Origin: a virus
Strand: one strand, 5' to 3'
Virus record (IMG/VR): IMGVR_UViG_3300042691_015611
Coordinates: 1-38,594 of that record
DNA: 38,594 nt
The notes under the pieces are model-generated. The model saw only the letters and a program-made list of their open reading frames with translations. It was not told the origin of the DNA and made no database searches. Shown piece after piece: positions 1 to 38,594 of the stretch; position 1 is the stretch's first letter; each line of letters starts with the position of its first letter. Both the position numbers and the translations under genes were made by a program.

Positions 1-2
1 CT

Positions 3-1928
3 ACATTTTTAGAGTTTAAAGATAAGGGAGTAGTGCGAGATGTTTCTCGTGCATTAAACATTCCTCTTCCAGATGTAAATAAGGTTTTAAAACTTGTTGA
101 CACTTGGGATGAGTTTTGTACTTCAAAAACTACTCAGTGGTTTAGAGATAAATATCCAGAGGTGGAGAAATATGGAGAGCAATTACGTGGTCGTATTAGA
201 GGTACTGGCATTCACGCTGCTGGCGTTGTCACTAGTAAAGATCCTATTTTTAGGTACGCACCAATGGAGACACGCTCTGTTACAGGTAGCGATACTCGCA
301 TCCCTGTTGTTGCGGTTGATATGGAAGAGGCTGAAAAGATTGGTCTAATTAAGATTGATGCTTTAGGCTTAAAGACACTGAGTGTTATTAAAGACACACT
401 TTCAATAATTAAAGAACGTCACGACAAAGATATTGATTTATTAAGTATTGATATGGATGATAAAAATGTGTATCAAATGCTTTCAGACGGGTATACCAAG
501 GGTGTATTTCAATGTGAAGCAACACCATATACAAACTTACTAGTAAAAATGGGTGTAAAGAATCTATCAGAATTAGCAGCATCAAATGCTTTGGTTCGTC
601 CAGGTGCAATGAATACAATTGGAAAAGATTATATTGCACGTAAGCACGGTAAGCAAAACGTGTCATACAGTCATCAAATTATGAAGCCATTTACGGAGGA
701 TACTTATGGTTGCATTCTTTATCAGGAACAGGTTATGCAAGCATGCGTACACCTTGGACAAATGTCCATGTCGGAAGCAGATAAAGTTAGAAAGATCATT
801 GGAAAGAAAAAGGATGCTAAAGAGTTTAATGCATACCAGGACCAATTTATTAAAGGTGCTTCTGCCTATATTAGTCCCAATCAGGCTCTTGACCTATGGC
901 ATGACTTTGAGGCGCATGCGGGGTACTCATTCAACAAGTCTCATGCGGTTGCTTACTCTACGCTCTCGTATTGGACGGCGTGGTTGAAGTTCCACTACCC
1001 ACTAGAGTTTATGTACTCACTATTAAAAAATGAAAAGGACAAAGATGCACGAACTGAATATCTTATTGAAGCGAAAAGAATGGGGATTAGCATTAAACTA
1101 CCTCACATTAACGATTCGGATATTGATTTTAAAATTGAGGGTAAGGGTATTCGGTTTGGACTCAGTGCTATCAAGTTCATCTCTGATAAGATTGCAGAAC
1201 GATATATACAATCACGACCTTTTAACTCTTACAAAGAACTTGAGGAGTTTACATTCACAAAAGGAAATGGAGTAAATAGTCGTGCATTACAAGCATTGAA
1301 TGTAATTGGTGCTGCAACATTTACTGATAATCCAAGAGATGATCAGCAGATTAAAGAGAATCTGTATGAGTATTTAAACCTTCCAGAGTTTAATATAACA
1401 ATTCCTTCACACTACTATGCTTTTATAAATGATATTGAAGAGTTTGATGAAAAGGGTTCCTTTATTCTTATGGGTATGGTAAAATCAATTAAGCGTGGAA
1501 AAGGTTGGTCCAGAGTAGAACTATTAGATAAAACAGGAAGCGTAGGTATTTTTGATGACGAACAAACAACTATTGAGGCTGGCATATCGTATCTCATTTT
1601 GGCTAATGATAATCGTATTGTTAGTGCCATACCTGTTGATGAAATAAAGAATTCTGAGAGTGGGCTTATTAAGTTTTTAAATTATAGAATGTTGCCGTAT
1701 ACAGAGGAAGAAATGTTTGTAATATCTTTTAAGCCAAGAATTACAAAGGCTGGAAAGAAGATGGCATCACTTACGCTTGCAGATACATCAAGGGAGTTGC
1801 ACTCTGTTACTGTTTTCCCTACAGCGTTTGCAAAAGCATATATGAAAATTGAAGAAGGTAATGCATACAAGTTTGTTTTTGGTAAGACAAAAGAAGGAAC
1901 TACTATATTGGAGGATGTAAATGTTTGA
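3..1928 (+). CDS. dnaE: DNA polymerase III alpha subunit (C-family replicative polymerase), 5' partial
   Basis: Replicative DNA polymerase of the bacterial C family; catalyses dNTP addition at the phage fork. The frame is open to the left edge, so the N-terminal PHP domain and first two catalytic Asp residues lie outside the window; the visible part begins in the palm (TFLEFKDKGVVRDVSR matches the DnaE stretch TFGTMAAKAVIRDVGR). The third catalytic Asp is kept in GLIKIDALGLKTL, aligning with GLVKFDFLGLRTL of E. coli DnaE. Finger-domain motifs YGCILYQEQVM and FNKSHAVAYSTLSY follow, then a helix-hairpin-helix-like segment (SYKELEEF...NSRALQALNVIGA) and an OB-fold near the C-terminus (FILMGMVKSIKRGKGWSRVEL). 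The stop overlaps the MazG-like gene by 8 nt. Family assignment is firm; the 5' end is unknown. Confidence 0.95.
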   Translation, partial: TFLEFKDKGVVRDVSRALNIPLPDVNKVLKLVDTWDEFCTSKTTQWFRDKYPEVEKYGEQLRGRIRGTGIHAAGVVTSKDPIFRYAPMETRSVTGSDTRIPVVAVDMEEAEKIGLIKIDALGLKTLSVIKDTLSIIKERHDKDIDLLSIDMDDKNVYQMLSDGYTKGVFQCEATPYTNLLVKMGVKNLSELAASNALVRPGAMNTIGKDYIARKHGKQNVSYSHQIMKPFTEDTYGCILYQEQVMQACVHLGQMSMSEADKVRKIIGKKKDAKEFNAYQDQFIKGASAYISPNQALDLWHDFEAHAGYSFNKSHAVAYSTLSYWTAWLKFHYPLEFMYSLLKNEKDKDARTEYLIEAKRMGISIKLPHINDSDIDFKIEGKGIRFGLSAIKFISDKIAERYIQSRPFNSYKELEEFTFTKGNGVNSRALQALNVIGAATFTDNPRDDQQIKENLYEYLNLPEFNITIPSHYYAFINDIEEFDEKGSFILMGMVKSIKRGKGWSRVELLDKTGSVGIFDDEQTTIEAGISYLILANDNRIVSAIPVDEIKNSESGLIKFLNYRMLPYTEEEMFVISFKPRITKAGKKMASLTLADTSRELHSVTVFPTAFAKAYMKIEEGNAYKFVFGKTKEGTTILEDVNV

Positions 1929-2238
1929 TGAGTTAGCAGAAAAAATACACAAGAACGCAGTAGACAAAGGATTTTGGGATAGAACCGTTGACCCAATTTT
2001 CATAGCAAAACAAATGATGATGATCGTATCTGAAGTCTCAGAAACAATGGAGGCTTTACGCAAAGAGATGGATCCTAATCATATGTCAGATGAGTTTGCA
2101 GATATTATTATTCGCACACTAGATTTATACGCTGGCATGGTTGAAGCGGGATATATGACAAAATCTATAGACCAAGCCATCAAAGAGAAGATAGAAATTA
2201 ATTCTCAAAGACCAAAGAAGCACGGTGTAAGATTCTAA
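1921..2238 (+). CDS. MazG-like nucleotide pyrophosphohydrolase
   Basis: Small (105 aa) all-alpha NTP pyrophosphohydrolase of the MazG/dUTPase-like fold, expected to hydrolyse nucleoside triphosphates to monophosphates (pool sanitation or (p)ppGpp lowering in phages). Metal-binding motifs are visible: a SEVSE block (about residues 37-41) and DEFADIIIRTLD (about 57-68), which fit the EExxE...ExxD pattern of the family. GGAGG at 1910-1914 sits 6 nt before the ATG inside the end of dnaE, so translation is coupled. It ends one base into the recA start (TAATG). Substrate cannot be read from sequence. Confidence 0.8.
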   Translation: MFDELAEKIHKNAVDKGFWDRTVDPIFIAKQMMMIVSEVSETMEALRKEMDPNHMSDEFADIIIRTLDLYAGMVEAGYMTKSIDQAIKEKIEINSQRPKKHGVRF

Positions 2239-3254
2239 TGACAATGACAATAGAAGATGTCTTAGCACAACTCAATCCAAAACTACGTAAAAATATAATG
2301 ACTGGAGATACAGTTGCTGCAACAGAATATGCTACAACACCTAGTTTTGGACTTAATAGAGCATTGAATGGTGGTCTACCTTATGGTCGTCAAGTTTTAA
2401 TTTGGGGCAGTAAGTCAAGTGCTAAATCTTCCTTATGCTTACAAATGATTGGCCTTGCTCAAAAAGAAGGCAAGGTATGTGCATGGATTGATGCAGAAAT
2501 GTCTTACGATAAAGCATGGGCAGAAGCAATGGGTGTGGATACATCTAAACTTATTGTATCTAAGGCACGTACAATTAATGAGATGGTTGACGTAGGTGTA
2601 CAATTGATGGAGGCAGGAGTTGATATGATTGTCGTTGACTCTATTACATCCTTGCTTCCCGCTATTTATTTTGAAAAGGATTCAGATGAACTTAAGCAAC
2701 TTGAAAACACAAAACAAATTGGTGCAGAGTCTCGTGACTTTAGCAATGCATGGAAAATGCTTAATTATGCTAATAATAAAGTTAAGCCTACTTTGCTTGT
2801 TCTTATTAGTCAGTCTCGCAACAACATTAATGCTATGTATACTAGCCAGCAGCCTACTGGTGGTCAGGCTACTAAGTTTTATTCCTCTACAGTTATCAAA
2901 TTATTTTCATCAGAATCAGACAATCAAGCAATTAAGGGAAAAATTGCTATTGGAGATAAACTTATTGAAGAAAAGATTGGTAGAAAGATTAGGTGGGAGT
3001 TACAATTCTCTAAAACTTCTCCTGGTTTTCAGTCTGGTGAGTATGACTTTTATTTCAGGGGAGATAATGTTGGTGTTGATAGCATTGGCGATCTTGTTGA
3101 TACAGCAGAATTAATAGGATTAGTAAATCGCACAGGAGCATGGTATCAACTTGAAGATGGAACAAAGGTACAGGGCAGAGAAGGGTTTATTAATAGAGTA
3201 AAAGAAGATTTAGATCTTCAAGATTCTCTTAAGAATAAAGTAAACAATGTCTAA
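2238..3254 (+). CDS. recA: RecA-like recombinase
   Basis: Strand-exchange ATPase of the RecA/UvsX family, 338 aa, close to bacterial RecA length. Walker A lies at residues 57-64 (GSKSSAKS), where the usual glycine before Lys is Ala, as also tolerated in phage UvsX-type proteins. DAE at 85-87 matches the catalytic-Glu segment of RecA, and Walker B is IVVDS around 131-135. The motif ISQSRNNINAMY is in the place of RecA loop L1/motif 3, and the stretch with TGGQATKFYSS corresponds to the L2 region (GGNALKFYAS in E. coli). Start is coupled by TAATG; a second in-frame ATG two codons later is possible. It sits between polymerase and nuclease genes, consistent with recombination-dependent replication or repair. 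Confidence 0.93.
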   Translation: MTMTIEDVLAQLNPKLRKNIMTGDTVAATEYATTPSFGLNRALNGGLPYGRQVLIWGSKSSAKSSLCLQMIGLAQKEGKVCAWIDAEMSYDKAWAEAMGVDTSKLIVSKARTINEMVDVGVQLMEAGVDMIVVDSITSLLPAIYFEKDSDELKQLENTKQIGAESRDFSNAWKMLNYANNKVKPTLLVLISQSRNNINAMYTSQQPTGGQATKFYSSTVIKLFSSESDNQAIKGKIAIGDKLIEEKIGRKIRWELQFSKTSPGFQSGEYDFYFRGDNVGVDSIGDLVDTAELIGLVNRTGAWYQLEDGTKVQGREGFINRVKEDLDLQDSLKNKVNNV

Positions 3255-3435
3255 TAAACCATTTACAGTATACAGGGGAACGTTTCTTTGTAAAGAATGC
3301 AAAAAAGAAGTTTACTCAATGAGGCTCTGGGTTGATACAGGGAAAGCAAGTTGGATGTGTTCTGATAAGCATGTATCTGAAGTTCAATTAATCTATGTGA
3401 AAGGTATGTATCGTGACAGAGAAGAGCGAGTCTAA
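3247..3435 (+). CDS. Small zinc-binding-type protein of unknown function
   Basis: 62-aa protein starting 8 nt before the recA stop. It contains a CKEC pair at about 15-18 and a second possible ligand group, WMCSDKH, at about 36-42, a layout typical of a single zinc ribbon. Size and spacing suggest a nucleic-acid or protein adaptor. No family recognised. Its 3' end overlaps the next gene by 23 nt, supporting real translation in an operon. Confidence 0.6.
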   Translation: MSNKPFTVYRGTFLCKECKKEVYSMRLWVDTGKASWMCSDKHVSEVQLIYVKGMYRDREERV

Positions 3436-3703
3436 AAGAATAGGTGCCAAGCAGCATAAAAATTCTGGACGTAATACCCACAAAGGTGATGCAACTTGGA
3501 AAAACTTTACAATTGATTTTAAAGAATGTTCTAAATCTTTTACTATCAACAAAGATGTGTGGGCAAAGGCTGTAACAGATGCAATACGTAATGGTAATGA
3601 TCCAGCAATTTGTATCATTCTTGGAGAAGGTAATTCAAAAGTAAGATTAATGGTAACAGAGTTTGAACTAATAAATCAAATAATAGGAGAAAAAGATGAA
3701 TGA
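3413..3703 (+). CDS. Putative PD-(D/E)XK nuclease / Holliday-junction-resolvase-like protein
   Basis: 96 aa, GTG start with AAAGG about 8 nt upstream inside the preceding gene. The segment HKGDATWKNFTIDFKEC shows a GD followed nine residues later by D-F-K, which fits the minimal active site of PD-(D/E)XK resolvases of the Hjc type; the remaining helix-strand pattern (VWAKAVTDAIRNGNDPAICIIL) also fits that core. The N-terminus is basic (KSESKRIGAKQHKNSGR), suitable for DNA contact. I see the motif; the resolvase role is inference. A RuvC-like resolvase is also present at 5127-5717, so the two may act at different structures. Confidence 0.5.
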   Translation: MTEKSESKRIGAKQHKNSGRNTHKGDATWKNFTIDFKECSKSFTINKDVWAKAVTDAIRNGNDPAICIILGEGNSKVRLMVTEFELINQIIGEKDE

Positions 3704-4013
3704 ACAAAATGAGCCAAAGCAAACTACATTAGATATGATTAACGGTCTGACTGAAATAGCAGACTATATGAATGATGATGAACTTACTATGGCACTGACA
3801 ATGATTGCTAAACTTATTATTAAGCCAGACATTCCTATCAATGTGGCACACATTGAGATAGTTAGGCTTCAGGCCATCGCTGCAAAAATGGCATTTAAGG
3901 CTACATGGATGGCAAATGTAGACAAATCAGATAGAGGCAAGAAGAATATTTATTATACTGCAGCCGAATCAATCAATAACTTGGTCTCTGCACTAAAGTA
4001 CATAACACGTTAA
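3696..4013 (+). CDS. Hypothetical helical phage protein
   Basis: 105 aa, ATG overlapping the preceding stop by 8 nt with AGGAG-like sequence just upstream. Predicted almost entirely alpha-helical (repeated LTEIADYMNDDELTMALTMIAK-type amphipathic stretches). No catalytic or metal motif seen and no family recognised. It closes the first operon: a new -10 box follows its stop at once. Confidence 0.65.
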   Translation: MNEQNEPKQTTLDMINGLTEIADYMNDDELTMALTMIAKLIIKPDIPINVAHIEIVRLQAIAAKMAFKATWMANVDKSDRGKKNIYYTAAESINNLVSALKYITR

Positions 4014-4022
4014 TGGTATACT
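4014..4022 (+). promoter_or_regulatory. Extended -10 promoter TGGTATACT
   Basis: TGG followed by TATACT directly after the stop of the preceding gene and about 23 nt before the GTG of the Cas4-like nuclease. No good -35 at 17 nt, so it would act as an extended -10 element. The same TGGTATA(A/C)T word precedes several other genes in the window. Confidence 0.45.
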
Positions 4023-4044
4023 TATATGAAAGAAAAGAGATAAA

Positions 4045-4857
4045 GTGACTAAAAATTTATTAAAGCAAGTTATGGTAAAGCAGGCAGAAAAAAAGGTATT
4101 TGTTGATGCTGATGCAATTATTGAAAAAATAAGATCTGGATATACGATTAATCGTGGTCCAAAGCATACACAAAAGAAAACATTCGCACCTTCTACCATT
4201 GCCTATGGACACGGAGAGTGCCCAAGATATTGGTATCTAGCCTTTGAAGGAAATGTATTTGAAGATACATCAGATGCGTATGGTGTAGCAAATATGACTG
4301 CTGGAACACTTTCGCATGATCGTATTCAAAATGCAATGATGGCTTCAGGTATTGCAAAAATATTCACTAACGATAAAGGTGAAGAAACTACAGAGTTCAA
4401 GATTACACATTCAGATCCTCCTATTTTTGGGTATGGAGATGCGATACTTGATTGGGCTGGAGAAGAAATAGTTGGCGAAATTAAGACTATGCCAAATGAT
4501 CCATTTGAATATTTTAAAACAAAGGGGTCTGGCAAAAAGGGCCACCTAGTACAATTACTTATTTATATGAAGATTCTTAAGAAGGCAAAGGGTGTGCTTA
4601 TCTATGAGAATAAAAATAATCATGAATTATTGATTTTCCCTGTGGAGATCAATGAGATATACAAGCAGTGGGTAGACTATGCGTTCGGATGGATGCGTGA
4701 AGTAAGAAAAGCATGGGAAGATAAAACACTTCCTACAAAGAACTACAGATCTAATGCAAAGGTTTGTAAAACTTGTCCAGTCAAAGCAGCGTGTGGTGAA
4801 GCAGGGGTAGGGTCTATCAAGATCAAATCTCTGGAGGAATTGAGTGAAACAATGTAG
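4045..4857 (+). CDS. Cas4/RecB-like PD-(D/E)XK exonuclease with Fe-S cysteines
   Basis: 270 aa; GTG start preceded by AAAAGAGA. It carries the full Cas4/AddB C-terminal nuclease layout: first cluster Cys at C59 (GECPRYWY), His at H91, metal Asp at D132 (FGYGDAILDW), E145-x-K147 (EIKT), Gln at Q170 (HLVQLLIYM), and three clustered Cys at C241, C244 and C250 (CKTCPVKAAC) that would complete a [4Fe-4S] site. Expected activity is 5'-3' single-strand exonuclease or end processing. No CRISPR array or other Cas gene is present here, so a replication/recombination role beside RecA is more likely than spacer capture. Confidence 0.85.
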   Translation: MTKNLLKQVMVKQAEKKVFVDADAIIEKIRSGYTINRGPKHTQKKTFAPSTIAYGHGECPRYWYLAFEGNVFEDTSDAYGVANMTAGTLSHDRIQNAMMASGIAKIFTNDKGEETTEFKITHSDPPIFGYGDAILDWAGEEIVGEIKTMPNDPFEYFKTKGSGKKGHLVQLLIYMKILKKAKGVLIYENKNNHELLIFPVEINEIYKQWVDYAFGWMREVRKAWEDKTLPTKNYRSNAKVCKTCPVKAACGEAGVGSIKIKSLEELSETM

Positions 4858-5143
4858 TTGGTGTGACAATCAATTTAAAGCATCAGTATCTTATCAAATA
4901 TATTGTTCTGCAGAGTGCAGAGATTCTGCGACTAAAGAAAAAATAGTTGAACGACATAAGATATTAAGAAGAAAAAAAAGATTTGGTAAGGAAAGATTTT
5001 GCAGTGGTGGGTGTGGAACTAAATTAACAGTCTACAACGAGTCTGGATTTTGTGCCAACTGCAATATCAATCCAAAAGATGTTGTAAAAGCATTGAAAGA
5101 ATTAAAAAGATTGGGGATTATAGACTATGAACAAGATGCCTAA
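4844..5143 (+). CDS. Double zinc-finger phage protein
   Basis: 99 aa, GTG start with GGAG about 8 nt upstream, overlapping the nuclease gene by 14 nt. Two cysteine modules are visible: CSWC...YCSAEC near the N-terminus (treble-clef-like, widespread in phage DNA-binding proteins), and CSGGC...CANC at about 63-83. A basic linker (HKILRRKKRFGKERF) joins them. Probably nucleic-acid binding; no precise family can be named. Confidence 0.7.
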   Translation: MKQCSWCDNQFKASVSYQIYCSAECRDSATKEKIVERHKILRRKKRFGKERFCSGGCGTKLTVYNESGFCANCNINPKDVVKALKELKRLGIIDYEQDA

Positions 5144-5717
5144 AACTATTTGCGCTATTGATGCAAGCACTAATAGCCTTGCGTTTGCTATTTTTTCTAC
5201 AGAGGCAAATGAAAAATTCCCAAAAACTCTAGGAAGTCTTGGTAAAATAAACTTTGAAGGTAATGATATTTATGAAAAGGTTATGGATGCCAGTAAAAAA
5301 GTAAAACCATTTTTTGATTTATATCAAGGCTTTGAGGCAATCGTAATTGAGCATACTGTATTTATGAATAGTCCTAAGACTGCTGCAGATCTTGCATTAG
5401 TACAGGGAGCCATTCTAGGGGCAGCAGGGCAGTCAGGAACAAGGGTTATCGGCAAGGTATCTCCGATAACATGGCAGAACTATATAGGTAATAAAAAGAT
5501 ATCCAAGGATGAACAATTACTTATAAGATCAAAAAATCCAGGCAAGTCAGTGTCTTGGTATAAAGCATATGAAAGAAATTTAAGAAAAGAAAGAACTATC
5601 AAGTTTATTAATATTAACTATGATAAAAATATTATAGATAACGATGTGGCTGATGCTTGCGGTATTGGTCATTGGGCTATTAATAATTGGGGAAAAGCAA
5701 TAGGAGTTGACAAATAA
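5127..5717 (+). CDS. RuvC-like Holliday junction resolvase
   Basis: 196-aa RNase H-fold nuclease. Active-site acidic residues fit RuvC: D12 in AIDASTNS (strand 1), E75 in AIVIEHT (strand 4) and D173/D176 in DNDVADACGIGHWA (C-terminal helix). RuvC-type enzymes cut four-way junctions as dimers; in phages they also resolve branches before packaging. The gene overlaps the zinc-finger gene by 17 nt. A second in-frame ATG three codons in is an alternative start. Confidence 0.85.
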   Translation: MNKMPKTICAIDASTNSLAFAIFSTEANEKFPKTLGSLGKINFEGNDIYEKVMDASKKVKPFFDLYQGFEAIVIEHTVFMNSPKTAADLALVQGAILGAAGQSGTRVIGKVSPITWQNYIGNKKISKDEQLLIRSKNPGKSVSWYKAYERNLRKERTIKFININYDKNIIDNDVADACGIGHWAINNWGKAIGVDK

Positions 5718-5721
5718 TACT

Positions 5722-5877
5722 ATGGCTGCTAAACTATATACAAATGAGTCTTGGCTTCGCAAAAGATATGTGATGGATAAAAAGACTCCAGATGAGATTG
5801 CAAAGGAGTGTGGTTGCACAGTGGAAACTGTATATGTATACCTTGCTAAGTTTGGTCTCAGAAAGTCAAAGCGATGA
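5722..5877 (+). CDS. Small helix-turn-helix protein
   Basis: 51 aa, beginning 4 nt after the resolvase stop. The core TPDEIAKECGCTVETVYVYLAKFGL is a clear helix-turn-helix (homeodomain-like resolvase/sigma-region-4 style): first helix DEIAKE, turn CGCT, recognition helix VETVYVYLAK. Likely a DNA-binding regulator or a small terminase-like adaptor. Target unknown. Confidence 0.7.
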   Translation: MAAKLYTNESWLRKRYVMDKKTPDEIAKECGCTVETVYVYLAKFGLRKSKR

Positions 5878-6011
5878 GGAAAATGATTAAAATATTATCA
5901 CTGCTTGCACTACTATCTTCAGTAGGAGTAGTATATGCCGTATCCACCTTTGGAAATTTGTTAGAGAGTTTTGATTGGGAAGAAGATGAAGAAGATGAAT
6001 ACATCTACTAA
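5874..6011 (+). CDS. Small single-pass membrane protein
   Basis: 45 aa; ATG overlaps the preceding stop (ATGA). Basic N-terminus (MRKMIK), hydrophobic helix of about 18 residues (ILSLLALLSSVGVVYAV) and an acidic tail (WEEDEEDEYIY). Could be a signal-anchored or secreted peptide. Function unknown. Confidence 0.6.
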   Translation: MRKMIKILSLLALLSSVGVVYAVSTFGNLLESFDWEEDEEDEYIY

Positions 6012-6237
6012 GTTAGTAACAAGCGTTGATCAGGTCAACCACCCACAACATTACACTACAGATCCTTCTGGAGTTGAATGTATTCAAATAACAAGACATA
6101 GAAATTTCAATATAGGCAATGCCTTTAAGTATCTTTGGAGAGCGGGACTCAAGGATGAAAAAAGACATATTGAAGATTTAAAAAAGGCTATGTTTTATAT
6201 TCAAGATGAAATTAATAGACTGCAAGGTAAGTTTTAA
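5995..6237 (+). CDS. DUF3310 phage protein
   Basis: 80 aa from the ATG at 5995, which has GAAGAAG sequence upstream; earlier in-frame starts would lie deeper in the preceding gene. DUF3310 hallmarks are obvious: VNHPQHYT near the N-terminus and FNIGNAFKYLWRAGLKDEKRHIEDLKKAMFYIQDEI. The family is common in phages and sometimes labelled nucleotide kinase-like, but its biochemical role is not established. The stop overlaps the next ATG (TAATG). Confidence 0.85.
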   Translation: MNTSTKLVTSVDQVNHPQHYTTDPSGVECIQITRHRNFNIGNAFKYLWRAGLKDEKRHIEDLKKAMFYIQDEINRLQGKF

Positions 6238-6773
6238 TGTCAACAGAAGAAGACTTAATCAAACATCTTGATCAGGTAAATACAGTTGTTGGCGAATATT
6301 TAAAAGGCAATGACCCAACAAAAATATCTAAAGAACTTGCTATTCCACGAGTTCGTGTTGTTGAATTAATTAACGAGTGGAAAGTTATGGCATCTGCTAA
6401 TGATGCTATCCGTGCTCGTGCAAAAGAAGCGTTGGCTGCTGCAGACACTCACTACAGCAAATTGATTTCTAAATCGTATGAGGTAATTGATGAAGCCTCT
6501 ATGACTAATAACCTTAGTGCAAAGACTCAGGCAATCAAGTTGGTGATGGATATTGAGTCAAAAAGAATTGATATGTTACAAAAGGCTGGACTGTTAGAAA
6601 ATAAAGAACTAGCAGAAGAAATGCTTGAGATTGAAAGAAAGCAAGAAGTTCTGGTTGGAATATTAAGAGATATTGCATCAACTCATCCAGAGGTTCGTGA
6701 TTTAATTATGAAAAGACTTTCAGAAATTGCCAAAGAAGGCGAAGTGATTACAATTGTCCACGAAGTTCAATGA
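6237..6773 (+). CDS. Putative terminase small subunit
   Basis: 178 aa, immediately upstream of and overlapping TerL, the usual place of TerS. The N-terminal third holds a helix-turn-helix-like segment (DPTKISKELAIPRVRVVELINEW), fitting DNA recognition at a packaging site; the rest is helical with coiled-coil character (ENKELAEEMLEIERKQEVLVG) suitable for ring oligomerisation. The call rests on gene order plus fold pattern; no residue-level signature is available because TerS diverges quickly. Confidence 0.65.
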   Translation: MSTEEDLIKHLDQVNTVVGEYLKGNDPTKISKELAIPRVRVVELINEWKVMASANDAIRARAKEALAAADTHYSKLISKSYEVIDEASMTNNLSAKTQAIKLVMDIESKRIDMLQKAGLLENKELAEEMLEIERKQEVLVGILRDIASTHPEVRDLIMKRLSEIAKEGEVITIVHEVQ

Positions 6774-8553
6774 TTTTTTTGAGGCACTTCAAGATGACAA
6801 TTTTGAAGAAAAGCCAGTAGATGTAAAAACGTTTGTAGAATCTCCAGAATATTTAGGCCAACCACCGCTATCAGATATTCAATACGATATTGTTAACGCA
6901 ATGAGTCAGGTATATAAAAAAGAAGACCTACAAAAAATGATGGGTACTGAAGAAGGCGCAAGATATTACGCAAAATATACAAAGAACGAAATCATTCTAC
7001 AACTTGGCAAGGGATCTGGAAAAGACTTCGTATCAACAGTAGCGTGTGCATATGTTGTATATAAACTATTATGCCTTAAAGATCCTGCAAGATATTTTGG
7101 AAAACCTTCTGGCGATGCTATTGATATTATTAACGTTGCTATTAACGCTCAACAGGCTAAGAATGTTTTCTTTAAAGGTTTTAAAACCAAGATTGAGCGT
7201 TCACCATGGTTTGCTGGAAAATATGATCCAAAAGTAGACTCAATTGGTTTTAATAAGTCTATTACTGTTTATTCTGGACACTCAGAGCGTGAATCACATG
7301 AGGGTTTGAACTTACTTATGGCAGTTCTTGATGAGATTTCTGGCTTTGCTAATGAGGTTGGCACTGGTAATGAACAAGGAAAGACTGCTGACAACATCTA
7401 TAAAGCATTTAGTGGTACTGTAGACTCTCGTTTCCCTGACCTTGGAAAGGTTGTTTTACTTTCATTTCCTCGTTATCAGGGTGACTTTATTTCGCAACGG
7501 TATGATGATGTAATACTTGAAAAAGATGTTATAGAAAGAAAGCATACGTACATAATTAATGAAGATTTGCCACATGATGATCCTAGTAATAGATTAGATA
7601 TTGGTTGGGAAGAAGATCATATTGTTTCTTACAAGGTGCCAAGAGTTTTTGCACTTAAAAGACCTACATGGGAAGTAAATCCTACTAGAAATATTGAAGA
7701 TTTTAAAATGGCTTTCTTTAAAGACATGGGTGATGCAATGATGCGCTTCCTTTGTACCCCAACATATTCATCAGATGCATTCTTTAAGCAAAGAGATAAA
7801 CTTGAAAAATGTATGACACTAAGAAACCCAATTGACAATTCAAAAAGAATTGATGCCTTTACGCCAGATCCAGATAAAGTTTATTTTTTACACGCTGACC
7901 TTGCCCAGAAACACGATAAGTGTGCAGTTGCAATTGCTCACGTAGATAAATGGGTAAATATTCAGGTAATTAAAGATTATGAACAAGTAGCACCAATCGT
8001 TGTTGTAGATGCCGTAGTTTGGTGGGAACCTAAGGTGGAAGGTCCAGTAAACTTATCCGAAGTTAAAAATTGGATTATCAACCTTCGCAGACAGGGATTC
8101 AATATTGGTATGGTAACATTTGACCGTTGGCAGTCTTATGACATTCAGCAAGAATTAAAAGCAGTAGGAATTAGAACTGATACGGTCTCTGTTGCTAAAA
8201 AACATTATGAAGATCTTGCCATGATGATTTATGAGGAGCGTGTTGCAATGCCACATATCCCATTATTATTAGACGAATTATCTGAATTAAAAATAACAGA
8301 TAACGGTAAACGTGTTGACCACCCACGTAAAAAATCTAAGGACCTGGCGGATGCTGTCTGCGGAGCAGTATTTGATGCCATTAGTTTTACACAAAAAGAA
8401 AATAATCTTGAGATTGACGTACATACTTGGTCATCTCCAAGGAAAAACACAGATGTCTTTGTTGACAGCAATAGGGGACCTGTGATAGAATATAATGGTA
8501 AAGAGATACCTGACGAGGTAAAAGACTACCTTGACAGATTTAATTTACTATAG
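6754..8553 (+). CDS. terL: Terminase large subunit (packaging ATPase/nuclease)
   Basis: 599 aa. Motor that translocates DNA into the prohead and cuts concatemers. ATPase: Walker A GKGSGKD at 85-91, Walker B with catalytic Glu in LLMAVLDEISGF around residue 190, and a coupling-type segment VVLLSFPRYQGD. Nuclease domain (RNase H fold): FLHADLAQKHDKCAVAIAH (first metal Asp), GMVTFDRWQS, and KDLADAVCGAVFDAI (C-terminal Asp). The only start that keeps the frame open is TTG 6754, 20 nt inside the small-subunit gene. A promoter-like TTGACA...TAGAAT lies inside its 3' end (8462-8491). Confidence 0.93.
   Translation: MSTKFNDFFEALQDDNFEEKPVDVKTFVESPEYLGQPPLSDIQYDIVNAMSQVYKKEDLQKMMGTEEGARYYAKYTKNEIILQLGKGSGKDFVSTVACAYVVYKLLCLKDPARYFGKPSGDAIDIINVAINAQQAKNVFFKGFKTKIERSPWFAGKYDPKVDSIGFNKSITVYSGHSERESHEGLNLLMAVLDEISGFANEVGTGNEQGKTADNIYKAFSGTVDSRFPDLGKVVLLSFPRYQGDFISQRYDDVILEKDVIERKHTYIINEDLPHDDPSNRLDIGWEEDHIVSYKVPRVFALKRPTWEVNPTRNIEDFKMAFFKDMGDAMMRFLCTPTYSSDAFFKQRDKLEKCMTLRNPIDNSKRIDAFTPDPDKVYFLHADLAQKHDKCAVAIAHVDKWVNIQVIKDYEQVAPIVVVDAVVWWEPKVEGPVNLSEVKNWIINLRRQGFNIGMVTFDRWQSYDIQQELKAVGIRTDTVSVAKKHYEDLAMMIYEERVAMPHIPLLLDELSELKITDNGKRVDHPRKKSKDLADAVCGAVFDAISFTQKENNLEIDVHTWSSPRKNTDVFVDSNRGPVIEYNGKEIPDEVKDYLDRFNLL
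8462..8491 (+). promoter_or_regulatory. Promoter candidate inside the 3' end of terL
   Basis: TTGACA at 8462-8467, 18-nt spacer, TAGAAT at 8486-8491 with TG two bases upstream (extended -10). Transcripts would start near 8498 and give the secreted-protein gene at 8613 a leader of about 115 nt. It lies in coding sequence, so it could be coincidental. Confidence 0.45.
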
Positions 8554-8612
8554 TAAACTAATAGTCTGGCTTAAAGTCAGAAAAACAAAACAAACAAGGA
8601 GAAATAAATTAA

Positions 8613-9770
8613 ATGAAGTCATTTAAGAAAATCGCTCTAGCCATGGTTGCAGCCATGACTACCGCATCAATCGTCGCAACACCTGCAAGTGCTGCTGTAA
8701 TGACAGTTTCTGCATTCGGTGCTTCGGCACACGCAGGTGCTGCTCTTGCTGCATCAGGTGCTGGATCAGGCGATGCAGTTGCAAACGCAATTCAAATCCC
8801 AGTACCTTCAACAAATGTTGTTGATGATACTAAGTCTGTAAAGTTTGTTGCTACTGTTGACACTGGAACAACTGTCACTGTAACTTCTACAAATGCATCT
8901 ATTGTAACAGCACTAAACACACCTGCTGCTCCAGTTACTGCATCTGCTGGAACAACAACATATTCCGTAAATGTTGGAACTGGTACACAGGCAACATTCT
9001 ACGTATTCACAAAGACAACCGCAATCGGATCTGTCTCAATCACTAATCAGGGAACTACTCGTACATTTTATGTACAGGGTACAAGCACTGGAGTAAATTC
9101 TATTTCTGTAACTGGCTCAGATATTGCTGCTGCTGGAACACAGAATGTATACACAGTAACTGCTTTGGACGTATTTGGTAATAAGTTGCCATCTGTCCCA
9201 CTTACTGCAACAGTTGCAAACGGCACACTTGCTGCAGCAACTGCAACAACAGAATCAAGCGTTCTTGCTACTTATGGTACTGCAGATTTTAAGGTAACAC
9301 TTCCAACAACTGGCGCAACAACAGTCATTTTTGGTCTTGGTGCTGCTGCAGTTCTACAGGCAGAAGTTGCTGGTTTCAATACTCGTACACTAACTGCTGC
9401 TAAGGTAATTACTGTTCGTGATCTTGCTGCAGAACTTGCTACCGTCAATGCACTGCTTACAGCAGAGAAGGCTGGTCGTGCTGCAGATAAGACTGCTGCG
9501 GATAAGACACTTGCTGATGCACTAGCAAAGGCTGCTGCAGATGCTGCTGCTGCTAAACTTGCTGCAGATACAGAGGTAGCAACACTTAAGGCAGAAGTTG
9601 CAAAACTAAAGGCTGATGCTGTAGTTGCTAAGGCTGCTGCAGATGCAGAACTTGCAAAGGTCAAGGCAGATAATGCTGCTGCACTTGCTGCAATTAAGAA
9701 GGCATTCAATTCACTTGCTGTAAAGTGGAATAAGAAGAATCCTTCCGCAAAGGTTGCAACAATTAAGTAA
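8613..9770 (+). CDS. Secreted Ala/Thr-rich surface protein with C-terminal coiled coil
   Basis: 385 aa with a textbook Sec signal peptide (MKSFKKIALAMVAAMTTAS..., cleavage after TPASA near residue 28). The mature part starts with a beta-rich Ig-like region (repeated VTVTSTNASIV / SVTGSDIAAAGTQNVYTV patterns). From about residue 270 there is a long alanine/lysine heptad coiled coil (ELATVNALLTAEKAG...ADAELAKVKADNAA), ending with a basic tail (FNSLAVKWNKKNPS). AAGGAG lies 11 nt before ATG. It has its own terminator downstream. This architecture is that of bacterial cell-surface or S-layer-associated proteins, not of a known virion protein. Role is unknown: cell-surface alteration, superinfection exclusion or virion decoration are possible. 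Confidence 0.7.
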   Translation: MKSFKKIALAMVAAMTTASIVATPASAAVMTVSAFGASAHAGAALAASGAGSGDAVANAIQIPVPSTNVVDDTKSVKFVATVDTGTTVTVTSTNASIVTALNTPAAPVTASAGTTTYSVNVGTGTQATFYVFTKTTAIGSVSITNQGTTRTFYVQGTSTGVNSISVTGSDIAAAGTQNVYTVTALDVFGNKLPSVPLTATVANGTLAAATATTESSVLATYGTADFKVTLPTTGATTVIFGLGAAAVLQAEVAGFNTRTLTAAKVITVRDLAAELATVNALLTAEKAGRAADKTAADKTLADALAKAAADAAAAKLAADTEVATLKAEVAKLKADAVVAKAAADAELAKVKADNAAALAAIKKAFNSLAVKWNKKNPSAKVATIK

Positions 9771-9789
9771 TTAAAACTTAAACATTAAG

Positions 9790-9817
9790 GGCGTAGATTA
9801 ATTTCTACGCCTTTTTT
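9790..9817 (+). terminator. Rho-independent terminator
   Basis: Perfect 8-bp stem GGCGTAGA / TCTACGCC with a 6-nt loop, followed by six T. It isolates the secreted-protein gene from the next transcription unit. Confidence 0.92.
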
Positions 9818-9828
9818 GTTTATAATAA

Positions 9829-9837
9829 TGATATAAT
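9829..9837 (+). promoter_or_regulatory. Extended -10 promoter TGATATAAT
   Basis: TGATATAAT directly after the terminator; an alternative TATAAT is at 9821-9826. Predicted start near 9844. The leader then contains a 6-bp hairpin TTAGTC-tttt-GACTAA (9846-9861) just before the AAGGAG ribosome site. Confidence 0.6.
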
Positions 9838-9875
9838 AATCCTATTAGTCTTTTGACTAACAAGGAGAACAGGAA

Positions 9876-11405
9876 ATTAAAAAATTAATAAGAATAATTG
9901 CGGTGGGGCTGTTAATATTTGCATCGTCATTATGGCTTATTGATGACGCTCATGCAACTTGCGTTAACTATTTAGAATCTCAAACAATAGCAGCAGCCTA
10001 CGAAGGCGACCAAATTCCAACGGTACACACAATGGATACCTGCTCAGGGGATGATGTATCTTATCAAATACCAATAGCAACAACCATTACATTTGATGGG
10101 GTTGAATATTCAAGCATATACGCTACAACAAACTCTGTAATAACATTTGGCCAACCAGACAACACATATTGGGCCTATCCAAATACACCTTCAATATCTT
10201 TATACTCAATGGATTGGTTTGCAGGAATAAATTCTGCACCAAATGGTCTTGATATTTATTATTCAGAGGGTGGATTTCAAATCAATTTGCAGGCATTTCC
10301 GTATGGTCAGTGGAATGCACCAGCAAGCAATATTAATATATTAGTGGCAATTACAAATACAGGTGGCATTTCTGTTGCATATAGTTATCAAGGTCCAGAG
10401 TATTCTAATCTTAGAACTGGCGTAAGGCTACATGATGGATCTATTGTTTCTTTAGAGGCTTGGGGAGCCACGCAAATTAGTGCTGGGGAAACAATCCCAA
10501 CACTTGACCCAGAACCTGTCCCAGAGCCTTCACCAACCCCTACAGGACCTACCCAGGAAGAACTTATAGCACAGGAAGAAGTAAGAGTTGTAAATAATTT
10601 ATTGGCAGCAGCAGCAGGAGTATCAGAAATTGAAGTTGTAGTTCCAGAACCAGATCCTACACCAACACCAGAGCCAACAGAAGAACCAGAGGTTATTCCA
10701 GATCCAGATGTTATTGTTGAGCCAGAAATAATTACTCCAGAAGATCCAAGATATCCTGAAGATTTAGAGCCAACGCCTACCCCTTCTTCTGATTCAACAA
10801 CCAATCCAGAACCGTCTCCAACTCCCGAACCTTTGCCTTCAGAGGACGAATCATCACCCTCACCAGAACCCAGTCCAGAGCCAACCCAAGACCAAGACCA
10901 AACAGAAACCACAGAACCTGATCAAACATTAGAACAAACTCCTTCCCAAAATAATTTAATGATTAATGATAGCACAGAAGTATTTGCTAACCTACTAGCA
11001 GATTTATCAAACAAAGATTCTTTTATTAAAATGACAGAAGAAGAAAAAGAAACAGCAGCAGATGCATTGGGAGTATCAATTTCTGATATAAAAATCCTTG
11101 CTGAAATAATTAAAGATAATCCAGAAATAGCAACGGCATTGGGAGAGTTTAATGATAGAGCAGAGAATGCAACAAACGTATTACCATTTACATTAGCAGA
11201 CGCAGTAACAGAAGTACAGACAGAAGCATTTTTATCAGACCCATTGGGCGCAATATTTAATATTAATCCAACAGAACTACTATCTAATTTTTCAGAATTA
11301 GGAATGGACATGACAGATGATCAAAGAGAAAAAGCACAAGAAGTAATCGTACCAGTAATCATAGCAAGTAACATCGTGGCAGCAGCCATGACAAGGAGGA
11401 AATAA
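9876..11405 (+). CDS. Secreted, proline-rich surface protein with C-terminal membrane anchor; probable ATT start
   Basis: 509 aa if read from ATT 9876. From there the protein begins (M)KKLIRIIAVGLLIFASS, a normal signal peptide, and AAGGAG (9863-9868) is correctly placed. The first conventional start, GTG 9903, has no Shine-Dalgarno and loses the basic n-region; a stop at 9858-9860 excludes anything earlier. The mature protein has a beta-sandwich-like N-terminal domain with Cys residues (ATCVNY, DTCSGDD), then about 170 residues rich in Pro-Glu-Pro-Thr (PEPSPTPTG, TPTPEPTEEP), typical of wall-spanning stalks. A helical region follows, then a C-terminal hydrophobic helix (VIVPVIIASNIVAAAM) with tail TRRK. 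It resembles an anchored cell-surface protein. Function unknown. Confidence 0.7.
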   Translation: MKKLIRIIAVGLLIFASSLWLIDDAHATCVNYLESQTIAAAYEGDQIPTVHTMDTCSGDDVSYQIPIATTITFDGVEYSSIYATTNSVITFGQPDNTYWAYPNTPSISLYSMDWFAGINSAPNGLDIYYSEGGFQINLQAFPYGQWNAPASNINILVAITNTGGISVAYSYQGPEYSNLRTGVRLHDGSIVSLEAWGATQISAGETIPTLDPEPVPEPSPTPTGPTQEELIAQEEVRVVNNLLAAAAGVSEIEVVVPEPDPTPTPEPTEEPEVIPDPDVIVEPEIITPEDPRYPEDLEPTPTPSSDSTTNPEPSPTPEPLPSEDESSPSPEPSPEPTQDQDQTETTEPDQTLEQTPSQNNLMINDSTEVFANLLADLSNKDSFIKMTEEEKETAADALGVSISDIKILAEIIKDNPEIATALGEFNDRAENATNVLPFTLADAVTEVQTEAFLSDPLGAIFNINPTELLSNFSELGMDMTDDQREKAQEVIVPVIIASNIVAAAMTRRK

Positions 11406-11599
11406 TGAAAATAGTAAAAAAAATACTTAACTATATATGGGAAGCCATGAAAGAAAGTATCGCACAGGTATTTACTCTTTTAGGATTTTTCATTGCATGG
11501 TTAACTCTAACAGGATCGGCAAGAGACATAGTGGGAATAGCAATTGTATTTTCTACATTATTGTGGCTTGCTACTATCCCTCTTAGAAAGGAGGACTAA
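11405..11599 (+). CDS. Small two-helix membrane protein, possible lysis accessory
   Basis: 64 aa, ATG overlapping the previous stop (TAATG) with GGAGG upstream. Two hydrophobic helices (VFTLLGFFIAWLTLTG and IVGIAIVFSTLLWLATIPL) flank a short charged turn, with a basic N-terminus and tail RKED. Its place directly before a holin gene suggests a holin partner or antiholin, by inference only. Confidence 0.6.
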   Translation: MKIVKKILNYIWEAMKESIAQVFTLLGFFIAWLTLTGSARDIVGIAIVFSTLLWLATIPLRKED

Positions 11600-11600
11600 T

Positions 11601-11888
11601 ATGACAAAGAAAAATGTAATGACAACAGACGTAACAAAACCATCAAGTCAAAAGGCACTGTCAAATATTCTTATGCGTATCGTTGCAGTCTTTGCAGCAT
11701 CAGGACTATCAGTTTTGGGTGCAGGTGCGGTAGTAGGAATTGATACAATCCAGGCTGTTATGCTTGCTGGACTACTAGGTGTAGCAACTGTTATTGAAAG
11801 GCTTGCAAGGGCTTTTTTGGACGATGGAAAACTCACCTTGGCAGAAATAAATGATGCCTTCAAAACAGTAGATAAAAAGGCTAATTAG
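11601..11888 (+). CDS. Holin, r1t type
   Basis: 95 aa from ATG 11601, which has AAGGAGG at 11588-11594; longer in-frame reading upstream overlaps the preceding gene without a ribosome site. Two hydrophobic segments (IVAVFAASGLSVLGAGAVVG and IQAVMLAGLLGVATVIERLA) are followed by the conserved actinophage tail LARAFLDDGKLTLAEINDAF. This is the pattern of r1t-like holins, which permeabilise the cytoplasmic membrane so that endolysin can act. The CHAP endolysin is 2.4 kb downstream on the same strand. Confidence 0.8.
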   Translation: MTKKNVMTTDVTKPSSQKALSNILMRIVAVFAASGLSVLGAGAVVGIDTIQAVMLAGLLGVATVIERLARAFLDDGKLTLAEINDAFKTVDKKAN

Positions 11889-11904
11889 TCATTTTTGACC
11901 CTGT

Positions 11905-11933
11905 TTGACTGCCCTCTCTAGAGGTGGTATACT
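11905..11933 (+). promoter_or_regulatory. Strong sigma-70-type promoter
   Basis: TTGACT (11905-11910), 17-nt spacer, TATACT (11928-11933), with TGG upstream of the -10. Expected start near 11940. It drives the Ntn hydrolase gene at 11964 and lies inside an inverted repeat (see next entry). Confidence 0.8.
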
Positions 11934-11957
11934 TAAATATACCTATCTGGAGAGGGC
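11911..11957 (+). promoter_or_regulatory. Nested inverted repeat masking a ribosome binding site
   Basis: GCCCTCTC (11911-11918) pairs with GAGAGGGC (11950-11957), and inside it GGTATA (11926-11931) pairs with TATACC (11938-11943). The right arm contains the GGAGAGG ribosome site of the 11964 gene. Transcripts coming from upstream can fold and hide the site; transcripts from the internal promoter start after the left arm and cannot form the outer stem. Confidence 0.7.
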
Positions 11958-11963
11958 TTCTGC

Positions 11964-12488
11964 ATGACCTGTATTGCTGTAGTTAAACATGAAGATAAAG
12001 TCTATATGGCTGGTGATCGTGGTGCCTCCGATGATAATACTATTCTTGCCCTTGATGCCCCAAAAGTTTGGAAAATTGGTCCGTATTTAATAGGATATGC
12101 TGGCTCAATGGACGGTGAGAGAATACGTCATAACTTTAAACCATCTGCCCCTAATATAAAAGATACAGATAAGTTTATGCAAACTAAGTTTATTAAAGAA
12201 TTAAAAGATTTTTATAATGAGTTCTGGGTAGATACCTCAAAAGATGGTGACCTTGGATTAATTATTTGTATACGTGGAGAGATCTATGAGCATAGTTCTG
12301 TTGACATGTCTTTATCTAAATATACCTTGCCATATTTAGCCATGGGGTCAGGAGCAGAATATGCTTACGGTGTTTTATATGCTACAGATAAACAAAAAAA
12401 TGCACGTAACCGTGTTCATGCTGCTGTAAGTGCAGCAATAAAATTTAGCCCATCATGTATGGGACCAGTTGACATTGTTTCTGTATAA
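11964..12488 (+). CDS. HslV/proteasome-beta-like Ntn hydrolase (threonine peptidase)
   Basis: 174 aa, almost the length of HslV (176). After Met removal the N-terminal residue is Thr1, with Asp17 (MAGDRGAS) and Lys33 (DAPKVWKIG), the three catalytic positions of HslV and proteasome beta subunits in the exact numbering. Other matches are IGYAGSMDGERI (HslV IAGFAGGTADAF), YLAMGSGAEYAYGVL (LIAIGSGGPYAQAAA) and SPSCMGPVDIVSV at the C-terminus. Expected activity is an oligomeric threonine protease or amidase. No HslU-like ATPase is seen in the window, so it may work alone or with a host ATPase. It has its own strong promoter and a possible RNA switch. Confidence 0.85.
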   Translation: MTCIAVVKHEDKVYMAGDRGASDDNTILALDAPKVWKIGPYLIGYAGSMDGERIRHNFKPSAPNIKDTDKFMQTKFIKELKDFYNEFWVDTSKDGDLGLIICIRGEIYEHSSVDMSLSKYTLPYLAMGSGAEYAYGVLYATDKQKNARNRVHAAVSAAIKFSPSCMGPVDIVSV

Positions 12489-12497
12489 AGGTATAAT
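12469..12497 (+). promoter_or_regulatory. Leaderless promoter
   Basis: TTGACA (12469-12474), 17-nt spacer, TATAAT (12492-12497), then exactly 6 nt to the ATG at 12504. The start site would fall on the ATG. No Shine-Dalgarno is present. Confidence 0.75.
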
Positions 12498-12503
12498 TTT
12501 TAT

Positions 12504-12707
12504 ATGAATCATATGGATAATGAAGACTTAAGTATAGAGGAACAAGAATTTGGAATATGGCTTGAAAACGGTATTGAAAGAGGTTGGGTCAGTGATCCAT
12601 ATTGTAATACCCATGATGGTGGATTTGCATATGCAAGCGAAGAAGAGGTTCAGGAATGGGAAGAGGGCGGAGACCCTTGTTGTCACGTTCTTAGGATAAT
12701 GATTTAG
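12504..12707 (+). CDS. Conserved acidic Cys/His actinophage protein
   Basis: 67 aa, predicted to be translated from a leaderless message. The stretch WVSDPYCNTHDG...EEEVQEWEEGGDPCCHVLR, with Cys, His and Cys-Cys-His, looks like a metal-binding small protein of a kind I associate with actinophages. A second ATG at 12513 is possible. No enzymatic role can be named. Confidence 0.75.
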   Translation: MNHMDNEDLSIEEQEFGIWLENGIERGWVSDPYCNTHDGGFAYASEEEVQEWEEGGDPCCHVLRIMI

Positions 12708-12724
12708 GAGATAAAAAATATAAA

Positions 12725-13318
12725 ATGAAAAAAATAAATCGTATTGTTTTTAATTCTTTTCAAAGATCTGGAAATGTTTATTGTGGAAGTGTATCAGAAA
12801 AGTTTTTTGTTGTAGATACTATATATACAACTCATTTACCAGAAATTTTTATAGTTAAAGATTTAGCACTGGTTTCTCTTTTTAGAAAACCAGAAAATTG
12901 TATATCATCATTACTTTATAAGTTTAATGCAAAAAAAAATACATCAGACGAATTCATTTATTTTCAAATGGAAAAAATGATACATGAGTATAGAGAATAT
13001 ATTGAAGGTGCTAAAAATAATTTTGATCATGTATATATAGCAAACTTTGATAACATCATTAATAATACTTTAGAAAATTTTATTAAAATTGGCAAAATGT
13101 TTAATTTAACCATGCAAAAAGATTATGAAAATTCTTTTAAATCTATGAACTTGACAGGAACAATATGGACACATCCAAGTGAAGGTCATTTGCCTAGAAA
13201 AAAAGATGATTATAGGCTTTTATTAGATAAAATAGTAAAAGATTCTTCTCAAATTCAAATTTTAAATAAAGAATATGAAGATTTTATTAATGAATATGAC
13301 ACTTTTAAAAGAATATGA
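12725..13318 (+). CDS. Sulfotransferase-like P-loop protein
   Basis: 197 aa; AGGAGA overlaps the preceding stop. FNSFQRSGNVY near residues 9-19 resembles the 5'-phosphosulfate loop of PAPS-dependent sulfotransferases (PRSGTT type), and SLFRKPENCISSLL at about 51-64 resembles the 3'-phosphate motif (FRDPxDxxxS). The catalytic His is not clear and the protein is shorter than typical family members, so activity is uncertain. It is noticeably more A/T- and Lys/Asn-rich than its neighbours, a hint of separate acquisition. The kinase domain at 16059 resembles APS kinase, which makes PAPS, a suggestive pairing. Confidence 0.5.
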   Translation: MKKINRIVFNSFQRSGNVYCGSVSEKFFVVDTIYTTHLPEIFIVKDLALVSLFRKPENCISSLLYKFNAKKNTSDEFIYFQMEKMIHEYREYIEGAKNNFDHVYIANFDNIINNTLENFIKIGKMFNLTMQKDYENSFKSMNLTGTIWTHPSEGHLPRKKDDYRLLLDKIVKDSSQIQILNKEYEDFINEYDTFKRI

Positions 13319-13324
13319 TATAAT
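13296..13324 (+). promoter_or_regulatory. Promoter of the Hsp20 gene
   Basis: ATGACA (13296-13301), 17-nt spacer, TATAAT (13319-13324) with TGA upstream (extended -10). The predicted start near 13331 coincides with the first base of a 5'-terminal hairpin GTACC...GGTAC (13331-13351). Confidence 0.6.
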
Positions 13325-13380
13325 TATTTAGTACCTGCCTAACGGGGGTACTAATTTAACTCGCTGAAAAGGAGAATAAA

Positions 13381-13815
13381 ATGGTAACAACATATACAAG
13401 CGGATCTGGAAACTATACATTCAATAGTCTTTTCAATGATCCCTTTTTTATTGGGTTTGAGGCATTAGCAAACAGACTAACCTCTGCTCATACAAACACA
13501 ACGGGGTTCCCTCCATATAATGTACGCAAGGAAGATGAAGATAATTTCGTTATTGAACTTGCCGTTGCAGGATATAATAAGGAATCTCTTTCAATTACAG
13601 AGCATGAAGGCACCCTTGAAGTAAAAGGAGAACGTCCAGAAGATGCGGAAGAGTATGTCCACAAGGGTATTGCTGGTAGAAAGTTTACCCGCAGTTTTGT
13701 TTTGGGTGAGTACGTTTATGTTTCTAGTGCTGATCTAAAGGATGGAATGCTTTATGTTAAACTAAAGCGTGAACTTCCTGAAGAAAAGAAACCAAAAACA
13801 ATTAAAATCAAGTAG
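13381..13815 (+). CDS. Hsp20 / IbpA-type small heat-shock protein
   Basis: 144 aa ATP-independent chaperone with an alpha-crystallin domain. FPPYNVRKEDEDNFVIELAV, GTLEVKGE, YVHKGIAGRKFTRSFVLGEY and DGMLYVKLKRELPEEKKP align strongly with E. coli IbpA (FPPYNIELVDE..., YLYQGIAERNFERKF..., NGLLYIDLERVIPEAKKP). A C-terminal IKIK serves as the IxI dimer-bridging motif. Small Hsp20 genes are known in other aquatic phages, where they may help virion assembly. It has its own promoter, a 5' hairpin and AAGGAG 8 nt before ATG. Confidence 0.92.
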   Translation: MVTTYTSGSGNYTFNSLFNDPFFIGFEALANRLTSAHTNTTGFPPYNVRKEDEDNFVIELAVAGYNKESLSITEHEGTLEVKGERPEDAEEYVHKGIAGRKFTRSFVLGEYVYVSSADLKDGMLYVKLKRELPEEKKPKTIKIK

Positions 13816-13827
13816 TATAATATAAAT

Positions 13828-13912
13828 GTCCCCACACAGGACCTTAGTGATGGATTAGTTACCCATTGGATAGAGACCGTGGCGCAAGTCAGGTGAATTG
13901 CCTGTGTGGGGC
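13828..13912 (+). ncRNA. Unrecognised structured small RNA closed by a perfect 11-bp stem
   Basis: CCCCACACAGG (13830-13840) and CCTGTGTGGGG (13901-13911) are perfect inverted repeats bounding about 82 nt. Inside, ACCT/AGGT (13841-13844, 13891-13894) extends the stem past a GAATTG bulge, and ATGG/CCAT (13850-13853, 13863-13866) and GAC/GTC (13875-13877, 13888-13890) can form two arms, a three-way junction. TATAAT at 13816-13821 predicts transcription starting at the 5' arm; CTTTC follows the 3' arm. The next gene has its own promoter, so this looks like an independent RNA rather than a leader. Not a tRNA; I recognise no known family. Confidence 0.55.
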
Positions 13913-13923
13913 TTTCAATTGTT

Positions 13924-13932
13924 TGATATAAT
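13924..13932 (+). promoter_or_regulatory. Extended -10 promoter of HNH gene
   Basis: TGATATAAT ending 9 nt before the ATG at 13942, with no Shine-Dalgarno between, so the message would be leaderless or nearly so. Confidence 0.5.
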
Positions 13933-13941
13933 AATAATGCT

Positions 13942-14217
13942 ATGACTGAGAAAGAACTAGCACAAAAGACTAAGCAACAATATAAAAAACGTCTCAAAGA
14001 AATTAAAGAGGCAAGTGGATGTACAGACTGCGGAATAAAAAATCACATTGTTTTAGATTTTGATCATCTAAAAGATAAAAAATATAATGTTTCAAGAATG
14101 ATTCATGATGGATTTTCGTGGGCAGCAATAAAAAAAGAAATTGCTAAATGTGAAGTAGTATGTGCAAACTGTCATAGGGTTAGAACTTATGAAAGATTAA
14201 TAGCACAAACAGCATAA
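13942..14217 (+). CDS. HNH endonuclease (small, zinc-finger type)
   Basis: 91 aa. Zinc ligands C27/C30 (GCTDCG) and C74/C77 (VVCANCHR) frame the beta-beta-alpha metal motif with VLDFDHL (D41-H42) and CANCHR at the end. Such stand-alone HNH proteins in phages are nicking homing-type enzymes or packaging partners of terminase. The basic N-terminal helix (KQQYKKRLKEIK) would contact DNA. It stands directly behind the structured RNA at 13828-13912, which could be a coincidence or a mobile unit. Confidence 0.85.
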   Translation: MTEKELAQKTKQQYKKRLKEIKEASGCTDCGIKNHIVLDFDHLKDKKYNVSRMIHDGFSWAAIKKEIAKCEVVCANCHRVRTYERLIAQTA

Positions 14218-14226
14218 TGGTATAAT
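14218..14226 (+). promoter_or_regulatory. Extended -10 promoter TGGTATAAT
   Basis: Located just after the HNH stop and about 24 nt before the endolysin ATG. Start is predicted near 14233, just before the AGGAGG ribosome site. No -35 at the proper spacing. Confidence 0.6.
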
Positions 14227-14249
14227 TAATTGACACTTAGGAGGAAAAA

Positions 14250-14864
14250 ATGTCAGTAAAAGGATCAGTAGAGGCAATCATAGAGATTGCAAAAAAGGAA
14301 GTTGGAACAATAGAAGGTCCAAAAGATAATGAAACAAAGTATGGAAAGTGGATTGGTGTCAACTTCCAACCATGGTGCCAATCCTTTGTTTCTTGGTGTG
14401 CTTTTCAGGCTGGTGTAAAAAAGTTTCCAAAGTCAGCATCAACAATAGCAGCATCAGATCAGTTTAAGAAAGATGGTCGTTGGGCAGATGCTCGTAATGA
14501 CGATCCAATGCCAGGAGATTGGATTTATTTTGATTTCCCAGATGACGGTGTAAACAGAATTTCACACGTTGGTCTTTGTGTTAAGAACAACGGCGATGGA
14601 ACAATTCAGGTTATTGAAGGAAACACTTCAGGAACTGCAAAGGGAGACCAGCGCAATGGTGGAATGTGTGTAGAAAAAACTCGTGCTTATGTTAAAAACA
14701 ATAAAAAGAAATTGCTTAATGCAGTAGTGGGTTGGGGTCGTCCAGTTTATACTGGTGAAGAAGATGCTCCATTACTAAATAAAACAGCAGAACAAAATAC
14801 AGTTGCGCCAAAGCCAGCGAAGAAGAAGGCTTCTGGTTCAGGTAAAAGTGCTCAGGTAAAGTAA
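14250..14864 (+). CDS. CHAP-domain endolysin
   Basis: 204 aa peptidoglycan hydrolase (amidase or endopeptidase). The CHAP catalytic Cys is C43 in QPWCQSFVSWC, His is H106 in ISHVGLCV, and the third residue lies in VIEGNTS (E123/N125). MPGDWIYFDF before the His is typical. A lysine/proline/alanine-rich tail (APKPAKKKASG) may bind acidic wall polymers instead of a folded wall-binding domain. No signal peptide, so release depends on the holin. AGGAGG gives a strong ribosome site. The stop is followed directly by the next ATG. Confidence 0.9.
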   Translation: MSVKGSVEAIIEIAKKEVGTIEGPKDNETKYGKWIGVNFQPWCQSFVSWCAFQAGVKKFPKSASTIAASDQFKKDGRWADARNDDPMPGDWIYFDFPDDGVNRISHVGLCVKNNGDGTIQVIEGNTSGTAKGDQRNGGMCVEKTRAYVKNNKKKLLNAVVGWGRPVYTGEEDAPLLNKTAEQNTVAPKPAKKKASGSGKSAQVK

Positions 14865-15065
14865 ATGGAATCAACAAAAAGAACTTTACTAAAAACAGCA
14901 AGTTGGGAAACTTTCCATCTTGTTGGTGTTGCTGGAGTAATTTATTTATTTACTGGTGAATGGGAGTACGCAAGTCTTGGTGCCCTACTTTATATTGGTT
15001 GGGAAGCACTTGGTTACTTTTTACATGAAAGAGTGTGGGCTAAATTTGGAAAGGGTATTAAGTAA
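14865..15065 (+). CDS. DUF2061-like small membrane protein
   Basis: 66 aa starting at the base after the endolysin stop. RTLLKTASWETFHLVGV...FTGEWEYASLGALLYIGWEALGYFLHERVW has the two-helix pattern and terminal Y-x-x-HERVW box of DUF2061. A second paralogue lies at 16866-17069. Role unknown; placement after endolysin suggests a lysis accessory. Confidence 0.7.
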   Translation: MESTKRTLLKTASWETFHLVGVAGVIYLFTGEWEYASLGALLYIGWEALGYFLHERVWAKFGKGIK

Positions 15066-15208
15066 TGGGAAAACATCATGACAAGATTGCAAAATCTTTA
15101 GAGATTAGAAAATCAAATACCCCAAATAAGCCTGGGTTTAGAACACCTGGATCTATGAATAAAAAGAAAACTGGGTATAATAGACAAAAGGCTAACGGAG
15201 CAAGGTAA
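15065..15208 (+). CDS. Small basic protein
   Basis: 47 aa, coupled to both neighbours by TAATG overlaps. Rich in Lys/Arg/Asn with glycine-proline turns (NTPNKPGFRTPGS, KKKTGYNRQK), probably unstructured and nucleic-acid binding. No family recognised. Confidence 0.6.
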   Translation: MGKHHDKIAKSLEIRKSNTPNKPGFRTPGSMNKKKTGYNRQKANGAR

Positions 15209-15396
15209 TGCCAGCATATGAATACAAATGTTCTGGTACTTGTCAGGATATTGTAATCAAGCAACGCTCAATTAAAGAAGACGATCCAGGGTACGATTGC
15301 GAAACTTGCAATCTACCACTGGAACGTGTATACTCTAATGTAGGAGCCGTTTTTAACGGCAGTGGATTTTATTCAACTGACAACAGAAAGAAGTGA
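15208..15396 (+). CDS. FmdB-type zinc-ribbon protein
   Basis: 62 aa. MPAYEYKCSGTC...QRSIKEDDPGYDCETCNLPLERVYSNVGAVFNGSGFYSTD matches the FmdB/CxxC-CxxC putative regulatory family from end to end, including the terminal FxGSGFYxTD. Family function is unproven; a single zinc ion is bound by the two Cys pairs. Confidence 0.9.
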   Translation: MPAYEYKCSGTCQDIVIKQRSIKEDDPGYDCETCNLPLERVYSNVGAVFNGSGFYSTDNRKK

Positions 15397-15397
15397 T

Positions 15398-15655
15398 ATG
15401 CATCCGTCAATGACAGAAGAGACTGAAGTTGTAAAAGAATGGCAATTAAAAGCAACAGATAGATGTGATTCTTGTGCTGCTGAAGCACTTGTTCAAGTTA
15501 CAGGTCTTGACGGAGATCTAATGTTCTGTGGTCATCATTATAATAAGATTATGAATAATCCTGAAGGGTATAAAAAAATGATGTCATTTATGATTAGCAT
15601 AATTGATGAAAGAGATAAGTTAAATGAAAATCGTGCAAAAGGAAAGGACTACTAA
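15398..15655 (+). CDS. DUF7455-like small zinc protein
   Basis: 85 aa from ATG 15398 (AGAAAGAAG upstream). TDRCDSCAAEALVQVTGLDGDLMFCGHHYNKI is the signature seen in small actinobacterial DUF7455 proteins (CxxC plus CxHH). Helical C-terminus. Its presence supports an actinobacterial host. Stop overlaps next ATG (TAATG). Confidence 0.8.
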   Translation: MHPSMTEETEVVKEWQLKATDRCDSCAAEALVQVTGLDGDLMFCGHHYNKIMNNPEGYKKMMSFMISIIDERDKLNENRAKGKDY

Positions 15656-16062
15656 TGTATCAGTATTTTGTTAAAGAGGTAAAGACTGTTGTAGATGGGG
15701 ATACAATTGATGTTGTAATTGATTTAGGATTTAATATTTTGTATGCACAAAGAGTTCGTCTTGCTGGAATTGATACTCCAGAATCAAGAACAACGGATAA
15801 AGCAGAAAAGGCTCTTGGTCTAGAAGCAAAAGATTATTTAAAGAAAAAACTTGCTGCTGCTAAGACTATTGTTATTCGTACAGAAAAACTTGATAGTTCA
15901 GAAAAGTATGGACGTATCCTTGGATGGGTATATCTAGATGGTAGTGGTGAATCCGTTAACAATCAAATGATTGAGGATGGTTATGCATGGGGATATCTTG
16001 GAGATACCAAGGTTAAAGATTTTGATGCCCTAGCAAAAGTAAGAGCAAATAAAAATAAATGA
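15655..16062 (+). CDS. Staphylococcal-nuclease-like (SNase/TNase) protein
   Basis: 135 aa. Calcium-dependent nuclease fold with all key positions: metal Asp in VVDGDTIDVVI, Arg/Asp/Thr/Glu in RVRLAGIDTPES (equivalents of R35, D40, T41, E43), and second Arg in KYGRILGWVYLDG (R87). DGYAWGY near the end is also typical. No signal peptide, so it acts in the cytoplasm, perhaps on host DNA. Overlaps the next gene by 4 nt (ATGA). Confidence 0.92.
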   Translation: MYQYFVKEVKTVVDGDTIDVVIDLGFNILYAQRVRLAGIDTPESRTTDKAEKALGLEAKDYLKKKLAAAKTIVIRTEKLDSSEKYGRILGWVYLDGSGESVNNQMIEDGYAWGYLGDTKVKDFDALAKVRANKNK

Positions 16063-16820
16063 TCATACAAATTATTGGTCTTCCAGGATCTGGTAAAACA
16101 GAGTTAGCAAAGGTACTAAAGGAACGTCTTAATGCTATTCATCTTAATGCAGATGAGGTTCGTGCAACAGTTAACTCTGATTTAGGATTTAGCCATGAAG
16201 ATAGAATTGAACAAGCAAGACGTATGGGAGAAATGGCAAGACTTATTGCCAAGCAAGGCGTTGCACCAGTAGTTGTTGATTTTGTATGTCCTACTCAATT
16301 AACTCGTGCTGCGTTCGGTAAGCCAGATATTCTTATTTATATGAACACAATATCTGAAGGCAGATATGAAGATACAAATAAAATGTTTGAAGAGCCTGAA
16401 GATTATGATTATATGTTTTTAGATCATACCAATGCTCCTTGGGGCAAGGCAAATCAAATTATAGAATCTTTTGGTTTACATGATTGGTCTGCACCTACAA
16501 CTCTTATGCTGGGTAGGTATCAGCCTTGGCACGAAGGCCACCACGCCCTTTACAAGGAAGCGGGTAATAGAACAGATCAAGTGTTGCTGGGAGTCCGTAA
16601 TACCTACAATACAAGCGAAAAAGATCCACTTACTTTTGATGAAGTAAAAAGATATATTGCTAAAGATGATTTTATGAATGATGCAATGGTATTAAGATTG
16701 CCTAACATTACTAATATTGTTTATGGTCGTGATGTTGGATACAAAATTGAACAAGTAGATTTGGGGGCAGACATTCATGCTATATCGGCTACGCAAAAAC
16801 GTAAAGAAATGGGTATCTAA
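16059..16820 (+). CDS. APS-kinase-like / HxGH adenylyltransferase fusion
   Basis: 253 aa, two domains. Residues 1-135 resemble adenylylsulfate kinase: P-loop GLPGSGKT (7-14), LNADEVRATVNSDLGFSHEDR (DGDNIRHGLNRDLGFS... in CysC) and RRMGEMARLIAKQG. Residues 145-253 are a nucleotidyltransferase with GRYQPWHEGH (HEGH 158-161) and ISATQKRKEM (ISxTxxR) near the C-terminus, as in NMN adenylyltransferases. The combination suggests nucleotide-cofactor or PAPS-like metabolism. Substrates cannot be assigned. A sulfotransferase-like protein is encoded at 12725. Confidence 0.85.
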   Translation: MIIQIIGLPGSGKTELAKVLKERLNAIHLNADEVRATVNSDLGFSHEDRIEQARRMGEMARLIAKQGVAPVVVDFVCPTQLTRAAFGKPDILIYMNTISEGRYEDTNKMFEEPEDYDYMFLDHTNAPWGKANQIIESFGLHDWSAPTTLMLGRYQPWHEGHHALYKEAGNRTDQVLLGVRNTYNTSEKDPLTFDEVKRYIAKDDFMNDAMVLRLPNITNIVYGRDVGYKIEQVDLGADIHAISATQKRKEMGI

Positions 16821-16865
16821 ATTTTGGGGTTGGTTAACAAAACCAACCAATATGGAGTGGCCTTC

Positions 16866-17069
16866 ATGAAAGTAACAAGAGCAAGATCGTTTGTTAAAGC
16901 ATTAAGTTATCGCATATGGGGAACACTATCTTCATTTGTTGTGGCTTATATTATTACAAGAAGTGCTACCTTGTCAGGCGCAATTGCGTTTTGGGAAACA
17001 GTAGTTAAAGTATTTATTTATTACGCACATGAGCGTGGATGGAACTATATACAGTGGGGTAGAAAATGA
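16866..17069 (+). CDS. DUF2061 membrane protein
   Basis: 67 aa from ATG 16866 with GGAG at 16855-16858. RSFVKALSYRIWGTLSSFVVAYIITR...WETVVKVFIYYAHERGWNYIQWGRK matches DUF2061 very closely, with two transmembrane helices and the HERxW box. Function of the family is unknown. ATG of the next gene overlaps its stop (ATGA). Confidence 0.88.
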   Translation: MKVTRARSFVKALSYRIWGTLSSFVVAYIITRSATLSGAIAFWETVVKVFIYYAHERGWNYIQWGRK

Positions 17070-17398
17070 ACGAAGAAGACTTAACAATTGAAAAACTTAT
17101 CCTTGATGGAGCACTTGAGGTAGGCGGAATTGATGTTGAGAGTGGAGAAATATTATATAACTTCACAAACAAACTCAAAGATGTAATGCCAGAACTGTAC
17201 AATGAGCATTTAAACTTTGTAAACTCTGAGATTATGTATTTATGGGAACATGGATTTTTAACTATAGAGGATTTAGGGGATGAGAACCCTAAAGTAAACC
17301 TTAGCCTGAAGGCCTTTAATCAAGAAGAAATATCTAAACTGCCAAAAGATAGGCAAAGATCCCTAGAGGAGATAAAAAGAATCCTAAAGGTGGTATAA
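17066..17398 (+). CDS. Hypothetical acidic phage protein
   Basis: 110 aa, coupled to the preceding gene by ATGA. Acidic N-terminal half and a helical C-terminus ending in RSLEEIKRILKVV. No motif recognised. A TGGTATAAT promoter for the next gene overlaps its last codons. Confidence 0.65.
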   Translation: MNEEDLTIEKLILDGALEVGGIDVESGEILYNFTNKLKDVMPELYNEHLNFVNSEIMYLWEHGFLTIEDLGDENPKVNLSLKAFNQEEISKLPKDRQRSLEEIKRILKVV

Positions 17399-17399
17399 T
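17391..17399 (+). promoter_or_regulatory. Leaderless extended -10 promoter TGGTATAAT
   Basis: TATAAT at 17394-17399, then exactly 6 nt to the ATG at 17406. No ribosome site before the ATG. The TGG makes an extended -10; no -35 is apparent. Confidence 0.6.
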
Positions 17400-17405
17400 C
17401 GTACT

Positions 17406-18515
17406 ATGCCATATCATGTAGGTGCCAAAGGATCTTATGGGTGTTCAGGCTACCCCGCCCTAAAAGACGGCACAAATGAAGTTATGGGTTGCCATAAGAC
17501 TCGCAGAGAAGCAGCAGCACAAATTTATGCTATCAATCGCTCTGAAGGCAATATAGGTAAGTCTATGCCTATGCCAAAAGAAGGCGATATGGTCATGGCA
17601 CCTCACGAAGAAGAGGTTTATGTAGGTCGTGTTGTTCATGTGATGACAGAAGGAATGCTAGGCACTCCTGGATCAGAATATTCTGTTGAGGCAACACCAA
17701 CGGAGCCTGCAATATTAATTCAATTGTTTGAAATTGAAGAGGGTGGACTTGAAGAAACAGAGTATTTTGTTGGAGCAAAAGCATCAGAGGTAATGGTTAT
17801 GCCATCTCTTGAGTCTAATGTAGGAATGGATAAGTCTATGCATGATGTAGAAGATAAAGAAGAAGATATGGATAAGCAGTATACTGGTTGCGGATGTCCA
17901 ACCTGTAAAGAAATGGATATTCCATGCGATAAGTGCCCAGATTGTAATGAGCAAATGGCACAAAAGGGTGAATGTTGTCCAGAAGATATTAGTAAGCAGG
18001 CACCATGCTGGGAAGGCTACGTACAACGTGGTATGAAACCAGGAAAAGATGGTAAGCCAGTTCCAAACTGTGTACCTGCAGCAAAAGCAGAAGACATATG
18101 GGAAGACGATGACACTGTTGTATATGAAGATGATATGATTTCAAAAGCAGAAACATATTCACCTCCAGCAGGTGCACGATCTGCAGCACGTAGAGCAATT
18201 AAATTTAAAGAAGATGGTAAAGCAAAGGGTGCAGGGACTGCCGTTGGCTGGACTCGTGCAGGGCAATTAGCAAGAGGTGAAGCATTATCTCTTAGCACTG
18301 TTAAGCGCATGTACTCTTACTTCTCACGTCATGAGGTAGATAAGAAGGGTAAAGATTGGGGCAATGCTTCAAATCCTTCTAATGGATATATCATGTGGTT
18401 AGCATGGGGCGGTGATGCTGGTTTTGCTTGGTCAAGATCAATTGTAAAACGTGAAGCATCAAAGTCAATAATTAACATTTTTGATCCAAGTAATATAAAG
18501 CCAAGACAATTTTGA
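17406..18515 (+). CDS. Multidomain phage protein with Cys-rich centre and a prohead-protease-associated C-terminal domain
   Basis: 369 aa. N-terminus MPYHVGAKGSYGCSGYPAL...GCHKTRREAAAQIYAIN is a small Cys/His module found at the ends of phage portal or protease proteins. The middle has clustered cysteines (GCGCPTCKEM, CDKCPDCNEQ, GECCPED, a possible double zinc site) and AWVQ-like repeat APCWEGYVQRGMKPGKDGKPVPNC. The C-terminus (PPAGARSAARRAIKFKE...GTAVGWTRAGQLARGEALSLSTVKRMYSYFSRHEVD...MWLAWGGDAGFAWSRS) is a domain I know from phage capsid-protease polyproteins. A structural or maturation role is inferred. Leaderless start. Confidence 0.65.
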   Translation: MPYHVGAKGSYGCSGYPALKDGTNEVMGCHKTRREAAAQIYAINRSEGNIGKSMPMPKEGDMVMAPHEEEVYVGRVVHVMTEGMLGTPGSEYSVEATPTEPAILIQLFEIEEGGLEETEYFVGAKASEVMVMPSLESNVGMDKSMHDVEDKEEDMDKQYTGCGCPTCKEMDIPCDKCPDCNEQMAQKGECCPEDISKQAPCWEGYVQRGMKPGKDGKPVPNCVPAAKAEDIWEDDDTVVYEDDMISKAETYSPPAGARSAARRAIKFKEDGKAKGAGTAVGWTRAGQLARGEALSLSTVKRMYSYFSRHEVDKKGKDWGNASNPSNGYIMWLAWGGDAGFAWSRSIVKREASKSIINIFDPSNIKPRQF

Positions 18516-18522
18516 GGTAGCA

Positions 18523-18942
18523 ATGTTGACTACCTGGCTTATAGGCTTGACAATCCTAAACCTACTTGCTATACTAATTAAAGGGAGAAAACCTAAAGTA
18601 TCTCTCAAGAAGTATGTTTATAAACAAAGTACTTTGCATCAATTAGCAAAATTAGTTTTGCCAACAAATGCTGAGTTAATGTCTAGAAGACCTACTCAAT
18701 ACAAAAATTACATAAAAAATAAAACAGTGAGAGTTATTACTACGCCTGAAGGCAAAGCCTATTGGGTAAAAGATAATAAGTTTTTCTGTGCTGATGTTGA
18801 AGATGGTGAGTTTGATCCTAATCTTGGTAAAGAGATTAATACTAACGAACTATCTAAAAAAGAAATAGATAAACTTCTATTTATATTAGATAACCTAAAC
18901 AAAGGAATTAGAAATGATAGTGGCAGTTCAGGGAACCAATAG
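18523..18942 (+). CDS. Membrane-anchored hypothetical protein
   Basis: 139 aa with GAGG 7 nt before ATG. One N-terminal membrane helix (LTTWLIGLTILNLLAILI) then a basic cytoplasmic domain with a beta-strand-rich patch (RVITTPEGKAYWVKDNKFFCAD). No family recognised. Overlaps the next gene by 29 nt in another frame. Confidence 0.6.
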   Translation: MLTTWLIGLTILNLLAILIKGRKPKVSLKKYVYKQSTLHQLAKLVLPTNAELMSRRPTQYKNYIKNKTVRVITTPEGKAYWVKDNKFFCADVEDGEFDPNLGKEINTNELSKKEIDKLLFILDNLNKGIRNDSGSSGNQ

Positions 18943-19264
18943 TTTTGATGACTATAATGTTTTCTTAAGATCAATGGGAGTAGCAATGTCTGGGATGCAT
19001 CAAGATGATAAAGAAATTTACATCTATTCTGCAGGTCCAGCCAAAGTAAATTCTATGGTCTCTGAGTTTTCTAACTTATCCGAAAGAAGTTTAAAGGCAC
19101 GTGGTATAAAGATTAAATACTATAAGGTGCCACCTTCTTGGTTGGAAGAAAATATTGAATCATTTAATTACTTTGCATTTCTTAGCAAACCAAAAGAGTC
19201 CTTGTCAAAGTTAGTTGGATCAGCACAATTAAAAAATGTTGAAGTCGGAATATTTAGATACTAG
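18914..19264 (+). CDS. Hypothetical Rossmann-like protein (possibly SLOG-like)
   Basis: 116 aa. MIVAVQGTNSFDDYNVFLRSM followed by KEIYIYSAGPAKVNSMVSEFSN has the strand-GT/S-helix then strand-SAG-helix rhythm of small Rossmannoid nucleotide-sensor (SLOG/LOG-type) domains. That resemblance is pattern-based and weak. No catalytic residues can be named. Confidence 0.5.
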   Translation: MIVAVQGTNSFDDYNVFLRSMGVAMSGMHQDDKEIYIYSAGPAKVNSMVSEFSNLSERSLKARGIKIKYYKVPPSWLEENIESFNYFAFLSKPKESLSKLVGSAQLKNVEVGIFRY

Positions 19265-19277
19265 AGAGAGATATATA

Positions 19278-19484
19278 ATGATAAAAAATTTAGAAGCAAT
19301 GGAAACAATTGTTAAGAATAACAATGAGTTGTCATGGGATGGATGGAATGTAGTAGAGTTAAAGCCATCTGCATCTGCAATGTTTAAAACTAACGGTGCT
19401 TTTGTCAATGGCAAATGGTATACAAAAAAGGTTTATTCATGTGGTCAACAAGGATGGAACATTCCAAGTAGATATGTGAGTTAA
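19278..19484 (+). CDS. Conserved small phage protein
   Basis: 68 aa from ATG 19278, preceded by AGAGAGAG. Core WDGWNVVELKPSASAMFKTNGAFVNGKWY...QQGWNIPSRYV is aromatic-rich and looks like a compact beta domain. I associate this pattern with actinophage hypothetical proteins. It directly precedes the WhiB gene. Confidence 0.65.
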   Translation: MIKNLEAMETIVKNNNELSWDGWNVVELKPSASAMFKTNGAFVNGKWYTKKVYSCGQQGWNIPSRYVS

Positions 19485-19487
19485 AAA

Positions 19488-19769
19488 ATGAAGCAGCATT
19501 TATGGAAAGATGAAGCCATATGCTTAGGTTATGATACCAATTTATTTTTTGATAAATATGAAGATGATCCATCATTTAGACCAGCAATTGATAAGATATG
19601 TGCAGGATGTCCAGTGAAAAAAACTTGTTTTGCTGTAGGCATATCTGGTAAAGAGTGGGGAGTATGGGGTGGCATTTTTCTTGAAAATGGTAAAATATCA
19701 AGAGAGTTTAACAATCATAAAACTAAAAAAGATTGGGGGAACACATGGCAGAATCTGACGACAGAATAA
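19488..19769 (+). CDS. whiB: WhiB-family [4Fe-4S] transcription regulator
   Basis: 93 aa. All four cluster cysteines are present with canonical spacing: C12 (EAICLG), C38 and C41 (KICAGCPV), C47 (KKTC), followed by the GVWGG turn (58-62). WhiB proteins bind host sigma factor region 4 and are restricted to actinobacteria and their phages, so this gene is the best host marker in the window. A phage copy could reprogram host sigma or exclude other phages, as shown for mycobacteriophage TM4 WhiB. The 3' end overlaps the next gene by 25 nt. Confidence 0.95.
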   Translation: MKQHLWKDEAICLGYDTNLFFDKYEDDPSFRPAIDKICAGCPVKKTCFAVGISGKEWGVWGGIFLENGKISREFNNHKTKKDWGNTWQNLTTE

Positions 19770-19906
19770 TTTTTGAAACATATACATTTAACTGTCCAGA
19801 ATGTAAATCATCAATGATATTTGAAATGACATTCCCATTTGAAACCGATATAGATGTGTTCTGTCCTTGTACAAACATAATGATATATGCTGGGGAAAAT
19901 GAATGA
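19745..19906 (+). CDS. Small zinc-ribbon protein
   Basis: 53 aa, starting inside the WhiB gene. FNCPEC and FCPC pairs (about 17-20 and 40-42) would hold one zinc ion in a ribbon; the remainder is acidic. Overlaps the next ATG (ATGA). Not assigned to a family. Confidence 0.6.
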   Translation: MAESDDRIIFETYTFNCPECKSSMIFEMTFPFETDIDVFCPCTNIMIYAGENE

Positions 19907-20115
19907 TGTGGTCGTGGGTATTAGCAGCAATTGGTGTTACAGGCATATTCTTGGTTGGAAGAAAAACAATTTGGGGATGGCTTATTCTTTGTGTAAACGA
20001 AGTTTTATGGATTGCTTATGCTCTTGCTACAGATCAATATGGATTTATAGCAATGGCAGTAGCGTATGCGATAGTATACATTAAATCATTTTTACATTGG
20101 AAAAAGGACTTGTAA
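19903..20115 (+). CDS. Small integral membrane protein
   Basis: 70 aa with three short hydrophobic segments (VLAAIGVTGIFLVG, IWGWLILCVNEVLWIAYAL, GFIAMAVAYAIVYI) and a basic C-terminus HWKKDL. The layout recalls half of a PnuC-like vitamin transporter, but the length is insufficient to claim it. Coupled on both sides (ATGA, TAATG). Confidence 0.6.
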   Translation: MMWSWVLAAIGVTGIFLVGRKTIWGWLILCVNEVLWIAYALATDQYGFIAMAVAYAIVYIKSFLHWKKDL

Positions 20116-20348
20116 TGTACACTGATGATATGCGTAGAGCCTTTCATGCTGTAAGACCACCAAAAGGTTTTGGCGTTGATCTGATTGATAACGATACATT
20201 TTTAACAATTAGAATTGATGAGAAACTTATGTTTAGTTTATCTCACGACGATAAAATTGCCGCAGTTCAATATATAGCAACACTTAAAGATGCATTAGAG
20301 CAAAATGGGGCAGTTGTTCTGGTAGTTAGAAAGGCACTAGAAAAATAA
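20115..20348 (+). CDS. Hypothetical protein
   Basis: 77 aa from ATG 20115, with AAAAAGGAC upstream and TAATG coupling at both ends. Alternating strands and helices (VDLIDNDTFLTIRIDEKLMFSL, KIAAVQYIATLKDALEQNG) suggest a compact alpha/beta domain. No family recognised. Confidence 0.65.
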   Translation: MYTDDMRRAFHAVRPPKGFGVDLIDNDTFLTIRIDEKLMFSLSHDDKIAAVQYIATLKDALEQNGAVVLVVRKALEK

Positions 20349-21265
20349 TGAGCATTTTTATTTCTGTTGCAAGTTATAGAGATCCACAACTTCAACTTAC
20401 ATTAAAGAGTGCTATTGAGAATGCACGGTATCCAGAATCTTTAAACTTTGGCATAGTCAATCAGGATAGAAACATTAATGAGGCAGACTATTCTTTTTTG
20501 CCGTCTTATTCATTAATCTCAATGGATCCTAAAGAGGCAAAAGGAGTTGGGTTTGCAAGAAGTAAAGCAATGTCGCTATATAATAATGAAGATTATTATT
20601 TACAAATAGACTCGCATATACAGTTTGCAAAAGATTGGGATATTAAATGTATAGATCAACTAAACTTAGCAGAACAAGTATCAAACAATAAAAAAATAAT
20701 TCTATCTTCATATCCAGCACCTTATAGTTTAGAAAATAATCAACCATTTATTCACACTGTTTCAACAGAAGAATATCCTGTTGAGCCAACAAAACAAAAG
20801 GTATGGTTAAGAACTGATGATTCTTGGTCTGCTTTAAGAGTTCCTTTTGATGATCAAACATACTCAGTGCCAGAGTTATCTAAAACAATACTCGCAGGAT
20901 TTGTTTTTGCTAAAGGCGATATTGTTAATGAGGTTCCATACGATGAAGATATTGCTTTCTTTGGTGAGGAAATTTGTTTTGCTATGAGAGCATGGACAAG
21001 AGGGTGGGACATTTATTCCCCATCAATTAATATAGTTTATCATTTTTATAGAAGACATGGTTTTAAAAAAATTTGGTCAGATGAAGTTAGAAGAGAAAAA
21101 AATTGGGATGAGTTACAACAAATCTCACGAGCAAAACAAGAAAAGGTTCTGCGTGGCATTGAGCAGGGTATTATGGGTGCTGGAAATGTCAGAACAATAA
21201 AGGAATATGAAGAGTTTATAGGTATGGATTTTAACAAAATATATGACAGGTTGACAAAGCAATGA
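20348..21265 (+). CDS. GlcNAc-type glycosyltransferase (GT-A fold)
   Basis: 305 aa. MSIFISVASYRDPQLQLTLKSAIENA and NFGIVNQDR at the start, DYYLQIDSHIQFAKDWD (the DxD-like metal motif) and the FFGEEICFAMRAWTRGWDIYSP segment match the family of Skp1-type/GlcNAc glycosyltransferases (PF11397) found widely in phages and aquatic bacteria. Acts in the cytoplasm on protein or glycan acceptors. It ends the operon; a strong promoter for the next gene overlaps its last codons. Confidence 0.85.
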   Translation: MSIFISVASYRDPQLQLTLKSAIENARYPESLNFGIVNQDRNINEADYSFLPSYSLISMDPKEAKGVGFARSKAMSLYNNEDYYLQIDSHIQFAKDWDIKCIDQLNLAEQVSNNKKIILSSYPAPYSLENNQPFIHTVSTEEYPVEPTKQKVWLRTDDSWSALRVPFDDQTYSVPELSKTILAGFVFAKGDIVNEVPYDEDIAFFGEEICFAMRAWTRGWDIYSPSINIVYHFYRRHGFKKIWSDEVRREKNWDELQQISRAKQEKVLRGIEQGIMGAGNVRTIKEYEEFIGMDFNKIYDRLTKQ

Positions 21266-21279
21266 CATACATGTACAAT
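21251..21279 (+). promoter_or_regulatory. Sigma-70-type promoter
   Basis: TTGACA (21251-21256), 17-nt spacer, TACAAT (21274-21279). Start near 21286, before GATAGGATAAAAAATG. Drives the last forward operon (21305-22267). Confidence 0.72.
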
Positions 21280-21304
21280 ATAAGTATAGAGATAGGATAA
21301 AAAA

Positions 21305-21679
21305 ATGGAAATAGCACTTGTTGTAGTATCAGTTTTGGCTGTTTATTTTTTTATACGTGGCTTTAAAGTATCTCTTAAAAATATAGAACTTCAAAAACAA
21401 CTTCAAGAACAATATGAAAAAATGGATCTTGAAAGAGATGATGTTAAAGAAAGTTTCTTAAAGTTTATTTCTGATTCTCGTGAGTGGGCATTTAATTATA
21501 TTGAAGAAGTTCAAGAAGGTTTAAATAAGTTTGTTAAAGATGCTGGTCCATCAATTGATTACTTTGATGAGTATGGAGATGTTATGGAAACCCCATTGAC
21601 ACCATCTATGAAGGAAATATCAAAGGCATACAAAGAATTAAAAAAGTTATTGCCAGAGGATGAAGATGCTAAAGTTTAA
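21305..21679 (+). CDS. Membrane-anchored coiled-coil protein
   Basis: 124 aa. N-terminal transmembrane helix (IALVVVSVLAVYFFIRGF) then a charged helical region with heptads (KNIELQKQLQEQYEKMDLERDDVKESFLKF). Likely N-out/C-in with a cytoplasmic coiled coil, which is a spanin- or LysB-accessory-like geometry, but no lysis motif is seen. GGAT before ATG is a weak ribosome site. Confidence 0.6.
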   Translation: MEIALVVVSVLAVYFFIRGFKVSLKNIELQKQLQEQYEKMDLERDDVKESFLKFISDSREWAFNYIEEVQEGLNKFVKDAGPSIDYFDEYGDVMETPLTPSMKEISKAYKELKKLLPEDEDAKV

Positions 21680-21830
21680 ACATCCTAATGACATGATGTA
21701 TAGTGCATTCTTTATGTGCCTTGTCAAAGACTGTCAAGAAGAAGCATTAAAGTTGTGGCCAACAGAAACAAATATCGTAGATGTGTGTGAAGAACACTTT
21801 AAACAATTACAAAGAGAGGCTTTAAAATAA
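21666..21830 (+). CDS. Small Cys/His protein
   Basis: 54 aa, overlapping the preceding gene by 14 nt. FFMCLVKDCQ and VDVCEEHFKQL provide C-x4-C and C-x2-H, a zinc-finger-like set also seen in the minus-strand 38-aa protein at 32244 (CKDHF). Function unknown. Confidence 0.6.
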   Translation: MLKFKHPNDMMYSAFFMCLVKDCQEEALKLWPTETNIVDVCEEHFKQLQREALK

Positions 21831-21988
21831 TGAAAGACATTATATTGTCAACACTAACAGGTTTTGGATGTGGCATTGTATTTGCAGCATTCAAATTGCC
21901 AGTACCAGCACCACCAGTTTTTGCGGGAGTCGCAGGAATTATTGGTCTATGGGCTGGTTTTTATTTACTAACAAGATATATATCATAG
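21830..21988 (+). CDS. XapX (DUF1427) membrane protein
   Basis: 52 aa, start overlapping the previous stop (TAATG). Two helices around the conserved AAFKLPVPAPPVFAGVAGIIG core, which is the XapX/DUF1427 signature. Family function is unknown. Confidence 0.82.
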   Translation: MKDIILSTLTGFGCGIVFAAFKLPVPAPPVFAGVAGIIGLWAGFYLLTRYIS

Positions 21989-21997
21989 GAGAAAATA

Positions 21998-22267
21998 ATG
22001 AAATCAGAACAACTAAAGGCTATGCTTGCATCATACGGACGATCAGTTCTAGGTGCAGGTCTTGCTCTATACATGTCAGGAGTAACTGATCTAGGAACTC
22101 TTGCATACTCATTGCTTGCTGCAATCGCACCAGTTGCGTTGAGAGCAATCAACCCTAACGACAATGCGTTTGGTCGTCTACCAGATGCTTCAGCAGTTGC
22201 TGCAGCAGTTGAAAAGGTAGAAGTGAAGAAGGCTCCTGCTCGTAAAAAGGCAGCACCTAAGAAGTAA
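21998..22267 (+). CDS. Small membrane protein with Lys/Ala-rich tail, possible second holin
   Basis: 89 aa with GGAG before ATG. Two hydrophobic segments (SVLGAGLALYMSGV and LAYSLLAAIAPVALRAI) followed by INPNDNAFGR and a basic, histone-like tail (EVKKAPARKKAAPKK). It resembles phage holins or antiholins of the SVLGAG type; the r1t holin at 11601 shares SVLGAG. Last gene before the terminator. Confidence 0.6.
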   Translation: MKSEQLKAMLASYGRSVLGAGLALYMSGVTDLGTLAYSLLAAIAPVALRAINPNDNAFGRLPDASAVAAAVEKVEVKKAPARKKAAPKK

Positions 22268-22287
22268 TATAATTACTTATGAGAAAG

Positions 22288-22314
22288 CCAGCCTAGAAAT
22301 AGGCTGGTTTTTTT
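22288..22314 (+). terminator. Rho-independent terminator between convergent operons
   Basis: Stem CCAGCCTA / TAGGCTGG (8 bp) with GAAA tetraloop, followed by seven T on the plus strand. It ends the forward block; the first minus-strand gene ends right beside it at 22313. In the minus direction the stem is followed by CTTTCTC, so it may act weakly there too. Confidence 0.93.
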
Positions 22315-23347
22315 ATTGATTAAACAGTTCTAAATATTTTTCTTTAAGTATTTCTGCAGAAAAATTATTAAATCCAATATCAAATGCCTGCTGCTTTATA
22401 ATAGTTTTATCAGACATATCCATATAACTATCTACTGTATTTGCTAATTTTTCGGGATCAGCAGAGTAAACATCAATCATAGTCCTAGTCATAAGTTCAT
22501 CAATCTTATTTGATTCTACAAGCCATTGAGATGGTAGTATCTGGTTATTAGGCGATATATTGGTCATAAAAACAGGCAGGGATGCCATTAGAGCCTCGTT
22601 CATAGGTAAGCATAGGCCAGCATACCTTCTAGGCAAGATAAGGGCATCAAAGCCCATATAAAGGTCTTTGTTATTTTCAACATTATTAATATCAAGTTTA
22701 AATCTTCCAAAGCCAGACTTCACCTTTAACTCTGTTTGACTTTTAACAACTACCTCATATTCTCCAACAGAATACTTCAGCATATCAAGTACCGTATTGG
22801 TACCATTTCTATCTTTTACCGCAGCCTTTCCACCTATATGCAAAATACGTTTATGGTCTTTATTTATATTAACTCTTCTTGCCTCTTCAAATAGTGTATG
22901 GTCTGTTGGAGGTGGAAGATATACAACCTTTGTTTTATGCCCAAACTTTTTAGCCACATCATCAAAATTCCATAGACTTGGGGCAACGAGAATATCTGGT
23001 AATGGTAGTGCTGGATTAGATAAATGATCTAAGAATTCATAGTTATATTGCAATATGGTCTTGACTTTTTTTCTCTTTGCCAGAGCGATAAAGTTAGGAT
23101 TATAAAAAATTTCACAACTAATAACAACATCTAATCCGTCAAGAAACTTTACAACCTCTTCGTTACTAGCAAATCCTTCTGTAGTGATGCATTCATAATC
23201 TTTATACCAATCTAAGTTTTGTTTGTTTCTATTAAAAAAATAAGAATTAATTAATAAGATCTTTGTAGGATTAAGCATCTTTACAAGTTCCCTTGTTTGA
23301 TTTCCTAATCCAGTATTATCAGATCTTGCGATAATTCCTATTTTCAA
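22313..23347 (-). CDS. GT-B family glycosyltransferase
   Basis: 344 aa from TTG 23347, which overlaps the upstream stop (TTGA) and gives the natural N-terminus MKIGIIARSDNTGLGNQTREL; GTG three codons further up is possible. Glycine-rich donor-site loop GLGNQ, LVAPSLWNF, GGKAAVKDRNGTNTVLDML and LPRRYAGLCLPMNEALMASLPVF (E-x7-E-like acceptor of GT4 enzymes) support a retaining GT-B fold. Part of a coupled three-gene unit with an FkbM methyltransferase and a second glycosyltransferase. Confidence 0.82.
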   Translation of the reverse strand: MKIGIIARSDNTGLGNQTRELVKMLNPTKILLINSYFFNRNKQNLDWYKDYECITTEGFASNEEVVKFLDGLDVVISCEIFYNPNFIALAKRKKVKTILQYNYEFLDHLSNPALPLPDILVAPSLWNFDDVAKKFGHKTKVVYLPPPTDHTLFEEARRVNINKDHKRILHIGGKAAVKDRNGTNTVLDMLKYSVGEYEVVVKSQTELKVKSGFGRFKLDINNVENNKDLYMGFDALILPRRYAGLCLPMNEALMASLPVFMTNISPNNQILPSQWLVESNKIDELMTRTMIDVYSADPEKLANTVDSYMDMSDKTIIKQQAFDIGFNNFSAEILKEKYLELFNQ

Positions 23348-23997
23348 TATAGCCACGCCCAGATCATTCCACCACGTTCCCAACTTCCCATTGTACGAAT
23401 ATGATGTGTTTCTGAAAGTTTTTGAACCATGTCACCCATGTGACTACCAGACCTAATATCAAACTCCATTGTAATATATTTACATTTATTTAATGTTTCC
23501 TTGGATGCGCCAAGAATTATTTCTAATTCACTTCCTTCAACGTCAATCTTTAAAACGTTTACTTTATCAATATGGTATAAACTAAATAGATTATCCAAAG
23601 TCATAATCTCAATTTCAGCACCGAACATTCCATCATCTTTAATTGATGCTCCTCCACCTTGATCAGTTATTACAGCAGTTCCTTTATAATTACTTATTCC
23701 ATATGGAACATGTGTAACCAAGGTACCAACTTCATTAATTGATATATTATTTTTTAACGCTTCAGCATTATGTGGTTCTGGCTCTACAGCATAAACTTTA
23801 GATCCATAACTTGCTGCAAGGAGTGAAAATGTTCCTATATTTGCACCAATATCTACTGTGACACCTTCTTCTGAAAATCTTCCAGCATCTACTTCATAAA
23901 CATTTTCTTCAAAAATTTCTTTGACTACAATTAAATCTGTTTCATAAGAATCTCTTAAGTCAAACTTAAGTCCTCTTTCTTCAATGTCTACAATCAT
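23344..23997 (-). CDS. FkbM-family SAM-dependent methyltransferase
   Basis: 217 aa from ATG 23997 (AAAGGAG 8 nt upstream). Motif I VTVDIGANIGTFSLLAASYGS with VYAVEPEPHNAEALKNNI is the FkbM signature, and VNVLKIDVEGSELEIILGA is the characteristic DVEGxE motif. Methylates sugar hydroxyls in family precedents. ATGA overlap with the upstream glycosyltransferase means strict translational coupling. Confidence 0.9.
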   Translation of the reverse strand: MIVDIEERGLKFDLRDSYETDLIVVKEIFEENVYEVDAGRFSEEGVTVDIGANIGTFSLLAASYGSKVYAVEPEPHNAEALKNNISINEVGTLVTHVPYGISNYKGTAVITDQGGGASIKDDGMFGAEIEIMTLDNLFSLYHIDKVNVLKIDVEGSELEIILGASKETLNKCKYITMEFDIRSGSHMGDMVQKLSETHHIRTMGSWERGGMIWAWLY

Positions 23998-24935
23998 ATG
24001 TTTAACTCCTTTAGTATATGTTGCCACCTATTTTTGTAGGTGTAGTTATTTTTAACCAATTCATGTCCAGCCTTTCTGATTTTTTCTCTTTCATCGTCAT
24101 GCACTAGATAGTAATCAATTAATTCTTTTAGTTGTTTAAAGTTTCCATATTCATAAAATACAACATGTTCTTTATCTTTAAACTCATTCTCTAAACCTTT
24201 AATATATGGATGGATCATAAAACCACCACGACCAAGGGTTTCATAAATTCTATCAGACCAATAAGACGGGTAGTCAAAGTTGATACAGAGAGTATCTCCA
24301 ACAACTACCTTGGTATTCCAATAAAGTTTATTAAGTAAAATTCCTCTAATAGATTTAATACCGCCAGGACCATAATGTTCAAATTTATTTTGATAGGTAT
24401 TTTCTAACCAACTTATTAATTTTTCACGATAGGTCCATTCAGGATGATACTTACGACTACCAACAAAGATAACATCTTTTTGCGGGATTGAATCTCTATA
24501 AATACATTCTGCATCGTAAACTCCTGCAGGAAGATAGTGTCCCTTAACACTGGTTTCTTTATTAAACCATTCAGCCATTTGTTTATCAACAGTAAAAAAA
24601 TGTTCTATATGTTTATAGACTGGAACTGATTCAAGATCTTTTTGTCTTTGCAATCCAAACCAAAGATCTAAATGATATGTCATTGTTGGGACACCATCTT
24701 CTTTTAATTGTTTAAGAACCTGGTCCATGCCAGTTCTTCCAGGAGTCCTCCATCCATGCGTGTGTACCCATACAAATAGATCACTCTTGGATGCCTTTGT
24801 GTATATGTCTTCTGACTTAACTTCTGTTTCTTGTAAACGAATAACGTTATGACCTAAAGCCTCTAATGAATTAGCGTGATGAGTTTCGCTTGTATAATCA
24901 ACCCTAAAATTACCTAAAAATGTAATAACTTTCAT
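23994..24935 (-). CDS. Glycosyltransferase (CgeB/GT-B-like)
   Basis: 313 aa from ATG 24935 with AAGGGAG upstream; longer frames would run through tRNA-Arg. N-terminus MKVITFLGNFRVDYTSETHHANSLEALGH, central DVIFVGSRKYHPEWTYREKL and C-terminal SDRIYETLGRGGFMIHPYIKGL are the pattern of CgeB-like glycosyltransferases (glycosyl transferases group 1, single domain swap). Heads the three-gene glycan unit. A TATAAT at 24955-24960 lies between tRNA-Arg and the gene. Confidence 0.82.
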   Translation of the reverse strand: MKVITFLGNFRVDYTSETHHANSLEALGHNVIRLQETEVKSEDIYTKASKSDLFVWVHTHGWRTPGRTGMDQVLKQLKEDGVPTMTYHLDLWFGLQRQKDLESVPVYKHIEHFFTVDKQMAEWFNKETSVKGHYLPAGVYDAECIYRDSIPQKDVIFVGSRKYHPEWTYREKLISWLENTYQNKFEHYGPGGIKSIRGILLNKLYWNTKVVVGDTLCINFDYPSYWSDRIYETLGRGGFMIHPYIKGLENEFKDKEHVVFYEYGNFKQLKELIDYYLVHDDEREKIRKAGHELVKNNYTYKNRWQHILKELNI

Positions 24936-24965
24936 TAAGACTCCCTTTATAATCATTATACACTG

Positions 24966-25038
24966 TGCCTCTGGCAGGAATTGAACCTGCGACACTAGGC
25001 TTAGAAGTCCTATGTTCTATCCACTGAACTACAGAGGC
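24966..25038 (-). tRNA. tRNA-Arg (TCT)
   Basis: Perfect 7-bp acceptor stem GCCTCTG/CAGAGGC, discriminator A, D-arm AGTTCAGTGGATAGAAC, anticodon loop CTTCTAA (TCT) and T-arm GCAGGTTCAATTCCTGC. CCA is not encoded. The pair next to the anticodon loop is A-G, a mismatch. It reads AGA, a codon frequent in this AT-rich phage. Confidence 0.93.
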
Positions 25039-25039
25039 T

Positions 25040-25115
25040 TGGCTGGTCTGGCAGGGCACGATCCTGCAACTTCCAAATTAACAGTTTGGCACTCTACCAA
25101 TTGAGTTACAGACCA
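25040..25115 (-). tRNA. tRNA-Asn (GTT), CCA encoded
   Basis: Acceptor TGGTCTG/CAGACCA, anticodon stem CCAAA/TTTGG around CTGTTAA (GTT), T-arm GCAGGATCGTGCCCTGC. Discriminator G followed by genomic CCA (25042-25040). Only 1 nt separates it from the start of tRNA-Arg. Confidence 0.93.
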
Positions 25116-25116
25116 C

Positions 25117-25190
25117 TGGCAGGGACAGTAGGAATTGAACCCACTCCAACGGGTTTGGAAGCCGTTGTGCTACCTTTACACTATGTCCCA
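25117..25190 (-). tRNA. tRNA-Trp (CCA), CCA encoded
   Basis: Aligns with a tRNA-Trp layout: D-arm GTGTAAAGGTAGCAC, anticodon loop TTCCAAA (CCA) and T-arm GTGGGTTCAATTCCTAC; G-CCA is encoded. Two oddities: position 1 is T opposite T72, and the stem pair next to the anticodon loop is C-C. Read with a shifted loop it could be mistaken for Gly(TCC). Function may be reduced. Confidence 0.85.
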
Positions 25191-25205
25191 ATAATGCCAT
25201 TCATG

Positions 25206-25333
25206 CTATCACAGTTCTTTCGCTGTCCATAAGCCAATGGCTGTTATACCTAGTAGGTTAGCAGAGCAATCTCCTTCGGGCTGAACCCCTTCGTATGATG
25301 CGCCTACAGCGAAATTTTCGGTATAACCTATCT
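25206..25333 (-). ncRNA. Pseudoknotted RNA candidate inside the tRNA cluster
   Basis: Between tRNA-Met and tRNA-Trp, 174 nt hold no gene. On the minus strand GTTATACC (25327-25320) pairs with GGTATAAC (25250-25243), and TTTCGCTGT (25314-25306) pairs with ACAGCGAAA (25226-25218). These 8- and 9-bp helices interleave, so together they form a pseudoknot. AGCC-att-GGCT (25242-25232) fits between the two 3' strands, and TAGGTTA/TAACCTA offers a competing helix. It is not tRNA-like and I recognise no RNA family. It would be co-transcribed with the tRNAs. Confidence 0.6.
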
Positions 25334-25364
25334 CCATATAGATTGTTCAGATCTATATTTTGAG

Positions 25365-25438
25365 TACAGCAGGTAGGACTTGAACCTACGATAACCGAAT
25401 TATGAGTTCGGGGCCTTGACCAACTTGGCTACTGCTGC
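25365..25438 (-). tRNA. tRNA with CAT anticodon (Met or Ile2)
   Basis: Acceptor GCAGCAG/CTGCTGT (first pair G-T), anticodon stem CCGAA/TTCGG with loop CTCATAA, T-arm GTAGGTTCAAGTCCTAC, discriminator A, no CCA. Anticodon CAT could be elongator Met or, if C34 is lysidylated, Ile for ATA codons; initiator features are absent. Its 5' 10 nt overlap the coding end of the gene at 25429-25953. Confidence 0.92.
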
Positions 25439-25953
25439 AAATTAAACATCATTGAAATACCAACTCTTGGAGTATTAGATTTAATCTCATGAGTGGTATT
25501 TGCTGGAACAAATAATAAATCACCATTATTAAGTGTATAAACTATCTCTTCCATACCTACTTCAAGATGCCAATCAACGCTTCCTATTCCTTGCAAATAA
25601 AAAACATCATATTGGTCTGAATGCCTTCCAATAGTTGGCTCCATTGTAGTTAAACTTACAATTGCAAAAGCAGTTTTAAAGTTATTGTCTAACAATGGAT
25701 TCAACACTTTTAGTATATCAGCAACCCCAGGATATTGCAACTGTGCATTATCTAAAGTCCAAGTATAGTTACTCCAAAAGTGTGCTTGTCCTATAGTTTC
25801 ATGTAAATTATTTCTAACTGCTTGATCATCTTGTTGAAGAGAATAGTTAAAATGATCAATAACTTCTTGCCATATTATTGTATTGGGGAATATACCTTTG
25901 AATAAAATTGGCTGTTTGTTTAATTTAGCAATCTGAATTTGTTCATAATTCAT
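25429..25953 (-). CDS. JmjC/cupin-like non-heme-iron oxygenase
   Basis: 174 aa. TIGRHSDQYDVFYLQGIGSVDWHL contains an HxD iron motif and the HDVFxLQ-G-W layout of cupin_4/JmjC-type 2-oxoglutarate oxygenases; LNNGDLLFVPANTTHEI supplies the distal His. Targets in this fold are protein side chains or small molecules. The stop codon lies inside the tRNA with CAT anticodon, so message and tRNA cannot both be intact from one transcript. Start overlaps thioredoxin stop (ATGA). Confidence 0.7.
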   Translation of the reverse strand: MNYEQIQIAKLNKQPILFKGIFPNTIIWQEVIDHFNYSLQQDDQAVRNNLHETIGQAHFWSNYTWTLDNAQLQYPGVADILKVLNPLLDNNFKTAFAIVSLTTMEPTIGRHSDQYDVFYLQGIGSVDWHLEVGMEEIVYTLNNGDLLFVPANTTHEIKSNTPRVGISMMFNLQQ

Positions 25954-26198
25954 TCAAACAAATTCCTTATATCTTGCTTTGTTGCAACGCCTTTGTGTCT
26001 TTTAATTTCAACACCATTATCTTTTACTATGAGTGTCGGAATACTCATAACATTATTTTCGTGGGCAACATAACTTTGATCATCAACATCAATCTTAATA
26101 TAGTCAATGTTTGGGTTTTCTAAAATAAATTCTTCAATAATTGGTGCAATTTTTTCACATGGCTTGCACCACTTTGCTGTAAAGTGATAAAGTTTCAT
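25950..26198 (-). CDS. Thioredoxin-like protein
   Basis: 82 aa minimal thioredoxin/glutaredoxin fold: AKWCKPCEK (redox Cys11, Cys14) and SIPTLIV with the cis-Pro. Shorter than normal thioredoxin (about 105 aa) but with the complete core. The message is predicted leaderless (TATAAT, 6 nt, ATG). It leads an ATGA-coupled pair with the oxygenase, and could keep its iron centre or a ribonucleotide-reduction partner reduced. Confidence 0.9.
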   Translation of the reverse strand: MKLYHFTAKWCKPCEKIAPIIEEFILENPNIDYIKIDVDDQSYVAHENNVMSIPTLIVKDNGVEIKRHKGVATKQDIRNLFE

Positions 26199-26204
26199 AA
26201 CGTA

Positions 26205-26210
26205 ATTATA
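26205..26210 (-). promoter_or_regulatory. Leaderless -10 box (TATAAT)
   Basis: TATAAT on the minus strand, exactly 6 nt before the thioredoxin ATG at 26198, preceded by AAGG. It overlaps the end of the upstream gene. No convincing -35. Confidence 0.55.
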
Positions 26211-26475
26211 CCTTACGCTTGACAGGCTTTGGAATACGATCTTCTATCAATAACGAAATTTTATCCAAGCCTTCAGCATAAGCCAGCGCATCATCTTTAG
26301 CCCATAAAAGATTGCCTTCTTCATCAAAAGAACTACCTCTATATTCAAGATATTCTTTTTTGTGTTCATTAATTAATTGTAACAGTTGTTTTCTTTCAAA
26401 CGCTACAGCCTTAGCACAACCAGCACAAGGACATGCCCAGTCACCACGTGTTGGTGTTTGATTTGGATCAGCCAC
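26206..26475 (-). CDS. Conserved Cys-rich phage protein
   Basis: 89 aa, GTG start with AAAGGAG 7 nt upstream. WACPCAGCAKAVAFERKQLLQLI gives three closely spaced Cys before a long helix. I associate the CPCxxC pattern with small actinophage proteins of unknown role. Basic C-terminus PKPVKRKV. Confidence 0.65.
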   Translation of the reverse strand: MADPNQTPTRGDWACPCAGCAKAVAFERKQLLQLINEHKKEYLEYRGSSFDEEGNLLWAKDDALAYAEGLDKISLLIEDRIPKPVKRKV

Positions 26476-26581
26476 GATGCTCCTTTAGTATATGATTGCT
26501 CAGTGTTTCATGTGCAAAACCAGAGCGTACTTCAATTTCACGGTTACATTCAGTACAAATAACTACTCTGTTACTTGCCAT
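26468..26581 (-). CDS. 37-aa zinc-finger-like protein
   Basis: Overlaps the glycosylase-like gene by 11 nt upstream and the 26206-26475 gene by 8 nt downstream. VICTEC pair near the start and two His (HETLSNHILKEH) near the end make a C2H2-like set. Translational coupling on both sides supports it being real. Confidence 0.6.
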   Translation of the reverse strand: MASNRVVICTECNREIEVRSGFAHETLSNHILKEHRG

Positions 26582-27068
26582 TTTTCAAAGTTCTAAGTGG
26601 GTGAGTAGCCCAATAGTACTGACACTTTTCACAACATGTTACATTATAAGGACTATTGATTGAGGATTCAAAACGGTAGTAATAAACAGGATCTTTCCTA
26701 TATAAATTAACTTTATGAGTAGTAACAATACACATAAGGGTGGTCTCATCTTCCATCCAAAATGGAATCTTCTTTCCCCACATACGACCATATTGTTGTC
26801 TTAATAGTCTTATGTTTGCTTCGTTCTTATCTGTTTTGATACCACGCCACTTTGCCTCATAAATCATATGGTCAAGGTAGTTATTGAGTTCATGTTCTGA
26901 ACCCTTCCACATAAGAACAGCAGGATGATTACGCCATGCACCAGACTCTGATGCACCAGATAAAACTTTAAGGATTTGATATCCCTCAAGGATTTGTTTG
27001 TTTAGACGCTTGTTATCTAATGTTTGTGCTGAAGCCTCATAGTCTGAATGTGGCAAAAAAGTTTGCAT
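26571..27068 (-). CDS. Pyrimidine-dimer DNA glycosylase-like protein (Pyr_excise / MSMEG_6728 type)
   Basis: 165 aa. MQTFLPHSDYEASAQTLDNKRLNKQILEGYQIL...GAWRNHPAVLMWKGSEHELNNYL is the N-terminal signature of this family, which shares the T4 endonuclease V helical fold and is expected to excise UV photoproducts or related lesions. The C-terminal CCEKC...H may bind zinc. AAGGGG before the ATG. UV repair fits a surface-water habitat. Confidence 0.82.
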   Translation of the reverse strand: MQTFLPHSDYEASAQTLDNKRLNKQILEGYQILKVLSGASESGAWRNHPAVLMWKGSEHELNNYLDHMIYEAKWRGIKTDKNEANIRLLRQQYGRMWGKKIPFWMEDETTLMCIVTTHKVNLYRKDPVYYYRFESSINSPYNVTCCEKCQYYWATHPLRTLKNGK

Positions 27069-27069
27069 G

Positions 27070-27216
27070 TTACCCCTTGTATAGTTTTTCGTCGTGGCCC
27101 CATTTAAAACTAATTTCCCATACTAGAAAATTAATTATAATGGCACCACCATGATGTTGATTTTTAGGAGCAACTATAATTCCTAAGCCCCAATATTCTG
27201 ATTTTCCGATTGTCAT
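27070..27216 (-). CDS. Small hypothetical protein (leaderless)
   Basis: 48 aa. TTGACT-N17-TATACT then 6 nt to ATG gives a strong leaderless transcription start. The sequence (MTIGKSEYWGLGIIVAPKNQ...IIINFLVWEISFKWG) is strand-rich. It ends 1 nt before the next gene's ATG. No family recognised. Confidence 0.65.
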   Translation of the reverse strand: MTIGKSEYWGLGIIVAPKNQHHGGAIIINFLVWEISFKWGHDEKLYKG

Positions 27217-27222
27217 GTATTC

Positions 27223-27251
27223 AGTATAGCAAATTGGTAAATAGAAGTCAA
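27223..27251 (-). promoter_or_regulatory. Leaderless sigma-70 promoter
   Basis: Minus strand TTGACT (27251-27246), 17-nt spacer, TATACT (27228-27223), then GAATAC and ATG at 27216. The same TATACTGAATACATG word recurs at 30926-30912. Confidence 0.78.
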
Positions 27252-27252
27252 G

Positions 27253-27696
27253 TTACTCACATATATATGAAAATGACATATGAAACTTATCTTCAACAGC
27301 AGCATTTATTGGAGTGTTAAAGTCCATAGGCTCATCTTCGCCAGATCCTGCATGTTGCCACAAAGTCATAGTAGAACTAGATGGAGTCAAATGTCCTTTT
27401 AGTGAATAATGTTTCAATGTCGGCGATGTATCGTGAGCAGACCCACCATAAACATCTGTGTGATATTTTGAAGGGAATGGAAGGGTAAGGGAATATTGGC
27501 CAGTTCCAAAGTTAGTAACAGTTGTGTATAAAACATCTATCTGTATTGTTACAAGATTACCGATCTTAATATACGATCCAGTTGCTGGTGTACCAGTAAA
27601 AGCAAGATCAGTACCAGCCCATACTGGATTGTAGGGATGAATTATGGTCGTAAGACCTTCAGTGTCTCCAAAAGCAGGATGAGTAAAACGTGCCAT
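27253..27696 (-). CDS. Putative virion/tail-associated beta protein
   Basis: 147 aa, strand-rich and Thr/Ser/Gly-rich (GTPATGSYIKIGNLVTIQIDVLYTTVTNFGTGQYSLTLPF). It resembles the C-terminal receptor-facing or collar domains of phage tail fibres, in which LTLPF and YIKIGNLV patterns recur. Coupled to the next upstream gene by TAATG. Assignment is by fold pattern only. Confidence 0.6.
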   Translation of the reverse strand: MARFTHPAFGDTEGLTTIIHPYNPVWAGTDLAFTGTPATGSYIKIGNLVTIQIDVLYTTVTNFGTGQYSLTLPFPSKYHTDVYGGSAHDTSPTLKHYSLKGHLTPSSSTMTLWQHAGSGEDEPMDFNTPINAAVEDKFHMSFSYICE

Positions 27697-27980
27697 TATA
27701 TAGCAGTCTCCAAACCAGTTTGAATAATTGCTGCAGACATACTAGATGCTGATGCAATTGCGTACAGAGCGTCCATCGCTGGTAATTCAAAAGATATTGA
27801 ATGGTTTGGAAGAATTCTAAACCCATAGTTTGTTGATGATACTGTTTCATCTCCACCAAGGTAGATATATCCAGCAGTATTAACATTCTGAATAGTTATG
27901 TCCATACCAGAATGTGATCCAAGTGGGGTTAGTCTGGCAGGAGTTGAGTTGCTAATTGCTTTGAGTTCATGCTGTGTCAT
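27696..27980 (-). CDS. Putative virion decoration-like protein (leaderless)
   Basis: 94 aa. PARLTPLGSHSGMDITIQNVNTAGYIYLGG...YGFRILPNHSISFELPAMDALYAIA matches a small beta-barrel design seen in phage minor virion proteins (TIQN, Y-LGG, LYAIA motifs). TGATATAAT then 6 nt to ATG. Together with the gene at 27253 it may form a receptor-binding or decoration pair. Confidence 0.62.
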   Translation of the reverse strand: MTQHELKAISNSTPARLTPLGSHSGMDITIQNVNTAGYIYLGGDETVSSTNYGFRILPNHSISFELPAMDALYAIASASSMSAAIIQTGLETAI

Positions 27981-27986
27981 GATGCA

Positions 27987-27995
27987 ATTATATCA
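27987..27995 (-). promoter_or_regulatory. Leaderless extended -10 (TGATATAAT)
   Basis: On the minus strand, exactly 6 nt before the ATG at 27980. No ribosome site and no good -35. Confidence 0.6.
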
Positions 27996-28253
27996 TTATT
28001 TAGGTAGTTCTTCATTCTGTCCCCTGGCTATGGCTGCACAAATCTTAAAGGCTTTTTCAGTCCTGCGAGACTTAGCAAGGCCCATACGTTTCCAAATTGG
28101 CAGGGTAGCCTCAATGTCCTGAGCAATCTGCTCTCTAATTTCCTTAACTGTTAGGATAATCAGTTCCATAACATCAGCCTTTTGTTCTTCTGTCAACTCA
28201 TCTATTGTAGATTTTGTTTCAGTAATAAACTGATCACTCATTTGATTCTCCAT
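27996..28253 (-). CDS. Hypothetical helical protein
   Basis: 85 aa, all-helical (IDELTEEQKADVMELIILTVKEIREQIAQD). Starts within the end of the 33-aa gene; AGAAGAAAC upstream. Contains a basic patch (WKRMGLAKSRRTEKAFK). No family recognised. Confidence 0.65.
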   Translation of the reverse strand: MENQMSDQFITETKSTIDELTEEQKADVMELIILTVKEIREQIAQDIEATLPIWKRMGLAKSRRTEKAFKICAAIARGQNEELPK

Positions 28254-28335
28254 TTGTTTCTTCTATCTCTCTAATAATATCGTTAATAGTTTTTTCAGGC
28301 ATAGGGAATTCTTTATCAAAATCCTTCTCGTTCAT
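28234..28335 (-). CDS. 33-aa hypothetical peptide
   Basis: ATG 28335 overlaps the end of the upstream gene by 20 nt and its stop overlaps the next gene by 20 nt. GGGGGTG upstream could serve as ribosome site. Acidic helix (INDIIREIEETNGESNE). Weak candidate supported by tight packing. Confidence 0.45.
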   Translation of the reverse strand: MNEKDFDKEFPMPEKTINDIIREIEETNGESNE

Positions 28336-28576
28336 ATAACACCCCCATTAAATCTGAAAACATTGGCTCTGGCATATCGTGAAAATAGTAATTTCCATTA
28401 TCTTTGATTGTCCATCCACGCCAGCCATCTGGATCACACCACATTGTTGTTGCAACTTTCATAGATTCTGGATCATTCATTATTCGTCTTAGTGAATTGT
28501 ATAAATCAACTTCGGCAAAAATAGCAAAACGAAGATTTTCCCACTTAAATAACTGTCTAACAATTAAATCAATCAT
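28316..28576 (-). CDS. Hypothetical protein, paralogue of the 39-aa gene at 30716
   Basis: 86 aa. N-terminus MIDLIVRQLFKWENLRFAIF...VDLYNSLRRIMND is closely repeated in the 39-aa protein encoded at 30716-30835 (MIDKLVRILFKWDILRHEIF...VDLYNSLTRIINE). The C-terminal half (WCDPDGWRGWTIKDNGNYYF) is unique to this copy. No ribosome site; TATGGT 6 nt before ATG is a weak leaderless candidate. Confidence 0.65.
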   Translation of the reverse strand: MIDLIVRQLFKWENLRFAIFAEVDLYNSLRRIMNDPESMKVATTMWCDPDGWRGWTIKDNGNYYFHDMPEPMFSDLMGVLYEREGF

Positions 28577-28593
28577 TATTGCACCATAACTTA

Positions 28594-29199
28594 TTAAACA
28601 TAAATAGCACCTATTGTTTTTAATCCCGTTAAGGGATTAATATATTCTTTGTGTGCAGGGAAAGCAAAGTTTGAATAAAAAAATCTTTTGCCAGAAGTTA
28701 CTGGTTTAACACCATGAGAGTATTCTTCTTGTGCGCCGTGAATAATTAAAGACCCAGGCTTAGGCTTAAATTCAATACCTCTGTTGGGATAATATAACTC
28801 TCCACCTTCCCAATCACCAAAATAAACAAGAATTCCATAATCAATAAAGGTGGAAATTCCAACATCATTTAATCCATCTTCATAATTTTCTTCATTACGA
28901 TCTTTATGAACATACATTCCTTCACCTACTGGAGTTCTTGTAAGAACTGCAACAGGAGGAACTAGGTATTCTGGTTCCAAAAATTTATTTATTTTGTTAC
29001 AAATCTTATAAATTTCTTGTTTGTTTTGACTAGCCTTTCCTGTCCAAAATTTGTTTGGATTTATATGACGCATCCATTCTTCTTCAGAAATAGAAAGTGC
29101 CAAATCAAAAAATTCTTTATGTTCTTCTTTAGATAAAAAATTTTCCCAAATGTAAATTTCTTCATCTATTTTTATAAAATTAGGGTTATCTTTAAACAT
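28594..29199 (-). CDS. 2-oxoglutarate/Fe(II) oxygenase (prolyl-4-hydroxylase type)
   Basis: 201 aa double-stranded beta-helix enzyme. Iron ligands HKD in MYVHKDRNEENYEDG and His in EEYSHGVKPVTSGKRFF; the final K/R binds 2-oxoglutarate. VYFGDWEGGELYYPNRG with PGSLIIH is the classical P4H core. Such enzymes are frequent in aquatic phages. It overlaps the FkbM-like gene by 8 nt. Substrate unknown (protein Pro/Asn or nucleobase). Confidence 0.87.
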   Translation of the reverse strand: MFKDNPNFIKIDEEIYIWENFLSKEEHKEFFDLALSISEEEWMRHINPNKFWTGKASQNKQEIYKICNKINKFLEPEYLVPPVAVLTRTPVGEGMYVHKDRNEENYEDGLNDVGISTFIDYGILVYFGDWEGGELYYPNRGIEFKPKPGSLIIHGAQEEYSHGVKPVTSGKRFFYSNFAFPAHKEYINPLTGLKTIGAIYV

Positions 29200-29815
29200 T
29201 TAAACCTCCACTTATAACCTGATACTTTCCTTGATCAAATCCATAAAAAAGTCTGGCTTCTGTCCAAGGTATTACTTTTGGATCAACCCACCAATCTTCT
29301 TCAAGATTACTGATAAGCATGTAATACCCCAAAGATGTAAGAATTTCTCTTTGTGCATCTCTAGTAGCAATATTTAAATAATTTGCTGCCTCATGTTCAT
29401 AATGAATTATAGAAAATCTGTATGTAGTTAATGGTAAACTTATTAAACTTAATAAAGTGTTGTTAGTTTCTCTTTCTCCAGTATATTTAAAATTTCCATC
29501 AACGTCTACTGATAAATAATCTATTTGTTTTGGAAAATTATTGTCTTCAAAATATTTTAAATAATTAAATGTTACAGCATCCGCTAAAACTGCTTTATTT
29601 TTTCTTATTTCATTAAATTTTGCAGTAATTGATGGTTCATTATCTATTGAAAATCCACTCCAATTATAATTTTTTTCAAGCAAATAGGTGTTGCTGCCAA
29701 TAGTAGGATCATTAGACCCAATTTCAACGTATACTCCATTAGTTTTTCTTTTAAGTAGTTCAGCAACAAAAATATCTTGTCTATTCCATGCATAAGTTTC
29801 AGTTAATTTTTGCAT
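29192..29815 (-). CDS. FkbM-like methyltransferase
   Basis: 207 aa. Motif I VYVEIGSNDPTIGSNTYLLEKNYNWSGF and acidic FSIDNEP, followed by QIDYLSVDVDGNF (FkbM DVEG-like), support a class I SAM methyltransferase with FkbM affinity. Second such gene in this half. Starts directly after the upstream stop. Confidence 0.8.
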   Translation of the reverse strand: MQKLTETYAWNRQDIFVAELLKRKTNGVYVEIGSNDPTIGSNTYLLEKNYNWSGFSIDNEPSITAKFNEIRKNKAVLADAVTFNYLKYFEDNNFPKQIDYLSVDVDGNFKYTGERETNNTLLSLISLPLTTYRFSIIHYEHEAANYLNIATRDAQREILTSLGYYMLISNLEEDWWVDPKVIPWTEARLFYGFDQGKYQVISGGLNV

Positions 29816-30382
29816 TTATTTTCTACCATATTCTGTTACTCCGTCTTTATGCATAGTAAGAATACATGATCCTCTAGGAGATGATAAAGTTTTAACATGA
29901 TGGGTTGTATGTTTTCTAGTGAAAATAATATCTCCAGGCTCTATAACATATTCACATTCAATTTGATCTGGGTCATCACTCCATATTTCCCAATGAGAAG
30001 TGCCAATGCATCCCCAATGCAAAGTATCTTGTTGATCATAATGTTTTGTAATTCCTGTTCTAGTAGGAATCTCGCCGTCTTTGAACTCTGAAAGTATAAA
30101 ACTTACGCCAACACTATCTATTTCATCTCCGTAAATTTGTTTTACCTTTTTCCTTAAATCTTGTATCCCTAAGAAACTAGAAAGATCATCTACTTGTGGG
30201 TCAGCATGGAGAATATATAACCCTTCAGTATCACATCTATAATTGCCTTTTATTTTAGAAAACTCTACATAATCAGTAAATGCTTTAAGTTCTGGAAGGG
30301 GATGAAATACGTTTTTAAAAAGATAATGATTAATGCTTTCATTAGATTTTATTTGTTCAAACTCTTTTAAAAAATCATTCAT
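29816..30382 (-). CDS. Cupin/JmjC-like oxygenase
   Basis: 188 aa. TGITKHYDQQDTLHWGCIGTSHWEIW carries H-x-D, and VIEPGDIIFTRKHTTHHV carries the distal His, the same arrangement as the gene at 25429 (RHSDQYDVFYLQ, NNGDLLFVPANTTHEI). The two are probably distant paralogues. Probably a 2-oxoglutarate-dependent hydroxylase; target unknown. Confidence 0.7.
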   Translation of the reverse strand: MNDFLKEFEQIKSNESINHYLFKNVFHPLPELKAFTDYVEFSKIKGNYRCDTEGLYILHADPQVDDLSSFLGIQDLRKKVKQIYGDEIDSVGVSFILSEFKDGEIPTRTGITKHYDQQDTLHWGCIGTSHWEIWSDDPDQIECEYVIEPGDIIFTRKHTTHHVKTLSSPRGSCILTMHKDGVTEYGRK

Positions 30383-30394
30383 CTCTATATATTC

Positions 30395-30622
30395 CTATAC
30401 AGTCATTTTTACAATTTGAATAGCATCATTGTAAATGCCCTCTACCCACTCATAAAATGGACTGTCTTTTTCTATTTTATTTACCTCAAGAATTTGCTGC
30501 CTTCTTATTTCTAATTGAGACAAAACACGATCAATACGATTTTCTTCAGATGGTACGATCTTCATTGGGCTAACGGATTTAATCAAATCATTTGTTTGAT
30601 TAAAAATATCTTTTTCTAGCAT
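30395..30622 (-). CDS. Hypothetical helical protein
   Basis: 75 aa; AAAGGA 7 nt before ATG. Helical with a charged heptad run (IDRVLSQLEIRRQQILEVNKIEKD). First gene of the modification operon, driven by the strong promoter at 30681-30709. No family recognised. Confidence 0.65.
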   Translation of the reverse strand: MLEKDIFNQTNDLIKSVSPMKIVPSEENRIDRVLSQLEIRRQQILEVNKIEKDSPFYEWVEGIYNDAIQIVKMTV

Positions 30623-30680
30623 AACAATCCTTTCGTTTATGTTTAAAACATGTTACATTTTTTGTGTAGTTCACATACAT

Positions 30681-30709
30681 ATCATAGCACTATCTGTTCA
30701 ATTAGTCAA
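30681..30709 (-). promoter_or_regulatory. Strong sigma-70 promoter of the modification operon
   Basis: Minus strand TTGACT (30709-30704), 17-nt spacer ending in TGC, TATGAT (30686-30681). The leader of about 50 nt contains a 13-nt palindrome, ATGTTT-T-AAACAT (30652-30640), which could be an operator or small hairpin. Confidence 0.75.
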
Positions 30710-30715
30710 ATTAAA

Positions 30716-30835
30716 TTACGCTTTTTGAGTTTCATTAATTATTCTTGTCAGCGAATTGTATAAATCAACTTCGGCGAAAATTTCATGTCGCAAAATATCC
30801 CATTTAAATAAGATACGTACAAGTTTGTCAATCAT
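30716..30835 (-). CDS. 39-aa truncated paralogue of the 28316 gene
   Basis: ATG 30835 overlaps the stop of the 28-aa gene. Shares about 35 residues with the N-terminus of the protein at 28316-28576, including VDLYNSLxRI, then ends early with NETQKA. DNA similarity is also high, indicating a recent duplication. Confidence 0.6.
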   Translation of the reverse strand: MIDKLVRILFKWDILRHEIFAEVDLYNSLTRIINETQKA

Positions 30836-30914
30836 TGTTGTCGTTTCGGTGAGCACCGTGATTAAACATAAGTACGAGTGCGAGTAGTGCTAAGTAAATT
30901 AAAAAGTATTTCAT
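30828..30914 (-). CDS. 28-aa membrane peptide (leaderless)
   Basis: MKYFLIYLALLALVLMFNHG followed by AHRNDNND: one membrane helix with a polar tail. TTTACA-N17-TATACT and 6 nt to ATG (TATACTGAATACATG). Small but with a strong promoter and downstream coupling. Confidence 0.55.
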   Translation of the reverse strand: MKYFLIYLALLALVLMFNHGAHRNDNND

Positions 30915-30920
30915 GTATTC

Positions 30921-30949
30921 AGTATACTACAAGATGGTTGGTTTGTAAA
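30921..30949 (-). promoter_or_regulatory. Leaderless sigma-70 promoter
   Basis: Minus strand TTTACA (30949-30944), 17-nt spacer, TATACT (30926-30921), 6 nt to ATG 30914. Confidence 0.62.
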
Positions 30950-31013
30950 GTTCGGCGAAAAATAGAAATATAAACCATCCTATGAGTCTACGACTCAATT
31001 TGGTTAGTATCTA

Positions 31014-31172
31014 TTATACGACGGTATATTCAAGTTCATTGATTGTGCACCAGTGTTCTGCTTGCTCTTTAGAATTAAAAGAGGTACGAACATTGCCATC
31101 TTCAAAAACTTGCCAGAATTTTTCGTCCTCACTAAGAGCGACGGTAAAAGGTGTAGTAGGTTTAGTAGCCAT
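31014..31172 (-). CDS. 52-aa hypothetical protein (leaderless)
   Basis: MATKPTTPFTVALSEDEKFWQVFEDG...SKEQAEHWCTINELEYTVV. TATAAT with 6 nt to ATG and no ribosome site. Looks like a small beta-alpha domain. Followed by a short perfect hairpin TGAGTC-GTA-GACTCA (30994-30980). Confidence 0.65.
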   Translation of the reverse strand: MATKPTTPFTVALSEDEKFWQVFEDGNVRTSFNSKEQAEHWCTINELEYTVV

Positions 31173-31178
31173 GCTTCT

Positions 31179-31184
31179 ATTATA
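31179..31184 (-). promoter_or_regulatory. Leaderless -10 (TATAAT)
   Basis: Minus-strand TATAAT exactly 6 nt before ATG 31172; TAG precedes it. The -35 is weak. It sits just inside the end of the HNH gene. Confidence 0.5.
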
Positions 31185-31637
31185 CTACAAAGATAAAATA
31201 CTTGCAGCCTTTTTTAAATTGCATATGGCATGTGCTGGTTTAACATTTTCTAAAGTGTCTACTCCACCTTTAGCCAATGGGACTAAATGATCTATATGCA
31301 AACCATTCTCCCAACCCTCTATGCCAGTTTTGCGGGGAGCCAAAAAGTCAATCTGTTCATTACATAAATAACAATTGCCTCCATACATAGCAATAACCTG
31401 TAATTCATTATAGGGTTTAGCCATTTTTGCCCTACGTATTCTACTTTTAGATCTTTCTCTGGCTCTAACTTTATCTAGATTAGCAGCACGATACTTTGCT
31501 GTATGGTGCTTACGATTATTCTTAGCATATCTTGCTCTATTATATGCACTTGATGCAGCCAAACAATCAGAGCAGGGATTAGTATTGTGGTTATGATGTT
31601 TACGATATCCAGCATAAGTTCCACAATTGGAATACAT
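31185..31637 (-). CDS. HNH endonuclease with N-terminal zinc module
   Basis: 150 aa. The C-terminal HNH core is complete: CYLC pair, LHIDHLVPLAKGGVDTLENVKPAHAICNLKK (catalytic His, Asn and His/Asn), beta-beta-alpha-Me finger. The N-terminus has a separate module YSNCGTYAGYRKHH...NPCSDC plus basic helices (RARERSKSRIRRAK). Free-standing HNH proteins are often homing endonucleases. It starts directly after the preceding stop. Confidence 0.9.
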   Translation of the reverse strand: MYSNCGTYAGYRKHHNHNTNPCSDCLAASSAYNRARYAKNNRKHHTAKYRAANLDKVRARERSKSRIRRAKMAKPYNELQVIAMYGGNCYLCNEQIDFLAPRKTGIEGWENGLHIDHLVPLAKGGVDTLENVKPAHAICNLKKAASILSL

Positions 31638-32117
31638 TTATTCTGTAAACTCTTCTACTGGTACTCTCCAACCAGAAATGTACGTATCGTAATACTTATC
31701 TGTCATAAACTCACTTGCCTTGATATGACCATAAACCTCAACTTGAGAGTAATATTCAGTATCAAGAACCTTTGCTCCAAAAATATAATTGTCCTGATCT
31801 TTTTTCCAGAAGGGTATTGAGGTTTGGGTCCTAATAGATCTAACCTCTATATTCTTAGATAAATCAGCCAAACCTTTTCTCATGGGATGGAGATGATTGG
31901 GATACCAAGGAACATTCCAGGATACGTTGTATTGTTTGGCTACAGCCCATTCACAGACATTGGCTCTTACATTGGCCAATAGTTCATGTTCTAGTAGTCC
32001 ATCAGCCTTACCTTTAGCATAGTTTGGCCTATCCTCTGAGCCAAATTTGGTAAGCCATCTTTCCATGCCAAGCATGGTACATACACGAACTTCTTCAGGG
32101 GATAAGGTTACAATCAT
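31638..32117 (-). CDS. Conserved phage protein, possible nuclease fold (leaderless)
   Basis: 159 aa. EHELLANVRANVCEWAVAKQYNVSW...KGLADLSKNIEVRSIRT...IFGAKVLD...VEVYGHIKASEF has the alpha-beta order of PD-(D/E)XK proteins, with D in ADLSKN and E-V-R where ExK is expected; the Lys-to-Arg change makes activity doubtful. A strong leaderless promoter precedes it. The downstream HNH gene is coupled (TAA-ATG). Confidence 0.6.
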   Translation of the reverse strand: MIVTLSPEEVRVCTMLGMERWLTKFGSEDRPNYAKGKADGLLEHELLANVRANVCEWAVAKQYNVSWNVPWYPNHLHPMRKGLADLSKNIEVRSIRTQTSIPFWKKDQDNYIFGAKVLDTEYYSQVEVYGHIKASEFMTDKYYDTYISGWRVPVEEFTE

Positions 32118-32123
32118 CCATTC

Positions 32124-32152
32124 AGTATAGCCAATTTTGGGCGGGAAGTCAA
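32124..32152 (-). promoter_or_regulatory. Leaderless sigma-70 promoter
   Basis: Minus strand TTGACT (32152-32147), 17-nt spacer, TATACT (32129-32124), then GAATGG and ATG 32117. The -35 overlaps the stop of the upstream 32-aa gene. Confidence 0.78.
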
Positions 32153-32247
32153 GAAGTAATCAATATCCCTAGTAGTCCTAATAGAATAAGACCACCTATA
32201 AGGATAAGGAGATATTTAAAGTTCTTATCTGCTTTTTCTTTATTCAT
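32149..32247 (-). CDS. 32-aa membrane peptide
   Basis: MNKEKADKNFKYLLILIGGLILLGLLGILITS: charged start and one membrane helix. ATGA overlap with the preceding gene. Holin-like or regulator of unknown role. Confidence 0.55.
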   Translation of the reverse strand: MNKEKADKNFKYLLILIGGLILLGLLGILITS

Positions 32248-32360
32248 CCTACATGCATCCAAGTAAAGTGATCTTTGCAGACATCTATGATATTTCCTGT
32301 CTGGCTATCAGGCTGAGTAAATACAGCATCTTTGTTACATTTGCTACATATTGGTTTCAT
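32244..32360 (-). CDS. 38-aa zinc-finger-like protein
   Basis: MKPICSKCNKDAVFTQ...IIDVCKDHFTWMHVG: CxxC plus CxxH, a compact zinc site also present in the 21666 protein. TGCTAGAAT lies 9 nt before ATG, so the leader is at most a few bases. Confidence 0.6.
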   Translation of the reverse strand: MKPICSKCNKDAVFTQPDSQTGNIIDVCKDHFTWMHVG

Positions 32361-32369
32361 GGTTTATCT

Positions 32370-32378
32370 ATTCTAGCA
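32370..32378 (-). promoter_or_regulatory. Extended -10 (TGCTAGAAT)
   Basis: Minus strand, ending 9 nt before ATG 32360. Divergent from the plus-strand -10 at 32410-32415. Confidence 0.45.
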
Positions 32379-32409
32379 TAAAAACTGTACCGTTTTTTAA
32401 ATAAGGATA

Positions 32410-32415
32410 TATAAT
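32410..32415 (+). promoter_or_regulatory. Leaderless -10 (TATAAT)
   Basis: TATAAT with exactly 6 nt to the ATG at 32422; this is the only leaderless plus-strand gene found in the right half. No clear -35. Confidence 0.42.
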
Positions 32416-32421
32416 AATCCA

Positions 32422-32523
32422 ATGCATCTACACAGATTTAATACCCATATATCTGATACTAAGATAGTCCACTTTTGCCAAATGTGTGGATGGGAAAAGA
32501 TAGAAATACCAGAGACAGTGTGA
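32422..32523 (+). CDS. 33-aa Cys-pair protein on the plus strand (candidate)
   Basis: MHLHRFNTHISDTKIVHFCQMCGWEKIEIPETV: HFCQMCGW provides Cys and His for a small zinc site. No Shine-Dalgarno, but the spacing to TATAAT equals that of eleven other genes. A 10-bp inverted repeat TGTGAGGTTT / AAACCTCACA (32519-32528, 32545-32554) overlaps its stop. Confidence 0.45.
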   Translation: MHLHRFNTHISDTKIVHFCQMCGWEKIEIPETV

Positions 32524-32554
32524 GGTTTTGTTAGGTTTGGATATAAACCTCACA
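32519..32554. repeat. Perfect 10-bp inverted repeat
   Basis: TGTGAGGTTT at 32519-32528 and AAACCTCACA at 32545-32554 with a 16-nt loop. No T run follows on either strand, so it is a hairpin or operator rather than a standard terminator. The rest of 32555-32686 shows only AT-rich sequence with CCTATAG words and no gene. Confidence 0.6.
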
Positions 32555-32686
32555 TAGGCTTGTAAGGTTTTAGGACAATTTTGAAACGGTATCTGGCAAA
32601 AGACACAACCATATCAGTAGACATCCTACCCCTATAGATATATATCCCCCATATGTATTGATCATCCCTATAGGAATATATACGTT

Positions 32687-32875
32687 TCATTTATAGGATA
32701 CTTCCACAGGAAATTTATATTGTGTTTTATTTATAGGTGCTGCAGATACTCTTCTACCACCAACACGTAGTGTGGTTTTAGATTTTATCTTGCCTCTTTT
32801 TCTACCCTTGACTTTACCTTTAGACTCTTTTCTTGGTTTAAAGTCATGTACAAAAATGTTATGTTCATCTTTCAT
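32687..32875 (-). CDS. Small highly basic protein (leaderless)
   Basis: 62 aa with a Lys/Arg-rich centre (KPRKESKGKVKGRKRGKIKSK), probably nucleic-acid binding. Preceded by TTGACA-N16-TATAAT and 6 nt to ATG. It is the first gene beside the origin-like region, so an origin-binding or nucleoid role is plausible but not shown. Confidence 0.65.
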   Translation of the reverse strand: MKDEHNIFVHDFKPRKESKGKVKGRKRGKIKSKTTLRVGGRRVSAAPINKTQYKFPVEVSYK

Positions 32876-32881
32876 ATAACC

Positions 32882-32909
32882 ATTATATAGAGTTTATAAG
32901 GTTTGTCAA
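32882..32909 (-). promoter_or_regulatory. Leaderless sigma-70 promoter
   Basis: Minus strand TTGACA (32909-32904), 16-nt spacer, TATAAT (32887-32882), 6 nt to ATG 32875. The nearest DnaA box (32916-32924) is just upstream, so DnaA binding could regulate it. Confidence 0.75.
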
Positions 32910-33029
32910 GCAAAGTTATCCACAGGTAAAACGATAAATTGGATAGCCTAAATTAGTGTTTTGGACATAGTTATCCACAGGTTTATCCACAATTAAATCT
33001 TACTGATATTTTTATGATCTGTTCTAGAA

Positions 33030-33055
33030 GTGGAGTATTGTGGAGGATAGTGGAG
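33030..33055 (+). repeat. Three 10-bp-spaced GTGGAG repeats
   Basis: GTGGAG begins at 33030, 33040 and 33050, so the copies sit one helical turn apart on the same face, fitting cooperative protein binding. Confidence 0.7.
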
Positions 33056-33090
33056 GATGGAGCATTTTCTATAGAGGGCGTCGTAAAACC

Positions 33091-33190
33091 CCATATCTTC
33101 AAACCTCCATATCCTCATATTGCCCATATACCACATATCCCCATATCTGTCAAATCCCCATATCCAAATTTGGGCAGTATACCCCATATC
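33091..33190 (+). repeat. Iteron array, (C)CCATATC type
   Basis: CATAT at 33092, 33108, 33116, 33125, 33134, 33142, 33159 and 33185, mostly as CCATATC. Spacings 16, 8, 9, 9, 8, 17 and 26 are near-multiples of 8-9 bp, indicating a degenerate tandem repeat. Confidence 0.75.
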
Positions 33191-33204
33191 CACCTATTTG
33201 TCAA
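33176..33204 (-). promoter_or_regulatory. Promoter reading through the iterons
   Basis: Minus strand TTGACA (33204-33199), 17-nt spacer, TATACT (33181-33176). A perfect palindrome CCAAATTTGG (33173-33164) lies at the expected start. RNA would run through iterons and DnaA boxes toward 32875. Possible primer or regulatory RNA. Confidence 0.65.
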
Positions 33205-33371
33205 CTCTTTTTGGTACAAAAAAATATGACAAAAATGTGGAAATTTCTGCCAATATCGTAATAAATTATTTAAAATGTTTTAAAAAATATCCAAAACCAA
33301 GGAAAAATTGTTTGTTTATATATAGGGGTTTTATAGGTAGATATGGGTATTCTTTTATATCCCGCCAAGTT

Positions 33372-33533
33372 TCAGGGATTTTTTTTGCGCCGTCGTAATC
33401 TTATTTTTTCTAAAACCCGCCCGAAAAATCGGCGGGGATCTGAAGAAGTATCTTTTTTATCAGTATGCATAGTATGAGGACTACCTACAAAATAAGGTCC
33501 TCCATATTTGGAGAAATGATTTCTTGGAGACAT
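33372..33533 (-). CDS. 53-aa basic protein (leaderless), containing a hairpin
   Basis: MSPRNHFSKYGGPYFVGSPH...DPRRFFGRVLEKIRLRRRKKNP. The C-terminus is strongly basic. A strong promoter TTGATT-N17-TATAAT with 6 nt to ATG supports it. The coding sequence includes a GC-rich hairpin CCCGCC/GGCGGG (33416-33438) that resembles a terminator, so the true product could be shorter. Confidence 0.55.
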   Translation of the reverse strand: MSPRNHFSKYGGPYFVGSPHTMHTDKKDTSSDPRRFFGRVLEKIRLRRRKKNP

Positions 33534-33539
33534 ATCTTT

Positions 33540-33568
33540 ATTATACACCTATTTGACAAATAAATCAA
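33540..33568 (-). promoter_or_regulatory. Leaderless sigma-70 promoter
   Basis: Minus strand TTGATT (33568-33563), 17-nt spacer, TATAAT (33545-33540), AAAGAT, ATG 33533. Confidence 0.72.
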
Positions 33569-33677
33569 GACATGGTAGAATCTGGAAAATTTTTTATCCC
33601 TCGTAATATGGGATTTTTAAATGATCTTCGTAATACCCTGGTTTGAAAAATGTCTCGGGGCATTACAGATAGTACTA

Positions 33678-33941
33678 TTACTCTACCTTGCCTGCTTCAA
33701 AGAACATTTCATCTAATGACTCATAGTCTTGTTCTTCAATGTCCAGGGCAGCAATAAGAAGATCAAATGTCTCACCTATATAAACCTCTGCCCGTGGAGT
33801 TGAGTCAACAAGACCTTCGTCAATAAAGGATGCAAGCGGTAAACCAATGTCGTTATATTCTATGAAGTCTTCAAAATCTTGATCATGTCTATAGTTAGAC
33901 CATAACTGATTTAAGATCTCACATTTCTTTTTAAAGTCCAA
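33678..33941 (-). CDS. Conserved small phage protein
   Basis: 87 aa from TTG 33941, with AGAGGA 8 nt upstream inside the previous gene; earlier in-frame ATGs would lie deep within that gene. DFEDFIEYNDIGLPLASFIDEGLV...AEVYIGETFDLLIAALDIEEQDYESLDEMF looks like an acidic helical adaptor of a kind found repeatedly in actinophages. Function unknown. Followed by a 10-bp palindrome ATAGTACTAT (33668-33677). Confidence 0.65.
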   Translation of the reverse strand: MDFKKKCEILNQLWSNYRHDQDFEDFIEYNDIGLPLASFIDEGLVDSTPRAEVYIGETFDLLIAALDIEEQDYESLDEMFFEAGKVE

Positions 33942-34152
33942 TGTTGTGCATCCTCTCCATGTACTCTTTGTTTTGGTGCATTTGCTTTTCATGCTCTGCA
34001 GCATGAGCAATCTCTTGGAATCTATTATACATTAGAGGTGGCATAGTGCGATACACATAATACCCCACCATATCTAAATCAAGATGTAAATCTGATAACA
34101 TTTTGCACATCGCTACAGCAATCTTCTCTCCTGCTGTTATATGTTTTGGCAT
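33931..34152 (-). CDS. Small helical protein
   Basis: 73 aa, GAGGAG 7 nt before ATG. MPKHITAGEKIAVAMCKMLSDLHLDLDMVGYYVYRTMPPL then a His/Glu-rich helix. No family recognised. Transcribed from the promoter that overlaps the upstream terminator. Confidence 0.65.
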   Translation of the reverse strand: MPKHITAGEKIAVAMCKMLSDLHLDLDMVGYYVYRTMPPLMYNRFQEIAHAAEHEKQMHQNKEYMERMHNIGL

Positions 34153-34168
34153 ATCATCTCCTCATGTC

Positions 34169-34197
34169 ATTGTATCAAAAAGAAAGGGGGGAGGCAA
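34169..34197 (-). promoter_or_regulatory. Promoter embedded in a terminator stem
   Basis: Minus strand TTGCCT (34197-34192), 17-nt spacer, TACAAT (34174-34169). The -35 lies in the 3' arm of the upstream terminator hairpin. Confidence 0.6.
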
Positions 34198-34219
34198 GTC
34201 CACCACAAACTGCCTCCCC
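34176..34219 (-). terminator. Rho-independent terminator
   Basis: Minus strand GGGGAGGCA (34219-34211), 14-nt loop, TGCCTCCCC (34196-34188), then a U-rich tail CCTTTCTTTTTG. A second hairpin GTAGCGT/ACGCTAC (34242-34236, 34229-34223) precedes it at the stop codon. Confidence 0.85.
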
Positions 34220-34238
34220 GTGGTAGCGTGACCCTACG

Positions 34239-34592
34239 CTACTGTGTCGCAACTAAACTGTGATAACTAATAAACTGTTCAAATGTATGGCTGCCCGTCT
34301 CATCTTCTACAGTCTTATTAACTAAATCTATTACAATGTCTGGATGGTCTCCTCCATACATACCGTGCTCATTGCTGGCCCAGAGACCAAAGCCTGTCTC
34401 TTCTCCCCATTGGTCCCCAATCAATTGAGACACAATGATACGTGCAGCATATGATGAGTCATTCCACCTTGGCTCTGCAGCCTTCAGTGCACGTGCCAGG
34501 GATACAAATCTGTCATACCCACCCCAGTGGCTGTATAAATTTAAAGATAGGTCCTGGTCTTGTCTGATACTAAATACAATACGGTCGCCCAT
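34239..34592 (-). CDS. Conserved hypothetical phage protein
   Basis: 117 aa. LSLNLYSHWGGYDRFVSLARALKAAEPRWNDSSYAARIIVSQLIGDQWGEETGFGLWA is a recognisable conserved block of phage proteins of unknown function (YSHWGG...ARII). Start overlaps the upstream stop (TAATG); ended by the terminator above. Confidence 0.75.
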   Translation of the reverse strand: MGDRIVFSIRQDQDLSLNLYSHWGGYDRFVSLARALKAAEPRWNDSSYAARIIVSQLIGDQWGEETGFGLWASNEHGMYGGDHPDIVIDLVNKTVEDETGSHTFEQFISYHSLVATQ

Positions 34593-34771
34593 TATTCTGT
34601 TACCTCTTCAACTTCTAGTAGTTCTAACGGATACCAATCAATGGCATAGTTTTCAACATCGCCAGTTAGTTCAATCTGTTCTACTTGGCGTTCTGCTTCC
34701 ATTTCATTTTCTGCTACAATCTCAAACTCATACTGAGTTTCTCTTTGGCAGGTTATTCTATATAGTGGCAC
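34592..34771 (-). CDS. 59-aa acidic protein
   Basis: GTG start with AAGGGAAG upstream. VPLYRITCQRETQYEFEIVAENEMEAERQVEQIELTGDVENYAIDWYPLELLEVEEVTE: strand-helix-strand with strong negative charge, possibly a DNA mimic or small adaptor. Overlaps neighbours by 14 nt upstream and 1 nt downstream. Confidence 0.65.
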   Translation of the reverse strand: MPLYRITCQRETQYEFEIVAENEMEAERQVEQIELTGDVENYAIDWYPLELLEVEEVTE

Positions 34772-35039
34772 TTGCTTCCCTTTCTGCTATGGTGAAACTA
34801 ATATTATACGTCAAAGCGTATAGATTTGTCAAGGCGTCTAAATACCCCTCTGCGTAGGTGCGCTCCATAGAATCTATGGCATGACCTGTTTCTTCTTCCC
34901 GCTTTAAACACAGATCCAACTGCTCCTCTGCGTCCAGCATAAGTGTTTTCAGGTGCCCATGCATAACATCTATGCCACTGCTGCCTGCGTCTATCTGTCT
35001 AATTAGATGTGGTTCTAACTCTAGATTAATTGGTTGCAT
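34758..35039 (-). CDS. Conserved helical phage protein
   Basis: 93 aa; GAGGAA upstream. HLKTLMLDAEEQLDLCLKREEETGHAIDSMERTYAEGYLDALTNLYALTYNISFTIAERE is a long helical pair. Unknown function. Overlaps both neighbours by 14 nt. Confidence 0.68.
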   Translation of the reverse strand: MQPINLELEPHLIRQIDAGSSGIDVMHGHLKTLMLDAEEQLDLCLKREEETGHAIDSMERTYAEGYLDALTNLYALTYNISFTIAEREASATI

Positions 35040-35232
35040 TATATTCCTCTGCTATTTCTAATAGGTGGCGGGTAGCAATAATCTGCCCATTGTTAGAGAT
35101 ATCCTCAATCTCTAAATCCTTATACTCATCATCCTCATAGTTCTCATACTCATCCATACGCTGTTGGAGGTATGCTGAATCTTGTTCTAAACTAATTAGA
35201 TGTATCTTCATATATTCAATTAGTTGTTGCAT
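35026..35232 (-). CDS. Small acidic protein
   Basis: 68 aa from ATG 35232 (GAGGAG 10 nt upstream). YLQQRMDEYENYEDDEYKDLEIEDISNNGQIIATRHLLEIAEEY: helix, acidic loop, helix. No family recognised. Confidence 0.62.
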   Translation of the reverse strand: MQQLIEYMKIHLISLEQDSAYLQQRMDEYENYEDDEYKDLEIEDISNNGQIIATRHLLEIAEEYNATN

Positions 35233-35905
35233 ATTGCTTGTGCTCCTCACACTCTGCTACTGCTTCCATATCTGATTCTCCCATATAATGACATGAATTG
35301 CAAATCTCACCACAATCATTATCACAATACTCCATAGTATTTAGTGCATCACAATCTCTACACTTATTGTCATACTCCTCTACCGTGGTCATTTCACCCT
35401 CAGTGAACAAGACCTCGCCACCCCAGCCAGTCTCCTCTTCATAAGATAAGGTTATCTCACATTGTGGATACTGTGTTGCTAGTTTATCTATTGCCTCAAC
35501 AGGTGGAGACCAAGCGGTATTGAAGCGGTATGCAAGAGAAGTCTCATCCTCTTCCATAAGTTCAGTCTCAGGATACTCTTCTCCGTCTCTAACGGCTACA
35601 TCCCATTTGGTTCCCCAATTACGAACATTCCAGTCATACCAGTTATCACCCTTGAAGTCAATAATAGAATTATCATGCTTAGGGTCTTTCTGTAGTTGAT
35701 ATGTTTCTATATCAGTAGGCTTGATGATGTTCCAGAAAGCAAATACAGGATTAGAATACATGGTATCTACTAATTCCATTTTTTGTGTTTCCATACTCCA
35801 TTGGTCATGTTGGCGTTGGAAAGGGGTATTGAGTTGAGACTTGATAGCAGAGATATCCTCTTTACTACCAGTAATCATTAGGCTATTATATGTCCAGTTT
35901 GGCAT
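35216..35905 (-). CDS. YubB/DUF1281-like protein with C-terminal zinc module
   Basis: 229 aa. MPNWTYNSLMITGSKEDI, NWYDWNVRNWGTKWDVAV and YRFNTAWSPPVEAID are the three signature blocks of the DUF1281/YubB ferredoxin-like family found on plasmids and phages. An additional Cys-rich tail (CRDCDALNTMEYCDNDCGEICNSC) likely binds zinc. Function of the family is unknown. ATG overlaps the upstream stop. Confidence 0.85.
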   Translation of the reverse strand: MPNWTYNSLMITGSKEDISAIKSQLNTPFQRQHDQWSMETQKMELVDTMYSNPVFAFWNIIKPTDIETYQLQKDPKHDNSIIDFKGDNWYDWNVRNWGTKWDVAVRDGEEYPETELMEEDETSLAYRFNTAWSPPVEAIDKLATQYPQCEITLSYEEETGWGGEVLFTEGEMTTVEEYDNKCRDCDALNTMEYCDNDCGEICNSCHYMGESDMEAVAECEEHKQYATTN

Positions 35906-36066
35906 TATTCTCCCCAGTATTGTAGAATGGTATTCATAGTCATATGCAGGTTACAATCACAGTCTCCGCCGTTCATGTTTTCCATAAATTCAAAGTGGTT
36001 TAGATTATCCTCATAGATTTCTGTTACCAGTTCATCTATGGTGTATGGTTTGAATGTGGTGTTCAT
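35905..36066 (-). CDS. 53-aa hypothetical protein (leaderless)
   Basis: MNTTFKPYTIDELVTEIYEDNLNHFEFMENMNGGDCDCNLHMTMNTI... with a GGDCDCNLH metal-type loop. TAGAAT is 6 nt before ATG, with TTGCTT 17 nt upstream of it. First gene downstream of CRP-like site 1. TAATG overlap with the DUF1281-like gene. Confidence 0.65.
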   Translation of the reverse strand: MNTTFKPYTIDELVTEIYEDNLNHFEFMENMNGGDCDCNLHMTMNTILQYWGE

Positions 36067-36072
36067 ATATTT

Positions 36073-36101
36073 ATTCTACAGGAATATGGGAAAAAAAGCA
36101 A
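36073..36101 (-). promoter_or_regulatory. Promoter of the 36066 operon (leaderless)
   Basis: Minus strand TTGCTT (36101-36096), 17-nt spacer, TAGAAT (36078-36073), 6 nt, ATG. The CRP-like palindrome centre is 63.5 bp upstream of the -10. Confidence 0.65.
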
Positions 36102-36133
36102 CTTACCGTAATAGGGTTTAGGGAAAAATATCA

Positions 36134-36149
36134 TGTGATCTTAATCACA
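36134..36149. promoter_or_regulatory. CRP/GlxR-type operator 1 (TGTGATCTTAATCACA)
   Basis: Perfect TGTGA-N6-TCACA palindrome, the consensus of CRP and actinobacterial GlxR/Crp. First of three equivalent sites in the last 2.2 kb. Confidence 0.7.
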
Positions 36150-36150
36150 C

Positions 36151-36178
36151 CCGCCGAGAAATGTCATCTCGGGATTTT
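36151..36178. repeat. Hairpin CCGAGA / TCTCGG
   Basis: CCGAGA-aatgtca-TCTCGG followed by GATTTTTC on the plus strand. Shares its CGAG...ATTTTT sequence with the equivalent place in cassettes 2 and 3. On the plus strand it looks like a terminator, but no plus-strand gene needs one. Confidence 0.55.
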
Positions 36179-36183
36179 TCTTG

Positions 36184-36257
36184 CGATCTGTACGGGACTT
36201 GAACCCGTGATCTCTACCGTGACAGGGTAGCGAATTAACCAACTATTCTAACAGACC
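36184..36257 (-). tRNA. tRNA-Asp (GTC)
   Basis: Acceptor GGTCTGT/ACAGATC, anticodon stem CTACC/GGTAG with loop CTGTCAC (GTC), T-arm ACGGGTTCAAGTCCCGT, discriminator G; CCA not encoded. It stands inside the repeated regulatory cassette, 4 nt from the 25-bp repeat, far from the other four tRNAs. Confidence 0.95.
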
Positions 36258-36261
36258 ATGT

Positions 36262-36286
36262 GGAGCAGTTTATACACTTGCTCAGG
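36262..36286. repeat. 25-bp intergenic repeat, copy 1
   Basis: GGAGCAGTTT-N7-TGCTCAGG. The ends can pair (GAGCA/TGCTC) with an 11-nt loop. Lies just downstream of the stop of the DUF932 gene. Confidence 0.75.
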
Positions 36287-36298
36287 TGTTGAAATTAC

Positions 36299-37315
36299 TT
36301 ACGCAATTTCTAAAACGTTTTTCACTACTGTGAGCAAACGATTTTTTTCTGCTGTAATCATTGGGTCAAATCCACTCGCAGCAGCAAGGATAGATTCGTT
36401 ATTGCCACCACGGGCAGAGCGATACCAATCAAGGCGTTCAGTTAGCGCATTGAAAGCACCCCAAGCAGAGCCAGCAATCATGCCGTTATACTCGCCTGTG
36501 TAGATGTCATTGATAACATCAACCTTGTTTTCCCACTTAGTGAAAGCACCCTTTGAATCCTTCTCAGGCTTAGGATACGCAGCAAGAATGATGTTATTGA
36601 AATCATTAGCGGTGATTTCTTTGGCAATCATGGCGTGTGCCATCTTGTCAAACTCATCCATGTAAACATTAGCAAGACCAAGAGTCTCACGTGCGATTTG
36701 GATTTTACCCTCAGCAGATTGTGTGTGGCGAATCTTGAAAGATTGCTTGACACCGCTACGCTTTTTCTTACCACCAAGAGCAAGATTGAGAGTGTTAGCG
36801 CACACAACACGAACAGGTGTTATGCTTGCTTGAATAGCGATTGAGCCATCATGTGATGTGTTGATGAGCAAATAAGTTTTTACCTTATCAGCAACACCGC
36901 TAGGGTCTAGCACTGTCTCACGCTCAAGAGCAAGAGAGCCAAATACTACACGCCCACCACGAATTGCGCCAGCCGTTTCCCAACGTCCACCGCCATCTAG
37001 GATGTTATCACCAAATGAAAATAGTTCTTCATTTTGTAGTGGAACATAACGCTCACCAACAATTCCCAAAACATCTGTCTGGGATTTATTAGTAGGATTA
37101 TCACGCACAACATACTGATAGTTTTTATCTGATGTGAGAGTAGATGGAATCTCCAATTCTTCTAATCTAACATTCCATCCGTTTAGATTAGCAGCAGCAA
37201 GCATTTCAGCCGTATTTTTTTCTTCTGTGAATACAGTTCCTAAACCATGCCAAGCAGGTTCACGGAATGAAGCAAAAGAAGCAACACCATTTTGTGTTTC
37301 TAGTTCATGAGCCAT
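36299..37315 (-). CDS. DUF932 / phage-plasmid-like protein (TIGR03299 type)
   Basis: 338 aa. MAHELETQNGVASFASFREPAWHGLGTVF, GIVGERYVPLQNEELFSFGDNIL, ITPVRVVCANTLNLAL and FKIRHTQSAEGKI are the hallmark blocks of DUF932/TIGR03299 proteins, common on phages and plasmids. Their function is not established; DNA binding or replication support has been suggested. AAAGAAAGG is about 9 nt before ATG. Transcribed from promoter/CRP cassette 2. Confidence 0.9.
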   Translation of the reverse strand: MAHELETQNGVASFASFREPAWHGLGTVFTEEKNTAEMLAAANLNGWNVRLEELEIPSTLTSDKNYQYVVRDNPTNKSQTDVLGIVGERYVPLQNEELFSFGDNILDGGGRWETAGAIRGGRVVFGSLALERETVLDPSGVADKVKTYLLINTSHDGSIAIQASITPVRVVCANTLNLALGGKKKRSGVKQSFKIRHTQSAEGKIQIARETLGLANVYMDEFDKMAHAMIAKEITANDFNNIILAAYPKPEKDSKGAFTKWENKVDVINDIYTGEYNGMIAGSAWGAFNALTERLDWYRSARGGNNESILAAASGFDPMITAEKNRLLTVVKNVLEIA

Positions 37316-37346
37316 TATTTTTTACCTTTCTTTAGTTGATTTATCC

Positions 37347-37376
37347 ATCTTAGCAGACAGGGGGGACAAAAGTCAA
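37347..37376 (-). promoter_or_regulatory. Promoter of the DUF932 gene
   Basis: Minus strand TTGACT (37376-37371), 18-nt spacer, TAAGAT (37352-37347) with TGC before it. The leader ATCAACTAAAGAAAG is the same as in cassette 3. CRP-like centre is 74.5 bp upstream of the -10. Confidence 0.7.
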
Positions 37377-37418
37377 ATAGCCTTAGTAGATATGGGGATA
37401 AAACGGACATTTCTTAAT

Positions 37419-37434
37419 TGTGATCTTGGTCACG
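37419..37434. promoter_or_regulatory. CRP/GlxR-type operator 2 (TGTGATCTTGGTCACG)
   Basis: TGTGA-N6-TCACG, one base from the perfect palindrome. Followed by CCCCCCGAGATTTTTG, matching the CGAG element of the other cassettes. Confidence 0.62.
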
Positions 37435-37457
37435 CCCCCCGAGATTTTTGAAGAGGC

Positions 37458-37482
37458 GGAGCAGTTTAAAGACGTGCTCAGG
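37458..37482. repeat. 25-bp intergenic repeat, copy 2
   Basis: GGAGCAGTTT-N7-TGCTCAGG, 23 nt from CRP-like operator 2, just downstream of the stop of the 37504 gene. Confidence 0.75.
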
Positions 37483-37503
37483 TCCTTTCTAGATAGCCCC
37501 CTA

Positions 37504-37908
37504 TCAGAAATCTACACTGTCAACACTGGATGACAGCCAAGTAATTTTGTCGTCGTTATATGAGACGGTATCAAAATCAATATCATGAATGATATCTTGA
37601 ACATCTTCATTAGGGCCAACGTTAACAGTAATTGAATACTGTACAGTTACTTCAACCTCAACTTCTTTTGTAAGTTCAAAGCCACATATGTCTGCAATGG
37701 CTTCTGCTTGTGCAGTTGAGATATCTTCTGATTCTAATTCACCCATGGTCCACTCATGCATGCCGTCACGCATTGCCTGCAAGGTGCCTGCAGTCGTGTA
37801 GTCACGTTGTGTGATTCGTTGAATGTGCTCTTCCAGTTGCTGGATACGTGCATTCTTTTCATTAATCTGAGTTTCCATAAATTCAGTTGTCATTGTGATT
37901 GTCTCCAT
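37504..37908 (-). CDS. Coiled-coil phage protein
   Basis: 134 aa. N-terminal coiled coil (MTTEFMETQINEKNARIQQLEEHIQRI), then AMRDGMHEW...TAQAEAIADICGFEL and a beta domain (VEVEVTVQYSITVNVGPNEDVQDII) resembling small phage proteins of unknown role. Start overlaps the upstream stop (TAATG). Confidence 0.7.
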   Translation of the reverse strand: METITMTTEFMETQINEKNARIQQLEEHIQRITQRDYTTAGTLQAMRDGMHEWTMGELESEDISTAQAEAIADICGFELTKEVEVEVTVQYSITVNVGPNEDVQDIIHDIDFDTVSYNDDKITWLSSSVDSVDF

Positions 37909-38171
37909 TAGAGGGCTTCCTTTCCTAGTTCATCAAACTCTTTGATAACATCAATCATCTCATCTAATTGAGATTCTGTCAATAGCACATTAGTTGCTAG
38001 TGTTGCGGTTAGTGAGGCAATATGAGCAGAATAAGCAAACATCGCTCTTGCGAATTCGTCATCTGTCATTTGGTTTCTATTGTGATAAATAGAACTGGCT
38101 AATGTCATGGTTGATTCGTCCATAACTGCGTCTTGTGTTGCGGTCTGTAGGGCTAGGGCTGTGGCTATCAT
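37908..38171 (-). CDS. Hypothetical helical protein
   Basis: 87 aa from ATG 38171 (MIATALALQTAT). An upstream in-frame ATG at 38210 is rejected because it overlaps the promoter -10; AAAGAAAGAAG precedes the chosen ATG. Helical (MTDDEFARAMFAYSAHIASLTATLATNVLLTESQLDEMIDVIKEF). No family recognised. Confidence 0.68.
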   Translation of the reverse strand: MIATALALQTATQDAVMDESTMTLASSIYHNRNQMTDDEFARAMFAYSAHIASLTATLATNVLLTESQLDEMIDVIKEFDELGKEAL

Positions 38172-38200
38172 TTTTTCTTCTTTCTTTAGTTGATAATATA

Positions 38201-38229
38201 ATCTTAGCATAGGGTTCTGACATTTTCAA
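38201..38229 (-). promoter_or_regulatory. Promoter of the 38171 operon
   Basis: Minus strand TTGAAA (38229-38224), 17-nt spacer, TAAGAT (38206-38201) with TGC before it. CRP-like centre is 63.5 bp upstream of the -10, the same as in cassette 1. Confidence 0.7.
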
Positions 38230-38261
38230 ATCCTGGTCTTAATTGATCCCACATAATGAGA

Positions 38262-38277
38262 TGTGATATTGATCACA
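38262..38277. promoter_or_regulatory. CRP/GlxR-type operator 3 (TGTGATATTGATCACA)
   Basis: Perfect TGTGA-N6-TCACA arms. Followed by AAATCTCGGGCGCATTTTT, the CGAG-type element in inverted form. Confidence 0.7.
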
Positions 38278-38301
38278 AAATCTCGGGCGCATTTTTGGAG
38301 G

Positions 38302-38326
38302 GGAGCAGTTTTACATCATGCTCAGG
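38302..38326. repeat. 25-bp intergenic repeat, copy 3
   Basis: GGAGCAGTTT-N7-TGCTCAGG, 24 nt from CRP-like operator 3. Confidence 0.75.
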
Positions 38327-38333
38327 ATGAAGG

Positions 38334-38424
38334 CTCTCAGGGGACTTTCGCAGACTGGGATCTGCCTTGAACGCAGAGAGCAATTTGGCTTTGAGGGGCG
38401 GAAGAAATGAACGAAGACCGCCCC
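38334..38424. other. Structured intergenic stretch
   Basis: Three stems: CTCTC/GAGAG (38334-38338, 38376-38380) enclosing GCAGA/TCTGC (38350-38354, 38361-38365), and GGGGCGG/CCGCCCC (38395-38401, 38418-38424) next to the stop of the last gene. It may be a processed 3' untranslated region or weak terminator; no U run follows on the minus strand. Confidence 0.45.
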
Positions 38425-38433
38425 CCAATTTTA

Positions 38434-38594
38434 TTAGTAGGTTTTCACCATAGCAAATCTAGTTTGGTTGTTTGCCAATCGCAACATAACCCGTGTTACA
38501 TTTTTTGTTTGTGGCACAAACTTTTCAATTCGTCCTGTAACGCCTGTCTTGCTTGTTGTGAATAGGTCACCGATTTGGTAAGTGTATCCGCCTA
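38434..38594 (-). CDS. Hypothetical phage protein, 5' partial
   Basis: Open from the right edge; 52 residues visible, ending ...LANNQTRFAMVKTY. GGYTYQIGDLFTTSKTGVTGRIEKFVPQTKNVTRVMLRL looks like a small SH3-like beta barrel. N-terminus lies outside the window. No family assigned. Confidence 0.6.
   Translation of the reverse strand, partial: GGYTYQIGDLFTTSKTGVTGRIEKFVPQTKNVTRVMLRLANNQTRFAMVKTY

Follow-up and report, generated by a model that had tools for sequence, protein, structure and literature searches.

A conserved structured RNA in a tRNA slot of phage tRNA arrays

A structured element between tRNA-Met and tRNA-Trp

The reason for which stable RNAs other than tRNAs, such as T4 RNA C and D, GOLLD and ROOL, are kept in phage tRNA arrays is an old question, and the locus described here raises it again. 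The window, that is, the whole 38.6-kb viral record that we analysed, contains five tRNA genes, all on the minus strand according to ARAGORN, and four of them form one array. Within this array, tRNA-Met (25438-25364) and tRNA-Trp (25190-25117; ARAGORN coordinates) are separated by a gap of 173 nt. What occupies this gap? A coding gene was considered and dropped; no ORF of at least 60 aa in the window overlaps the gap or the element within it. At the gathering score, Rfam 15 recognised only tRNAs in the window, and searches over the gap up to E = 10 returned nothing meaningful and no HDV-family match; the element matches no known Rfam family.

An initial annotation had placed a pseudoknotted RNA at 25206-25333, with complementary pairs of 8 and 9 bp interleaved in the order A-B-A'-B' and a small hairpin. 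Dinucleotide shuffles of the 173-nt spacer contained some 8-bp helix in 15% of cases, some 9-bp helix in 4% and an interleaved 8-bp pair in 0.2%. The pattern is uncommon and not decisive alone, because a long window had been scanned to find it. A search pattern made from the two helices gave only chance matches elsewhere.

Comparison with relatives (see below) points to a real RNA product, a conserved, structured and apparently non-coding RNA of about 150-170 nt between tRNA-Met and tRNA-Trp. The span first annotated falls within this RNA, although it leaves out the hairpin at the 5' end (25364-25332) and, in the terminal stem-loop P4, the 3' arm (25201-25196). The first base of the element directly follows the discriminator base of tRNA-Met and its last base lies 5 nt before tRNA-Trp; the 3' limit (25196) was set by the end of P4 and the spacers. 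The features are as follows.

25365-25438, minus strand: upstream tRNA-Met(CAU) (Rfam tRNA 25365-25438; ARAGORN)
25196-25364, minus strand: whole RNA element, ~169 nt (core 25238-25364, cmsearch 149.9 bits)
25332-25364, minus strand: P1 hairpin, with two-sided changes across relatives at 8 of 11 pairs
25364-25362 / 25334-25332, minus strand: P1 base CUC/GAG, part of the P1 hairpin
25358-25351 / 25343-25336, minus strand: P1 8-bp stem, part of the P1 hairpin
25344-25350, minus strand: P1 loop CUGAACA, conserved, the proposed kissing strand K, complementary to 25286-25281
25320-25327, minus strand: P2 5' strand GUUAUACC (helix A of the initial annotation), a covarying helix with 94% of cells paired
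25243-25250, minus strand: P2 3' strand GGUAUAAC, pairing with GUUAUACC at 25327-25320
25303-25307, minus strand: P3a 5' strand GUAGG, with 3 of 5 pairs changing on both sides
25253-25257, minus strand: P3a 3' strand CCUAC, pairing with GUAGG
25266-25301, minus strand: P3b (GCAUC/GAU-U-GC) around the core AUACGAAGG-N-GUUCAG-N-CCGAWGGA, near-invariant, with two single-side G-U changes
25278-25289, minus strand: P3c hairpin GGN-GUUCAG-NCC, whose N-N' pair covaries (U-A/G-C/C-G)
25286-25281, minus strand: P3c loop GUUCAG, the proposed kissing strand K', complementary to the P1 loop
25196-25241, minus strand: P4 terminal stem-loop, with 10 distinct arm pairs and two-sided changes in 5 of 6 pairs
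25241-25236 / 25201-25196, minus strand: P4 arms GCCAUU/AAUGGC, paired in 10 of 10 versions
25117-25190, minus strand: downstream tRNA-Trp(CCA) (ARAGORN and Rfam); its 5' end is the RNase P site, which would set the 3' end of the element

The element recurs in the tRNA arrays of other phages

IMG/VR contains many relatives of the window by terminase. BLAST comparison of the gap with 41 terminase-sharing records yielded a single clear homologue, which lies in a different tRNA array and is 83% identical, and DNA patterns taken from the conserved core of this homologue led to further members in IMG/VR. A covariance model (R1) built from nine sequences recognises 27 full-length members (about 25 distinct) in IMG/VR phages, with scores of 92-150 bits, near-identical repeats of two contig groups being left out of this count; two further members are fragments cut by contig ends (L094 and L293). 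All members come from metagenomic or uncultivated viral contigs, with one copy in each record searched, and share 65-94% identity with the window across the core. The same insert, which the initial annotation had proposed to seek between the tRNAs of relatives, is thus found in the arrays of other phages. The candidates L097 and L106, as well as L291, L292 and L294, were judged to be chance matches.

Comparison of ten relatives with Rfam produced matches only to tRNA, tRNA-Sec-like and manA, all of them outside the element, and the L102 region showed no family match over the element. Among isolate phages, a DNA search using three members as queries was negative; no match to the model occurred in nine genomes of isolates (Streptomyces phages including Anedea and BRock), where the first-look filter passed no candidates, and direct searches of Anedea and BRock gave no significant match. 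The core pattern matched bacterial genomes 89 times, and the 80 matches scanned with the model were unconvincing. Text searches of the open-access literature, to which their scope was limited, retrieved no description of an RNA like the element.

One group of contigs with the element carries terminases 49-81% identical to that of the window. The element family spans at least two phage lineages, because contigs L240, L260 and L249 contain a different terminase and have no match to the polymerase of the window. The terminase of the window shares 54% identity with its counterpart in Streptomyces phages of the Stanwilliamsviridae type, and the different terminase of these three contigs is related to that of Streptomyces phage BRock, with ~53% identity for the L260 contig; judging from terminase relationships only, the hosts of the carrier phages are probably actinobacteria. 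Presence of the element is patchy, and several relatives with close terminases are without it, one of them a contig of 104.8 kb with a terminase 87% identical to that of the window, although contigs may be incomplete. Near the tRNA array, the window also encodes a Pyrimidine dimer DNA glycosylase domain (PF03013; 26571-27068), and a search with a JmjC-like protein neighbouring the element yielded no relatives.

Covariation supports the secondary structure

We examined the structure in an alignment (A4) of 24 distinct sequences. The structure, comprising P1 base and stem, P2, P3a, P3b, P3c and a loop-loop pairing, had 96.9% of cells paired in this alignment, which was fitted to the model and so favours the structure, with two-sided changes at 16 pairs and a covariation score of 0.312, as compared with 0.124 in shuffles. 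Sliding the partners by 1-3 columns left pairing below 40% and the covariation score at or below 0.058. P4 lies outside the model; its 3' arm was picked as the best complement, yet the distance between this arm and the next tRNA is constant. Covariation thus backs the predicted P1, P2, P3a, one P3c pair and P4. P3b is nearly invariant, with two wobble changes only, and P3c varies at one pair, so that the alignment tests both less thoroughly. The near-invariant core, AUCAUACGAAGG-N-GUUCAG-N-CCGAWGGAGAUUG-UCUGC, is likely to be a binding surface.

An unconstrained single-sequence fold of the window alone yields P1, P2, P3a and P3c. Its free-energy z-score is unremarkable (-1.1), and thermodynamics alone would therefore have missed the RNA.

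Conservation and covariation, on which the initial proposal had been staked, are both found in relatives. Of its elements, the 8-bp helix (25327-25320 with 25250-25243, GUUAUACC/GGUAUAAC, minus strand) covaries and corresponds to P2, and the small hairpin (AGCC AUU GGCU, or CCAU/AUGG) is present. The 9-bp helix (25314-25306/25226-25218, UUUCGCUGU/ACAGCGAAA, minus strand) exists in the window but is absent from every relative, where the longest match is 3-6 nt. Likewise, the complement TAGGTTA/TAACCTA occurs in the window but inspection of the alignment indicated that it is not kept in relatives, which lend no support to the two states it had suggested.

A kissing pairing is the probable partner of P2

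The partner that interleaves with P2 is most likely a kissing pairing between the loops of P1 and P3c. With G-U pairs included, 6 nt of the P1 loop CUGAACA (7 nt) are complementary to the P3c loop GUUCAG (6 nt) in every sequence; we estimate the chance of such a complement between loops of 7 and 6 nt at roughly 2 x 4^-6. Five of the pairs are invariant, and the sixth is C-G in 22 sequences, U-G in L101 and U-A in L273, the latter being a compensatory change on both sides. The proposal of this pairing is based on complementarity, together with a single compensatory change and a single wobble. P2 encloses P3c but not P1, so that the pairing interleaves with P2, and the topology class first proposed stands, although with another partner helix: A-B-A'-B' is supported by conservation and covariation, with B likely being the loop-loop pairing and not the 9-bp helix. 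We infer that the loops pair within one molecule rather than between two; the sequence fits both.

The element occupies tRNA slots and moves among them

For each of the 22 members in which an adjacent upstream tRNA is visible, the first position of the model coincides with the last tRNA base called by ARAGORN, 0 nt after the Rfam tRNA end. The next tRNA begins 3-6 nt past P4 in nearly all members, a spacer of 13 in L089 reflecting an alternative choice of arm. Ordinary tRNA-tRNA spacers in these arrays are mostly 0-5 nt; since ordinary tRNAs share this geometry, it shows the use of a tRNA slot and does not show processing. Members are flanked by about 14 different tRNA pairs, so the element is tied to no single tRNA, and comparison of the arrays indicates that its slots are shuffled between positions. 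The core is retained in L240, L243, L260 and L286, which have no upstream tRNA; the L243 contig is devoid of any tRNA, with the element ~45 nt upstream of an ORF.

Possible function of the element

We consider it moderately probable that the element is an independent phage ncRNA, carried in the array as a cassette, which tRNA-processing enzymes cut out of the tRNA precursor and which acts in trans. The element would be co-transcribed with the tRNAs of the array, its 5' end would be freed by 3'-end processing of the upstream tRNA, and its 3' end by RNase P at the downstream tRNA. The released RNA would form P1, P2, P4 and a P3 arm whose internal-loop core is near-invariant, and pairing of the P1 and P3c loops across P2 would lock the fold as a pseudoknot. 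Acting in trans, the conserved core would most likely engage a protein or RNP of the host or the phage in the course of infection. The sequences themselves support the conservation, the secondary structure, the slot geometry, the movement from one slot to another and the lack of an Rfam match; we infer transcription, excision, intramolecular loop pairing and action in trans. Against an independent RNA, L243, with no tRNA and the element ahead of an ORF, would also fit a 5' UTR element.

An improbable alternative is that the element regulates the array in cis, either as an antiterminator acting in the nascent RNA, like HK022 put RNA, or in a riboswitch-like manner, controlling transcription or maturation of the downstream tRNAs. 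Long untranslated arrays would gain from antitermination; the downstream tRNA, where seen, is on the same strand and usually 3-6 nt away, and the near-invariant core resembles a binding pocket. However, the element lies near the end of the array in L088 and L100, with one visible tRNA after it, and in mid-array in L102; the identity of the downstream tRNA varies, L243 has none, and we found no conserved alternative switching fold.

We regard as unlikely a self-cleaving ribozyme that matures tRNA ends. The cleavage site of theta ribozymes, which are HDV-like, coincides with the 3' end of phage tRNAs to within 1 nt in most cases (PMC10879173), and the element, like them, abuts a tRNA 3' end and is predicted to be pseudoknotted. 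Nevertheless, the bases at its tRNA junction belong to a local hairpin outside the pseudoknot, and members that lack an upstream tRNA still retain the core. The nested double pseudoknot order noted initially does not lead to HDV or theta membership either: the candidate for the conserved second helix of that type (25314-25306/25226-25218) is absent in all relatives. As regards J4/2, at the first position of which HDV-like ribozymes carry the catalytic C, the fold first annotated places U-A-U-G-G between a 4-bp P4 (AGCC/GGCU) and P2' in the window; relatives are without P2', and J4/2 is undefined there. An HDV-type ribozyme was dropped, for lack of a conserved HDV-type P2 and of an HDV-family Rfam match up to E = 10.

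Self-association, in which CUGAAC and GUUCAG loops would pair between molecules to form dimers or rings in the manner of phi29 pRNA or of the GOLLD/ROOL cages, is similarly doubtful. Two apical loops with six complementary bases suit intermolecular as well as intramolecular kissing, and GOLLD and ROOL, found near tRNA islands, assemble through kissing loops (PMC12286853). Yet the element is about five times smaller than GOLLD, and both modes of pairing are indistinguishable from sequence. We give equally little weight to the broader proposal of a new small-RNA class of CUGAAC/GUUCAG homo-oligomers or rings, one of several structured RNAs stored in tRNA slots and released by tRNA processing.

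A role against anticodon nucleases has been proposed for phage tRNA arrays, and the 7-nt loop CU-GAA-CA, with U at position 33 and GAA at 34-36, resembles the tRNA-Phe anticodon loop; still, a mimic or decoy for a tRNA-cutting defence nuclease is very improbable, as pairing with GUUCAG, including a compensatory change, explains the loop, and the stem varies in length and exceeds 5 bp.

Other inserts in the arrays

The arrays hold further inserts. manA RNA (RF01745) lies between tRNA genes in L246 (90-271), L247 (10702-10886), L263 (1730-1916) and L273 (1033-1213), and BLAST revealed inserts similar to these in L248, L276 and L290. manA RNA has been described as a 5'-UTR regulatory element; sitting between tRNAs, it does not immediately precede a protein gene there. 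A second conserved insert of ~163 nt occupies tRNA slots in L102 (442-605, minus strand), L256 (7800-7965, minus) and L249 (4234-4398, plus), is 78-93% identical between phages and has no gathering-level Rfam match (for L102, none up to E = 1). Inserts of ~120-126 nt in L102 (921-1047, minus) and L270 (3950-4070, plus) have similar ends (CAAGGCUAUA...UAUAGCCCCU) and were not joined by BLAST; they possibly represent another RNA family. An unannotated insert of 215 nt, 96-99.5% identical, separates tRNA-Glu and tRNA-Trp in L246 (911-1126), L263 (1118-1333) and L290 (690-905), and small inserts that look protein-coding occur between tRNAs in L091 (632-942), L102 (1423-1707) and L270 (3507-3784). 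Since they hold manA RNA and other unannotated inserts in addition to the element, tRNA arrays may act as cassettes for RNA genes that tRNA enzymes process.

Comparison with known RNAs

The element is a conserved structured RNA in a tRNA slot, and thus belongs with the structured ncRNAs of phage tRNA arrays. manA RNA, although found between tRNAs in several of the same arrays, is a separate insert differing in sequence and structure, and the element gives no RF01745 match. The large phage RNAs GOLLD and ROOL, which often lie close to tRNA islands, form kissing-loop cages (PMC12286853); they share with the element its setting and its proposed kissing loops, but are much larger, and the element has no Rfam match. 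The T4 tRNA region produces two RNAs without an assigned role (PMC3014915). These, RNA C and RNA D (rnaC and rnaD), are stable, 139 and 119 nt long, and lie in a phage tRNA cluster. The parallel with them drawn in the initial annotation extends to location and not to homology: their sequences differ from that of the element, and the covariance model R2, run on the T4 tRNA region with filters off, scored at best 7.6 bits, and not at rnaC or rnaD. Being small and clearly delimited, with natural variants, a near-invariant core and a structure backed by covariation, the RNA of this family lends itself to functional tests. As rnaD lies 1 nt from tRNA-Arg, the element likewise adjoins a tRNA, and the best reading of its setting is one analogous to that of T4 RNA C and D, GOLLD and ROOL.
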